This document shows, in pieces, positions 1 to 64,000 of a stretch of 64,000 nt of DNA. Numbering within the stretch: position 1 is the first letter of the stretch; every line of letters begins with the position of its first letter. The DNA lies in assembly GCA_021904315.1 (NCBI GenBank), contig CM038913.1, positions 7,749,958 to 7,813,957 on the forward strand, in the 5' to 3' direction. Origin of the DNA: Sphagnum magellanicum. Its lineage: Eukaryota; Streptophyta; Sphagnopsida; Sphagnales; Sphagnaceae. The notes beneath the pieces were generated by a model. It made no database searches. It had not been told where the DNA came from and worked only from the letters and a program-made list of their open reading frames with translations. The position numbers and the translations under genes are program-made.

Positions 1-186
1 ATGTGAAATTGACATGGGCATTCATAAACATTATGAATGTAATACATCATTGTGGAATTTTGTACAACAACTTGTTCAAGGACAACATTAGGTTGCATTT
101 TCTACTAGACAAACCAAATGTTATGTACATAGGCGTGTGTGAATAGGGTGAAACCAAGCGCTTGCAAGAGGTGATGGCATCATTGT

Positions 187-510
187 ATGGGTTTGCAAAG
201 GAGCAAGATGCCACCAACACAAAAAAATGCGTTGGTGGGTTACTGCATTTTTTTGTTTATAATGCGTCGAGAATTGCAAATTCCTTTCGACAAATGGCTA
301 AACAACATGCCACCATTGAAGTTTGAAACATATTTGGTGGGCAAGCTAACAAATGTCATTTGGGATGAAGATTGGGATGTAGAATATTTTGTGGACAATT
401 CAACCAAGACGTCATTTAGGAAGCTAATCCATGACATGTATGACCCAAATATAGAGGTACGAAAAATTGTTCAACACATCATGCGCACATTAATGGTGCC
501 TTCCATATAA
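187..510 (+). CDS. Unrecognised 107-codon ORF, probably a repeat-derived fragment
   Basis: An open frame of 107 codons encoding a soluble-looking protein with basic and acidic patches (motifs such as FDKWLNN and WDEDWDVEYF). I do not recognise a family. No splice sites or promoter features support it as a host gene, and the frame upstream (1-186) is broken by stops. It is most likely a remnant of coding sequence from a mobile element, but that is inference. Confidence 0.2.
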   Translation: MGLQRSKMPPTQKNALVGYCIFLFIMRRELQIPFDKWLNNMPPLKFETYLVGKLTNVIWDEDWDVEYFVDNSTKTSFRKLIHDMYDPNIEVRKIVQHIMRTLMVPSI

Positions 511-1504
511 TTGGACTACACCTACGGAGTGTTATTGAAGGTAGCCATAAATAGTTTGTAGTTGTTAGATATGGAATATGGTGTATTTTGCATGATTTTT
601 CAAAAATGACATGTTTTGGACTTGTGGATTTTTTTAAACCCAATTTTGTAAAGTAATCATGTTGTCATGTGTAATCAAATTTGAGATTTGTGAATCCATC
701 ATCTTTACACATTTGAAATTTGGGTTTTGATCTATGCTCTATAATGATGATGGGTTTCTTATAAACATAACATACAATGTTCATTTACAATTTTAGACAA
801 GTACTACTCATTTATTTTTTATATTCTTGAATTATGGATGATTGGACTTATCATTGATAATTTGCTTTGATAAATGCTCTCATATAATTGATAGAGATCA
901 AATTTTAAAAAAAGAATTAATAAAATTCATTTAAAGCATAATTTAATGCAAAGTTTACAAGGCATTCATTTTATAGACTTTTGTTTTGGTTTTCATTTTT
1001 TTGGCATTGCCTACCAAGGCAAGGATATTCTATTTATATTCATTATAAAGTATATTAGCTTAACAAATTTTGGCCCCCATGTAGTAAGTCTATTTTTATA
1101 TGAGGATTTTTGAAAGATGATATTTTGGCTTATGTTGAAACTTGGGATTAATCATAGAGTTGTCATGTCTTGAAGGAGTTTGGTTTCTTTTAAAGGATTT
1201 TTTTGAAGATTACATTTTCGCATGGTGAAATATTGGAATTTCCATAATTCTTTTTTTTCCTTAAGATATTTTTTAATGAAAATGGCAAGGCCACAATGTG
1301 ACACACCGAAAAGATGGTGACCGAATTTTTTTGATTGTCGTAGGATTGGCGACTAAAATCCATTTTCAATCGCCAATCATAATGGGGGCAACCCAAGTGT
1401 AAACAAAGATTTTCCTACATCAATCTTGATGGACGTAACGGACGCATCAAGATGGACACCAACGTGACGCCCAACACAAAATTGGCACGTCATGTCAATT
1501 TTGA
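511..1504. other. AT-rich intergenic DNA, no gene seen
   Basis: No coding frame or recognisable element. A short imperfect inverted motif containing GGATTGGCGAC and CAATCGCCAATC lies around 1343-1380. Confidence 0.6.
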
Positions 1505-1815
1505 CAACCCTACCTAAACTTAAAACTAAAAATCTACAACTTAATTTTAAAGTTTAAAGCCCAACCCTAAAATTAAAAAATTAAACCAAAAACCTTAAAA
1601 CCAAAATTGTAAAATGAAAACCTTAAACCTAAACCTTCTATTTAAACCTTAATTTTAAATCTAAACCTTTTGCCCAAACCCCAAATTCTAAACTTTAAAA
1701 CCAAAAGCCAAATCATACATTCTAATGCCTAAAACCTAACCTTAAATCTAAACCTTCTACTTAAACCTTTAAATTGTAAACCATAAACCTTAAATCCATT
1801 AAAACCAAACCCAAT
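1505..1815. repeat. Degenerate AAACCTA / telomere-like low-complexity tract
   Basis: About 300 bp made of variants of AAACCTTAAAACC, TAAACCTAAACC and CCCTAAAA. It resembles a decayed array of the plant telomere complement (CCCTAAA), but exact units are rare, so a simple C/A-strand low-complexity tract is equally possible. Confidence 0.5.
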
Positions 1816-1991
1816 ATATATATTTTAAATATGCAATACTCAAGCATAGGGCTTGCCAAAAAAGTTGTCTATTGGTCAAAGCCCCTTTAAATGAATTCCA
1901 ATTCAAAAGTGCAATACTTGCATTCACCATATTAAAATGCTTAGATGTGTGTCACACATATAGTTTTATATGACCATCATGTGAATATTGC

Positions 1992-2180
1992 AAAAGAGGA
2001 GGAAAAATCCAATGTGTGTTTTGAGCCTCCATGTGGGTAATGTAATTGAAGAGGAGAAATCTAGTGTGGGTTTTGAGCCCGCATGCGAGTATTTCAAAAG
2101 AGGAAAAATAATCCAGTGTTTGCTTTCAGCCCCCATGCAAGTATTATAATCAAGGAAAAATTTAACATGTGTTTTGCTAA
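1992..2180. repeat. Imperfect tandem repeat, about 50-57 bp unit, 3-4 copies
   Basis: Units begin near 1992, 2049, 2096 and 2152 with AAGAGG(A)GAAA. They continue through AATCCAGTGTG, a TTTTGAGCC core and GCATGNGAGTAT. The last unit is partial. Confidence 0.65.
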
Positions 2181-3582
2181 TGATATTTATCTAATTACAA
2201 ACAAATCAAAAAATAGGTTTGCATATTTGGTATTAGTGGGTTTTTGGTGTTTATTGAAGTATTATGGGTTTAGTCTTTCAAACATGTTTCTTAAGGTTAA
2301 GGCATTAAAATATTGAATTAGAGAACAAAATGATTCAAAATATTTTTTTAATATGGCATATGAAACATTACATTAAAAAATGAAAAAAAGATTCATGGAG
2401 AGTCCAAAATGTAAAATGTAGTTCACATGAATTTGTACAAAAATGTTCAAAATACTACAAAATGCACATATCTATTTTTAAAACTATTCAATGATTATCA
2501 TCATCAAAACCATGAGCTTGACAATAGGGCTTAGGCACCTCTTCTACTTGTGTGATGGTGGGTGAAATTTAGCAATGTATAATAAACAAATTGCATCAAC
2601 CACAAATTGGTCTTTCATAATTCCATGTAACCTAAATTAAAATTTACACAATTTGTTAAACATAATTTCAAAACTTTAATAGAACAATTGAATTTTAAAT
2701 AATAAAAGGGTTTTAAGATAAATACCATCCATAAATGGTCTCTGATGCATGGAAATCAAAGATTGCCTGCATCTTTTCAAGTCAAGTGGACTTGCTAGAT
2801 TTTTGCTCCCATAAAGTGGCATTCCATGCTAACTTTGTCTTCCTCATAGAGGATAACTTACATTGGAGGATGGTGTCACCAAGTTCTTCATTTTTTCAAT
2901 TCATGAAAATGCATATTGAAAGATGTATCCCATACCTTATTAGAATTGCCCAAAATCTTCAACATGATCTTTTAAGCGAATTTGACAATAGGTGGTTTAA
3001 GGACCTCCTCGTGCCCTTGTGTTGCTTTCTCTAGGCAATCCCATTCCAATGCAACTTTTGCTCATGCACGAATAGTTACTTTATACTTATTTTGTTGCAA
3101 AATAGATTGGGCATCACTCAAGATGTGGGCATTCATGACCAAATGATTTTGATGTCAAACACCCCTTTCATGAGTTGAAGGTTGCTTAAGCTTTCTTTTT
3201 TTAGCAATGAACTCAAGCACCTTTTTTAGGTGCACAATTAATATCCACTTTACAACATATAATTCCTTGCACTTTCCAACTTTGTAAAACCATTTTGAGC
3301 CCTCTTTGACTGATTCGACATTCTTCCTTGCAATTTGAAGAGGGGAAGGGCTTCTAACAATATTACATCAAAGGACGTTGGAAGGACTTTTTCAGCTTCG
3401 TGGTCTTAATTGGATAATTCATCGGCTACATCACCCTCAAGAATCACATTAGGTGCATCTTCCTATAGGTTGCCCACAAGGATGGGAAGTTTTAGGGTGC
3501 CACCATGTGTTCTTTTGTGCATTTGCACTATGTTGTAGAGAAGGAAAAAAATTTATAAAATTAAAAAATTGATCAAATGTGT
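2181..3582. other. Gene-free stretch
   Basis: AT-rich. An open frame of 99 codons at 2735-3034 (+) has no recognisable motif and no supporting signals. I see nothing else. Confidence 0.5.
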
Positions 3583-3584
3583 AG

Positions 3585-3820
3585 CAGGGCAGACAAGGAT
3601 AAAACTTGCCTTTTTTTTTTAATCAAGTAGGGTAAGGCAAACAAGGACAAAGCTTACCTTGCCCTATTTTTTTCTAATTATCTGTGGTGATGGCAAGGTA
3701 AGGTACCCAAGGACAAAACATACCTTGCCTTGCTTCCCTTTGGTTCTCTTTAGACAAGCTAAGACTAAAGGATGATGGCAAGGTAGGTAGATAGGGACAA
3801 AACTTGTTCTGCCTTGTGAC
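3585..3820. repeat. Tandem repeat with palindromic GCAAGGTA...TACCTTGC units
   Basis: Four copies of a unit built around AAGGACAAAACNTACCTTGCC lie near 3585, 3630, 3695 and 3777. The two ends of the best unit (GGCAAGGTA and TACCTTGCC, 3695-3733) are complementary, so each unit could form a small hairpin. Confidence 0.6.
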
Positions 3821-3869
3821 TCTTTATGTGCTTTATTACTCTCGAGTTCACACACGCACCCTGTGACTC

Positions 3870-4345
3870 TTTGTTTTTATTTCCACACATAGTTCTATTT
3901 TATAGCTTTATGCCCTACCATTCTATGGTTCAACTCTATGGTTTTGTGTGCCGTGCACACACACACCTCTCTACCCTGTTTTTTTTGGTTCACACATAAC
4001 TTGTTGCCTTGCTACTCATTGGTTTAAGCACACCGTACCTTATTACTCTTTGGTTTGTACATGCCCTGTGACTTTTTCGATTTAGGTTCGCCCTCCAACA
4101 AAAGCCTGTTATTATTTGGTTCAAACCACACATTCTTTGGTTATGTCATTCTTTGGTTTAGGTTCGTCCTACTATTCTTTCGAGGGTTTTGTGGGCTCAG
4201 ACACCTAGGTTCGCCCTATTAGCTTTATATTATTTTTTTATGGTTTTGTGGCTAGGTTTACACACACACAAGTTTGCCTTGCTCCACTATTATTTGTGGT
4301 TGTGAGCTCACAAACACACACAAGTTTGCCATGTGTTATTCTATT
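3870..4345. repeat. Degenerate TTCTTTGGTT-rich low-complexity repeat
   Basis: Many diverged copies of CTCTTTGGTTT, ATTCTTTGGTT, GGTTCGCCCT and CACACACA follow one another without a constant period. It abuts the left end of the transposon at 4422. Confidence 0.45.
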
Positions 4346-4421
4346 TGTTGGCCTCCTATTCTCATGTACACCTCTTTGGGGTTCTAAGGACAAATTCTAA
4401 CATTTTTGGGGTGTTCAAGTA

Positions 4422-4446
4422 CAGTAGCCTCCCGCCTAAGTACGCA
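4422..4446 (+). repeat. Left terminal inverted repeat of the Tigger-like element
   Basis: Starts CAGTAGCCTCCCGCC and matches the reverse complement of 7846-7870, with 20 identical bases in a row at positions 2-21. CAGTA is the usual type of start for pogo-group ends. Confidence 0.92.
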
Positions 4447-4465
4447 ACTTGAACCTGGGAGGAAC

Positions 4466-4496
4466 GTGCGTACTTAGCTGGTAGGTGCGCACTTAG
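4466..4496 (+). repeat. Two subterminal repeats of the TIR core
   Basis: GTGCGTACTTAG (4466-4477) and GTGCGCACTTAG (4485-4496) repeat the inner TIR sequence GCGTACTTAGG, inverted relative to the left TIR copy. Similar copies occur at the right end (7830-7839 and 7845-7856). They are plausible additional transposase-binding sites. Confidence 0.75.
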
Positions 4497-4499
4497 ACC

Positions 4500-6049
4500 A
4501 ACAAATCCTCCATTTGGGTATCGAACTCCAAGTTCTTTCAGGAGTTGGGAGCATCGGCACAGACAGAAAAAACAACACTCCCGTTGTTGAAAGAGTCACA
4601 GAAGAAACTTTAGGGTTCCTGGTTAATTGAAAGAGTTGGTTGATGAGTCGTAGGATGAGTGAAAAAACAGACCAAGAGTGGGGTGCCTGTTGTTGTTCTT
4701 CTCTCTCTTGCTCCTCTTCCCTCCTCTGTTGACTTCCTCTCTTTGCTCCTCTTCCCTCTTCTGTTGCCTTCCTCTCTTAGCACACGCATGTGAAGGAAGA
4801 AACACAAGGAACTGCCGCGCGAAAAGCACATCTGCCGACGATCTTCCACAAACCCTGGTAAGCAAAAAATCTCAACTTTCTGCTCGGCTACACCCGGCAA
4901 ACAGACGTCTGCTGCCACTGTAGCTCCCCTTTCCGCCATGTCCCGGAACTGCGGCGTTCCTTTTAGCACTCTGCCTTGGTTTGCAGTGCAATTCTTTGCA
5001 CACTGAAACTACCATTATTGTTTGTAGCCCATTTATGTCCTACCCCCCACAGAAGGTTTACTCAAGAGGCTCCTTCAATCTTTGTTTCCGTCTGCCTGTA
5101 ATCTTTGCAGCCCATGCCTTCCCCAAGTTGGTTTGAAACTTTCCTGCACATAAGAAGCAAAGACAAGGTATGGCTCAAAATTGAGCTGCTTCCACTTGCT
5201 AACTGATTTTCAAACACTGAACTTGAAGAGGTGAATTGCAACTGGTTGCAGGCTAGTACACTTCACATGTATTCTTTTCATTTCAAATGCTCACAAATTA
5301 AGCAATTTATATTTGCCAAATCATTGACTCTGTTCAATTGTATTGCAAAGGTTCTGTTCAATGAAGAACTTGAAAAAGATAGTGACTCCACTTACCCTTA
5401 GTGGAATTAAAGAAATTTTCAAGATCCTTTCCTTGTTCTACCAACAAATCCAATAATCACTCACTTTGTCTTGACTTACATATGCTTATCATGAAGCAGC
5501 TCCTGGATCAGAAACATCAAAGATAAAATTTGATGTTTTGGCATCTTGACCAAATGTCCTTCAGGTGCCTGTCATTGCTTATATTGTTTGTTGTCTCTCT
5601 TTGATGTCTCTTATGCTTAAGTAGCTGATAATATATTGAAAATAGCTTGTTCTTAACCTTTCAATCCAATTATTGCCTGTTCGGAACTTTTGTGGTTTAT
5701 ACAAGCATGCTTGACACACCAACAATGGCGAGAAATTTTAATCAAAATTGAAGAGGCATTTCCATTGACCCCTCCTTGTACTTGGGCTCAAGTTCAGTCC
5801 AAAGTACACAAGATGCAAATTTTTTTAATGAGTTGAAGAAGGAGCATGGAGAATCTGGTGTAGGTCAATGGGTTTAGGGTTTAGGGCCATGGTTTTAGAG
5901 GTGTTTAATGATTTGGGGCAAGACTGCCAAGGTTTGCAGCACTGCTAGAGGAATGGACAACGGTGTTCCAACTGATTCAGAGGGTGGATTTGTGCAGGAG
6001 CTTGTGAACTTGGAAGATACTGAAGAACACGGTCCTTCTCCTTTTCCAG
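4500..6049 (+). other. Long 5' leader of the Tigger-like element, with a gene-like UTR and possible intron
   Basis: Contains a pyrimidine-rich tract at 4687-4785 (CTCTTCCCTCCTCTG-type repeats), a donor-like CTG|GTAAGC at 4857/4858 and an acceptor-like TCCTTTTCCAG ending at 6049, 43 bases before the presumed transposase ATG at 6093. An open frame at 5908-6150 crosses the acceptor in a different frame from the transposase and is probably not a separate gene. Splicing is inferred from sequence only. Confidence 0.4.
5870..5886 (+). repeat. Short TTTAGGG telomere-type motif
   Basis: GGGTTTAGGGTTTAGGG, about 2.4 copies of the plant telomere repeat, lies inside the transposon leader. Short copies of this kind also act as telo-box motifs in plant promoters and 5' regions. 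Confidence 0.7.
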
Positions 6050-6092
6050 ACAGACAAGTTCCTCCATTTGCAAGCAACTTGATTCAGCTGCA

Positions 6093-7796
6093 ATGTCAAA
6101 GAAACCAAACAGGAAACGCCTCAATGAGTCCTAGCGATGTGAGATCATAGTGAAGCTGAGCAAGACGGATGCTCCCAATAAAAGGGCTATAGCGCGTGAG
6201 TATGATGTTACTGAAGGAGCTATCAGAAAGGTGTGGGACAAGCGGGAGCAAATCCTAGAGTGATCTGCCTTAATGTCTGATGAAGCTAAAGAGAAGACTT
6301 TTCGATCCTCTGTTGGTCGTTTCACCAAGCTTGAAAACATGCTTTACATCTAGATTGACAACATGCGTCGTGCTAATCTTCCTATTCCGCCATCTCTTGC
6401 CATCGCCAAAGCGAAAAGTATTGCATCGAGTTTATCGATTCCGGAAACGAACTTCAAGGCATCCTGGCAATGGCTAAGTCGATTTAGAGTGCGCCGAGGG
6501 TTACAAAAGATGCTGCTTCACGGAGAGGGAGCTGAAGTCAATAAATCTGATCTTGGATTGATGGTAGCTTTAGATGACCTCTACGCGATTATTGCCCAAT
6601 ATGATCCTAAAAACGTCTATAATATGGACGAGACCGGCCTATTTTTTCGCCTACTACCAAGATACAGTCTTCTAATGCCGGATGAGGACATATCAACCAC
6701 TAGAGGGAAGAAAAAATCCAAAGATCGGGTTTTTCTTATCATGTGCGCCAACGCTATGGGAACTCACAAAATTCCTTGCGCATTGATCGACAAACCGAAA
6801 ACACCTGCCTGTATCAAGGATCGCCAATGGCCTATTCCATATTTCATTCAAGCTAAAGCTTGGATGGACGTGGAAACGTGCTGGAAGTGGTTCAACGAAG
6901 TGTTTCTTCCAAAAGTGAAAAAACGAACCGGACGTCAGGTTCTTTTGCTGTTAGACAATGCCCCCAGACACTTTGAAGCTTTTGAACGCGACAATGTTAG
7001 GATCGTCTTCTTTCCCCCAAATTGCACAAGTTGGAAACAACCCTGCGATATGGGCATAATCGCAGCTCTGAAGAAGAGGTTCAAATATCTCTACCTCAAG
7101 GATGTTCTTGACTTCTATGAATTGGATGAGGAGGCGAAGCTTCAAAAGAAAATGCAGGGGCAGAGATTACGACGCGGTGCTGCTGGAGTCGCATACGGAA
7201 ATCCAACTCACCTGCTCGATGCTGCAAGTTATGTCAAAGAAGCTTGGCAATCCGTGTCACTAAGCTCTATCAAAAATGCATTTATCAAGGCGGAAATAAT
7301 GACATTAGAAGCCGATCAGGAAGCAGTGAATGAGATTGAAGATTTAGTGACCGAAGTTGCACAAGCTATCGTAGCTTTAAATCTTTCTGTTGGGCAAGAC
7401 GAGCTTGAAGAATTTGTTCATGTCGACGATGAAAATAGTGAAGAATTCACAATTGCAATTTTGGAAGACGTTGAAGAGCTTTTGCAGATGATGAAGATTG
7501 CCAAAGAGAATCTGGACGATGACAATGATGATGATATTCTTACCTCTCAAGCGTCAGGTTCGGGTTTAGGAAACACCATTGTATTTAAGGGATTCGAGTC
7601 ACTTTATAAGCAAGTTGTTGATATAGAGGATCAGTTGCTCTACTCTGAAGTTTGAGAAGAGGTTGAGGAAACATTCGATGATCTTAGAAAGTTGTTTGAA
7701 TCATTTCAAAGTAAGGTTCAGGCTATCACCTTGAAAGCCAAACGTAAGAATCTTCAAAACTTGCGCCAAATGACAATCCATGACATGTTGAACTAA
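6093..7796 (+). pseudogene. Pogo/Tigger-like DDE transposase, four in-frame stops
   Basis: The frame has 567 codons before a terminal TAA at 7794-7796. It is interrupted by TAG 6132-6134, TGA 6261-6263, TAG 6351-6353 and TGA 7653-7655, with no frameshift. Codons 10-57 form a basic helix-turn-helix (KRAIAREYDVTEGAIRKVW), followed by a CENP-B-type second DNA-binding region (IDNMRRANLPIP, FKASWQWLSRFRVRRGL). The catalytic triad is complete: D at codon 179 (NMDETG), 288 (LLLLDNAPRH) and 319 (QPCDMGI), with 30 residues between the last two. The C-terminus is acidic, and past the fourth stop ends RQMTIHDMLN. The longest uninterrupted part, 6363-7652, still covers the whole catalytic domain. Start chosen at 6093 because it is the first ATG in the frame that also reads through the HTH. 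No active product is expected from the full frame. Confidence 0.92.
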
Positions 7797-7845
7797 ATAA
7801 ATTTGAACCCTATTTTTTCGAGAAAATAATGCGTACTTAAATGGG

Positions 7846-7870
7846 TGCATACTTAGGCGGGAGGCTACTA
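7846..7870 (-). repeat. Right terminal inverted repeat of the Tigger-like element
   Basis: Reverse complement begins TAGTAGCCTCCCGCC. It is flanked outside by TA (7871-7872). Two copies of the GTGCRTACTTA core lie just inside at 7830-7856. Confidence 0.92.
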
Positions 7871-7872
7871 TA

Positions 7873-8369
7873 TAGTATGTCAGGGGGAGTTTTTTGGTCA
7901 TTCATTCCCCCCAATTCAGGACTCCAATTATAAGGTAGAATGTGGTGGAGTTGACTGCTTGAGAAATAGTGTAAGGCAACTAACTGCATACCTACACAGA
8001 CATGTGATCTGCCACTGACAAACTAACTTACTTGCTTGCTTTGTGGGTTTGCATCAAATATTGGACAAAATAATGTCAGAAGTTCCAACATGTAGGTAAA
8101 TCACAAGCAACTCTTCCAACTTCCAAGTCTGGTGGACAGACAGTCTTGACTCCTCTGGAAGTTGTTGTTGTTCTGTCCTTGAAGCAGTTAACATTTTGTC
8201 ACTGTGGTTTGATCAGTTTGCCTGTTGGCCAGCAGTCAAGGATCAAAATTGGTGAGAATAAAAATCCGCTATTTTTTAATCAATTTCTTTATATATATAT
8301 AATTTTTTTTTAATTTTTTTTCTCAAATTTCTGAAATAACAGTAAGCCACAAGCATCCCAAGGAGTGAT
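7873..8369. other. Gene-free stretch right of the transposon
   Basis: No coding frame or element recognised. It is slightly more complex than the surrounding AT-rich DNA and ends in T-rich tracts around 8275-8330. Confidence 0.5.
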
Positions 8370-8660
8370 TTTTTTTTTTCAATTTTCTGATGTTGTGTGA
8401 ATATTGGCTAGCATCCCAAGTAAATGGCAACAACAGGCTTTTCAAACCTGTCTCTATAGTAAAAAAAGATAGTTTTTTAATTGCTATCAAACTAAAATCA
8501 GTGTCCAGACTCCAAATGTGCCAAAATATGTTTTTTTTTTTTTTTTTTTTTTTGCCAAAACAATTTTTTTCGCCCTGCAATTTGGAAAACAATTTCTGAA
8601 AAATGAGAAAATTGGCAACAGAATATTCCCTTTTTACTTTCATTTTTGCATTTCAGTGAA
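8370..8660. repeat. Dispersed repeat, related copy at 52395-52650
   Basis: Shared blocks in the same order include a T-rich start followed by CTGATGTTGTGT, later GAAAATTGGCAACA and CCCTTTTTACTTTC...TTTTGCATTT. A 23-24 base poly-T run at about 8529-8551 is present only here. Similarity was judged by eye. Confidence 0.4.
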
Positions 8661-8784
8661 ATTTCGCACCAAAACTAAACAAAATCTGATCCCAAGGTAG
8701 ATTTGGCATATGTTTGTTGGTGATGAATTTTAGAAAACTGTGCAAAGTTTTTTTGCAAACAGCAACAAAGTGGCCACACACTTT

Positions 8785-9270
8785 TTAAGGGTGGTTGAAA
8801 ACTGCCAACATTTTCTTCAAAAACCAAAAATTCCCTGCTTTAAAAAATAAAATTACCACAAACCTTGGAACAGAAAATTCCAGCTTTTTAAAAAAGAAAA
8901 AGTTCTGAGTCCAAAAATTTCCAACGAAAAAAAAAGAAAAAGGAAAACTATTTTCAATCCTTACAACAAATTTTATGTGATAAGCTTGATGTTGGCCAGG
9001 TAAAATTGGGGGGGTGCCAGATAGAGTTATCATGGGTTCTTGTGCTGGATCTTGTCTGAGAGGGGAATTATTGTAGGAGGTTTTTGATGGTTTGATCCAT
9101 CTGCAAAAAACTACTTCCTGAATCCTCACCAATTCTTGTACCAACTCTGTTGTGCTGACAGGATGAGCTTGAAAAGCTTTTTTTTTTTTTTTGGGAGGTT
9201 TGTACTCCTCATCAAAGGGAGGGTGGGAGGTAATCAATTGCAATGTCTCCAACTGCAACTCAGTCATCAT
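8785..9270 (-). CDS. Unrecognised 161-codon ORF with an A-tract in the frame
   Basis: The first 90 or so codons (MMTELQLETLQLITSHPPFD onward) look non-repetitive. The second half is Phe-rich, as expected when T-rich DNA is read as codons. A homopolymer gives KKKKK near codon 30. No family is recognised and no promoter or splice context was found, so chance openness is quite possible. Confidence 0.18.
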   Translation of the reverse strand: MMTELQLETLQLITSHPPFDEEYKPPKKKKKAFQAHPVSTTELVQELVRIQEVVFCRWIKPSKTSYNNSPLRQDPAQEPMITLSGTPPILPGQHQAYHIKFVVRIENSFPFSFFFVGNFWTQNFFFFKKLEFSVPRFVVILFFKAGNFWFLKKMLAVFNHP

Positions 9271-11060
9271 CCCACATGACCCATTTCAGAACAGGACTGA
9301 GGCAATGAAAGAACTGGCTGGGTCATTTGTGTGATTAGGTGCTCTCCAAATCTTCTCCATTGCAGCACAGCACCTAAGTTACTACTTTTCTCAGTCCCAC
9401 ATTGCCCACCCCATAGTTACGAGTGGGATCTTGGATCTGTTTGTCTGCAAAAACCAAAGCATTGAGAAACAAGATAGTGTTAGACTCACAACAAGCAGTT
9501 TTGAATCTTAACTCTTTTGTAAATCAAACAGAGGTGCCTTCTCAAAGCAAGAGATCCCCCATTTCTGCTCTTATTGGATTTTTCAAAAGGCAAAACAATA
9601 ATTTGACAAAAAAAATATTTATACGACAAACCCACATAACACTGCTCAACTAATTGTTTTTAACATTCCACAGTCAAAATTTCAGTTTAAGGTTGACAAA
9701 ATGGTTTGAAATGAGTTCAGGCATGAAATGTTGTTTCAAGGTTGAGTTGAAATACAAAAACTTTAGAGTGTAAGAACCCACAAGTCAAAAATTATAGGAT
9801 CCAAATCCTCTTCCAACTTGGAAAAACTCAGCTGACAAACGAAGAAAATCTTGATCCCAACAACTGAAATGGGTGCTGGTTCTTTCCCAGTCTTCTGAAT
9901 GAGAAGTTTGTCACATTCAGCTGCTGGTTCAATGGAGCTTGCTCAGAATCTACTCTGTAGAATTCTGCAGATGTTGAAAACTAATCATCATCAATGAGCT
10001 AAACAACTTTTTTCGTGTTTATTTGCAGGTGATCAGTAATCTATCACAACCTCAGCAAACTCTTGCATTCATGAGAAATTGTGGAGACAAAACTTCAAAC
10101 GAATGCTTGACATATAATTTCAATTCTGTATCACCATGTATTTTCCTTGCCAAACAAAGCCATGTGGTGCACCCCAAGAATTTCTCAATACAACATGCAA
10201 GTATGGGATATATGACCATAGTAGTGATCCAGCTTCTTTTGCCATCCAGCAGACTTCTCCTTGCAGTTGAAGATGGTGTCTTCTGAAGAATAGATTCTGA
10301 GAGGGCTTCTGATGATTGTTGCCAAATTTGTACCAATTGGGTGCCAGTTTTCTCTTGCAAGTACTGGTTTGCAGTGGATGTGTTGCTGAATTTGATTCAA
10401 CTTGTATCTCTCAAACTCATTGCATTAAGAATGTGGTAACCTATATAATCTTAGAGAGATGATAACACTAGTGTAACTTGCTCCTTCCCTCTGATTGTTT
10501 GAAACCTGTGGTGAGAATCATGGTATTGCAAAGTCTTGTTGTTCAACTAGTTTTTTCAAACTTTGAATGTTGCATAATTGACCTTGCCAACAATGTGATA
10601 TAAGCTAATATTGCACATTAAATTTTAACATTCTGTTGTGGTTTGTTGCAGCATTTGTCCTCAGAACTTCTATTCCCATTTCCTAATTATTTTTTGACCT
10701 TTTGGGCGTAACCCAAACCCTAAATGTGGCCAAGTGTTAGTGATGGCAAGAAACCCCTATGCAAGCACACATAAATATGACACCTCAAATGATTAAGTAT
10801 TTCAAGATGCAAAAGGTAGACCTATAGTAGGCTACAAAGTTTAGATACTAAATGAAATTGCATAACAATAACATCATCATAAGGTGCGGAAAAGTGAGGA
10901 AAAGTGAAGAAAAACAAACGCATGTGTCTAGACACCCATGTAAACATGCATACATATATAATTTTCAAAAAGTTTCATTGTGAGATAAGACTTTTAGTTT
11001 GTACTTTTACAATGATGGATTGAGTATTCAAGTTGGTGTATTCACTTTTAAAATTAACAA
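9271..11060. other. Gene-free stretch
   Basis: Moderately complex AT-rich DNA. Small open frames such as 10023-10286 (+) have no recognisable motif. A TTTATTTGCAG acceptor-like site at about 10018-10028 is isolated. Confidence 0.5.
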
Positions 11061-11063
11061 AAA

Positions 11064-11215
11064 CACTATTAGAAATTTTGTCTTTTGCAACTTGTCTTAT
11101 GCAACTAAAAAATGTCGCATGCAACTACACATGTCGCATGCAACTCCAAAATAATTACATGTGAGATTTTTTAGTTGCATAAGACAAGTTGCAAAAGACA
11201 AAATTTCTAGTAGTG
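11064..11215. mobile_element. CACTA-ended MITE with 50-bp inverted repeats
   Basis: A 152-bp element starting CACTATTAGAAATTTTGTC and ending with its complement. The 50-bp arms differ at one position. It is flanked by AAA at 11061-11063 and 11216-11218, the 3-bp target duplication expected of CACTA (En/Spm) elements. The short centre holds two direct copies of ATGTCGCATGCAACT. It has no coding capacity, so mobilisation must have been in trans. Confidence 0.88.
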
Positions 11216-11379
11216 AAATTACAAGCAATTTCTAAAATGTCTAATTCATTTCAACTGCATATTAACATTTTTAAATGTTATATTATATACTTATGTCCTA
11301 CCTATGTTAAAGACTTTGTTGATGAACAAGTAACCAAACTAAGCTAAGATCATTTCCATTGTGGTACATTGATTTCATG

Positions 11380-11420
11380 TTATCGTAGCCTTGGGTCAGG
11401 TTCGACATTAAATAATTATT
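11380..11420. repeat. Short dispersed repeat, second copy at 30326-30380
   Basis: TTATCGTAGCCTTGGGTCAGG followed by a CATTAAATAATTA-like run matches 30326-30380 with few differences. The parent element is unknown. Confidence 0.55.
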
Positions 11421-12140
11421 AAAAACTTTAAACAATTTTTTTAGAAAAAAAATGTTGAAGTGTTGAAAAATGTGATAAATGCACTTTGGAACTAATGAAA
11501 ACTATGATAAATGTTTGGGGAAGTGACGAAAATTTTGAAAATTTGAAGAAACTTGTAAAAGGTTTTTAATTTAAATTATACATATATTTATTAAAGTTTA
11601 TCATGTATTGAAACATAATGGATATGTTAAAAAATTTGAAATTCAAAAGTGATTTTCTAAGTTCAAAATTTGTTGTTTGGACTTTTTAGTTGGTGCACAT
11701 ATGTAGATTATGCTTCAAAGTTTACTAATCCATATTCAAATTTTCATTTAAGTAAGTATTGAAAAAAATTATATTTTAAATTTTGTGTTTTTTTACATTC
11801 AAACATTGAAAGATCATAAATCCTAAATGTGAATACATTGTTTCATATCTAACATAGTAGGTGAATGGCAAAGGCCTTGCACCATGTTGGATAGGTTCAA
11901 GGATCATAACTTGATCCTTGCATGTTGACAAAGTTTGACCATGTTGACTATGGTCAATGTTAAGGTATGTTGAGTGATCATATGTACAATGAATGTACAA
12001 CATTGAAATGGTATCATCTGTTTTTAATATTATTTGTATACAATCATACATATATGGTGTATAAATAATTCAAAATTAAATTAAATGAATAATCATTTTA
12101 TAAAATCAATATGCAAAAATATATTTAAATATTAATATGA
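11421..12140. other. AT-rich stretch with two adjacent short hairpins
   Basis: CAAGGATCA/TGATCCTTG (11898-11906 and 11912-11920, 5-nt loop) is followed by TGACCAT/ATGGTCA (11936-11942 and 11950-11956). Otherwise no gene or element is recognised. Confidence 0.5.
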
Positions 12141-12235
12141 AATTATATATTATTATATTATATAATATACATAAATGTATATTATATATTATTATATTAT
12201 ATAATATACATAAATGTATATTATATATTATATAC
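12141..12235. repeat. AT tandem repeat, ~39 bp unit, 2.3 copies
   Basis: Nearly identical units ending ATATACATAAATGTAT at 12141-12180 and 12181-12219, then a partial unit. Confidence 0.8.
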
Positions 12236-12239
12236 ATAT

Positions 12240-12329
12240 AATATTTTGTAGTCATGTAATCACTAGTGGCATATATGACTACAAACCTAGTCATGGATGT
12301 AGTCAGATATCCATCTTTTTGGTGTAGTG
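12240..12329 (-). mobile_element. CACTA-like terminus (one end only)
   Basis: 12316-12329 reads TTTTTGGTGTAGTG, whose complement CACTACACCAAAAA has the form of a CACTA-superfamily terminal repeat. TAGTCATG-type motifs precede it (12250-12300). A related end with the shared block CCTAGTCATGGATG is at 36460-36491. The opposite end was not found, so element length is unknown. Confidence 0.5.
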
Positions 12330-12349
12330 ACATGACCACAAAAATGGTT

Positions 12350-13447
12350 ATCTTGCATGTTATACCAACCATGCAATCTTTCTTAAATGTGTATAATGAA
12401 CATTTTGAATCTTCATAATGGATCACTTGTAATGAATTTATCAATAGTGACATATATGTATTTGTGAAAGTAAAATAAGGTTTTTCATGTTGTTTCAAAT
12501 TTCAATGATACATTTTTATGAAAAGCATGTGGTAGCAGTATTGTGAATTTTCCCCTTCACATCAACTTACAAATTCATGAAAAGGTAATTCATACATTTG
12601 TATGTAATAATATGTGTCAATGAAAGCTAATGGAAGTGAAAATAACAAAATATGAATCACACATGCGCACTTAGGTAGTCCTTGAGGCTAATGTGGTTAA
12701 TTGATATTAGTAGTTGCAAGAATGGTTACATTGTTTATATCATTGCTTAAATCAACATTGTCTTTGAAAATATGAACAAATATAAAATCATAAAAATGAA
12801 TGGTTAACAACACTAAACTATTGGGAGGTTGGGTGAACTTCCATTTCATATTTTCTCAAAGAAACACATTAGTCACCTATGAATCAAGTTTTTGTTCACC
12901 AATGGTTTAAAAAAATTCAATGAATTTGATCAAATTTATCTTTCATAATTCATTTTCAAATCACCTACATGCACAAAATGTTAAATTCCACAAGCAAATC
13001 ATTCGCATGTATGTAAAAATAATAATTTAGTTTGTTTGCATATGTGAGGCCATTAAACCTACATACATCAATTAGACCTACCCTATCCCCCCATCCCCTT
13101 AAAAACTTATCATTCCCCATCATCTAGACTTATTTAGTTTTTTGCCAACCTCCTACTATTTTTGGATGTATGAACAATTTATTTCTTTTCCCCAACCTTT
13201 CCTTTGGAATAAGTATTGAGAAGTAATAATTAGTTGTTTAGATTTTAATTACATAATGAGTATATTTACATGCATATTAGGTAACCCTAGACATTGAACA
13301 CTATTTTTGGTGCCATTATGCCAAAACCAAGGTTTTATGACTACAATCATAATTGCATTGATGACATCCATCTACAAATATATGTGACATAGTGGACTAG
13401 ATGGCCACTTTGTTGATTTGGATTAGTTGTTTTTGTCATTTAATATA
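12350..13447. other. Gene-free AT-rich stretch
   Basis: No coding frame, inverted-repeat pair or tandem array recognised. Confidence 0.5.
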
Positions 13448-13452
13448 AACAT

Positions 13453-14418
13453 TGATGCACTCCCAACTCCTTAAAGGATTCAAATGTGAGCCCAAGTAGA
13501 AAAGCAGCGGAAGAAGGAGGAGTCGGGGCACGCTCCCTAGCTCACAACACTTTGAGGGGTAGAGGGGCGTGTTGAAGCTCTGGGATGGGACTAGGAAGAG
13601 TTGACAAGCTTCACTCACTCACACGGGCCTGCACACAACCCACACAAAGTGGTTAGTGCATAGTTGGAGCACCTTTGGTGCTAGGACGAGCCACGGGCAA
13701 CATGGACACACAAGGCCCGGACTTGGGGGAAGCCACCACCTTCCCCCTTATAGTATACTCTGCAGTTCTCCACAGAGGCTACATCCAAATGGCTTTTTTT
13801 CTTGGGACTCCCGAGTGGGAGTCCTGAAATTGCACCAAATGGGACTCTCGCGACTTTGGAGCCCCATAACTTTGCGATCAGACCTCGAATTGCAATGCAG
13901 TCTAAAGCAAAGTTGTAACTCTTGTCGAGAGCTTTCCAACGATATGTGACACACCCCCTGCAGCTAAGTAAATCGGGTCGATTCTTGACTTTTTGTGGTC
14001 GGGAGTCAAATTGGCAGATCGACTCCTGGCCCTTCTTTTGGCCATAACTTGTGTTTCAAATGTCCAAATGAGCAATGCGAGCCCATTTTAGACATCTACG
14101 CTCCAAGAGCTTTCCAATGATATAAAGAACGCCACAAGACATTGAGGTTTGACCCTTGGAATCACTCTCTGAAGTTTCGGGAGTCCACCGGGACTCCATC
14201 TCCCAAAGTGGGAGTTGCCTTGGGAGTGTGAGTGTTCACTCCCTCACACTCCCTCACACTTCTTACACTCCCAGGAGTATGTGATGTGACTCCCCAGCTT
14301 CTTCTTGGCCCGCACCCTTGCAATGCCTTTGCCTTGACTCTCGGGCTTCCTTTCTTTTGGCCCATAACTTTGCAACCCCCTTTGCCTTGGTCGTGAGCCC
14401 AAAGCTAGGGTTGTGACA
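13453..14418 (-). mobile_element. Solo LTR, family shared with 59567-60444
   Basis: A 966-bp LTR on the minus strand. It starts (in its own direction) TGTCACAACCCTAGC at 14418 and ends GCATCA at 13453. It is flanked by the 5-bp target duplication AACAT (13448-13452 and 14419-14423). A TATA-like ACTATAAGG on the minus strand around 13748-13757 is followed by GGAAGGTGGTGGCTTCCCCC, conserved in the second copy, which marks the likely U3/R promoter. The LTR is visibly more GC-rich than its surroundings. No internal retrotransposon sequence adjoins it, so it is a solo LTR left by LTR-LTR recombination. Confidence 0.88.
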
Positions 14419-14429
14419 AACATGGTCAT

Positions 14430-15345
14430 GGTTGTAAACACTAGTTCACATGGCCTTCATAACTATGGTCATGTAGGACATGTACGATTGTAAATATGAC
14501 AAACATATGACTATAGACATGACCGCATGACATGATGGACATACAATTATAGACATGACACATGGCCTTTACATAGCCTAGACTAACATAGTTAGCTTAA
14601 TTACCCTACTATCCTACTAACCTTACTTACTTAGCTTGGCTACCTATGTATCAAATTTCAACAAACATTCAACCTACCTATTGAATTTAAATATAAATCT
14701 TGCCTAATTTACCTACTTACCTTACTTAACTTAACCTAACTAGCCTAACTAATTACCTACCTACCTACTGAATTTAAACATAAATTTTATTTAGCCCAAC
14801 CAAACCTAACTTGGCTACCCTACCTAAATATTTTTACATCTAACGTCCATGTAAATAGGTTGCAAATATAAGGAATTGAACCCTTTGCCTTCACAATGTA
14901 TAACCAAGTCTTTAACTAATGCATCATGTTCATAAGGTAATAACTTTTGTTAACATACTATTATTATTATGAACATGTTTATTTCAACATCTTCTTACAC
15001 TACTTATGTAATTAGTAGGTTGGATAATAGGTTTATGTAAATAAATGACCAATATTTCAAAACACCTATGTCTATTTACAACCCACTTACCTATTTCCTA
15101 CCTACCAACTTATGTTACCAACCCACAATCTATTTACCTACCTATAACCTACTTGTATTACAACCTTCAACATATCTACCTATTAGTTACAAACCCACAA
15201 CCTACCTCCCTACAATGTACCTAACTACATTCTGCAACCTATGTATTAGTTATTTACTTATGTAAATAATACATGTCAAATTGTACCTACCTATCACCAA
15301 CCTACTTATGTCATACCTATCTATCAATCCATTTTTTGTCCTTAT
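14430..15345. repeat. TCATGAC- and CCTA/TACC-rich degenerate array
   Basis: 14430-14570 is rich in ATGACATG/ACATATGACTATAG motifs. 14580-15345 is mostly variants of CCTACCTA, AACCTAACT and TTACCTACC. It resembles the arrays at 36100-36320 and 63755-64000. The 65-codon frame at 15068-15265 is this repeat translated, not a gene. Confidence 0.6.
14868..14935 (-). other. tRNA-like (SINE-type) segment with B-box
   Basis: The minus strand reads GCAAAGGGTTCAATTCC around 14877-14893, matching the pol III B-box GGTTCRANNCC. TAGTTAAAGACTTGG lies upstream in an A-box-like position. It does not fold as an intact tRNA that I can support, so a SINE head or tRNA relic is more likely. Confidence 0.4.
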
Positions 15346-16157
15346 TTTTATACTACGTAGATGTCATCATTTTTGCTACCTATTACATATAAGGCTTCTT
15401 TTGCACCCATCACAAGTAATTTGTAAAGCAAAAGAAGGTCAAAAAACATTATGCATGTCAAAAGAAATGTAGTGGAGAAAAAGGCCCATCACATGGAAAA
15501 GAAGAATAAAAAATAACTTGTAAAGAAATGTAACAAAAAACTACATTTGTCATTGGATAAAAGGCTAAAATGAAGTAACACTTACATTAGTAAGTTAATA
15601 CATCAACCTTCTCAAATGAAGCCTCCTAAAAATTAGAACCTCAATCAACTTGGGAAATCTTTGAATTGGACCTTAATTTACCATAATGCCTAGGCTCATA
15701 AAGCACAAATTAATTATTTTTTCGAATTGCCAAAAATATGAAAAAAAATGCATGATATGCCAAAAATTTGAGTGAAGCTCTTATGCACAATAGCTTCATG
15801 ATTTAGTATAATGCCTAATTTATTATTATTGAAAATCATCATTAAGAAAAAAAAATTAAGAATTAGGCACCTTGTTGTCAAATTGGCCAAGGTACTATGA
15901 TATTTTAATGGTCAAATATTTATAATGTTTAAAAGAAATCCAAGAAAAACACAAGGTTTTTTTTTTTTTATCATGGTATCATTATTGTAGGTGTTACTAG
16001 TTGGTTCACCCAAGGCCTAATTGAGGCTAAAAAGACATTTTTCTATTAAGTTATTAGTAAGTTGTGAATTAGGAAAAATCAACACTTTTTAATCTTCAAA
16101 CCCCAACCTTTAACCTTCTTTTCTTGCATAGGCTTTCTAAAGCTTTTGAACATTCAA
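15346..16157. other. Gene-free AT-rich stretch
   Basis: Nothing recognised before the retrotransposon LTR at 16158. Confidence 0.5.
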
Positions 16158-16780
16158 TGTTCTTAAAGGTCATAAAAGATTGTTAGGGTTTTTTGTAGAT
16201 GAATTTTGATTACCTAATTTTATTACCAAAAACTAATTACCAATTTTTCACTACTGAAATTGATTACCAAATTTATGTTATCAGATTTTTATTATTATTT
16301 ATAGCACCAAAAAAATAAATAAATGCAACTACTAGTTGGGATTTTCTAGATTGTTGATAAAATTGACTTCTATTAGTTTTAAAAAGATTTTAGAAAATCT
16401 ATTATTTTCAATAGAATCATCATTTTGGATTTAGATTTGCATCGTTTGTTCAATGTACTTAAAGGTTGGGTTTTTTGTAAGCTTAATAAAACTTGTGTAT
16501 TGTATTTTGATGTTGTAATTCAAATTCTTATTTCTTGAAGTTGTCTTTCCCATTGCAAATTTTAATTTTTGCATTTCAAAATTCGATTTGTTTTTTAAGC
16601 TCAATTGTTGTCATTTTCCCTACTAAGAATTGTTTGCAAACATTCGATAGTTTATTCGTACTACTGTTTTCAAATAATTTGTGACCATTTGTCATTTAAA
16701 ATTTGCAAAAATGTATTTTCACTTCTTGCCCCTATTGTTTTTATTTTCCAAACCTAGAATATTATTGGTTGGATTTAACA
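16158..16780 (+). repeat. 5' LTR of the gypsy element
   Basis: Begins TGTTCTTAAAGG and ends near GGATTTAACA. It aligns with 26128-26775 through blocks such as TTTTTTGTANATGA, GATTTTCTANATTGTTGATAAA and AATGTATTTTCACTTCTTGC. The exact start is uncertain by about 20 bases (TGTTAGGG at 16181 is the alternative). Confidence 0.8.
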
Positions 16781-16800
16781 TTTGGTGACCATATTGGGGA
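16781..16800 (+). promoter_or_regulatory. Probable primer-binding-site region
   Basis: TTTGGTGACCATATTGGGGA directly follows the 5' LTR. TTGGYGACNNNNNTGGGGA is a common arrangement next to plant gypsy LTRs. I do not assign the tRNA. Confidence 0.5.
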
Positions 16801-17779
16801 TATAAAACCAAGATTTCTAGTTTGGTGACTTTTATTTTGATTGTTTTGGTTAGAGTTTTTTTTTTATAACAAAAATGTAGGTTTTTTTCTCTGAGTTTAT
16901 TTTGCCTTTACTATTTTATTTGTGGTGTCACAATTTTTTTTAAACATAAAAGACCCAAAACTAAAAAAATGTTGTGTTTGTTTTATTTAAGTTATTTTGT
17001 TGTCATATGTTAATTGTGTTAGTATACTGCAATGGTCCTAAGTATCATTGGTGTTGAATACATGGTCTATATCCATCATGGTCCTAGGTAATTGTTATCA
17101 ACTTAATCATCATTAGTGATATCCATGGTCATGATGATCCATCATTATTTTGGCAAATACCTTACTATTGTCTACCTAGGACCACCTTTGCAATGAACGA
17201 CACCAATAATTTCGATGATAAGAACCACAATAACCAAAATGGGTGATGAAGGACCACCAAATTAAAATGAATCTACTTTGAAGGATTCGAGGAATTTGGC
17301 AACAAGACCTCCCCAAGGAGAAGTTTCCAATCTAATAAAAAAATTGATCTATTGATAATTGGACATCACATGGCAAACTCCCTAGAGGTTACATATTGTT
17401 TAATGATGATAATGGGAACTCTACATATATGTGTGCTTTTGCATTAGTTTTTATGATTGAATTTTTAATCAAATAAATAAAAGACAAAATTGTCCTTAAT
17501 CAAATTGAACCAATAATTTATGCCAAATTTTTTATTATTTTATTATTAAATGATTGTTTGAAATTACTAAGATGACTAAATTTACTAATTGACATTGTTG
17601 TTTGAAATGACTAAAATGATTGAAATTGTTAATTGATGTAGCCATATTAATTTAATTACATGTTATTGATATATTAAAATTTAAAGAGTTAATTAAAAAA
17701 TCCATTTTGAACTATGGACAAATTCAAAGGTGCATTTGACCTTTGATTATATTCTTGATTTTTTTTTCAATGTTTGGCA

Positions 17780-17925
17780 ATTGGGATTCATCATGATGAT
17801 ATCACAAACACAACATGTCCAATGTGGGGTTTGAACCTCCACCTCTTCAGCCACAACCCAAGGCCAAAATACCATCCAACCACCACATCACATGGTGATA
17901 TGATTGGTTATTGCAAAATTTATAA
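17780..17925 (-). mobile_element. tRNA-derived SINE-like sequence in the gypsy leader
   Basis: The minus strand contains GAGGTTCAAACCCCACATT (17821-17839), with the B-box GGTTCAAACCC. TGGTGGTTGGATGG, an A-box-like motif, lies about 45 bases upstream. No poly-A tail or target duplication was resolved. Confidence 0.4.
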
Positions 17926-18783
17926 ACACATTGTTTTTTTTAATATCATGCATTATAAGTTTATTATATACAATTAAATAGTTTCATAATGAAATTGTTT
18001 GCACATGTACATCTTTAATATCATAATTCAATTTAATTCACTTTCAATTTGATAATTCCATTTAAATTTATAATGCCTTTTAATTTCAAAACTAAAATGT
18101 ATTTAAATCATCATTTAATTGAATTTCATAATTTTAAAATTTCCAAATGGTGAAACCTTGCATTCATTTTTATATTTTCATGTCGGAAAATTTTCAAAAA
18201 CATTATTTTTATTTAAATTAAAAAATATTAACATGTAATTAATTTCACTTCTGAAATTGCATAATTAAAATTCACATCCTTTAATGTTTAAAAAGAAAAT
18301 TTGTAACATTTTTAATTTTTTTAATTAAAATTTTGAAAAAGATTCAGTAGGTCAAATTTCAAATTTAAACTATATATTATTTTAAAAATAAATTAAAAAA
18401 TAATAATTTCAGGTTGACCTTCCATTTTTTCACATATCATTTTGTTATATTTCAAATGTTGTTCTTTGTTTTTTTTTTTTTTGTAACGATTTTTTAAAAA
18501 TAATATTTTAATATTTTATTTTAATATTGCCACGTCATAAAAAGTAACATCACAATCATAATCAATAGTATCTACATGATTAATTTTAGTCACATGAATC
18601 AAATTAAACAATTCCACATGGGTGCCACATATAACACGTGTTCAACATATTGTCCATTTTGATTAAATAGCTAATTTCTTTTAATCAAAACAAACATAAC
18701 TAGTTTTGATTTTTGTCAAATTAGACATTGTCAATAATTTCAAACAAATGTATTTGACTTTACAATCATTTTGGTCGCAATAC

Positions 18784-18818
18784 TACTAGAAAAAAACCAT
18801 ATTTTTTTTAATAGTGTG
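18784..18818. mobile_element. Collapsed CACTA-like end pair
   Basis: ACTACTAGAAAAAAA and TTTTTTTTAATAGTG face each other with almost no interior, like two CACTA termini (compare 11064-11215). It could equally be a chance AT-rich palindrome. Confidence 0.3.
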
Positions 18819-18825
18819 AACCTCT

Positions 18826-18985
18826 TGGAGCTGGCAATGGCCCACCTAGAGGCAATAGTGGACCTACTAAAAGAGGTCATCATGAAGGTGGTTTAATGGT
18901 CCCTTTAGTGGCGAAGGTGGACCCCCTAATGGCAATGGACCATATCAAGGAGGAAGGCATATTTGAAGAGATATTACACCTACCA
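18826..18985 (+). pseudogene. Gly/Pro/Asn-rich gag-like fragment of the gypsy element
   Basis: Frames through here give GAGNGPPRGNSGP and PPNGNGPYQGG, a glycine/asparagine-rich stretch like low-complexity parts of some plant gypsy gag proteins. It is broken by frameshifts and more GC-rich than its surroundings. Confidence 0.4.
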
Positions 18986-19701
18986 AAGGGCCTTGGATGG
19001 AATCTTTTTTGAATCCATGGTACTAGAATACCTTTTAAAGTTTGGCATAATGATTCTTTGAATAATGATTCTATTTAAAAATTTTGATTTCAATGCAACT
19101 TGTTTTTTGAATTTTTGACTAAAAAATATTTAAATTTAAAAAATCCACATGTTTTTCATCACCAATGTTTTGCACAAACATTTTGCATCACAGCACATGT
19201 TTTGATCCCAAAACCCCCCCTTAAAAAATATTGCATTAACCATTGGCATACCATCAAGCACTAAATAATAAAGTTTATTTTTTAAATTTATTGCATACAC
19301 AAAGTCAAAAAGGGAAAAAAATTAAAAACCATGTGGCAAAAAAATGCAATTCTCCATAGGGCTACATTGTTAGGCCCATAAAAAACTCCAATAAACAAAT
19401 TTTGGCTTCAATAAACAATAGTTTTAAGAAATTTCAATTGGAAAAGACCTTTATTTTTTTATTTTGGCATTTAGAAATAATATAATTTTTTGATGAACCT
19501 AAAAAGGTACTATGGTATTCACCATAGTAGTTAATACATGTTACCCCTATTCCTATTGCCCATTATAGTGGAAAATCATTACCCTATCCCATTTAGAATC
19601 TAGGGACTAACTTTTATGCCAAATGTAAAAATATTCAAGAAAACCATTTAGGCCAATGGAAAAAAAAGAAGATGTTGATGTAGGGTGAAAGCACACTATG
19701 T

Positions 19702-19725
19702 GGGGGGGGGGGGGGGGGGGGGGGG
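19702..19725 (+). repeat. Poly-G run of 24 bases
   Basis: Twenty-four consecutive G in AT-rich DNA inside the gypsy element. Length may be a sequencing or assembly estimate. Confidence 0.9.
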
Positions 19726-20475
19726 AAGATTCTTGTCACACTATACTAGTTTTGAGGCGTCCCATGTTTGAACTTTAACCATGTCATTATCATAAAGGAT
19801 TTTTACAATGTTTTTCATATTATGTAGGTCAAACCCAAAGAAGACAAATGACAAAAAAAACCACACTTTTTTATTTCATATGATGTGACCTTGAAGTATA
19901 TTTGTGCCCAAAAAGTATGTCATGGTGTACTAAAAAAATGAAAATATACTTAAGAAAGGATTGACATGATTTCTTGCCTTTATGAAATTTATAATATCTA
20001 CTACCAAATTTTTTGATTCCATATGATTGAAATAAGTTTGTTAACCATGTGAAAAGTTTGATAATTATCATATCACAAATTGATGTTTTTCATGGTGATG
20101 ACCATAAGTATGTGGTAAATTAACATTTTAACAAACAATCACTTTCAAATGGAAGATGACAAGATATGTGAGGTGGGCCATTTTTAAAATTTTCATTTCA
20201 AACATTTTTTGGTTGACTAATTCAAACCCAAACTTAGTGCAGTCCCAAAAAAAAAAACTTTATTATACTGCATATGCCCATTATTCCTTGAATTTAATCT
20301 CTTAATTTTTTCAAATATTATTAAATAACATTAACTAATAAAAATATTAAGCCTAAACATTAAAAATGAAACACAAAATTAAATGCAACACATTTTGCAA
20401 ATGTACATTTTATGCACATGTCATGAAACTACGCAAGTTGGCCCCTCTATAATGTGTTTTCACCTTATAATTATT

Positions 20476-20733
20476 GTTAACAAGCTTTAATTATAATTAT
20501 TAAAGATTGTAATCTAGGTGAGATTGCATAAATGATTGTAATTTTAAAAATGGGAAGGAAAATTTATGCAATCTCACCTAGATTACAATATTTAAGAATT
20601 ATAAATAATTTTTTGCAAGAAATATAGGATTGATCAAATTGATGAACAAGTCTATATGACTCTTAGGGTGATCAAATAGGTCACAAATGAAAAAGTAGAG
20701 GTATATTATGAATGTATATTAAAGCTTGTTAAC
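20476..20733. repeat. Nested inverted repeats in the gag region
   Basis: Outer arms GTTAACAAGCTTTAAT (20476-20491) and its exact complement (20718-20733) enclose a perfect 28-bp stem at 20506-20533 and 20562-20589 with a 28-nt loop. The right outer arm is also gag coding sequence, so at least the outer pair looks like a local inverted duplication, not a transposon end. Confidence 0.7.
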
Positions 20734-21208
20734 TGCCTTCAACATAAGGCATATGACAACTTGTTTATTACTTTTTTCAAAGTCAGCACATTAGTGCCTT
20801 AATTGAAAGTTGCCATGGCAGGGATGAAAAGGGATACCATGTTTGAGCACAAAGAAGTTACTTTCACCTATGAGGAGAACATGGGTGATGTAAATGACTA
20901 CCAAAAATTGTTTAAACCACTTATAAAACCAAAAAGTCAATTGATCCAAAAAGGGCAAACTTGTATGGAGCTACTTCCATAAAACATGGCATATTAAGGA
21001 ACTATGCCACTCAAATCTAGAAAACCTTGACAACAAGTTGAAGGAAAAGAAGGAGGTTATGATGAATGAAATTTTTACACAACAAATGAAGGGAACAAAA
21101 AATCAATCAAGTAAATAGGGCAACTCAAATCTAGGTAGTAACGGTGGTCTAATAATCTATTGTTGTTTCATTTGTGGTTCAATTGAGCATAAGATCTATG
21201 ATTGGTTT
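20600..21208 (+). pseudogene. gag fragment with damaged CCHC zinc knuckle
   Basis: Broken frames give DQIDEQVYMTLRVIK, VAMAGMKRDTMFEHKE and, at 21164-21205, CFICGSIEHKIYDW. This is a C-X2-C-X4-H-X4-C knuckle whose last Cys codon is now TGG. The knuckle normally binds nucleic acid in the gag nucleocapsid. Several stops lie upstream, so no protein is expected. Confidence 0.65.
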
Positions 21209-21738
21209 CATAGATAATTAACATAAGAGATGTTCAAGGAGAAAACCTCCACTACAAATATAAAGGAGGATGTTGTCAGCATGGATTTAGTAGTTACCAC
21301 TACAATTAAACTACTAGAAAATTTGGCAGCTTTCAAAGACAAAGAGCCTTGAAAAACCAAGAATGCCACTAATTAAAATGAAGAGGAGAAGTTGTAGAAT
21401 CTTTTGAAGCTACCATTTAACAAATATAGGACAAAGGAACCTTCTTTAGCATTGAACAACTTAAGGAGACCAATGGCACCAATACCTTGTTAGGTGCAGA
21501 AATGACTATCAAAATCGTTACTACTAGAAGAGGAGCTATCTAAAATGAAAATGCATCAAAAAGTTTGGTAACACTAAAAAATGCCATTATGAAGCATTTC
21601 CCAATACTATAAGAAATTGGGGAACAACCATTGGAAAGTAAACATACCCTCGCAATGGGGCAACTTTTCAATTTGACTCCAAGTTTGAAACAATATGTTT
21701 TGGTTAAACCCATAAACCCTCATATGCTAATTATTTAA

Positions 21739-22134
21739 GTGCATGTGGGGAAAAACTTAATGGATGATGTGTTGTTGGATAGACGACATGAAATGAACAT
21801 TATCATTGAAGACTTCAAGAAGAAATTGGGGTTACCCATCCCTAGAACAACTCCTTACACATTAAGGATGGCAAATCAGACCATGACAAGACTAATAAGG
21901 TTGATTAACAACTTGAAAATCCACATTCATGGAATTCCATGCATTAGTACCTTTATAATTATGAACATTGTATTGGATGATAATTATTCCATGTTATTAG
22001 GGGACATCCATGGTTGCATAATGCTAGGGGTTATTCACAATTGGGGTAACAACTTGATCACCATATTTGAAGGTAATGGGATAGTGCGCACCATAGTTGT
22101 CACCAATCACTTGATTAACAATAATACCAAGTGA
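21739..22134 (+). pseudogene. Retropepsin-like aspartic protease fragment
   Basis: A 131-codon open frame resembling plant gypsy proteases: NIIIEDFKKKLGLP, YTLRMANQT, the central HGIPCISTF and YSMLLGDIHG. The active-site aspartate is kept in VLLD, but the following residues are RRHE instead of the usual small Gly/Ser/Thr residues, so catalysis should be lost. It lies between the zinc knuckle and the RT start, the normal place in pol. The ATG is only the first Met in the open stretch; the real polyprotein had no start here. Confidence 0.75.
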
Positions 22135-22319
22135 CTATAAGTGCTACTTTGTTATGACTTTGTCAATGGAATGAATGATAAAAAAAAAAGGATGTTATTC
22201 TAAAAGTAAAACCAAATTTGTTCATATTTAGGACTATCACATTACTAGAACCAAAAATCATGACTACCACAATAATTAGTTTAGACTTCCAATAATTATG
22301 ATCTCACTTACAATTTTCC

Positions 22320-22765
22320 ACATACACTAGGTGAAATTTTTGTAGATGTAACTCTTGTTAGAATTAAGGTGAATGATTTTTAAATAGCTAGGTGGACCCT
22401 ACTAAAAGAGATCCAAGTCACAAATTTGAACTTGGGAATTAAGGTAGAACCCCAAATGGTGAAAATCAATGCATATGTTGATTCCCAAATAATTCAAAAG
22501 GCAGAAGAATTATTAAAAGAGTACAAGGATTTTTTTGCATGGACCTACAAGGATCTAAAAGGGATACCTCCACACATAACTTAACACTAGATTGAACTAA
22601 ATACCACTATTCCACCAACCCACTAAGCTAGGTACAAGATGAATTAATTTTAATTATGTAGTAATGGTAAAATAAGATTTTGGCAAACCACTTGTTGCAA
22701 GTGTCATAGCCTCAATTTAGGAAGCTACTTGGCTTTCTCCAATGAAAAAAATGGTGTTAATTTGT
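22320..22765 (+). pseudogene. Start of gypsy reverse transcriptase, truncated
   Basis: Reads through stops as LLKEIQVTNLNLG, PQMVKINAYVDS, LLKEYKDFFAWTYKDLKGIPPH and then IELNTTIPPTH, EKNGVNL. This is the conserved linker and first block of gypsy RT. The sequence stops matching just before the VD/YMDD catalytic part, where unrelated sequence begins (~22770). No YXDD motif or RNase H is found downstream. Confidence 0.7.
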
Positions 22766-22770
22766 AACTA

Positions 22771-22970
22771 GGTTTACAACTCAATTTTTGAGTTGCAACG
22801 ACCATTTGTAACTCATTGTATTTCAACACCCATGAATGATATCAAACAAGTTGCATGAGTTGCAAAAGATGCAATTCACCATATATTCAATCTCATTTAG
22901 TGCAACTCATTGCAAGTAGAAATATGGCCAAATTGGTAACCACACTACTAGTAGAACCCTTTGTGTAGTG
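22771..22970. other. ~200-bp unrelated segment replacing RT/RNase H
   Basis: Rich in GAGTTGCAA and TTGTAACTCATTG motifs. It ends with CACTACTAGTAG...TTTGTGTAGTG (22943-22970), which looks like two facing CACTA-type ends. It sits exactly where about 1.5-2 kb of pol is missing. Confidence 0.5.
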
Positions 22971-22974
22971 GGGG

Positions 22975-23890
22975 TTGTATTGGCTTAATCAAGCCTATTG
23001 GTAGGTCTACTCAAAATAGGTATATTTTGGTTGTTATTAATTATGCTATCAAATGGGTGGAAGCCAAATCATTTAGGATCAATATGATTATAGTCACAAC
23101 CAAATTCATCTATGAATTTATCCCTATTAGATTTTGATCCCCATTCACATTGGTGAATGATGAAGGTGTGCATTTCATCAATGCAACAATTGAAATTCTT
23201 ACCACCCATTTCTTGATGAAATACACAAATTCAAAACAGATTATCCACAAGGAAATGGCTAGGCAAAATCAATAAACAAGGTGATTGGAGTATTATTAAC
23301 CAAGTTGGTTAATGAAAAAGGTCAAATTGGGATGAACATCTCCATACCATCCTTTATGCCTATAGTTGCACAACATTCATAGTTACAACATGCCACATGC
23401 TCCATTTGAACCAATCTATGGACTTCATCCCATGGTGCCTATTGAATATTTGCTAACCACCATATATTTGCCTATCCAAGGATTCTTTTTTATTCAAAAT
23501 CTTGACTAACAAAACGTTAAAATTGGAGAAGTTAGATGAGTATAAGCAAGAGGCACTTGAAATTACAGGACAATGGCAATGGAACCATGTTCTTTGGGCA
23601 CAACAACATTATAAAAAAAGTCCTCCATGGGGGATTATGTCTTGTGGTTTCCAAAGGCTAGGAAAACCCACATAGGAAAATTCAAAAAATAATGGTTTGG
23701 TCCATACTAGATTCATTATTGTCTACCCAATAACATTGTTTTGTTAGTTACAATGGACAAGTTTGATATCGGGCCCATCATGGTCAACCTCGATAAGTTG
23801 AAACCCTACATGCTTTTAGATTTAGTTCCCAAAGGGTTAGAAATTCAAATACAAGAACGAAAGGATGGTATAATTGAGACATTACATTAA
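22975..23890 (+). pseudogene. Gypsy integrase remnant
   Basis: Broken frames give [17 protein letters not shown] (integrase core, usually VATDYFTKWVEA), VNDEGVHFIN (second catalytic Asp kept), then after a frameshift YPQGNG-stop-AKSINK, where the catalytic Glu codon is AAA (23266-23268). The C-terminal part has WFGPY, VTMDKFD and VNLDKLKPY, a GPY/F-type module. No chromodomain is evident. It is inactive through stops, frameshifts and the lost Glu. Confidence 0.78.
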
Positions 23891-26115
23891 ACATTTTCCA
23901 ACTTATCATTACAAGAAGATTCAACCAATTTTTACATATTAGAAAAGGTATCCACACAAGTTATGGAAAATAGTTTGGTAGAACCAAAGGTTTATATTGA
24001 TTCAACAACACCAAAATTAGTTGCTAACAATTTTATAGAATCAAAAATACCAAGTACATAATCTTATATCAATTCAACTAAATCATGTAATTATATTACA
24101 CCAATTCCAAATGATTATAATTGACAATTGCACATTTTCCAACCTTTTAAATTTTTGTGGAATTTGATGAGATTTCATCCATCACCAAATTCTTAAATGG
24201 GAATTTCAAGGTATTCAATGGAATCCATTTCAATCCAAAGGAATCCAACAAGATTTTGGTTGGATGCTTCCAAATTTTGAATCCAATGCTTCAAATCCAA
24301 AGTGCATGTTTGTTCATAGAAACAACGCCTATGCATAATCACAAAATATCAACTATCTTGGTGTGATTTTTTGGTATCCAAGGGTGAACGAACCAACATT
24401 AGGCCATTTTTGAATTGTGGTCTCTACCCTTACCAACTCCTCTAAGAAAGGAACCATCCCACTCATTTTCTTTTCTTGCTATGTTTTAATGTTTGTCTTT
24501 GCATTCTACATTTTTATTGTTTTTTTCTAGTTTGTGTGGGAACAACATTAGGGGGAGTGTGAGCAAGGAGTCGGCATAGAAGATAGGTCAAGATTTGGTA
24601 AAAAACTTAAAGGAGACTGAAGAAGGATAAAAAGTACTAAAATTGGAAAGATGACCACCAAAATTAGAAATGGAGAATTAGAAGAGGGTAAATATGGTAA
24701 TGAGCCTCTTCGAGAAGGCAAAGTTGGTTTTCATTGAAATGGAAAATTTTAGAAGTGGATAGTTAGTAAAGATGTTAAGTGGACCAAACAAATTGGTATT
24801 TTTGGTCTCACTAGTGTGTAGTTGGGGCATGTATGCCCATTAGTGAAGGTCTACAATTGATAGTTTGGTTCAATCCATAATTGATAGAATCAAGAGTGCA
24901 AGGTGTTATATATGGTATTCATTACCAAAAACATCATGCGTGAGATGGTGTGTTTGCCATAGGCCAAAATCAACAAACCACCACTAATTAAATAAGTAGT
25001 TAAATGTAGCAAAAATGTGCATTGGGATGGTGCCCATGTTTGCAATAATGCAAAAGGAAAGTTGGAAAGTTTCCCAATTGAAGATGAAATACATGGTGTA
25101 GATGTTGGGATTCATTTAAACAATTTGGTTAAAAGGGAGTTGCAACACATATGTGAACAAGAAGTTCATGCTTCTTGTTGTCTGGGTAGAACAAAAGAAG
25201 TAGATTGATTAGTTTATTGTTGTTTTCATGTCAAAACCGCAAAGTATGATGATGTTATAACTTGTACACCAAGTTATGAATTTGGCAACACCAATGAAAT
25301 TGAAATGAGACAAATCCAATAAGGAGCCAAATTTTGATTTAACCCAAGTACTCTAAACTTGCTACCAACTTTGAGGACCTAAAACTTGGGTTAGATTAAG
25401 GTTATGCAACCCTAAAGGCCAAATGTAATCATTTGGGAAATGTATGTTGACATATACCATCCAAATTAAAAAAAAACACAAGGATGAATAGCCCAAATTT
25501 AGTAAGGCCTCCTTCAATTTTCGACATTCCGAGAGCAACCTAATTAAATCCGCATGTAAAGGAATGTGCATCAAAACTTGTCCCTTCCAACCTTTTTTAG
25601 ACTTTGCATGATAGGTTGCAAGGAGAATCGATTTCCAATACAAGACATATTAAATTTTGATATGCCATTAAAGTTAATGATATATCAACAAAAAGTTTTA
25701 AAAGGTAGGTTGGAGTAATGAGACTTATACAAGGACAATATTCAATGAGGCTTTTACTTATTATCAATAGGACAAACAACTTTATTAAACAAGACTTGAT
25801 TTTTATCAAAATGTCTTCCTTCATTACGGGAATTTAATTTTGGTGATTCCCCAAAACACATGAAGACTAAAAGGATAACTAATTCTACAATCACCAAAGT
25901 GAAGAAAAGGATATCATAACCAACATGAAAATGTATTTTAAGCTTGGAATCACTACAAAATCAATTAATGATACTACAAAGCTTACTAAAAATGTTGTAG
26001 GGCATTTTGAGTCTACTATAAAGCCTTTTACTATGATAGAATAATTTTTGTTTTATAATCTAAAATAATTTTGTTTTTTTCTTTAGGCATGTGGTCGTGA
26101 GGATGTAATCACAAA
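23891..26115. other. 3' non-coding part of the gypsy element
   Basis: No gene recognised. Short open frames at 24157-24366 (+) and 25362-25643 (-) lack motifs. GGGGGAGTGTGAGCAAGGAG at 24551-24570 is purine-rich, but too far from the LTR to be its polypurine tract. Confidence 0.5.
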
Positions 26116-26127
26116 TAGGAGGGATGA
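26116..26127 (+). promoter_or_regulatory. Polypurine tract before the 3' LTR
   Basis: AGGAGGGATGA-type purine run directly upstream of the LTR start, the expected site of plus-strand priming. Confidence 0.5.
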
Positions 26128-26775
26128 TGATGTTAAAGGTTAGAAAAGACTATTAGGATTTTTTGTACATGATTAACTTTGACTACTAGATTTTACCAAG
26201 TATTGATTTTAGTATTGAAAATTGATTATCATTTTTTCATTACCAAAATAGATTACTAAATTTATGTTAACAACCATTGTTATTTATTTTAAGCACCAAA
26301 ACTAAGTGCTTAAATGCAACTATGAAAAATTAAGATTTTCTAAATTGTTGATAAAATTAACTTCTACTTGTTTTAAAGAAATTTTAAGAAATTTATTGCT
26401 TTTAGTAGGATCACCATTTTGGACCTAAATTTGCACCATTTTGGACCTAGAGGTCATATTTTTGTAAGCCTGATAATTTCTTAAAAATACATTTAGATGT
26501 TTTTGTAATTCAACTTTTTTTTATTGTTAAAGTCGTTTTTTGTACTATAGATTTTTGTTATTGCATTTCAAAGTTGAATTTGTTCCATAATTTTAAATGT
26601 TGTCATTTTTCCTACTAATGATTATTACTTCGAATATTTGTAAGAGTTTGGTAGTCTATTTGTATTATTGTTTAAGAAAATTTGTGATTATTTTGTCATT
26701 TTAAAGTTGTAAAAATGTATTTTCACTTCTTGCTCCTATTTCTTTGATTTTCCAAACCCAAAATATTGTCGAGTG
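26128..26775 (+). repeat. 3' LTR of the gypsy element
   Basis: Begins TGATGTTAAAGG and aligns with 16158-16780 over its length. The last ~20 bases diverge, so the end is approximate. Confidence 0.75.
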
Positions 26776-26959
26776 ACCTTAGTAAATGCATAGAGCTCAA
26801 GGTGAACCATGACCTACATTGGTACTTTCACCTTTGTGTGGGAGGCTTCTTAAAGCTTATATTTAATTTGGGAAAGGGTAAATTTGGACTCAAAAATCTT
26901 GATTTAATCTAAAGATGGGATATTTATAATGGTTAAAAGTAACCCAAATGTTCTTGGGG

Positions 26960-27310
26960 TTTTTATCAGTGCTATGTGGTTATTTCAAGTTTCTAATCAA
27001 CAACAATTTCAATTTTTTAAAAAATGAAGTCAAAGAATTGCTACTTTTGCTTGTTTCAAAATTGGAAAACCATTGATTTTGATTATTTCAAAATCAAAGA
27101 ACCACAAGTTCCAATTATTTAAAAAAGATAAAAGAATTGATAGCTTTCATGAAAGAGTCAATTTTTGTATAAGATTTTTTTAAAAACTTTCCAAAATAAT
27201 TGGAAACCATAGTCACATTGTGAAACCAAATTTTTTATTAGATTATATACCAAAACTTTTTTTTTTTTTTTGATAACTAATTTAAAGTTTGATTGCTTAT
27301 CAAACTAGTT
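26960..27310. repeat. Dispersed repeat with CAAAGAACCAC motifs, copy 1
   Basis: Contains repeated TTATTTCAAAATCAAAGAACCAC-like blocks, CATGAAAGAG and an end near TTTTTTGATAACTAA. Similar order is seen at 38430-38710 and 52030-52285. It has internal ~50-bp periodicity and no coding sequence. Confidence 0.5.
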
Positions 27311-27839
27311 CTTGATTGAAGTTGGAAACTTTGGACACTTTGATGTGAATGTCATTATGTTTTGTCAACCCATCATGTGAAATGCATTTGTTAAAACTAC
27401 TTGTCACATTGAAATGCAAAATGAAAATTAACGTGTCACAAAAAAAAAAGTAAACCCATAAAATATTCCACTAGTTACATTTTACAATGTCATCACTCCT
27501 TGAATTTAAAGAGGTGTCTACCTTCCTACCCCAATTTTATTTTTCTTCAAATCTACAATTAAAATTTCTCAAGGTTGCAAAACATGCATGGTACCTTCAT
27601 TTTTAAATTATATATATGTGCAAACCTTTTTTTTTGGGTTTTTATTCTTCAATTTAATTTAAATGATGCCCTTAAAAAAATTATATGTTCAACTTTCTTG
27701 TAGTTAATGTAGATTACCAAAGTAGAAAACTAATCTTATATATTAAAGCTACAGTGTCTGTTTATCTGTTTGTCTGTCCGGGCAGTGCCTGGAAATTTTT
27801 TCCAGTCACTGCCCGTTCCCTGTCGTGTGCTTTGTAGAA

Positions 27840-27859
27840 GGGGGGGGGGGGGGGGGGGG
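27840..27859 (+). repeat. Poly-G run of 20 bases
   Basis: Twenty consecutive G inside the GC-rich island. Confidence 0.9.
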
Positions 27860-27924
27860 CAGGTAAGTTGAGGAATTTCTTGATTTGAGAATTTCGATCT
27901 GTGTGACAGTTATTACCCAACTGA

Positions 27925-28115
27925 CAGCTTCGGGGACCTGAACCGAGGTGGCCAGAATCCTCGATAAAGGACCTGAATCAAGATTCTCAGTACCTGGTCC
28001 TGACCTTGAGACGGACCAGAAACGAGGTTCCCAGAAAGAAAACATGTCGTTGGGGACCTGAAACGAGGTCCTCAGAGAGAAAACTCGTCGTTAGGGTCCT
28101 GAAACGAGGATGCAC
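27925..28115 (+). repeat. Tandem repeat around GGACCTGAAACGAGG, ~42 bp period
   Basis: About five diverged units: GGGGACCTGAACCGAGG, AAGGACCTGAATCAAG, GGACCAGAAACGAGG, GGGGACCTGAAACGAGG and GGTCCTGAAACGAGG. The later ones are spaced by CAGARAGAAAAC and TCGTT. Confidence 0.75.
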
Positions 28116-28324
28116 TCTTTTACTCACCAACACTGAATTTGTTTTTTTTTTAAAATAATTTTAAAAATTAAATATTTCAAACCCTAAGAGCCACCTGCTT
28201 CCTGTTCTTTGAAAAAACAGGCCAGGGCAGCCGCTGCGGGGGGCCGGTGAGGTGCCACGGGTGGCTGGAGTGGCGTAGCCACGGGTTGCCCTCACTCATC
28301 AAAATAAATTTTAGGAGGGGGGGA

Positions 28325-30320
28325 CCTTATCATGTAATCATATTGCATCCATAGTCCTACACTAAAACCATGACCAAAGGTGGGCAATTGTAATGTACCA
28401 TAGTTATAATCAAGACTAATTAAGTTGGACATTTTGGTTCACATGATCAATGATATAAAAATTTGTAAGATTTTTATTTTTTCTCACTTTTGGTGATTGA
28501 AAACCTCCAAAATCAATTATAATCAAATTTAAATTTTTTTTTTTATCTAATGAATTTCACCAATAAAAAGAGGTTGACGTGATTACATTATTGATTTTAT
28601 AACATAGTCACAAAGTGTCTTAATCATGGAATTTGGGTTTTGGTGTAATTTGAGTTCATTTTAATAAATCTAAAAAAATCAATGAACAAATTACTTGCAA
28701 ATGTTTTGGTTGAATTGTAGTAGAATTGTCACTTTTATAAGATATAGAAACTACTAGCAAAGTAAGGATTAGGAAGGAAGGTGAGTTAGGAAAGAATAAT
28801 TCAAGTTTTTCATAAAATCCAATAGATTACAAACTAGAACCTTATGTTTGGCTGATATATGGGGTAGAATGTGAAATAATTTACAAATCATGGCCAAAGG
28901 CAAATAAAAACTCAAAAAATGTGTTGAAATTAATTGTTCCCATAAATTGCTCTTGTCTTTCGGGGTTCAATGCAATGGATTTTCTTTCAAACACATTATT
29001 GGTCAAAGAACAAATGTTAATCGGAAAGGACATAACATTGACATGTTTCTACAATGTTAAACCCATGTTTGGTTTGAGTAAGGAGCTTTCAAAAGTTAAA
29101 CCAAATTAACATCTTAATTGTAGAAGTTCATTTTTTTAATTGACTCAATTTGGGTTTAACAATTCATAAGTTAATGTTATGTCCGTTCCAATTGGTATTT
29201 GCCAATAATGTTATACCCATGTTTCTGAATTGACACACTACAACACATATGCAGCTAACAAGTTATGAGTTATTTAACCCATATTGTAATGTCTTCTTGA
29301 GAACACCTAGATTCATTCAATATAACCACATTCCTAATGTGATAATTGCAAAAGTTGACAAACTATCATGTTTTATGAAATTTCTAAAGTCACTTTGTTT
29401 CAAGCAATTTCATATGCTTTCTCACACCACAAATAAGTTTCTTTTTGTTGTCATCTTCACACATACATGCCCTATCCCATATTGTGTTGCTTCTCTGACC
29501 ATTGATTACGAATGGATCTTTGGTGATGTGAAGGAAGTTGCAACATTGAACAAAGTTGGTGTTCTTCAATGATCAATTTTTTATTGCCCCAAGCTAATGG
29601 ACATGCATGTGCAGATTTTGGGTGCACCCATGCAATTGATGGGTTGTTTTGAAGTCTACCCATCTATTTGTTGGGTAATTGATTTAATCATGCTTCTATA
29701 TAAAAATGAATTTTTAATGAATTTTTTTACAAACATACAAATAATTAGCTTCAATTCCTTTGAATCTTATTAAAATGAGATTTAAAAAAAAATTGATCTG
29801 AAAAATTATGCAAGAATTGATCAAAATAAAATATGTCAATTTTGAAATAAATAAAATTTTAATATTTTTTTGAGATATAAATTTCTTTAATTAATTTGAT
29901 GTTATTTGAAAAACTTTAATAACACTTTGATGAAGATTAAATAACAAAAATCATAATGAAATTATTTTTTAATTGATTAATTTGTTTGTATTGTTGTTGC
30001 CTTTTATGTTTTAAAATTTTATTATTGCCCTAAGATAGTAGACATGCATTGATGATTTTAGATTTTACCAAACATGCATGGGGCAAACACAACTAGTTTT
30101 CATCGGGATCCACTACTATTGCACCATTGAAGTTGTTGGTGATTCCATCAATGTTTTTAGAAGGGGGACATGATGTCATGAAAATTGGATGTGAAGGCCA
30201 CAATGGTGGTTTTGTATCAAATGTCAATTTGTAGGGTGATGAAAGATTTTTATCCATGTTAGCTTGGATTTTAAAGGTTGGAAATGGTGGTGTAGGTGAA
30301 ATGGTCATTAACCCTCAAGT
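28325..30320. other. Gene-free stretch with one fold-back
   Basis: Arms at about 28998-29075 and 29143-29212 are inverted copies (blocks ATTATTGG, GGACATAACATT, TGTTAAACCCA). The 107-codon frame at 29249-29572 (+) has no recognised motif. Confidence 0.5.
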
Positions 30321-30325
30321 TACCA

Positions 30326-30380
30326 TTATCGTAGCCTTGGGTTAGGTTTGGCACATTAAAAACAAATAATTAATTATTTT
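30326..30380. repeat. Short dispersed repeat, copy of 11380-11420
   Basis: TTATCGTAGCCTTGGGTTAGG followed by CACATTAAAAACAAATAATTA. Confidence 0.55.
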
Positions 30381-30738
30381 CAAAAATGCATTCATTAAAA
30401 ATATATATATATTAATATGTTCGTTAATTAAAATGAAAATTTTTAATGAAATTTGTTTGATGTATGAATGCATGTACTTGAAATGCATGGATGAATAGTT
30501 AGTGTACACATTTTATCAAGATCAAGATCATTGTCAAGATCAAGATCCATCTCAATAAGTAGAGTTGCAAGTTCACTTTTTTTTCTCTTTCCAAGCATTG
30601 CATTTTTTTCAATGTAGAGTTGAACTTGTCATATTGTTGAGGATTCAAGGCTCATCAAACCATGATTTTGATATGTTCCAACAGATAGGAAAAATAGAGC
30701 ATGAAGAGGCATTGCAACATGAAGCAAAGTAATTAGCT

Positions 30739-31717
30739 ATGAAGAATCAAAAAACTTATTTGCAGACAACAATGGAAAGAATCAAACATCCAATTGGACG
30801 ACCAAAATTACAACCTCACATGACATTGCAATCACTTGGCAAACACATCAAACAAGATAGCAAAGAAGGGACAAGCAACCAAGAGTCCAAGAAATGTCGA
30901 AAAGGTACGTGGGAAAAGAAAGGATCAAAAGACATACATGTTTTTGGGGTTGAAGATAAGAGGCAAATTACTATTGCAGTATCCTTTGTAGTTGATGGAA
31001 GGATTCTGGTTCTACAAATCATTTTTACAAGACCAACAATGAGATGTCTTCCTCAAAATGGTTCAGGGAAGGCATCTTGTTTAGGAACAAGGTTTCATTC
31101 GACATATTTTGCTAATCATTGGTCTACCTTAGAGACTTGCCAACAATTTGTGGAAAGGATTTTAATTCCTTGTCACAATAATGAGGCACATGAATTGAAA
31201 TTACCACAAAACCAAAAGATGGTATGGCTAATAGATTGTTGGTCAGTTCATAAGAACATTGGAATTCATACAATGGATCAAATCACAACATCCACAAGTT
31301 TGTTTAATGTTTATACCTATAAACTATACCTTCAAGATTTAGCCTACAAATGTGATTATCTAACACCCATTCAAGCATGCGTTTAAAAAACAATTTCACG
31401 TGTGGACATCTTGCACCATCAAAGATCAATTCTTGAAAGAAAAAGATCTAGAAGCTAATTTTCACATGCCAACAATTAAACCTAAACTTTGTGGTTGGTT
31501 GTTTCATGCATGGACACAAATTTGCAAGAAGAAAGAAATGATTCACAAAGGGTGGGGACAAATAGATTTACTTCGGAGTTTCATTCCAAAATTTTAGATG
31601 GAGGCATTAGGAATAAATGCTACAAAATCTTTGTTTTCATCAAATTTGACAAAGAAGGTAAATATTAAAGATCCAAATGGCCATGAGGATAGTGATTTGG
31701 ATATGGATCCCAAATAA
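30739..31717 (+). pseudogene. Second pogo-type (DDE_1) transposase pseudogene
   Basis: Open for 215 codons (30739-31383), then continued in another frame to TAA at 31715-31717. Recognisable DDE_1 blocks are VFGVEDKRQITIAVS with the first Asp (codon 73), CLGTRFHSTYFANHWST, and WLIDCWSVHKN with the second Asp (codon 166). In the second frame come IPINYTFKI, a stop, PTNVII, a stop, and PFKHAFKKQFHVW. In PTNVII the third catalytic Asp is Asn (AAT, 31349-31351). Stops at 31340-31342 (TAG) and 31361-31363 (TAA) fit CAG and CAA losing C. Sequence blocks differ from the 6093-7796 transposase, so this is another lineage. Terminal repeats were not found. Confidence 0.8.
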
Positions 31718-31719
31718 GA

Positions 31720-33375
31720 TATAGGAATCATAATGCAACAATGTTTATAGCCACATCCAAATCATTTCGGACTTGAACAAAATGGTACCAAAAACATTTT
31801 CAAGTTCAAAAATCTTGCTAGAAATAAGTGAGCACATCCATGTTATAGGCAGTAAACACTTATAGGCATCAAAACATTTATTGCAATGAAACTAAGATGT
31901 CATTTACCTTAATGGTGTCATTTAACACATTTCTTTTGCTTTATCTTCAACTTCCTTCTTGTGATGTCATTCCATTTCACTCATGATGTTTGGCCATTTT
32001 ATCTTTTCTTGTATGGTCAGCAATGGATTGTCAAAGTTACCGAACCTGCCAGTCATGGAAGGTCAATCCTAGTAAGTAAAAGTTATGCATTGGACCTTGA
32101 AAATTGCCTAAACCACTTCTCCTACTTGAGATTTCATGATACAGGGTTGTTTGCCATCAAGTAAACCATGGTCAGGTTTTCAAATGAAAAATATAAGGAT
32201 ATTAAGGAGAAGGTGAAAGCAATATCACCATGTGGCCAAGGTTTGGATCATGTTGTCAAGTTGATCAGGTCTTAAGTCCCTACTGGCTGCAAAATGGTCC
32301 TACTTCCAATAGTGCAAATGTTTAAATCTTGCAATGATTTGGGTTTCAAAAACAATTTCTTTGGATCAAATTGCAACCAACTTTCATTGTTAAATACCGA
32401 TTTGAATGCTAATAATCTTCAAGGACCAATTTGAGTACCATTTAACACATGATTTGAATGGAAGCTAATTCAACCCCCTCACAAAGTTTTGGGAATTAGG
32501 GTTAACATTTGAATTTGCATACCATTATGACCATCTCCAAAATAAGATAGGAATAAGTTGCATAGTTATAGAACATACCTTGTAGCATTCATCATCTTGA
32601 GAAACAACAGTTGGATCGTGTCCTTTCCTACCTTCAAGCATCACAAGCACAATTTCAGCCTTGTTGATCCCTAATGCTTGTGCTTGTGTTGCACACTCAT
32701 AACTTGCAATGCACGATCATCTTAGTAGCTTGACGAACAAGAGCTTGGCCCAAGCTTACACTTAAAACATTCCCTATATACACCTCTTACACCTATTCTA
32801 CTTGCATTTGGACAAATTCCAATGTTGTTGCCCCAGAACTTGCAACAATCCCAAAATCTTAAGCATTTATTAACAATTCAACAATATTTTCCCCTTGTAG
32901 AAACAAGCACATGCCTAGACACTATAATGACGTCACATGGCACAAAGCGATGCCAAAAAGCCGTGGAAGGAACCGATAAGAGTGTGCTTGGTAACCACAA
33001 TGATGACATCACAAAAAAAACTTGCAAAAAAATTGGAAGATGCAGACCTTGCAAAATGCCGCCATGCCACACCTTGCCCAGCCATGGTTATGGTTGTGAT
33101 GATGCAAAAAGATTTGCACAACAACAAAAATGGTAGAAAACAAAACTTGAACAAGCCTCAAATCGCCACATGACATACAAAAATACATATTCCAATGTAA
33201 AGTTGGATTCAACATCAAAGTACTGCAAGAAGAAGAATCAGTCTAAAAGCAAAAGAAGACAAATCCACGAACAACAATTTGCGAAAAAACATTCATTCTT
33301 CATACCAACAAAGGTTTGTAGAAGTCAACAAACGCATTGTAATCCAATCCAAAATCGCATTCTGATCATTTTATA
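31720..33375. other. Gene-free stretch
   Basis: Short open frames (31961-32164, 32822-33136 plus, and overlaps) carry no recognised motif. Confidence 0.5.
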
Positions 33376-33379
33376 ACTA

Positions 33380-34100
33380 CTAGTGGTAACCCTTGCCTGC
33401 AAGGCACAGACGGTTTTCAAATGTGGCACATTTCAAGTGGTCGTAAGGTTACTTCAAACTTGGAACACCCACTAAGTCGGAACTAAAATAAAAGCCCGGC
33501 TAAAATATGGAGGAAGGAGGCATCCATCCATCCATCCACTCATTCATCCATTCATCCCAAGGTTGAGGGACCCTATAAACCTTATAAGAGACCTTACAAA
33601 CCCAAACCCTCCCTTGCTAGTGTGCCTTATCTCCAATTTTTTCATCACTCCTTGAAACAAATATTTGCCGGAGAAAGAAAACCCCCAAAAGAAAAAGAAG
33701 GGCGCTCAGAGTAGCGGGAGGGCCCCATTTCTCAGTGTGAAAAAATATGTCTCCACCAACGGACCCCTCCCTCGTTCGCCCCCCCCCAAAGCAACGTCCT
33801 TTAGAGTCGAATGGGCTCGGCACCGAGCACACGGCAATATTGTTTATTCTCTGTCCAATGGTCTCTCGCCTCCTCACCCACCGGTTCCCCCCCCCAATGG
33901 TCCATCCCACCCCATGTGTAACTTCCCAGCTCACCACTTTTACCCCAACACGATACTTACCCCTGAAAAGCATCATTCCACCCGTCTGATTCTCGATCTA
34001 ACGCTCCTAACTCACTTTATCACATCTTTATTCCTCTCCCCCCCAGGGTAACTTAAAGTAAGTTAAAGTAAGATAAAGACAGACGGACTGATAGACGCGA
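33380..34100 (-). mobile_element. Helitron-like element, 3' end resolved, 5' end approximate
   Basis: On the minus strand the sequence ends with hairpin CCTTGCAGGCAAGG (33391-33404), then GTTACCACTAG and a T outside (A at 33379). That is the Helitron 3' signature: hairpin about 11 bases before CTRR, inserted before T. The 5' side is probably among CAGTCCGTCTGTC motifs near 34070-34100, but no exact TC start could be chosen. The interior is more GC-rich, with ATCC repeats at 33520-33560 and proline-rich overlapping frames at 33617-34051 that look non-coding. No Rep/helicase is present. Confidence 0.55.
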
Positions 34101-34176
34101 TCGATGGCTGGCGTGTGTCTCTCCGCCACCACAACCCACAGCGCCAAAATTATACAAAGGCCGGTTCTGCCATAGA

Positions 34177-34990
34177 ATGCTTTTGCAGCAGAATTGTCGT
34201 GTCAGACATACACAGATACTAAGTGAATTAATATATAAGATTGAAGGAGCTTCACAGATTGAGCGAAATCAAAGTCCCCTTGCAAAATCGAAAAACCAAC
34301 AATTGAAAGAAAAGCTAGGAAGAAAATGGACTACTACTAGTGATGTGATGACTTTTGTTATTTTTGATACTTTGCAGCAAAGTTTTGAAAAGCTTGTTGA
34401 TCAACTAGTTGATGAAGTTTTAATGAGCTATGAGAGTTGAGCTATAACAATTTCAATGGCGTTGCACATCATCATGTAGATCATACAATTACTCATGAGT
34501 TGTAGGAAGAGATGAACTTGTTAGTTGCCAAGTTTGGGCTTGTCAAGTTGTAGAAACAACATGTGAAAAAAACTTTGAGACCTTTAAAAGAAAAGTTAGC
34601 TGGTGAAACATAGAGGACAATAAAAACTTGAAAGAAAAGTTGAATAAAGATAGACATGTTGTGCATGTAAAAGGACAAGAGGTCCAAAACATGGAAAGGC
34701 TTTCTTTAAAACTACAATTCAACAACAACAACATGAGCTTGTTTCCAAATCTTTGAGCTCAAGAAGTAACTCCATGATAGAGTTGCAACCACAAAACTCA
34801 AGGTGTTTTACTTGAACAAAAGTTCCAAGCAAGTGAAGAAATTGCAGCTGAAGTTTTATTCGGTGATTAAAAACAAAGATGACATGCACTTGTGGAAGCG
34901 GACAACAAGAGAGCGGATTCGAACCCAAAAGTGGAAGAAGGCATAATGGCAACACAAAAATATAGTAGCAAGCAAGCAACAAAGAATATT
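34177..34990 (+). pseudogene. Decayed coiled-coil-like coding sequence, family not recognised
   Basis: An 87-codon open frame (LSELIYKIEGASQIER, LQQSFEKLVDQLVDEVL) is followed across several stops by Glu/Lys-rich segments (NKNLKEKLNKDR, QEVQNMERLSLKLQ, VEADNKRADSN) with heptad-like spacing. It could be a captured host gene fragment next to the Helitron-like element, or part of an older transposon protein. Confidence 0.3.
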
Positions 34991-35330
34991 TCTGAAACAT
35001 AAATATAATATAATATTATTAATTTAGAATATATTTATATATACTATGTACCATACTATATACACATAAATGTATGTGTATATTAATATGCACACAATAT
35101 ATTAGTATTAATATGTTATAAAATATATATTATATATAATATGTATATATAATACATATATTTTATAATACACACATATATATCTATTCAATATTTATAC
35201 TTTATATACAAATATTTATTGAATATATATAATTAATATTTTGTAATAAAATTATAATTTCCAATTGTGTAAATTATATTTAATCAATATTTTTTTAAAT
35301 TTAATTTTATAAAATTAATATGTTGTAAAT
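34991..35330. repeat. AT-rich low complexity with TATATAATA palindromes
   Basis: Nearly pure A/T, with repeated ATATATAATATGTATATA-type motifs. Confidence 0.7.
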
Positions 35331-35334
35331 TTAT

Positions 35335-36330
35335 GAAGCCTAAACCCATGGACAAATTTGATAAAACTTGTTAATTTTGGTTAAAATAACATAAATTTGT
35401 TGAACTATGTTATTTTGAGTAAACTTGGGGTGATGAAAGCTAAAGTTGGTTATTTTGGTTAAACTAGGATAAATTTTCTTATATTTTGATAAATTTGGGC
35501 GAAAATTTTAAAAAATTGGTTTAAAATAATAAATTTAGTTAAACTAAATGATTTTGGTTAAATTTGGTTAAACCTAGATTTTAAAAAATTAATTTGGTTA
35601 ATTATTATTGAAATTGAATACATTTGGTTAAACCTAGAAAATTTTAGTTAAAATTGTTATATATTTTGCTAAATTTGAATTAACTAGGCTAAACTTGTAT
35701 ACTTAATTTAAATTTGGTTAAAATTGGTGAAATCAAGTTACATTAAGCCATTTAAGTTAACTTGGTTGAACTTGGTTAAATTTGAATAAATTGGCTAAAC
35801 TTGGTTTAAATTTGTTAAATGTATTTTCAAAAGGTATTTTGGTTGAACAAGGGCCAAAATTAGGCTAAATTGAGCTAATTTAATCTAAGTTTAGCTAAAC
35901 TCGATGACATCTAAAGGTTGTTAAAATTGGTACATTTAGCCAAATTAAACTAAACTAAGTTACATATGTTAAAGTATGCTACATAAATTAGGATGAGCTA
36001 AAATAAGATTGATTAGAATAATTTAAATTATTTAAAATAAACTAGGCTACTTGAGGTAAATTAGCCTTTAGATGGTTAAATTAGGTTAAACTAGGATTGG
36101 ATTAAATTAAACTAGGTTTAAATTTATTCATATTAGAATATATACCTAGTCCTATCCAAAGGCTACTTATTAGCAAGAATTTGAACCCACCTAAACCTAT
36201 ATTTAGTAGTTAGTTGTGACCTAATTTGTCTATCTAAGCTTATTTAAGGTCTACTTAGATTTATTAACCTTTTTACTTAGCCTAGCTTGTTTAACCTACC
36301 CATGTATGTACCTACTAAACCTAACATTTC
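35335..36330. repeat. TTTGGTTAAA degenerate array grading into CCTA motifs
   Basis: Dozens of variants of TTGGTTAAACTTGG and TTAAACTAGG, without a fixed period, change near 36100 into ACCTAAACC/CTACTTA motifs like those at 14580-15345. Confidence 0.65.
36165..36235 (-). other. tRNA-like (SINE-type) segment with B-box-like motif
   Basis: The minus strand reads GGTGGGTTCAAATTCTTGC, close to the B-box GGTTCRANNCC. Like 14868-14935 it sits inside CCTA-rich repeat. Confidence 0.35.
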
Positions 36331-36491
36331 ATGGTTACTAATCATGTAGTTGTAATATTATAGTCATATGAGACTAAAAGTCTTATAATCATGACTAAAA
36401 TCATATATGATTGGGTCATATTGCTCCATGACTAAGTTTGCACATTAGTCAGAATATGTCCTAGTCATGGATGCTATGTTTTGGTGTAGTG
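36330..36491 (-). mobile_element. CACTA-like terminus (one end only)
   Basis: 36478-36491 reads GTTTTGGTGTAGTG, complement CACTACACCAAAAC. The region inside has many TAGTCATG/CATGACTA motifs, typical of subterminal repeats, and shares CCTAGTCATGGATG with the end at 12329. The low-complexity array to the left may be its interior. Confidence 0.5.
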
Positions 36492-38425
36492 TGTTTTACA
36501 AATTCTATAGAAGAAACACTTTCATAGTTCATAAGGACATCATAAAGAGAAATTTTTTTAATTTATGATTTAAAAAACCAAAATATTGAAACAATTAATT
36601 GAACACATTAAATTCTTGTGATGAAAATTGATGAAATTTTATTCAAGAATTTGATGTCCATATTTGTTTGAATCATCCTCCACATATTGCAAAATTATAC
36701 ACCAAATCAAAAAAAAATTTTAATCAAAAAGTTTCAATCTTACAACTTAATTTGCTAATGAAACATTTTTGCTGACAATCTTAATTCATGGTATGCATTA
36801 TATTAAACGTCACACATATAATTAACCATGTTAATTTAAAATTAGTGCCGTATGAAAATCCATTGGGAATAACAAAATTCCTAAACAATAAAGTAAATAA
36901 ACTACATTCATTACATTAGTTCATATTTGCATAATGAAAAAATTTAAGAATTGATTTCTTTTTTTTGTTAATTGTGAATTACAAGTTCATTTTGACATGT
37001 CCAAATTGATGCTTAAACCAATGTTGGCTAGTTCTTGTGGTTTAAAAAAAACCATTAGACGTAGGTGTAAAGTCTTTTGTAAAATGGAAGACCCTTTTGT
37101 TTTAGGTTTAAGAAATATTGAAAATAACTAAAAGTAATTGTCACTTTTGGAGTAAAGTCCAATTTTTAGCCTAATCGTCCTTTCCTTGGTAAAGTATGCA
37201 ATGCTTTATAAGATTCATTGGTTTTGGGTCGAATGTAAGTTTATTTTTAATTACCTAGACCAAAGACCACGAGGAGAACATTTTTTGAACCTCCAATAAG
37301 ATGAACCAATATGTGTCTACATGTTTAGTTTTTCTCCTATTTAGGGGTAGGGATAGAGGATCTTGATTTTTTTTGGATTTAAAGGTTTTGTTCCCTCGCT
37401 TGTTCCCAAATGAAAGAATGAAAAAAGACACAACATAACAAGTCAATGGATTAATAGGGAAGTGCAACATGAGAAGAATGAAATCAAAAACTAAAATCAA
37501 AAATTTGCACCAAGGCTACTTATTACAATTTTGTGTTCTCAAAAGAATAAAAAGAAAGAGGAGAGAAGATATTTATAATAAAAAACACTTTGTATTTAAT
37601 ATTTGGAATCCTCCCCAATCAATTCAAATAGTAGACCACTTATGTGATTGCTTTGCACCTCCATGCCTTTTCCCAATACTAGGCCACTTATGTGGCATGC
37701 TATTTGTTTTTCTATCTAGTTGTTTATTTACCATATAGCTATCAAGCCATCTATCATGTGCATGTTCCTTTTTAAGAAAACCTCTTTTTAAAACCAATTT
37801 TGGCTTTCTTTCACAAATTCAAACCTTCATCCTTCAACATTTAAAAGGTGGAATGACAAACACAATGCATGAATGCATAAAACCAAGCAAGCTTTAAAAA
37901 AACTCAATTTTTTTTCATATCTCTTGCTACAACAAAATAAAATTTACATTCATGCCTTAATTTATTGTATGTATCAAATAAATTGTGAAGTGAATTTAAA
38001 CAACTCCAATGTGCATAATATTTATTTTCTCTTCATCCTAGTTTTCAATTTATGTTTTAAGACAATATATCAATAGTTGACAATTTTAAAGTTATTTATG
38101 TGCATGCTATTTATGAATCAAACATAAATGCAAAGTAAAAACATGATTTTTTTTTCAACAAATTGGTGCACAATGCTATCAAATTCAGCATATCCACACA
38201 AATAAAACATACACACAAGTGTAGTTGGGCATGACACATCAAGTTCAATCTTACATAATAGTTGCACAACATGAACAATTTTTTTCAAATTTTGGAATGT
38301 ACCCCATGTTATGATAAACTTTTTAATTATAACTAAAATTAAATGCTTTTCAATGAAAAGCATGTACATTGGTCTATGATCAATCCTTCAAAAGCAAGGA
38401 TTAAGGTATTGTCCAGTGTGGGGGA
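36492..38425. other. Gene-free stretch
   Basis: No recognisable gene or element; short open frames only. Confidence 0.5.
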
Positions 38426-38429
38426 ATTT

Positions 38430-38710
38430 ATTATTGTTATTTTAATTATTGCCAATTTTAAGTTTTTGGAGAAATAATCAAAGAATTGTTAGTTTTGGGT
38501 ATTTAGAATCAAAACACCCACTGGTTTTAAGTATTTGAAAAAAATCAAAATCAAAGAACTCTGGATTTTGGGTATTTCAAGAACCTCAAAAACCATAAGT
38601 TTCATGAAAGAACAACTAGTCTTTTAGGCTGTTATTTGATTTTTTTCAAAAATGAAAAGAATAATTATGTATCAAAATCAAAAAATTGATTTTTTGATAA
38701 TAACACGTTC
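38430..38710. repeat. Dispersed repeat with CAAAGAACTC motifs, copy 2
   Basis: Shares AATCAAAGAA, TTTTGGGTATTTCAA, TTTCATGAAAGAAC and a TTTTTTGATAATAAC end with copies at 26960 and 52030. Confidence 0.5.
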
Positions 38711-38714
38711 ACAC

Positions 38715-40920
38715 TTGCAGTTATCGTTTTGTTAAATCTTTGTTCCAATAACTTTGTTCACGCTTGCTCAAATTTAACAATTGGTAGTTGATGTGTACAT
38801 ATGACGTGGCACACTAATAATGCACTTACCACTAACTAGTAGTTCATTAACAACATAATTGAAAATGATAAAATTCATTACAAAATGTAGATTCATGCAT
38901 GTTACAACGTGTTTTAACAATGGTAAACGAACAAGTTCGAAACTGGTATGATAAAACTAACTACAATTGAAGCTCCAAAACAACAATAGAAGTGTTCCAT
39001 TGTGAAGGGAAGCTTTGCTTTTCCATCATGGAAGGAAGTTTTGAAGCAAGGACATTAGTGCTCCATTGTGGAAGGAAGGACTAAAATAGGAACAACATGA
39101 GACATTTTGTCCCCAAGAAAAATAATGTTCCATCACAAAGGGACACTTTGAAATAACAAAAACATGAGAAGTTTTGAAAATGGTTTCAAATTTGAATGCA
39201 AATGTGTAAGCAAATGCATGTTCACATATAAGTGCAAGTGCACAAGGAGGTGCAAATTCATAGACAAATTTTGGAGGAAAAACATCCATATGTCATGGAT
39301 GAGATCGTGGTGCTAGCAGATCGAAAGAACAAGGTGTGATTCTTTAGCAGTGACACAAGAACACAAAAATGATGCTGCAAAAACTATAAGGAACACTAGG
39401 GAGCTAATTGAAAATGTTGCGAAAATGACAACGTTGCATAGCAAAGCAAGAATTGATGATAATACAAAGTTGTAAAGCAAAACGAAAAATGAAAACGAAA
39501 ATCAAGCTAGCTTGAGGTGTGAAATGAACATGAAAGAACCTTCCAAGGAACTTTGATGATTGCATATTATCACTTTTGGCCGTTAACAAAAAAGAGATAC
39601 CCTAAACAATGCTTGTTCATCAAAACAAACTTTAATCAAGAGACCCATCTTTAACCCCATGTGTGAACAAAGATAAAATAAAATTAATGATCATAAGGTA
39701 GATAGTGTCGTATTAGGAGCCAATGGCTATAATCCTACAAGATACTTTCAAGCTAGGGCCTATCATTGTGACAACCTATCCCTAAACGTGAATAAACATT
39801 AAGTGATATTATATACTAGAATTGATATTTGATTGTTTCAGAACTTTATTTATCAACCTTAAGAATTGCCTCCATACTCAACATGGGTTCAGTGCAATTT
39901 CTAATACCCGCTCAACACTAGTATTGTCTTTACTACTTATCCATTCTCCTAACAATCATACCTTCAAATGCCAACTTGTGTAAAATGTGTTAAAGCTTTG
40001 CTAGAGTTTGGCGATGGATGAAAATGGTCATAACTTTAGAAAGTTGAACACTGGATGAAACTAGCAAAATTGAACTTGGGCTAGCAGGACAATTGAGGGG
40101 TTGATACACAATGTCAATTTCTTAAAGAAGTTGGAACAACTTCGTTGGGTGTTCATCCATTGTCCCACTTTCTTGGGGGAGGTTGGCCCCATTTCTTCAC
40201 ATTTTCAAGCTCAGCCATTTGTCCATTTTCTGCAAGAACACTTGAGCCAATTCTCCAGGACTTTTCAATCCATCATCCAACTTTTGCCAACAAATGTGTT
40301 CCTTTTCAAAGTGTCAACTTCCCCAAATTTTCACAACACTTTCTCAAAATTTCATCCATTTGTGCAAGTTCTCTAAATGCCTTCCCATAAGAAATGGGAC
40401 CAACTTTTTTTCAGATTTTCATCCACTATGCAACTAGTCCAAGTGGTCAATCTAAACCGACATTCTATTTTCAGGCATACTTAAGAATAAAATAATAAAA
40501 TAATAAAATAAAATAATAAAGAAGATTACATTCTTGTTAGGCCCCACCAGCACCACTACCTTAACTTATGACATTTTGCACCAGAAATTGCATTATTTAT
40601 TATTTATTTAATTGCATTGCTTAACTCATTGCACCTTGGCAACTTGGATATTAATTATATTATTTGTAGAAATGTTGAAATTCTCAAAAAAAAGAAGATT
40701 TTTTCCAAAGAAAAAAGATCCGTTTTATGGGAAGTAAAGAATCTTTTAGAATATAAAATGTTTTAGACTTTTTGGCATGGAATCTTCAAAAATAAATAAA
40801 TAAATAAATATTCAAGAGACATGTGTTGAAGCCTGCCCCTGTACTCTGGGAAGGTGACATAAAGTTGACAAATTATCAAAAGAACAATGTGACCTCCAAA
40901 GCAGGGTTTCTTTTAAAGAA
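38715..40920. other. Gene-free stretch
   Basis: Four diverged copies of TGTTCCATTGTGGAAGGAAG lie at 38993-39145. Simple AATAA repeats occur near 40490-40520, and AAAT repeats near 40790-40810. An open frame of 91 codons at 40101-40376 (+) has no motif. Confidence 0.5.
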
Positions 40921-40924
40921 TTTT

Positions 40925-41050
40925 TGGATGTAGCCAAAAGTGACAATCATCCAGCAAATAATTTAGCCACATTTGGCTACAATAATACATATGAAGGTAA
41001 AAAACAAAAAAAAAAACAGAATCCTTGTATATTCTTGGCTACCTTCTGGA
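40925..41050 (+). repeat. Direct duplicate upstream of the RING gene, copy A
   Basis: Matches 42447-42560: ATGTNGCCAAANNTG, GGCAATCATCCAG, TTTAGCCACRTTTGGCTA, a TATGAARGTA block and ATCCTT-TATATNCTTGGCTA. Confidence 0.65.
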
Positions 41051-42446
41051 ACTTATCATAAGACTCTGGCTATTTGGAAGTCTAGTTCAAGGACTTAGCG
41101 TGCTGAGGCCAACACTGCAGGCCCCCCTTTCTTCAAACCTTCACTCGCTGGCACCTACGAGGCTTGTGAGTATGTCAAACCGAGAGATGGTAATCTAGAC
41201 CAACCACTTGGGAAGTTTGTAGCCAGTATTAGTCCCACCCATCTAGAGATTGGGGTTAGCCCAAGGTCGTGAGGTAAGCATGAATGCCAAAGCTTCACTA
41301 AGTGCGTGGCTTTCCATGTACATCTTACCTAAGTCTTTAGGGAGGCACGAGAATGGAATGAAATGATGATGGAACAACATCAAGATGTAACCACATGCAA
41401 AAAGTGGTATTTAAATTCAAAATCTTGCTAATTTCAAACACTTTTTTGGCATGAAAAATCCTTTGTATAGATTAAAATCATATTTTTCGGGTCAAAATTT
41501 GACAAAAATTCGCCAATAAAATAAACTCTCCAAGTCCATAGGGTCAAACCACAAGAAAGGGTTGGCCACACAATCAACATAAACCATGTGAGGACGACAA
41601 CACCCTTAGGGTGAGTCAAAAAATATTGAGGAAGATTTGGCAAAAATATTGGCTATTTTTTGTAATGGTCCAAAAATGGAAGCCTTAGCCAATATAATGC
41701 TTAATTGAATCATCACTCCTATCCTTTCAATCATGTTTAATTCACAATTTAAAAATGTCTCCCACTATATTTATATTTATATTTTGGCATTTGAGCACCT
41801 TCACAACCCAACATGGAAATAGTAAATAGCTATTAAAACCAACTTAATGGAAGAATTTTTTAAAATTCTAATTGGATAAAAATAACATTCTTTTTCCTTT
41901 GCAAATTTGCATTGAACCTTGGAATTGGAAATCTTATTTACTAGTTTGCTTTTTTTTTTTTTTTTTTGTGGAAATCTTGTGTCAAATAGGCATTTAATCA
42001 CTTTTGGCATAATAATAAAAAATCACTCAATGATACTCAATATGTTCCCATCACGTTCCCAAAAGTGTCCCCAAATTCTCAATGTGTTCCCTAAGACGTC
42101 CCCAATAGCACCTGGTTTTTTTAATCTCATATTGTTTGGTTCAATTGCCATGTATAGGTAATAAATTGTAAAGGGGTTCCAAAGGGAAGCCTGAGAAAGC
42201 ATTCTTCTATTTTGGGGAAGCATATTTTAGGCTCCGAGGTTCGGGGAATGGTTCATGATCCAAAAATATTGGTGATGGGCCAATCAAATAATTTCTTCTC
42301 CAAAAACAAAAAACAAAAAAAACAAAACTACTGTGGGCGCACTCTTCACTAATTAATAAACTGAGGGTAAAACCATAATAAATAAAAAATATATTACCTA
42401 CTCAGATCTCAGTGTTTTTTTTTTTTTTTGTTTTTGTTTTTTCCAA
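41051..42446. other. Gene-free stretch
   Basis: 41085-41350 is locally GC-richer and unrecognised. A 17-base-class poly-T tract lies near 41950-41967. No gene seen. Confidence 0.5.
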
Positions 42447-42560
42447 ATTTGTGATGTTGCCACATTGGCAATCATCCAGAAGGGGATTTAGCCACGTTTG
42501 GCTATAGATCAGCTATGAAAGTAGAAATTGATTAAAATCCTTTTATATCCTGGCTATCTA
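42447..42560 (+). repeat. Direct duplicate upstream of the RING gene, copy B
   Basis: See 40925-41050. It lies about 0.3 kb before the probable promoter. Confidence 0.65.
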
Positions 42561-42779
42561 CTTGGTTGAAAAATGGATAGAAACATGGCGATTATTTAGA
42601 TTTTTTTATAAATTTTCTGTTTTTGGCGATTTTGTTATTGAGAAAGTGAATATTCGACAAAATATTATTGTTTTGGAAAAAATTCGCCACATGAATTTTT
42701 TAAAATATAAATAAATTAAAAAAATGCTGAACTGTCTGAGATATTACCTAGTGGTCGGTAGAATGATAATTAGGAGAGA

Positions 42780-43817
42780 CACAGCAGGGGGGGCACGTAA
42801 TTACTAATGACGTCATTTGATTCATTAATGACCCACTTAATTAAAGTTTAGCCTAAAAAAGCGCTCTGGGAATTCCCGCAGTGCACTTGCCACTCTCTCC
42901 TTCTGCCTCCGCCTTCCCTCCCTCTCCCTCCCTCCTTCCCGTTCCTCGTCGCTTCATGTCTGTTGTGCGTGGGCCCCCGTGGCGTCGTCCCTCCCTTGTG
43001 CTGTTCGTCACGGATAGCTCACCTTTCCATTGACAAATTGCATGCTTGCCACACACAAAAAACCAAAGGTAAAACTGCGGTGCTTCTGGATCCTAAAATC
43101 TTAGGCTTCAAAATCTCATCTAAACCCCAGCAAGGAAGGAAGGAAGGAAGCTCTGGCGGGCGGGGAAGCTATTGTTGTCGTGGTTTCTGTATATCTGCTG
43201 CTACTCTTCTCTGTTTGTCCTCCCTTTCGTTTTTTTGTTGTTTTTGAGTGCTGTTTTTTTGGGGGGAGAAACATTTCTCTCCCGTTCCAAGTAATTAATT
43301 GTGTGGGAGGTTTCTTGTTTCTTCTTGGGTTTACTGGGGTGGAAGAAGACGAGGGCGAGGACGACTCTTTTGCCTCCTCTCTTCTTTACTCTAGTTTCCT
43401 TCGCTTTACAATTCTTTGTAGAATGTCCGTTTCAATTGCGATTTCTAAGCGCAGAACTCCCAAGGCCAGACACAAACTTCAAATTGAGAGGATAGTTTTT
43501 ACAGCATTTTGGACTTTTTCCGGAGCAGGGACTTGCTGCGGCTACCAGTCTGCTGATCTCTCTAGAGAGAGAGAGAGAGAGAGAGAACAACAAATCGCTC
43601 GTTATCAGATAGTGTCGCGGTGAAATCGGGTTTTCCACTTGTCTTTCTTTTCCAAGTTTCTGTTTTGGCCAAGGAACAGTTGCTGGAAGTGCTTGTCTCC
43701 CCCCCTCCGGGCCTCTGAGACTCAATTCTTTTCGGCTGCAAAGGAGACTGTACCCGCTTCTTGAACCCTTTGGGTTCGGGGGACACTTGCCCCTTCAGTT
43801 GCTTCACAAAAGAAAAG
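42780..43817 (+). promoter_or_regulatory. Promoter and long 5' leader of the RING-H2 gene
   Basis: AT-rich DNA changes at about 42870 to a CT-rich tract (CTCCCTCCCTCCTTCCC, 42900-42950), usual for plant 5' leaders. TTTAGCCTAAAAAAGCG at about 42848 is the best TATA-region candidate. The leader contains upstream ORFs, the longest 147 codons at 43180-43623, and a GA microsatellite. It ends at a strong donor AAAAG|GTAAGTG (intron from 43818). The acceptor before the ATG at 44067 is unresolved; TTTGTAG near 43951 and GATGTAG near 43990 are candidates. Confidence 0.6.
43564..43586 (+). repeat. GA microsatellite in the 5' leader
   Basis: About eleven AG/GA repeats. Confidence 0.9.
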
Positions 43818-44066
43818 GTAAGTGTTACGAACTCTACTCACAAAGCGAATTTTTGAATGAGAGCGTTGATGACATTAGCATCTGTTTTCTTGCAAAACAC
43901 ATTCAGCATAACAGCCAGACTCTTCGCGTTGCCCATCATTTGTAGAATTACAGAGCAGCCAGACTCTTCAAGTCTCCATCCGATGTAGAATTAGGGTTTG
44001 ACATCCATCATGGTAAAGAAAGACCCTTGTGTGATAATGGCCAGGTGGTGAGAGTACAGCCAAAAT

Positions 44067-46368
44067 ATGGACAGAGAAAGAGTAATCTTTGATTCTTCCT
44101 CAGAGGATCTCATCACAACACCCCTAGTGACTGACAACGATGGCACTGGAATTTCCAACATTAGTAGCTCAAGTCTTGTGGGTGGGAGAACCAGAGGCAG
44201 TGGTAGTGGAAGTGGAGTTCAAGGAGCTGTCAGGTACCTGAGGAGGGCAGGGAGCAGGGGGCTCAACAGGGCGCCATCCAGGCAAGTACGTGAAGCAGCT
44301 GCAGCACATCTTGATGAGCGGCAGAATGATTGGGCTTACTCCAGGCCAGTCGTACTGTTGGATCTGCTGTGGAATTTAGCATTTCTTCTGGTGGCCACAG
44401 CAGTGGTGATTTTGAGCAGGGATGAGAGACCCGAGGTGCCATTGCGCTTGTGGATTGTAGGGTATGCATTGCAATGCATTGTGCACATGCTTTGTGTCTC
44501 CTTGGAGTATAGGCGGCGGCGTCAGCGGCGTGCTGCTACACCTTCTGATACACCAGTGGAGACATCCCTATCACATGACTCTATGCAGGCTTTGGATTCA
44601 ACTGGTGGTGAAAATGCTGACACCAGGTGTTTTAACTCTTGCCAATTTATGCGAGAGACTTGTGCTCTTTACAAATGCTCATTGCAATTTGCTTCGTACT
44701 CTACTGGAAAATTTCAGATACTTGTCAAATGCAGCAAATTTAGCTGGCAGTGGTGATTTTCACCATTTGGGACTAGGGATGCTTTCAAGCTGCATCTATC
44801 TCAGTTGCAAATGGTGGAAAAGCTAGAATGGCAATCAGTACACACTTACAGAAAGTTTCTGATTTGTATTCTGATTTTTGAAACCTTTGGCATGCAGCTT
44901 AGTGAAGCGGTTGGAGTCTGGCAACACCATGTTCTCGTTTGTATGGTGGATGTTTGGGTCCTATTTAATCATTTCTGGAGGTGAAGATCTTATCAATGAG
45001 GCTCCATACCTTTACTGGTGAGGAAACCTGCAAACACCTCCACATCTCTGTTGGAGTTCACTTCCATTGACAACCTAGCTCTGATGAGTACTGTCTGTAG
45101 TAAATATTTCAATAGGAGATAATAGACTAATGGGGCAGTTAAATTATTTTTCAGCTATTTCAGAAATTTCCTTAGACATGCACTGAGAATAGATTTGGGG
45201 GATGCTCTTGTGATTTATGATCTGTTGCTTACTGGATCTGCAGGCTGTGTTTGGTGTTTTTGGCATTTGATGTGCTCTTTGTGGTGTTCTGCGTTGCATT
45301 GGCATTTGTCATTGGCATTGCTGTCTGCTGTTGCCTCCCCTGTATCATTGCCATCCTCTATGCAGTTGCTGAAGAGGTGAATTATTCATGTCTCTATTTT
45401 CTTCCACATTTAATAGCCAGTGATAGATTTAGGTCTTCCCTGTGATGCAGTGATTTTCTCCTTCATAGAAGGAGATGAGGCCATGGTCACTAATTCCACC
45501 TATCTAGCAGTGCTGTCCTTTCTGGAGTTTCAGAGAGCTTATTGAATGCTTGTCCCAAGAGTTCATATGCTTGAATGAAGACTCTGTTATCACTCGCAAC
45601 TTTGTTGCTGGTTCAAAATTTGGATGATGCTAGAAGCAGCATGGTACAGTGTCTGCATATGCTGGAACATGTCTTGCAGAGTTTGCAAAGCAGTTTACGC
45701 CTGGAGAGATGTTGAAGCATGCCTCAGATATCTTCATATGTGGTAGAAGCACCGAGGATTTTCTATAGATGACTATCTCTCCAACTCATTCAAGTTTTTG
45801 CCCTTAATCAGGAGGGTGCATCAGAGGAAGAGATCAATGCACTGGATAAGTACAAGTTCCGGCGCACTGACAGCAACAGCTCTAGTGTGGTGAAGACAGG
45901 AGCTTTCACAGGGGTGATGAGTTTGATGGGATCTTCAGACAGGGTGACTGAGCGTGCCATAGATGGCGAGGATGCGGTATGTAGTTAGGTCAAGATATAT
46001 GTTTGTTGATTGCACATCTCATCTCATAACAGGTTCAGTGACCTACTGGTGATGAAGGATGTGATGTATTGATGAATGCATTTTCCTCACACTTGCGCAT
46101 TAGGAGGGACTAATCACATTTTGGTGCTTTTAAGATGTTGTCTTACTGCAAGCAAATGGACAGCACCTCTGAATTGCAGTTGTTACATGTGCAGGAATGT
46201 TGCATCTGCCTTTCTCAGTATGAAGATGAAGTGGAGGTGCGGGAGATTCCATGTGGTCATCACTTTCATGCAAGCTGCGTTGATAAGTGGCTGCGCATCA
46301 ATGCCACATGTCCTCTGTGCAAACATAACATCATTCATGGCAACAACAGCCATCAGGAAGAGGTGTGA
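44067..46368 (+). CDS. Membrane-anchored RING-H2 finger E3 ubiquitin ligase, five exons
   Basis: Exons 44067-44626, 44898-45017, 45244-45376, 45812-45976 and 46195-46368, all with GT/AG introns of 218-435 bp and matching phases, give 383 residues and a TGA. The N-terminus is Ser/Gly- and Arg-rich. Hydrophobic segments follow at about 95-117, 127-148, 198-212 and 228-268 (a Cys-rich CCCLPC pair of helices). The C-terminal RING-H2 has C328, C331, C346, H348, H351, C354, C365 and C368 with C-X2-C-X14-C-X-H-X2-H-X2-C-X10-C-X2-C spacing, all ligands present. Order and motifs ([22 protein letters not shown]-terminal EEV) match the plant family of Arabidopsis At1g12760/At1g63170. These are predicted E3 ligases that recruit E2 enzymes, with the RING in the cytosol. 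The ATG at 44067 starts the conserved frame. No damage seen; likely functional. Confidence 0.93.
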
Positions 46369-46990
46369 AGGCAAAATAACAAATGTGCTACTCTGGGACG
46401 ATTCTTACTATCAAAACCTCCACAACAGTTTCTGTTTTTCTGTTTGCTAAAAGACTGGAGGATGCCAGGAGGCAAAGGCTTGTGAGTAGCATGTAAATGT
46501 TAGGTGTTTGGGACAATTGTTGCTCAATTCTACAGGTGTTGTTAAAGGCCATTAAAATCAGCATTACCCATTAGGCACTTTCAATAGTTCGCAAGGGATT
46601 TTGTTTGGTTTCAGGGAAAGTAGAAGCTGGCAAATTAGAAGAAAGATAACAAGTTGATGAGTTGAATGTTGTTCGTTATAGAAGGTGAGCTAGGTTGTCA
46701 TGGTGCAACATTGGAATCCTTGCCAAAATCTTTTTGCAAGAGCTGGCATCATTTGTTGAGCAGTTTCAGCTAAGTTATTCAGGATCAATGCAACATACAG
46801 AAATCAACAGCAGCAATGAAAGCTTGGTGCTCAACATCCCCACAACTTTTGTGTGCGTAAAAGAAAGAGGGCTTCTTCCTGTCAGTTGCAACAACTTTGT
46901 GTGTATAAATTCTCTCCTTAAATCAGCCACTGGCTGTGATTGCAAACAACTCAGCTCTTAATATGCCATTAATAAATAATTGGTTAGAAA
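46369..46990 (+). other. Probable 3'UTR of the RING-H2 gene
   Basis: Complex sequence up to AATAAATAAT at 46971-46980, a plausible polyadenylation signal. The block ATGCCATTAATAAATAATTGGTTAGAAATTA (46962 on) resembles 52330-52365, so a repeat may supply the 3' end. Confidence 0.5.
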
Positions 46991-47024
46991 TTAACTAGGG
47001 GAAAAAGAGAGGCCTAATCACCAA

Positions 47025-47925
47025 TTGACATCATTGTGTAATGTGCTGGTGTTTTTTTTTCCCTTCGCACCTTTGTGCTTTTTGTCACATCTTTCATCTT
47101 ACCTACTGATACCGAATAGTATGAGGCTTGGCTCCTTTTGGTGTTGGAGACCATTACCAGCAATGCTCACTGCCTTGCTTCTTCACAATTTTAGGGGTGC
47201 TCCTTCCTCATTGTTTAAAATTTTGTTTTAGGTTCATTATTTTGCTTTTGTTGTGTCATGATGGTATCTCTTTTTTTCCTTTGCTTGGCATGTTGTGATT
47301 GTGCATGGTGTTGTCTATTTTTTTTGTAGCTTTTAGGACAGTCTTTCCTCACTTTTTGTTTTGTTTTATTTTAGTTTCATTCTTTTGATTTTGTTGTGTC
47401 ATGATGGTAGTTTTTTTTTTCCTTGACATGTTACTACGCTTGGTGTTGTCTATTTTTTCCTAGTTTTTAGGGCACTACTTTATTTTTTTGGTTTTGTTTT
47501 TAACTTTGTTCTTGTGCTTTTGCTCTTTGTGAAGTTAGCGTTTTTCTTTTCTTTGCTTGGTGCATTGTTGTTATGCTTGGTGCATTGTCGTTATGGTTGG
47601 TGTTGTGATTTTTGTGTCGATGATTATCATTAAAAATGTTCACTATTTGTTTCTTCGAAATATTCAGGGAGCTTGTTCCCCATATTTTTTATTATGTTTT
47701 AATTTTGTTCTTTTTTTTTTTTTTGCATTGCAATGTTGGCTTTCTCTTTTTCTTTGTTTGGTACATTGTTGTTGCACTTGGTGTTATGACTTTTGCACTA
47801 GTGATCATCACCAACAATGTTTGTTGTTAGCTTCTTCGCAATTTTCAAGGGGTTCTTTCTTTATTTTTTGGTTTTGTTTTGCTTTGCCCTTCTGTTTTTG
47901 TTATGTCATGATCTGAAGCTTTTCA
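47025..47925 (+). repeat. T-rich degenerate tandem repeat, ~130-190 bp units
   Basis: Five diverged units carry CTTCTTCRCAATTTTNAGGGG followed by a CTTTCTTNATTTTTTG-type block, near 47176, 47327, 47461, 47650 and 47830. Units also share TTGTTGTGTCATGATGGTA and TGCTTGGTGCATTGT. The strand is very T-rich and A-poor. The open frame at 47557-47916 is this repeat. Confidence 0.6.
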
Positions 47926-47929
47926 ATTT

Positions 47930-48435
47930 TTTTGGTTGACAAATTATTATTTTGATTTGTGTTTCGTTTTTGTTTGCATCTGTCTTTGTTCACATCTATG
48001 TCTCCTACTTGAATCATGCCATTTTCATCTGCATCTGCATTTTTTGCTTACATTGTGTTGACAAGATGCTTATTTTTGCATCTCACCCTTGTCATAACTA
48101 CATCACGTTGACGTGAAATTTGTTTTCGCATTGTGCCTGCATCACTTTCATGCTTTTACTTTCATCTTTCTTTCTTTTTGCATCGTTTTGTTTTTTTTTG
48201 TGTCTTGCTATGTTATTAAAATTATTTGGTTGTTTCATTAATTATTTGTTTGATTTGTGCAAGTTGTCATGTTCTACTTTTGGTTTCTCCTATTTCAAAG
48301 TTTTTTTTGTTTGATATGTTGTGTAGGTGCAATTCATTTGGATTTTATGTTATATTTTTGTTTTAATGATTTTTTTTCCTTTTGTTTTTTGTTTTTTTAA
48401 TTTTTTTTACAATTTCTACTATTATGAAAAAGGTT
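47930..48435. other. T-rich stretch, no gene
   Basis: Continues the T bias, with repeats of TTCATCTGCATCTGCAT-like motifs (48020-48080). Confidence 0.5.
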
Positions 48436-48439
48436 TATG

Positions 48440-51010
48440 ATGAAGGTTTTGCAAATCTTGTTTTTGAAGTTTGGAAGGATACTTTACCTATTGCAAGTAT
48501 TCCTCCTATTTAGTTGCTAAACCTAAAGGTTTTTGGATCCTCTCTTGTTGGACTACTTACATCAACAATCACCACTAATTTGGGTGATGAACTTTTGTGT
48601 TTAGTGATGAAAGTGACATTTACATGTAATGTGTTAATTACTTGCATAAATCTTTTGTAGAATCTCCTATTGATTTTCCCAAGTTGAATCATGAAGGAGA
48701 TGTAGGTATGTTTGTGCTCTTTTTTGACCTTTCTATTCTTTTGAGTCTTGAAGATTTTGATGCCAATGTTTTTGCTTTTACATTTGATTTTTAAAATGTT
48801 TGTAGCCATGAGGTTGCTCTTACTTTTGATCACATTGATCATAGCAACTCTAAACCTACTGCTTTTGGATTTGACATTATTGAGGGGGCTAAATGTGAAT
48901 CTCATGTTAAGAAGCCATTATCGAAGTCTTGCTTTTTGGATATTGATAAAAAAAAAAGATGGAAAATGTGAATCGAGGAGGTTAGAGAACAAGTAAACAT
49001 GTTGAACTTTGGGCAAATAACGCATTTGATGAATGGTGATTGTTTTAAGATTTTGATTTACAATTATCAATTGTAGATTTGTTTGAAAATGAATAATCTA
49101 TTTTAGATTTGGAGGACATGTTATTTTCATTTGTGTTGCAAATTGCAAAAATTGACATCAACTTATACCCTCCAACAAGATGTTGTTTTCTTTCAAAATT
49201 TTGAGTTTTTGTTTTTATTGTTTGCAAATAGGGTTTAGGGCTTAATGTTTCTCTTGTTTAGAAAGAGGTTTTATGGTTTATGGTTTTTGTTTTTTTAAAT
49301 TAGGGCTTAAGGTGTTTGCTATTTGCAACATTTGTTTTTTATTTGATTTTTTTTCTTTGTGTTATTTTTGTAACATCCAATCATTGATAACAAGTATTGG
49401 ACAAATGATATGGAAAGGGTAAGAGCAACATGTGGTTGAATTTGGTAGGTGTTTGTAGTTTCATTCAAAATCTTCCTTGAATCAAGGTACCACTGGGTTA
49501 AGGTTGCCAATGATGAAGCAACTATCTGTCATTATCAGCTGGATTTGGGAAGGTTATTAAAAAATTTGAAGTCTTGTTCATCGATAAGGAATGACGAATG
49601 TTAACAAAAGTAATATGTTAACTTAATTATCCATTTGGCTTGAATATTATATTCAAATATTTCTACATTCACATTTTTTTCATGAAGGGGTGTTTTGAGT
49701 TTCACAATGTTGATTTTGACAAGTTTGCTTTATGGTCGTTACCTCATGGTGTTGTTCTTAGGTTTTGTCAAGGAGTTTCAAAGATTAGTGCATCGATATC
49801 ATTAGATGTTTTACACATTGCCATCATTTTGCAATTGATTGTCATGTTGATGATGCCATTTTGACTTACAAAAAGGTAATTTGGTGTTTATCTTACCAAG
49901 TGTTATGATGACAAACTTGGGCTACATCCATTTTTCTTACACATTATTCCTAAGTGGAAGGCATCAAATCAAGTATGGTCAATTGGTCACAATCAACTAC
50001 AACTTATTATGGATATTCTTATCGCTAACTTTTTTGAATTGAAATAAAAGGTCTTGTTCAACAATATGGGCAAAGGGCATCATTTGTATGGAGGAGGTTT
50101 TGGTTCCTTGATAGTAAAGTATGGAGGTTATGAACTTAATGTACTATTTATTTTTTGGATCTACTATTTGTTTTGTTTCAATATTTGTTTTCTATTTTGA
50201 TTTGTTTTGTGTTTTGTTTGATTTTTTTCCCCATTTGTTGATGTGCCTGAGTTGTTTTTGGGTTCTATGTGAAAATATAACTAGATTGATAAGCATTTAA
50301 TTGACAAGGCAATGTAACAAATCATAAGTGGTGAATTAAAAAATGGCCATTTGTTGAAATATGAGGAAGCATTTAACGAAGATGAAGCTACAATTGAAAA
50401 AACCAAGGTAACTTCACTTACATTGTTTTGCAAGTTTGTTTGTTTTTCTTTAAATGATTCAAGGTTTATGCTTTAAAATTTTCATGTTTGAGAAGATGAT
50501 GTTGGGGATGTGACTTTTTCGTCTACAATGGTTTCTAGTTGTGTGAGAATTTCTATTGACATTGGCCATGATGGTTTTGTTGGTGTTATGTTGACTTCTC
50601 AAGATATTAATGTGATTGGTGGCTTCAATTGTCATGCTCCTTTTCATATAGTTTCTTTTTATGCTACTATTTCTATTGTTGTCTCTTTTGTTGCCACTTA
50701 TATTACTATTGCTTTTATTGATGTAAAAAAAATCAAGACCATAGTTTGTTTTGCTATTACTTCCACAAATCAAAGGTAGGCCCTCATATAGGCACCAAAA
50801 TTAGAATAAGGTGGATTTAACATTGACCTTGAAAACAATTTTTGGACTAACTTGTTTGAAAAGGAGTTGCCAAAATACAATGATAGATTACAAGCCATGT
50901 ACTTTTGTCCTCCATTTGAGGCTATCAATGCCAACAAAGAAACTAGCCACATCTTCAAGCATTTTCAAAACTAACCTATTACCATTAATTATGTCATAGA
51001 TCCAAAATCT
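48440..51010 (+). pseudogene. Decayed coding sequence, family not recognised
   Basis: Across several frames and many stops there are protein-like stretches: FEVWKDTLPIASIPP, ESPIDFPKLNHEGDVG, EVALTFDHIDHSNSKP, EFHNVDFDKFALWSLPHG, LGLHPFFLHIIPKWKASNQ and LPKYNDRLQAMYFCPPFEA. Their composition is unlike the flanking AT-rich DNA read as codons, and they run in one direction, which suggests an old transposon or gene relic. No catalytic motif could be identified. Confidence 0.35.
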
Positions 51011-51299
51011 ATCCTTAGTTTAATGCCACTAGACGTATTTGATAAGTAGAATTATTTTTATTTTAATATAATTATTTTTAAAAAAAATTGATGGTTTTTA
51101 TAATCATTCAAACTATTTCTGAACTTTTTTGTTATGCAAGAATGTATTTGGTTGTAGTAATACTTACATAATAAAAGTTTAGGGGAAAATGTGGATAAGA
51201 TGATAGTTCAAGATAAAATTTTGGATTCCATGAAGATGTTGAAGGTTTGGGTTGTTGAAAAATCAATGTTGGGTTCTTTACAATATTGTCTAGTGATGG

Positions 51300-51480
51300 T
51301 TTATTATTGGTAGGTTTTCTAGGAACATTGCATTGATCGATGGTTTTTCTAGATGTTTTTTGGAACATTATTTTGGGTTATGGTTGATGGGAGGTTTTTT
51401 GGATTTTTTTCGGAGCATTGCCTTGGGTTTTCTAGGATGGTTTCTAGAAACATTGCTTTGGGTTTTGGGGATTGGTGGAG
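51300..51480 (+). repeat. Imperfect repeat of GGAACATTGCTTTGGGTTTT
   Basis: Four diverged copies of TTTCTAGGAACATTGC/TTGGAACATTATTTTGGG within 180 bp. Confidence 0.55.
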
Positions 51481-51484
51481 TGGA

Positions 51485-52025
51485 ATCCAAATAGAGAACA
51501 CTTTAAATGTTCTAATCCATAGTCTCTCTATGAATCATTTTTATTGAAGTAACATAGTACTTCGGAAAATAATAAGATTCATTTTTTATTTGTTGATCTT
51601 GGGTTTCATTTAATTATTTAATTATTAATTTTTTTAAATTAAAAAAATTATGACTTTCATTCTTGTAAAAATCTACCCAATGAATGTATTGTCACAATTT
51701 TGACTAAATTTGTTGTTAAAAAAATCAAAGCCTAATGACAAAATTAAAAATGAAAAAGAAGAGGAAATTTATTTAATAAAAAAAAGAATGATAATTTTAT
51801 TAAAAAAACTTATTGAGTAACTTTCGGCTAGTGGAACTTAGGTTGTCAAATTGGCGGGTATGTTTTTCCAATTGAAAATTACTCTAATGCATTGTGTTGT
51901 AATTCGTTCCATCTTTGGCCTAATGGAGGCCCAAAAAATGCAATGAAAAAAAATGGTTGATGTTTTATGTTCCACACATAATTGAAGGAATAAACAAAAG
52001 AAAAAGAACCCCAAAATTTTACACA
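51485..52025. other. Gene-free AT-rich stretch
   Basis: Nothing recognised. Confidence 0.5.
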
Positions 52026-52029
52026 TAAA

Positions 52030-52285
52030 ATAGAAGTTCAAACTATTGTTATTTGATTGTTTTAAAAAACTATTGATTCTAGTTCTTTGAATATTTCAAA
52101 ATCATTGAATCACCAATTTGGGTTATTTCAAAAACCTTAAAGAATACCAATAGTTTCCATGAAAAATAGTAAAGAATGGGTAGTCATTTGGTGGTTATTT
52201 CATTTTGTATATAATTTTTGAGAACCATGATTATATATCAAAACTAGTTCCTTGAAAATTTTAAGAACCATTAAGGAAGTGAGTG
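52030..52285. repeat. Dispersed repeat with CAAAATCATTGAATCAC motifs, copy 3
   Basis: Shares TTATTTCAAAAACC, GTTTCCATGAAA and CCATGATTATATATCAAAAC with the copies at 26960 and 38430. Confidence 0.45.
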
Positions 52286-52394
52286 TATACCTAGATTGAT
52301 AATTGATGGGTATCTATCCCGAATTCTAACATGCCATTAAGAAGTAATTAGTTAGAAATTAGTAATTAATTAATGGGTTTGCAACATTCACTTG

Positions 52395-52650
52395 TTTTTC
52401 CCCAAATTTCAGATGTTGTGTTATTTGATAATATCTCAATAGGGTTTTAATATTATATAACATTAGGTTTTTAAGATTCCTAAACATTGAAAAAAACTAG
52501 TTAAACAATTACTACCAAATTTAAAACAAAGTCCAAATGCAAGCAAACAATTTCCAAAAAAACATTTCTTGAAATTTGATTTTTTTTCAAAAAAATGAAA
52601 AATTTGCAACAAAGTATTGCCTTTTTATTTTTTGCATTTTGGAGCCCTAG
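52395..52650. repeat. Dispersed repeat, copy of 8370-8660
   Basis: Blocks CAGATGTTGTGTTATTTG, AAAAATTTGCAACA and GCCTTTTTATTTTTTGCATTTT, in the same order as at 8370-8660. Confidence 0.4.
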
Positions 52651-52699
52651 AAACCAATGAGAAATTAGTGGCTAATTAGTGTAGTGTTCTAAAAAACAA

Positions 52700-53945
52700 T
52701 TGTGAATATGTCGGTTGGCTACAAATTGTGAATGCTATATGTAAATGTGACTTTTTTTTTTGGGTAGGTGGATCCAATTAATTATATAGAAAATTATTTT
52801 GACTAGATTATCATAATTTTTTTATGTTCATAACTTGTTGGTGACAAAATTTTAAATTTTGTATGTTCAAGTGATTAAACTTTTTTTGTTTGACCAATTA
52901 TTGTATTTTGATCAATGTAACATTGCAGTAACAAATGTTTCAACATGGCAGATTTTGTGACTATTGAATGTGAAGAATTATTGATCTATGCGTGCTTTAT
53001 TTCATAGCCATGCATAACAAAAACCATTATACAAGATCTATATCCTTGGTTTTTGTTTTTTGTTTGAAATCATATTTGTGCAATTGAGCTTTCATCAAAC
53101 CAAGGTTTTCTTGTGAAAGGCTAAAAGAGGACTAGCATAATCTTGTAACCAAAAGAAAACAAGCCACACATCTAACCAAAATAATTAAAATTCTAATAAA
53201 CCAAGAAAAAAGGATCACTAAACGGGGAGTGGCTTTCAATTTCCATTTTCTATGACACATATACAAGAACATGGGAATAAAGGGAAAAGGGGGAAAGAAA
53301 AAAAGAAAAATGTATGTTGTTTTGAATAGTGGGGATGTTAAATTACTGACCTTTTTTTATATCATATCCTTAATGGAGTAGATTTGTGCAAATAAAAAAA
53401 GTTCAACACTTGCACAAACAATCTAGATGGTAGACAATCTATGGTAGTAAAATCAACAAGTGATGGTGTACTTATTTCACAAATTAAATTTCATAAAGGC
53501 ATGCTGAAACAAGCTATTGCATGAGCCTAGATCCTAAGCCTCTAGCTAAAAGTTGGAACTTGGGATGATAAAATGCCTTTTCCCCTATACACATGCAAGT
53601 AAAACCCAAGAATTGAATCAAAAAATGAATGTTGTATGGGTAATTTATAAGCAAACATGGGGATGAATATAAACATTCATCCTCATTATGGACGAATGTT
53701 TTATTTTATCATTAAATTTTTGTTAATGAAAATTTTTTCCCCCATAATTTTGATTAGTTAGAACTTCATGAAACATAATCTAATTCTATCTGATATAACA
53801 TTTATTGAATAATATAATGTAAATTCCATTATAAATATATTTCATGGCTATGGTTTTAAAATGCACAATTTTCAATATGCCTTAATTATATTAGTATTAT
53901 TCTGCTAACATTCACACAATGGTTTTTTTTTTGTGGGGGGGATAA
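52700..53945. other. Gene-free AT-rich stretch
   Basis: No gene or element recognised. A G-run (GTGGGGGGG) occurs at about 53934-53941. Confidence 0.5.
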
Positions 53946-53949
53946 ACTA

Positions 53950-54430
53950 ACTTAATGTCATTGATGAATATGAGGGTTTTTTTTCCCCACCTCCAAAGGT
54001 GCCACAACTTCCTTCAAACCTATTCATAAGTGTTATTCATGACAATGGGCGGTTTTTTTTTCATTTTTTTCCCATGGTGCCACAATTTTTTTCAAATATA
54101 ATTAATGTTGTTGACAACCATGGGTTTTTAATGCTTGAAATATCTTTAAACTACTTACTGTCATTGATGACAATGGATTTTTGAAATAAATTAAGACTCA
54201 ATTTTTCATATTTTAATTAATTAATTAACTTTTCAAACAACCTACTATCCTAAATGACAATGAGGTTTTTCTTAATAATTATTCATTTTCAAGGTGCCTT
54301 AGTTTTCCACAAAGTAGAATATAATGTTGTTGACAACAATGGCGGGTGGGGGGATTTGAACACTCATCACATGACAATATTTCTTAAATTGTTTAACATT
54401 GTTGATGAAAATGATTTTTTAAACAAAATG
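53950..54430 (+). repeat. Tandem repeat, ~75-bp unit, about seven copies
   Basis: A core AATGTTGTTGACAACAATGGGNGGTTTTT recurs near 53953, 54028, 54103, 54155, 54248, 54322 and 54395. Most spacings are 73-75 bp; 52 plus 93 equals about two units. Some units also share GGTGCCACAA/GGTGCCTTAG. Confidence 0.7.
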
Positions 54431-54434
54431 TAAA

Positions 54435-56462
54435 AAATTATTTTGGTCCCATCATCATATTTTCCCCTCTTATCACAATTTCACTATCCATCATTATTAA
54501 ATGACATTCAAATTTGATATTAATACTTGGACCACAAACGAGGATGGATATAAATAAATTTGAATTTATTTATCTTCCAATCATGGATGAATTTCATCCA
54601 ATGATTTATTTATTTAATCCAAATCATAAATGAAATTCATCCATATGAAATCATTCGCCTATGGACATATTCATCCATGTAGGTGGATTAAAATCAGATT
54701 AAGCTTTAACTTCCAAGCTTGAAGCTCCAAGCTCAAGCTTTACAATCATGCATAAACCATCCTTAAATGAACCTTTGCAAGATCATTAGGAATCCCAATT
54801 TATCATCACCTTCCAAACAAATGCATTGTTTAGTCTTATCGTTCATAGCCACTGTTTTTCTTCCATTGACATATTACAAACTTTGTTGTTGGTGGTTATT
54901 TGTCCATAAGTAAATGATGTAATTTTTCTTCATCTAGCAAACTATCCATTAGTTATGGTCGGTGACTAACAAGGGTTTTTGTGGTTGTTCACAAATGTTG
55001 AAAAAAGAAAGAGGTAAACCTAAGGTTGGAATTGCCATTCATTACAACAAACAAGAAACTACAACAATATTCATTCAATGTAAAATTCAACAGTTTCAAG
55101 ACTATTCATAATTGTCCACAATAAATGTTTGGAGGATTGAGGTTTGCATTGTTATGAAAAGGATTGGTGACTACAAAGGACCAAAAAAAAAAAACATAAC
55201 TTAAAATTGTTGGAACTTGAAATGCTATTGTAATCAAGAAACAAAACCTTAAAATGATTTAGTTATGCACAATAAACATAAATGTTCAAATTTCAACACA
55301 CTACACTTACATTTCACATAAAACTCAAGGTTATAGACACATAGGATTCACACAACATTAATATTAAAGATTTAGGTTTTAAATAACATGCATAACATTC
55401 CCAACACTCAACATTTGTAGACAAGTGGGATCAAACTTTAAAAGGAAACTAAAATATGTAAACAAGAAAAAATAGTGAACATTGAAATCAATGAAAAGCC
55501 TAGACAATGAGTGTGATGTCAAGTTGCACTTCAGAAATTCATATTGTTGCAATTTGCAACATTTTATTCTTTAATGTGTTGACATTTAAAAATTCATAAA
55601 CATATTCCATAACTATCAGTTGCACTAAAAAAGAAATCCAAATTCACGAATACCTTCAAAAGCAAAAAATGTTAATACCTTGCCATTGCACCATTCCAAA
55701 TATTGAAGAATCCACAAACAACAAAGATTTAATCTTGAGTGGAACATCATAGACCAATGTGATCAAGGTAAGAATGAGAAGATTTGCAAAAATTGTTAAT
55801 GAACATTAGAATCTTACCTTAAAAAATAAAAAACTTTTTCCGTTATGTAACACTAAACATAGCTACAACATGAGCATATGAATGTGAACAATGAAGGTGA
55901 GCGTGAGCATATGAATAGGATAAAATATTCTAATGTACATTTTTGTCAAGTCACAAGAATTTCCATACAAAATAGAATGTTCTTGCCACATCAAAAAAAT
56001 AATTCCATATCAACATGATAGATTCTTACCAACTTCGACGAATATTCGATGTCATGTCACCACCTTATAAACATATTATCATGCCTTGTTAACATATAAA
56101 TATAAGGTCATGGCACACATCCATGCAAATGAATAAATTACCAAAATATGAACTTAAACTCCAATGTATGGTTAATTGAAAATGTTGCTATATAACCTTC
56201 CACAACTATGTATACCCATCATGAATCACTCCATACTTCCAAAAGAAAATATGGGCTTAGTTTATAGTCATGGCACAAGATAATAATAGGTGAATTTCAT
56301 TCCAACTCCATGGAGGGTGATGAATATATGTAATTATAGGGAACCCATGTTCTTCATTTTCCCAATGACCCAACCATAATCAACACAAAATCAAAGCATG
56401 TACAAGTTGGGAAATTACTTATTATTACATCATATTACTTATAATTTTGGGGAGGTCTTGAC
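54435..56462. other. Gene-free AT-rich stretch
   Basis: Short palindromic ATGAATTTCATCCA motifs lie around 54580-54670, and clustered AAGCTT-like motifs at 54710-54740. No gene seen. Confidence 0.5.
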
Positions 56463-56470
56463 ATTATAAT

Positions 56471-56776
56471 CAGAGTCCTGCATTGGGCTTGACAACTGTA
56501 CCCATACCCGACCCACAGCTGCGCGGGGTCAATTGTACCCACCCATTACCCACCCATGGCACCTTGTCCATACCCATTACCCACCCATTTACCCTGACTA
56601 CTATACGACGAATCGCCCTATAATCTGCTAACTCAGTCGTTGTAAAGCCCGGGTCCCTCGTACCCACCCATTACCCACCCATGCGTCCAAGCCCATACCC
56701 ATTACCCACCCATTTACCCATGGGTATGGGTGGGTATTGGGTACCCATGGGTATGGGTACCCATTGCAGGACTCTG
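56471..56776. mobile_element. hAT-type MITE with TACCCACCCATT repeats
   Basis: A 306-bp element. Ends are CAGAGTCCTGCATTGGG and its inverted partner (CCCATTGCAGGACTCTG), with one difference. Both sides carry the 8-bp target duplication ATTATAAT (56463-56470 and 56777-56784), the hAT signature. The interior has two long direct blocks of TACCCACCCATTACCCACCC and, near the right end, palindromic GGGTACCCATGGGTATGGGTACCC-type sequence. It is much more GC-rich than its surroundings. There is no coding capacity; the frames here (56470-56886, minus) are the repeat translated. Confidence 0.93.
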
Positions 56777-56789
56777 ATTATAATGCATA

Positions 56790-58784
56790 TTCTACCATAC
56801 CTTGGTGTAGGAACCTCCACATGTCGCAAAATAATTGCTTTGAATAGATGAATGAAATCCCATCTATTGACATGTTGCATCAACAACTTGAAAAGGTTGT
56901 TGTGTCAAACTTTTTTGTTGTTGCAAACAAAAGGCCAAGTTGTTATATATAATGGCAAATTGATAGGATTAAAATTCTCACCACTAAATAGATTATGTGG
57001 TTTAGTCTTTCATTGTCATTTGTGAAGCTAAAAACTTATTTCCTCCAAAAATGTTATCTCATTTTAGGACAAATTAGTGCCTTCTTGCACATGCCAAGTT
57101 TGAAATACATTTGGCCTTTCCAAAACCCCCTTTCGTTTGGAACCCCCAACACATTGATTGATGTCATCAAAGCAAAACTAGAATTTGTGAATTCGAGGCT
57201 CCAACCACTATTTTATTAGTTGAGCCCACCATCCACAATAGGAGGAAATAAGAACACCAATGTGATTTTAAAAATATGATAGGACCTAGTTACAAGCTTG
57301 CAAGGTTGTTTTGTGCATTGCAAAACATTGAACATGTGATGAAGGGGGGCAATGTTCAATGCAAAAAATGCCATCTTTGCATGATGTTTCAAGCACCTCT
57401 ATAGACGCATTTGCATCCATTGGGTTTTGTGTTGGCATCATATGTGAACCCAAACTATGTTGGATGGAGGTTGTGTCCAGACATGGATGAAAAATATTAA
57501 CAAGATTCTGCTTATGTGAATCCCATTTGACTTGAGAAGAAGACTTAATTAATGTTTGGTGGAACCAAAAGTTAAACATGAAACAAACATCATGCATGTA
57601 TGTTTTGTCAACAACTATAATTTTATGTGGGTTATCAGATTTTGTTGCACCTCAAAGTGTGAATGCACATTAAGGTGGCTCATTTTTTGAGTCATGGTGC
57701 CCATATTTGTAGAGTGCCCTTTCTTTGGACACCTATAATGAATAATAAAAATGATCAAACTAAGAATTTGAAAATGATTATACATTAACAACTTGATTAT
57801 GAAAATACACGTGTATATTATTTTTCAATAAAAACACACCCACTTTTCACGATGAACTTTTGAAATACAAAAACATGGACTGGTTGATAGACTAAAATGG
57901 TAGAAAATAAAGAGGATCATATTAATTCCATTCCAAATTATTTACAGTGATTCAATATATGGTGTAACATCAAATCATAAACTTTTATCTAAAAGTTTGC
58001 CATGAAAAATCATAATCAATTTTTAATTAGGGATTTTTGATTGGTCAAAATTGAGCCATATTTTCATAAGTCCTTAATATAGTTTTTTTCTTCTTCAAAT
58101 TTCAATTTTTTTGGGCAAGAGGTATATATATTTGGAATATGTAGGTGAGTTCATGTTAATATGGATTTTATTGCTTTGGGTACATGGACTTTATTACCAT
58201 TGAACCCATGTTACTGAAAAATGTCAAAAATTTAACATTGTATAATCTACTTTTGTGAATTCTTGTTTCTTTTTAAAATGAACCACCTTAAAAAGTACAT
58301 ACACACCAAATTTTTTTTCATTATGATCAAGATCATTGTTGTTACAACCACTTTTCAACTAAATGTAATACAAGGTAAATTACTTAAAAACCCAAACATA
58401 GTCATTAAATGTGGTTGCAAACAAATAGGTATCTTGTTTACCTTATTACTGAAACTAGATGTCATGCATTGTTTATGATAAATTACAAGTTGGCAAGAAA
58501 AAAAATTCTATGGCAAAAAAAACTATGTTATAAGGAAACAACACTACTTATATATTGAGAGAAATTCATGAAGAACAAGTACACAACATGCATTTGGAAG
58601 AGTTTGAAAACTTACATGTTTCATAAAATCACTCCATTGTCAAACTCAAAAGTCCCAAAATGCTAACCAATTGTTAAGTTCCACAATTCCACCTTTGCTA
58701 ATAGCTCCAAAGGAGTACCACCAACACTTAATGGTGGCATATCAAACTTTGGACTTTTCCAGTGATGTGGAGTTCTTATATTCA
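56790..58784. other. Gene-free stretch
   Basis: Open frames 56995-57219 (+) and 57286-57597 (-) have no recognised motif. The latter lies downstream of, and in the same direction as, the 58785-59500 pseudogene and could be its distant 3' part. Confidence 0.45.
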
Positions 58785-59500
58785 AAACAACATGCCAAGT
58801 GCCAAGTGCCAATCTTGTAATTTCAATTTAATCAATTGTTTTATGTGCTTATATGTAAATTATGTCCAATGAAAATAACAAGTGTGTTCCTTGTCATCCA
58901 TTCACATAGTTGTGGGATCATTTGAACCATAAATATTACAAACATCGTTCCAATTTGCTTATGTATTATTTACCATAAACCACTTAAAATGGGGCTTACT
59001 AATGCCATTCCTTGCCATAACTTCATTCAATTTTGTCCACATGATGCATTATATAGTTGTGTTCTTTGATTGCATGTCACATGTAGTAATGGTCATCATT
59101 TTATAATACATTGGGTCGTAGACATGGCAAACCATGGTGGTCTGATTTTCTACATGTTTGACATGGTCAAACATAATCCATGCATTTTCTAGGTCCCCTT
59201 TAAGTTGCATTTGCCTCACAAGATCCATGCCACTAATTAGGCCTTCCATAGACATTTTGAAAAGGAAGATGTTTTGACTTGACATTTACCTAAGGAAGTA
59301 ACTACCTTGCATGTAATCAAAAGGATTTTTGGCTTTGAAAGCCAATATATTGTCTATGTGTCCATGATTACAAAGGTAATATTTCAAACATGCAATCAAA
59401 TTATGAACATTAGGCCAATACAATGTAAAACATTTGTTCATCACCCTTCAATAATCTAACATGCTTTCACCATCATCATTTAGAATGTGTTCTAATAAAA
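58785..59500 (-). pseudogene. Transposase-like repeat-encoded protein, broken
   Basis: In the minus direction the reading is LNAFKAKNPF-like sequence, then an open 78-codon frame (59285-59049) with GMDLVRQMQLKGDLENAW, FDHVKHVENQ and HVYDPMYYKMMTITTCDMQS. Beyond its stop the homologous frame continues as MWTKLNEVMARNGISKPHF, ANWNDVCNIYGSNDP and KHIKQLIKLKLQDWH, with stops in between (TAA, TGA, TAA). The pattern resembles a repeat-encoded protein family of plants that may be MULE-related transposase. The D...D...W-type residues are suggestive, but I cannot place the catalytic triad. The neighbouring solo LTR begins at 59567. Confidence 0.5.
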
Positions 59501-59566
59501 AAGATTTGTTTATTGCCAACTCTATTGTAAAAGATTTAATATTTGAAATTTGGTTAACCTCCTTTC

Positions 59567-60444
59567 TGTCGCAACTTTAGCCTTGGGCTTGCGATTAAGG
59601 TAAGGGCTTGCAAGAGTGAGGGACAAGAGGGAGGCCCAAGAGGCACATCTTATACTCTCGGGAGTGCAGGAAAGTGTGAGAAAATGAGCCCTCACACTCC
59701 CAAGTGAGCTCCCACTTGAGGAATTGGAGTCCCGATGGACTCTTGAATCTTCAAGGAGCAATTTTAGGGATCAAAACCCATTGGATTGAAGAGTTATTTA
59801 TATCATTAGAAATATATTGAAACTTAGATGTCTAAAATGGGCTTGCATGATTCATTTGGTTATGGCCAAAAGAAAGTCCGGGAATCAAATTGGCAGTTTG
59901 ATTCCTGACCACTAAAAGTCGGGAATCGACCTGATTTCCTTATGTGCAGGTGGCATGCGACATACCATTAGAAAGCTCTTAACGAGGGCTACAATTTTTC
60001 TTCAGACCTCTTTTCAATTGGAGGTCTTCACACAAAGTTATGGGGCCCCAAAATTGCGGGAGTCCCAACTTTGGGAATTTCGGGACTCCCAGGACAAAAT
60101 GCCATTTGGATGTGGGCCTCATGGAGAGGCACAAAGTATACATAAAGGGGAAGGTGGTGGCTTCCCCCAAGTCCGGGCCATGGTGAGTCTTGTGAGTCTA
60201 AGTTTGCTTGTGGTTTGTCCTGACACCAAGAGTGCTCCAACTATGCACTAACCAACTTGTTGTTTGGTTTTGTGTAGATTCGTGTGAGTGATTAATCACT
60301 TGTCATTCTTCCTAGTCCCATTTCGGAGCTCTAGCACGCCCTTCTACCCCCAAAGTGCTACGAGCCAGGGAATGTGCCCTAACTCCTTGCTCTTCCATTG
60401 TTTTCACTTCCTTTGAGTCTATCAAGGAGCTCAAGGGTGCGTCA
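59567..60444 (+). mobile_element. Solo LTR, same family as 13453-14418
   Basis: An 878-bp LTR starting TGTCGCAACTTTAGCC and ending GGTGCGTCA. The 5-bp target duplication is CTTTC (59562-59566 and 60445-60449). It aligns with the reverse complement of 13453-14418 along its whole length, including AAGTCCGGGCCATG/AAGTCCGGGCC and GTGCTCCAACTATGCACTAACC. A TATA-like TATACATAAAGGGG lies at 60137-60150. Differences from the first copy are many, so both insertions are old or belong to subfamilies. Confidence 0.9.
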
Positions 60445-60449
60445 CTTTC

Positions 60450-61255
60450 TAACCATATATTTGATCTGAAATGTTGTTGCTTGACATTTGCCTTGTGTAA
60501 CAAGATGGACGTGCATCCCAAGGTGAATTGTTACTTGTGTTGAATATTGCAATTTGTGAATAATTTAATACATTTGTCTTGGGTATGCTTGCACAAAGAA
60601 TGGAGGTGTAACAAAATGGAGGCAAACAATTGATACAACAATCAATCGATGATTGTTGTGACCATCTTTCATTATCTTTGTTGAATTAACACTCCATGTA
60701 GTTTTGTTATGTAATAAATTCATTTAATGGATGAAGAATGGGTATATATCATTTTGGCATCAAAGGTGTTTAATACATTTTGTCACTTTAAACTTGAGGC
60801 CAAAATCATTCTTGATGTTGGCGGTCATCATTCTAGACCAATTGCGACCATCATATTCTCAATCCATGTTGTGCATTTGTCTCAAATCTCCATCTTCATT
60901 AGAAACAGGAGGGAGTTCAAAGATAATGTCCTTGTCAAAGCTTGGTGGAAGATATTACACTTCCTAAATTTTTGTAATGTTGTAGTCCAAACCTTTCAAC
61001 TCATTTGTGGAATGTGGGGTGTGAGAAAAAAATTGGAGATAATAAATGACATTAGGAATCAAAGAGGAGATTGAAGATGGCATATGTATGATGTTTGAAT
61101 GCGAAGACTAGGTACATGAAGGATTAGGGCCAATGGATGCAAAAGAAAGAGATGTAATAGGAGCATGGAATGAAAAGACACACCTTCAAATGAATCAAAC
61201 AATTCAATAATTGGTATATTTTGGATTGATGAAAAAAGGTTTGTGCTTGATAAGG
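60450..61255. other. Gene-free stretch
   Basis: A 115-codon open frame at 60727-61074 (+) has no recognised family; its context gives no support for a gene. Confidence 0.45.
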
Positions 61256-61258
61256 TCA

Positions 61259-62580
61259 CACTAGTAGAAATCAGCCAAAATGTAACCATCCAATTTACGA
61301 CTACATGCGACTTATAGTCGTTTGCGACTAGATTTGAGAATATTTGCAACTACAAGACTAACTTTCAACAATTTTGGTCATTTTCACAACTATGATGCAA
61401 CTATTAAAAATTTCATCCTATTGGTTACATCAATTTTATATTTATTTTCATCCATTAATAGGCTGATATGTCCCATTAGTCGCACTAGTGACCAAATTAG
61501 TTGCATCCTAAAGGTATTTTATAATGACATAGGGGTATATTTTAATGTATGTACTAAAATTATATATATATATAATATGCATACATATGTATATTGTTCA
61601 TATAATGAATCGCAAAATTAATATTTGAACTTTGAATTTTTTTATTCAAATCTGAAAATTGTTATTTCAATTCTTAAAAACATTATTTGAATTTGAAAAT
61701 TTTGATTTGAATATGATATTTTCAATTCAAAAAGACTAATTTGATCTAAAAATTGATTTTGAATTCTAAATTAATATTTTCGAATCCAAAAATTAGTATT
61801 TCAATTCAGAAAATTATAATTGATCATAAAAATGGAATATTTTGAATATTCCATTTAATTTTGAATATTTTTATGTCAATATGAAAATTTATATTTCAGC
61901 TATGAAGTTTTTTCATTTATATTTTAAATAATCATTTAATTCAAACCTGAAATTTAGATTCCAAATTATTATTTTAGATTTTCAAAATTAATACTTCAAG
62001 TCTGAAAATTAGTAATTGAGTCTAAAAATGGACATTTCAATTTTGAATATTGTTATTTGAATATGAAAATTAACATTTCAATTCTGAAAATTGGTATTTA
62101 AATTCAAAAAACTTATTTGATCTAAAAACTGATATTTGAATTCTAAATTATTATTTTTGAATCTAAAAATTATTATTTCAATTTAAAATTTTTTATTGAC
62201 TCTAAAATTTGGCAACTTGATTTTAAATAATTTTATTTCAACTTGAAATTTGATATTTGAATTTTGAAGTTTAAAATTTAAATTTTAAGAAATTATTTGA
62301 CTTGAAAGTTGAAATGGGAATTCCAAATTATTATTTTGGATTCTCAAAATTAATATTTCAATTCAGAAAATTATTAATTGAGTCTTCAAATGAAAATTTT
62401 AATTTGGAATATTATTATTTGAATCTGAAAGTTACCATTTCAATTTTGAAATTTGTTATTTAACTTCAAAAAACTTCAAAAAACTGATATTTGAATTCTG
62501 AATTACTATTTTGGAATCTTAAATTTATATTTTAATTCAAAAAATTATTGATTGAATCTCAAGGGTTTTTTCTACTAGTG
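61259..62580. mobile_element. CACTA-ended non-autonomous element filled with tandem repeats
   Basis: Starts CACTAGTAGAAATCAGCC and ends TTTTTTCTACTAGTG, so the outer 12 bases (CACTAGTAGAAA) are perfect inverted repeats. The left subterminal region has ACGACTACATGCGACTTATAGTCG motifs, akin to GTCGCATGCAACT in the MITE at 11064. Flanking triplets (TCA, CTA) do not match, so the target duplication is not confirmed. No transposase coding. Confidence 0.65.
61761..62570 (+). repeat. ~180-bp tandem repeat, about five copies
   Basis: The marker GAATTCYAAATTANTATTTTNGAATC recurs at 61761, 61957, 62138, 62318 and 62493 (spacings 196, 181, 180, 175). It is followed each time by AATTNATATTTCAATTCAGAAAATTA and ATTGAGTCTAAAAATG. 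Within each unit a 20-25 bp TTGAATCTGAAAATT motif repeats. Confidence 0.75.
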
Positions 62581-62584
62581 CTAT

Positions 62585-63750
62585 CCATAATAAATCACTT
62601 TTATAAATAATTATAAATGATTATGTTTATTAAATCTAAGTGATAGTAAATAATTATTGTTATGACACAGATTTGTATATTATATAATTTATATTTTTTA
62701 TTAGAAGAAATTAATTAATTAAATTAATGTGACATTATTTTAAAATCATTTTAATTACTTCATATAAAAATTAATTAGTATGTGCATAATTATTTTCTAA
62801 TTGAACATAATTATTCACACTCTTTAATTTATAACTTCAATCCTGAATTAAAAATTTGGAAAAATTATAGTGTAGTTAGAATAATTATTTTACTGATTTT
62901 AATTTCACAAATTATTATACAATAATATTATCTTAAAAAATTCTGTGATTATCATCTATGATAAATATTTTATAGTAATTTTACAGTAATTATGAAAATT
63001 AATGTTATGTCTAACAAATTATTGTATTTATAGTTAATAATTACCAAGAGAAAAAAATTATTTGACTTATAATAATTTTTATAAAAATAAATTTTATTAT
63101 ACAATAAATAATGTGATTAGTTGAATAATAATTCTTCAAAAAAATTTGTAGGAATTTACTTTCCAATAACAATTGTTAATTCATGATATATAATTTTAAA
63201 ATAAGTATTTAAAATATCTAATTTTAAATTATAGTCATTAAATGAATTTCATATTAATTATATTATATATAGTTTGATAAGATTCTGAAAAGTAATTAAA
63301 TATTTTAAAATATTTTATTATTTATGAGTTATGTATTAATAACTTGTGAAGAATTAGATAGTTAGTTTGTCAAATATGAAGAAGATATTACTTATTTAAG
63401 TAATTAACAATGAATAATAAATATTTGTAGTGTATAGTTTATAATTTAAATATATGTAAATTTCATCATTATGAATTAAATGATTATTTAATTATCTAGT
63501 ACTTGAATTGTTTAAAAATCTAAAAACACTAGAAGTAAGGGATGAAGAAAGTTTTGGATTTACAACTTAGTTTGTAAGGAAGTTGCAACTTCAAAACTTA
63601 TCCCATATTGTTTGTTCTCCATTCCTATTTTGAACACTATGTAAAGAAAGGGGTGTGCCTATGTAATTTCACATTAAGAAGTTTGTGCACATGTGATGAG
63701 CTAATCAAAAGGCTCAACCCAAAACAAAAAAACAAATAATGCACAATTCT
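62585..63750. other. Very AT-rich gene-free stretch
   Basis: Nothing recognised. Confidence 0.6.
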
Positions 63751-63754
63751 AAAG

Positions 63755-64000
63755 TACATACCTCCCCAACCTACTTATCTATTTAGCTAGGTAAGTTCCT
63801 AATTTGACCTACCCATCTAGGTCAGCTTATGTACCTACCTACTTAAGTACTTACCTATATGAGTAGGTATTTAGCCTAGGAAGGTAAAACCTACTTATTT
63901 ATTTTTTTACCTAAGTAGGTAGGTAGGTAGGTAGGTAGGTAGGTAGGTAAGGATTGTAGGCACCTATTTATGTACCTACCAACTTAATATTAATATTTTT
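63755..64000. repeat. CCTA/TAGG-rich array with a pure (TAGG)n core
   Basis: Variants of ACCTACCTA and TAGGTAGG. A perfect GTAG/TAGG run lies at 63915-63949. It continues to the window edge. Confidence 0.8.

Follow-up and report, generated by a model that had tools for sequence, protein, structure and literature searches.

A stretch of 64,000 nucleotides of Sphagnum magellanicum (C7:7749958-7813957; hereafter the window) carries a dead pogo-type transposon that was very probably (roughly 90%) silenced by CG and CHG methylation and lost its reading frame mainly through deamination of 5-methylcytosine. An essentially intact copy would have inserted at a TA site and would then have been silenced with cytosine methylation at CG and CHG, weaker at CTH and CAA, after which the change of 5-methylcytosine to thymine on both strands would have been the main cause of the loss of the reading frame. 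From comparing the copies of the element we infer that methylation caused the decay and was in place early in the life of the insertion. The mechanism is known biology; the spectrum of changes is unusually clean, and this spectrum, its CHH detail and the captured DNA of the element are worth keeping.

The element and its parts are as follows.

4422 to 7870, plus strand: whole pogo-type element of 3449 bp, with TA at 4420-4421 and 7871-7872, from the search for terminal inverted repeats and the comparison of sister copies
4422 to 4446, plus strand: left terminal inverted repeat, 25 bp, CAGTAGCCTCCCGCCTAAGTACGCA, from the inverted-repeat search and the ends of the copies
7846 to 7870, minus strand: right terminal inverted repeat, 25 bp, from the same two sources
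6093 to 7796, plus strand: broken transposase ORF of 567 codons, with HTH_Tnp_Tc5 and DDE_1 and a DD30D motif

TA was present on both flanks of 30 of the 31 loci at which both ends were located (up to 4 mismatches; 36 loci examined), and the majority of loci had CAGTAG..CTACTG ends, with TAGT, CAAT or CTACTA at some. The last base of the right repeat is A in the window copy and G in most copies listed, at a position where the opposite-strand C stands in CAG, a CHG site. DDE_1 (PF03184) was found in the transposase with E=2.6e-32, the catalytic residues D179, D288 and D319 are present in both consensus proteins with 30 residues separating the latter two, and HTH_Tnp_Tc5 (PF03221) matched L011 at 41.4 bits and L030 at 37.0, for a cut-off of 22.2. 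By its TA duplications, CAGT ends, HTH_Tnp_Tc5, DDE_1 and DD30D the window element is classed as a DNA transposon of the pogo superfamily. The Tigger label given to its transposase in a preliminary description of this DNA is unproven: CENP-B_N, which occurs in some Tigger and pogoR transposases (PMC7386202), scored 20.5 bits in the window piece and 13.4 and 12.8 in two copies, all under the Pfam cut-off of 21.2, and Tigger is itself considered polyphyletic (PMC7325037). Two matches to solved structures (E.13 and.34) were regarded as chance, and a search of a collection of genome contigs for relatives of the element confirmed none. Ten other ORFs of the window, which has 28 of at least 95 aa, gave no Pfam match at E 0.05. 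Elsewhere in the window, a direct repeat pair (16157-16763 and 26127-26767, 71% identity) and an inverted repeat pair (13494-14335 and 59597-60409, 73%) are perhaps old mobile elements.

Searching the genome (438,994,042 bases in 31 contigs) for further copies gave 37 matches, taken as 36 loci. Fourteen of them, L009 (the window copy) to L022, form a near set whose other members are 87-96% identical to the window copy, and 13 form a far set (L028-L030 and L032-L041) at 70-72%. The ORF alignments omit nine partial or deleted loci (far L031, L042, L043 and L044, near L023-L027), and L023, L024, L025 and L027 were included in the analysis behind the five-copy consensus spectrum given below. L023-L027 are near copies with internal deletions (0.5-1.7 kb) that retain both ends. 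The tree of copies has two well-supported groups and is star-like elsewhere, with end branches of median 0.05 and support below 80 in 14 of 24 inner branches. The window copy and L010, its nearest relative, have a common 3' end (window 7839-7873) with ten positions unlike the other four copies of the six-copy long group to which they belong.

The preliminary description had reported four in-frame stops and no indels in 6093-7796, and both points were confirmed: translation placed stops at codons 14, 57, 87 and 521 ahead of the natural TAA at 7794-7796, and no indel was found against the 14-copy consensus. The precursor codons that it had predicted (CAG, CGA, TGG and CGA, in this order) are those given by the sister-copy consensus, and the CG and CHG contexts that it had assigned to the stops hold in the sister copies as well.

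6132 to 6134, plus strand: codon 14, stop TAG from CAG, CHG context, from the consensus of near and far copies
6261 to 6263, plus strand: codon 57, stop TGA from CGA, CG context, from the 14 near copies
6351 to 6353, plus strand: codon 87, stop TAG from TGG, minus-strand CHG context, from the 14 near copies; within the HTH_Tnp_Tc5 stretch
7653 to 7655, plus strand: codon 521, stop TGA from CGA, CG context; common to L010, L013, L015 and L021

The third base of codon 14 is tied between G and A (7:7) in the near copies, and CAG is backed by the G kept in the window's TAG and by CAG in the far-copy consensus (13 copies). At codon 87 the precursor TGG is preceded by C, so that the opposite-strand C is a CHG site. 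Stops are a general feature of the family: each of the 27 aligned copies has between 1 and 9, and of the 126 in total 89 are explained by a single CG or CHG change, 16 by a CHH change, 13 by another single change and 8 by two changes.

The further claim that the copy had decayed almost only by deamination is well supported by the changes that separate its ORF region from a consensus of the five copies in its group, in which the window copy itself is counted: 42 of 45 are C-to-T and none is a transversion. Per site these are 14/166 at CG, 20/126 at CHG and 8/487 at CHH, with 3/969 transitions at A/T sites. Likewise, the 5' part of the element has 6/58 at CG, 12/140 at CHG, 10/501 at CHH and 2/885 at A/T sites, together with 8 transversions, and C-to-T accounts for 70 of the 83 changes in ORF and 5' part. 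Against a six-copy consensus, which adds the more distant L014, 44 of 55 changes in the ORF region are C-to-T and 20 of 55 are not CG or CHG transitions (9 CHH, 11 not C-to-T), the combined CG and CHG count of 35/308 differing from 9/497 at CHH with a Fisher P of 2e-8, where copy-by-site cells are assumed independent here as in all Fisher tests. Of the C-to-T changes in the ORF, 11 are synonymous, 28 are non-synonymous and 3 create stops, for opportunities of 244:476:49; the fourth stop is uncounted since T is tied at codon 521 in the six-copy consensus. The three classes thus about match opportunity, and the decay of the window ORF looks unconstrained.

The 5' part also holds host DNA. In the compact copies (near L015-L022 and the far copies with the left end found) about 110-170 bp separate the left end from the ATG. 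For the window copy and four of its sisters this distance is about 1.7 kb, which holds these pieces.

4496 to 4683, plus strand: captured host DNA, 90% identical to a stretch upstream of the Myb/SANT-like ORF in the C18 locus L045
4692 to 4975, plus strand: captured host DNA, 87-93% identical to L045, upstream of the same ORF
4974 to 5709, plus strand: second captured segment of about 735 bp, 94% identical to the C5 locus L047 and nested between the C18 pieces
5709 to 6080, plus strand: captured C18 segment, 91% identical, part of the coding region of the Myb/SANT-like gene
5873 to 5886, plus strand: telomere-like filler (TTTAGGG)2, in place of which the L045 donor has a shorter, different stretch

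The second piece contains a 35-nt tandem duplication at 4708-4777. L045 has an open ORF of 277 aa with a Myb_DNA-bind_4 domain, and, with 40 of 106 candidates scored, the last captured piece has matches at 28 or more loci that lie outside the transposon. L014 carries a different insert of 1.75 kb at the same place (L014 1735-3480) with matches on C14, C4, C15 and C19, where the C15 piece lies between C4 pieces, C4 and C15 lie between C14 pieces, and CCCTAAA repeats stand between two C19 pieces. Telomere-like repeats therefore occur in both of these independent captures, and the nested order of the pieces suggests template switching during repair. Moreover, five elements of about 1 kb (L058-L062), each with both ends present and TA on either side, contain 908 bp of the left part of L014 at 98.5-99.7% identity and retain, of L014's 3646 nt, these 908 and up to 90 more. 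Given this identity, members of the family have moved recently, and members younger than the window copy exist.

The likely C18 donor offers a partial control, which is small, post hoc and limited to the C18 pieces, with an assumed direction of change and an uncertain exact donor. CG and CHG transitions make up 14 of the 53 changes from the donor to the five-copy consensus and 92 of the 179 that followed insertion in the 5' region of the five copies. Per site, the donor comparison gives 9/58 at CG, 5/77 at CHG, 10/253 at CHH and 9/392 at A/T sites, and the post-insertion comparison 30/290, 62/698, 51/2497 and 11/4453; insertion was thus followed by a stronger CHG component and by hardly any other changes, but not by a higher CG rate. 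The C5 donor piece, kept out of this test, has 4/32 CG or CHG transitions and 13/32 transversions. These figures bear on the idea of a genome-wide hypermutability of CG and CHG sites, in which case the decay would say nothing special about silencing of the element. Such a general CG/CHG signature is reported from plant polymorphism data (PMC12994199), and the CG excess over CHH in the donor comparison agrees with it. However, the donor's CHG excess is weaker (5/24 against 62/143 of C-to-T changes, P.04), and changes other than C-to-T are far commoner there (29/53 against 36/179, P 3e-6), both being small, post hoc contrasts, and we consider this idea improbable.

Similarly unlikely, in our judgement, is that some or all of the stops were inherited from an already broken source that was mobilised by transposase from elsewhere. 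The stop at 7653 occurs in 5 of the 14 near copies and is tied 3:3 in the long group, so that this one may be inherited, and deleted derivatives of the family without a transposase gene did move. On the other hand, none of the five remaining members of the long group has a stop at codon 14, 57 or 87 (those at 14 and 57 recur in L021, that at 87 in L016 and L017), and the window copy and L010 have few ORF changes in common that are missing from the other four, 3' end aside. Further, 14 of 184 CG sites are mutated in at least five near copies, which is near the binomial expectation, so repeated independent mutations would suffice for the common stop at 7653. The preliminary description had also taken the window copy for a fairly recent insertion, and this part stands only weakly: its 3.1% divergence from the six-copy consensus (55/1794) agrees with it when set beside the 71-77% identity of the other window repeat pairs of at least 100 bp, but these pairs are perhaps not datable and the derivatives of L014 are younger.

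Decay of a methylated element is also what the spectrum across copies points to. At columns with a majority of at least 70%, where the consensus state of hypermutable sites is possibly wrong, the 14 near copies have C-to-T changes at 326/2346 CG, 248/1620 CHG and 309/6748 CHH cells, with transitions at 57/13267 A/T cells; the 13 far copies have 266/2460, 224/1684, 208/5474 and 22/12382. CG and CHG thus decay about three times as fast per site as CHH in both sets. The copy alignment and context count that the preliminary description had proposed accordingly place CG and CHG above CHH in near, far and window copies alike, and the contrary outcomes that it had named (other consensus codons, or too many CHH changes or transversions) were not seen among the aligned copies. 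Among trinucleotides that share their second base, those ending in G decay more in six of six comparisons (in near copies CAG/CAH.161/.033, CTG/CTH.183/.080, CCG/CCH.106/.017). Changes fall on both strands, with C-to-T and G-to-A counts in near copies of 169 and 157 at CG, 128 and 120 at CHG and 127 and 182 at CHH.

The changes are also close to independent between copies. The numbers of CG sites mutated in 0 to 7 near copies are 20, 43, 55, 33, 19, 6, 7 and 1, for binomial expectations of 16, 43, 53, 40, 21, 8, 2 and 0.5; those of CHG sites, which fit less well, are 14, 29, 27, 28, 25, 7, 5 and 1, for 9, 26, 37, 32, 19, 8, 3 and 1. Mutations were thus largely independent and mostly post-date the separation of the copies. 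Changes found in a single copy of the 14-copy set are nearly equal in rate (CG.017, CHG.015, CHH.018), a result that is contrary if taken alone and was put aside because it drops recurrent mutations at a site, which are mostly CG and CHG here. The CHH share did not differ significantly between copies (P.11 and.70). In the young derivative L062, 11 of 11 changes are C-to-T, whereas pooling the other five rows gives 5 of 13 (P.002, a contrast picked after seeing the data), and methylation may therefore differ among copies.

A plain transition bias without methylation, the contexts of the stops simply following from the codons that can become stops, draws on the modest weight that the four stops have by themselves, as CGA always yields a CG context and CAG always a CHG context: the consensus ORF offers 49 ways for a C-to-T change to create a stop (9 at CG, 8 at CHG and 32 at CHH), and four of four in CG or CHG have P=0.014 if only C-to-T is considered (17/49 eligible) and about 0.001 with all changes and a kappa of 4. 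It is nevertheless very hard to maintain, because all C-to-T changes, silent ones too, track context, CG and CHG exceeding CHH about 3-10 times and A/T-site transitions about 10-75 times depending on the copy set, and because the effect of a third-base G contradicts it; beyond the four stops, the full spectrum decisively settles the context dependence. Active mutation of repeats by RIP, which is known from fungi, or by a deaminase, in place of slow decay of methylated DNA, would produce C-to-T on both strands of repeated DNA but has next to nothing left in its favour, as the changes are distributed over copies near-independently and the CHG preference and near-absence at CAC and CAT are unlike RIP, which prefers CpA.

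Within the CHH class, near copies changed at 197/2474 CTH, 70/1257 CAA, 28/1691 CCH and 14/1326 CAC and CAT cells, and far copies at 137/2086, 38/877, 28/1459 and 5/1052. CAC and CAT hence barely decay (19/2378 cells over the 27 near and far copies). The 27-copy spectrum suggests that an assembly by itself can reveal past methylation, resolved by trinucleotide, and the inclusion of CTH and CAA but not CAC and CAT makes a sharp prediction for CHH methylation in peat moss.

A more comprehensive scenario, which we put forward tentatively and hold to be somewhat less probable than its failure, joins capture and decay. Host DNA would have been captured repeatedly at one spot just 5' of the transposase gene, by nested template switching in break repair that left telomere repeats as filler at joints inside the insert. 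The captured upstream region of the Myb/SANT-like gene, adjoining the transposase start, would be a candidate promoter; deleted derivatives with another capture would have spread very recently, and host methylation would erode the copies by site class and so leave a record of the moss CHH preference.

The pogo superfamily belongs to the IS630-Tc1-mariner transposons (PMC7386202, PMC7325037), and the element resembles its members in TA duplication, CAGT ends, the combination of HTH_Tnp_Tc5 with DDE_1, and DD30D; with 3449 bp it is inside the 1.2-5.2 kb range given in the accessible part of PMC7386202. DD30D also falls inside the DD29-42D given there for Lemi. In the available parts of two surveys, pogo elements of land plants are Lemi from 23 eudicots (PMC7386202) or are listed from dicots and Selaginella (PMC7325037). 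A probable moss pogo family would extend this range, as far as so limited a literature survey indicates. The family also provides a natural example of a pogo-type element that captures host DNA. Pack-TYPE elements enclose pieces of host genes in their terminal repeats and spread them by transposition, and Pack-Mariner is known from rice and maize (PMC8903248). The window copy likewise has host gene fragments (C18 Myb/SANT-like locus, 4496-6080) between its terminal repeats, but it differs from Pack-TYPE elements, which are non-autonomous and lack a transposase gene, in that its transposase ORF, though broken, is still full-length.

In its decay, the element shares the CpG and CHG transition signature of methylation-associated mutation in plants as described in the accessible portion of PMC12994199, and it differs in recording old decay across the copies of one element and in its CHH trinucleotide detail. 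A full-text literature search on DNA methylation and transposable elements of Sphagnum gave one paper, which deals with ribosomal DNA. In Physcomitrella, CHH methylation by DNMT3b prefers CWH, and the residual CWA methylation of the DNMT3b mutant has been compared to the CMT preference (PMC6453930, accessible sections). The high decay at CTH and CAA in the Sphagnum copies is similar to the favoured CWH of that moss, while the sparing of CAC and CAT here describes a preference narrower than CWH.
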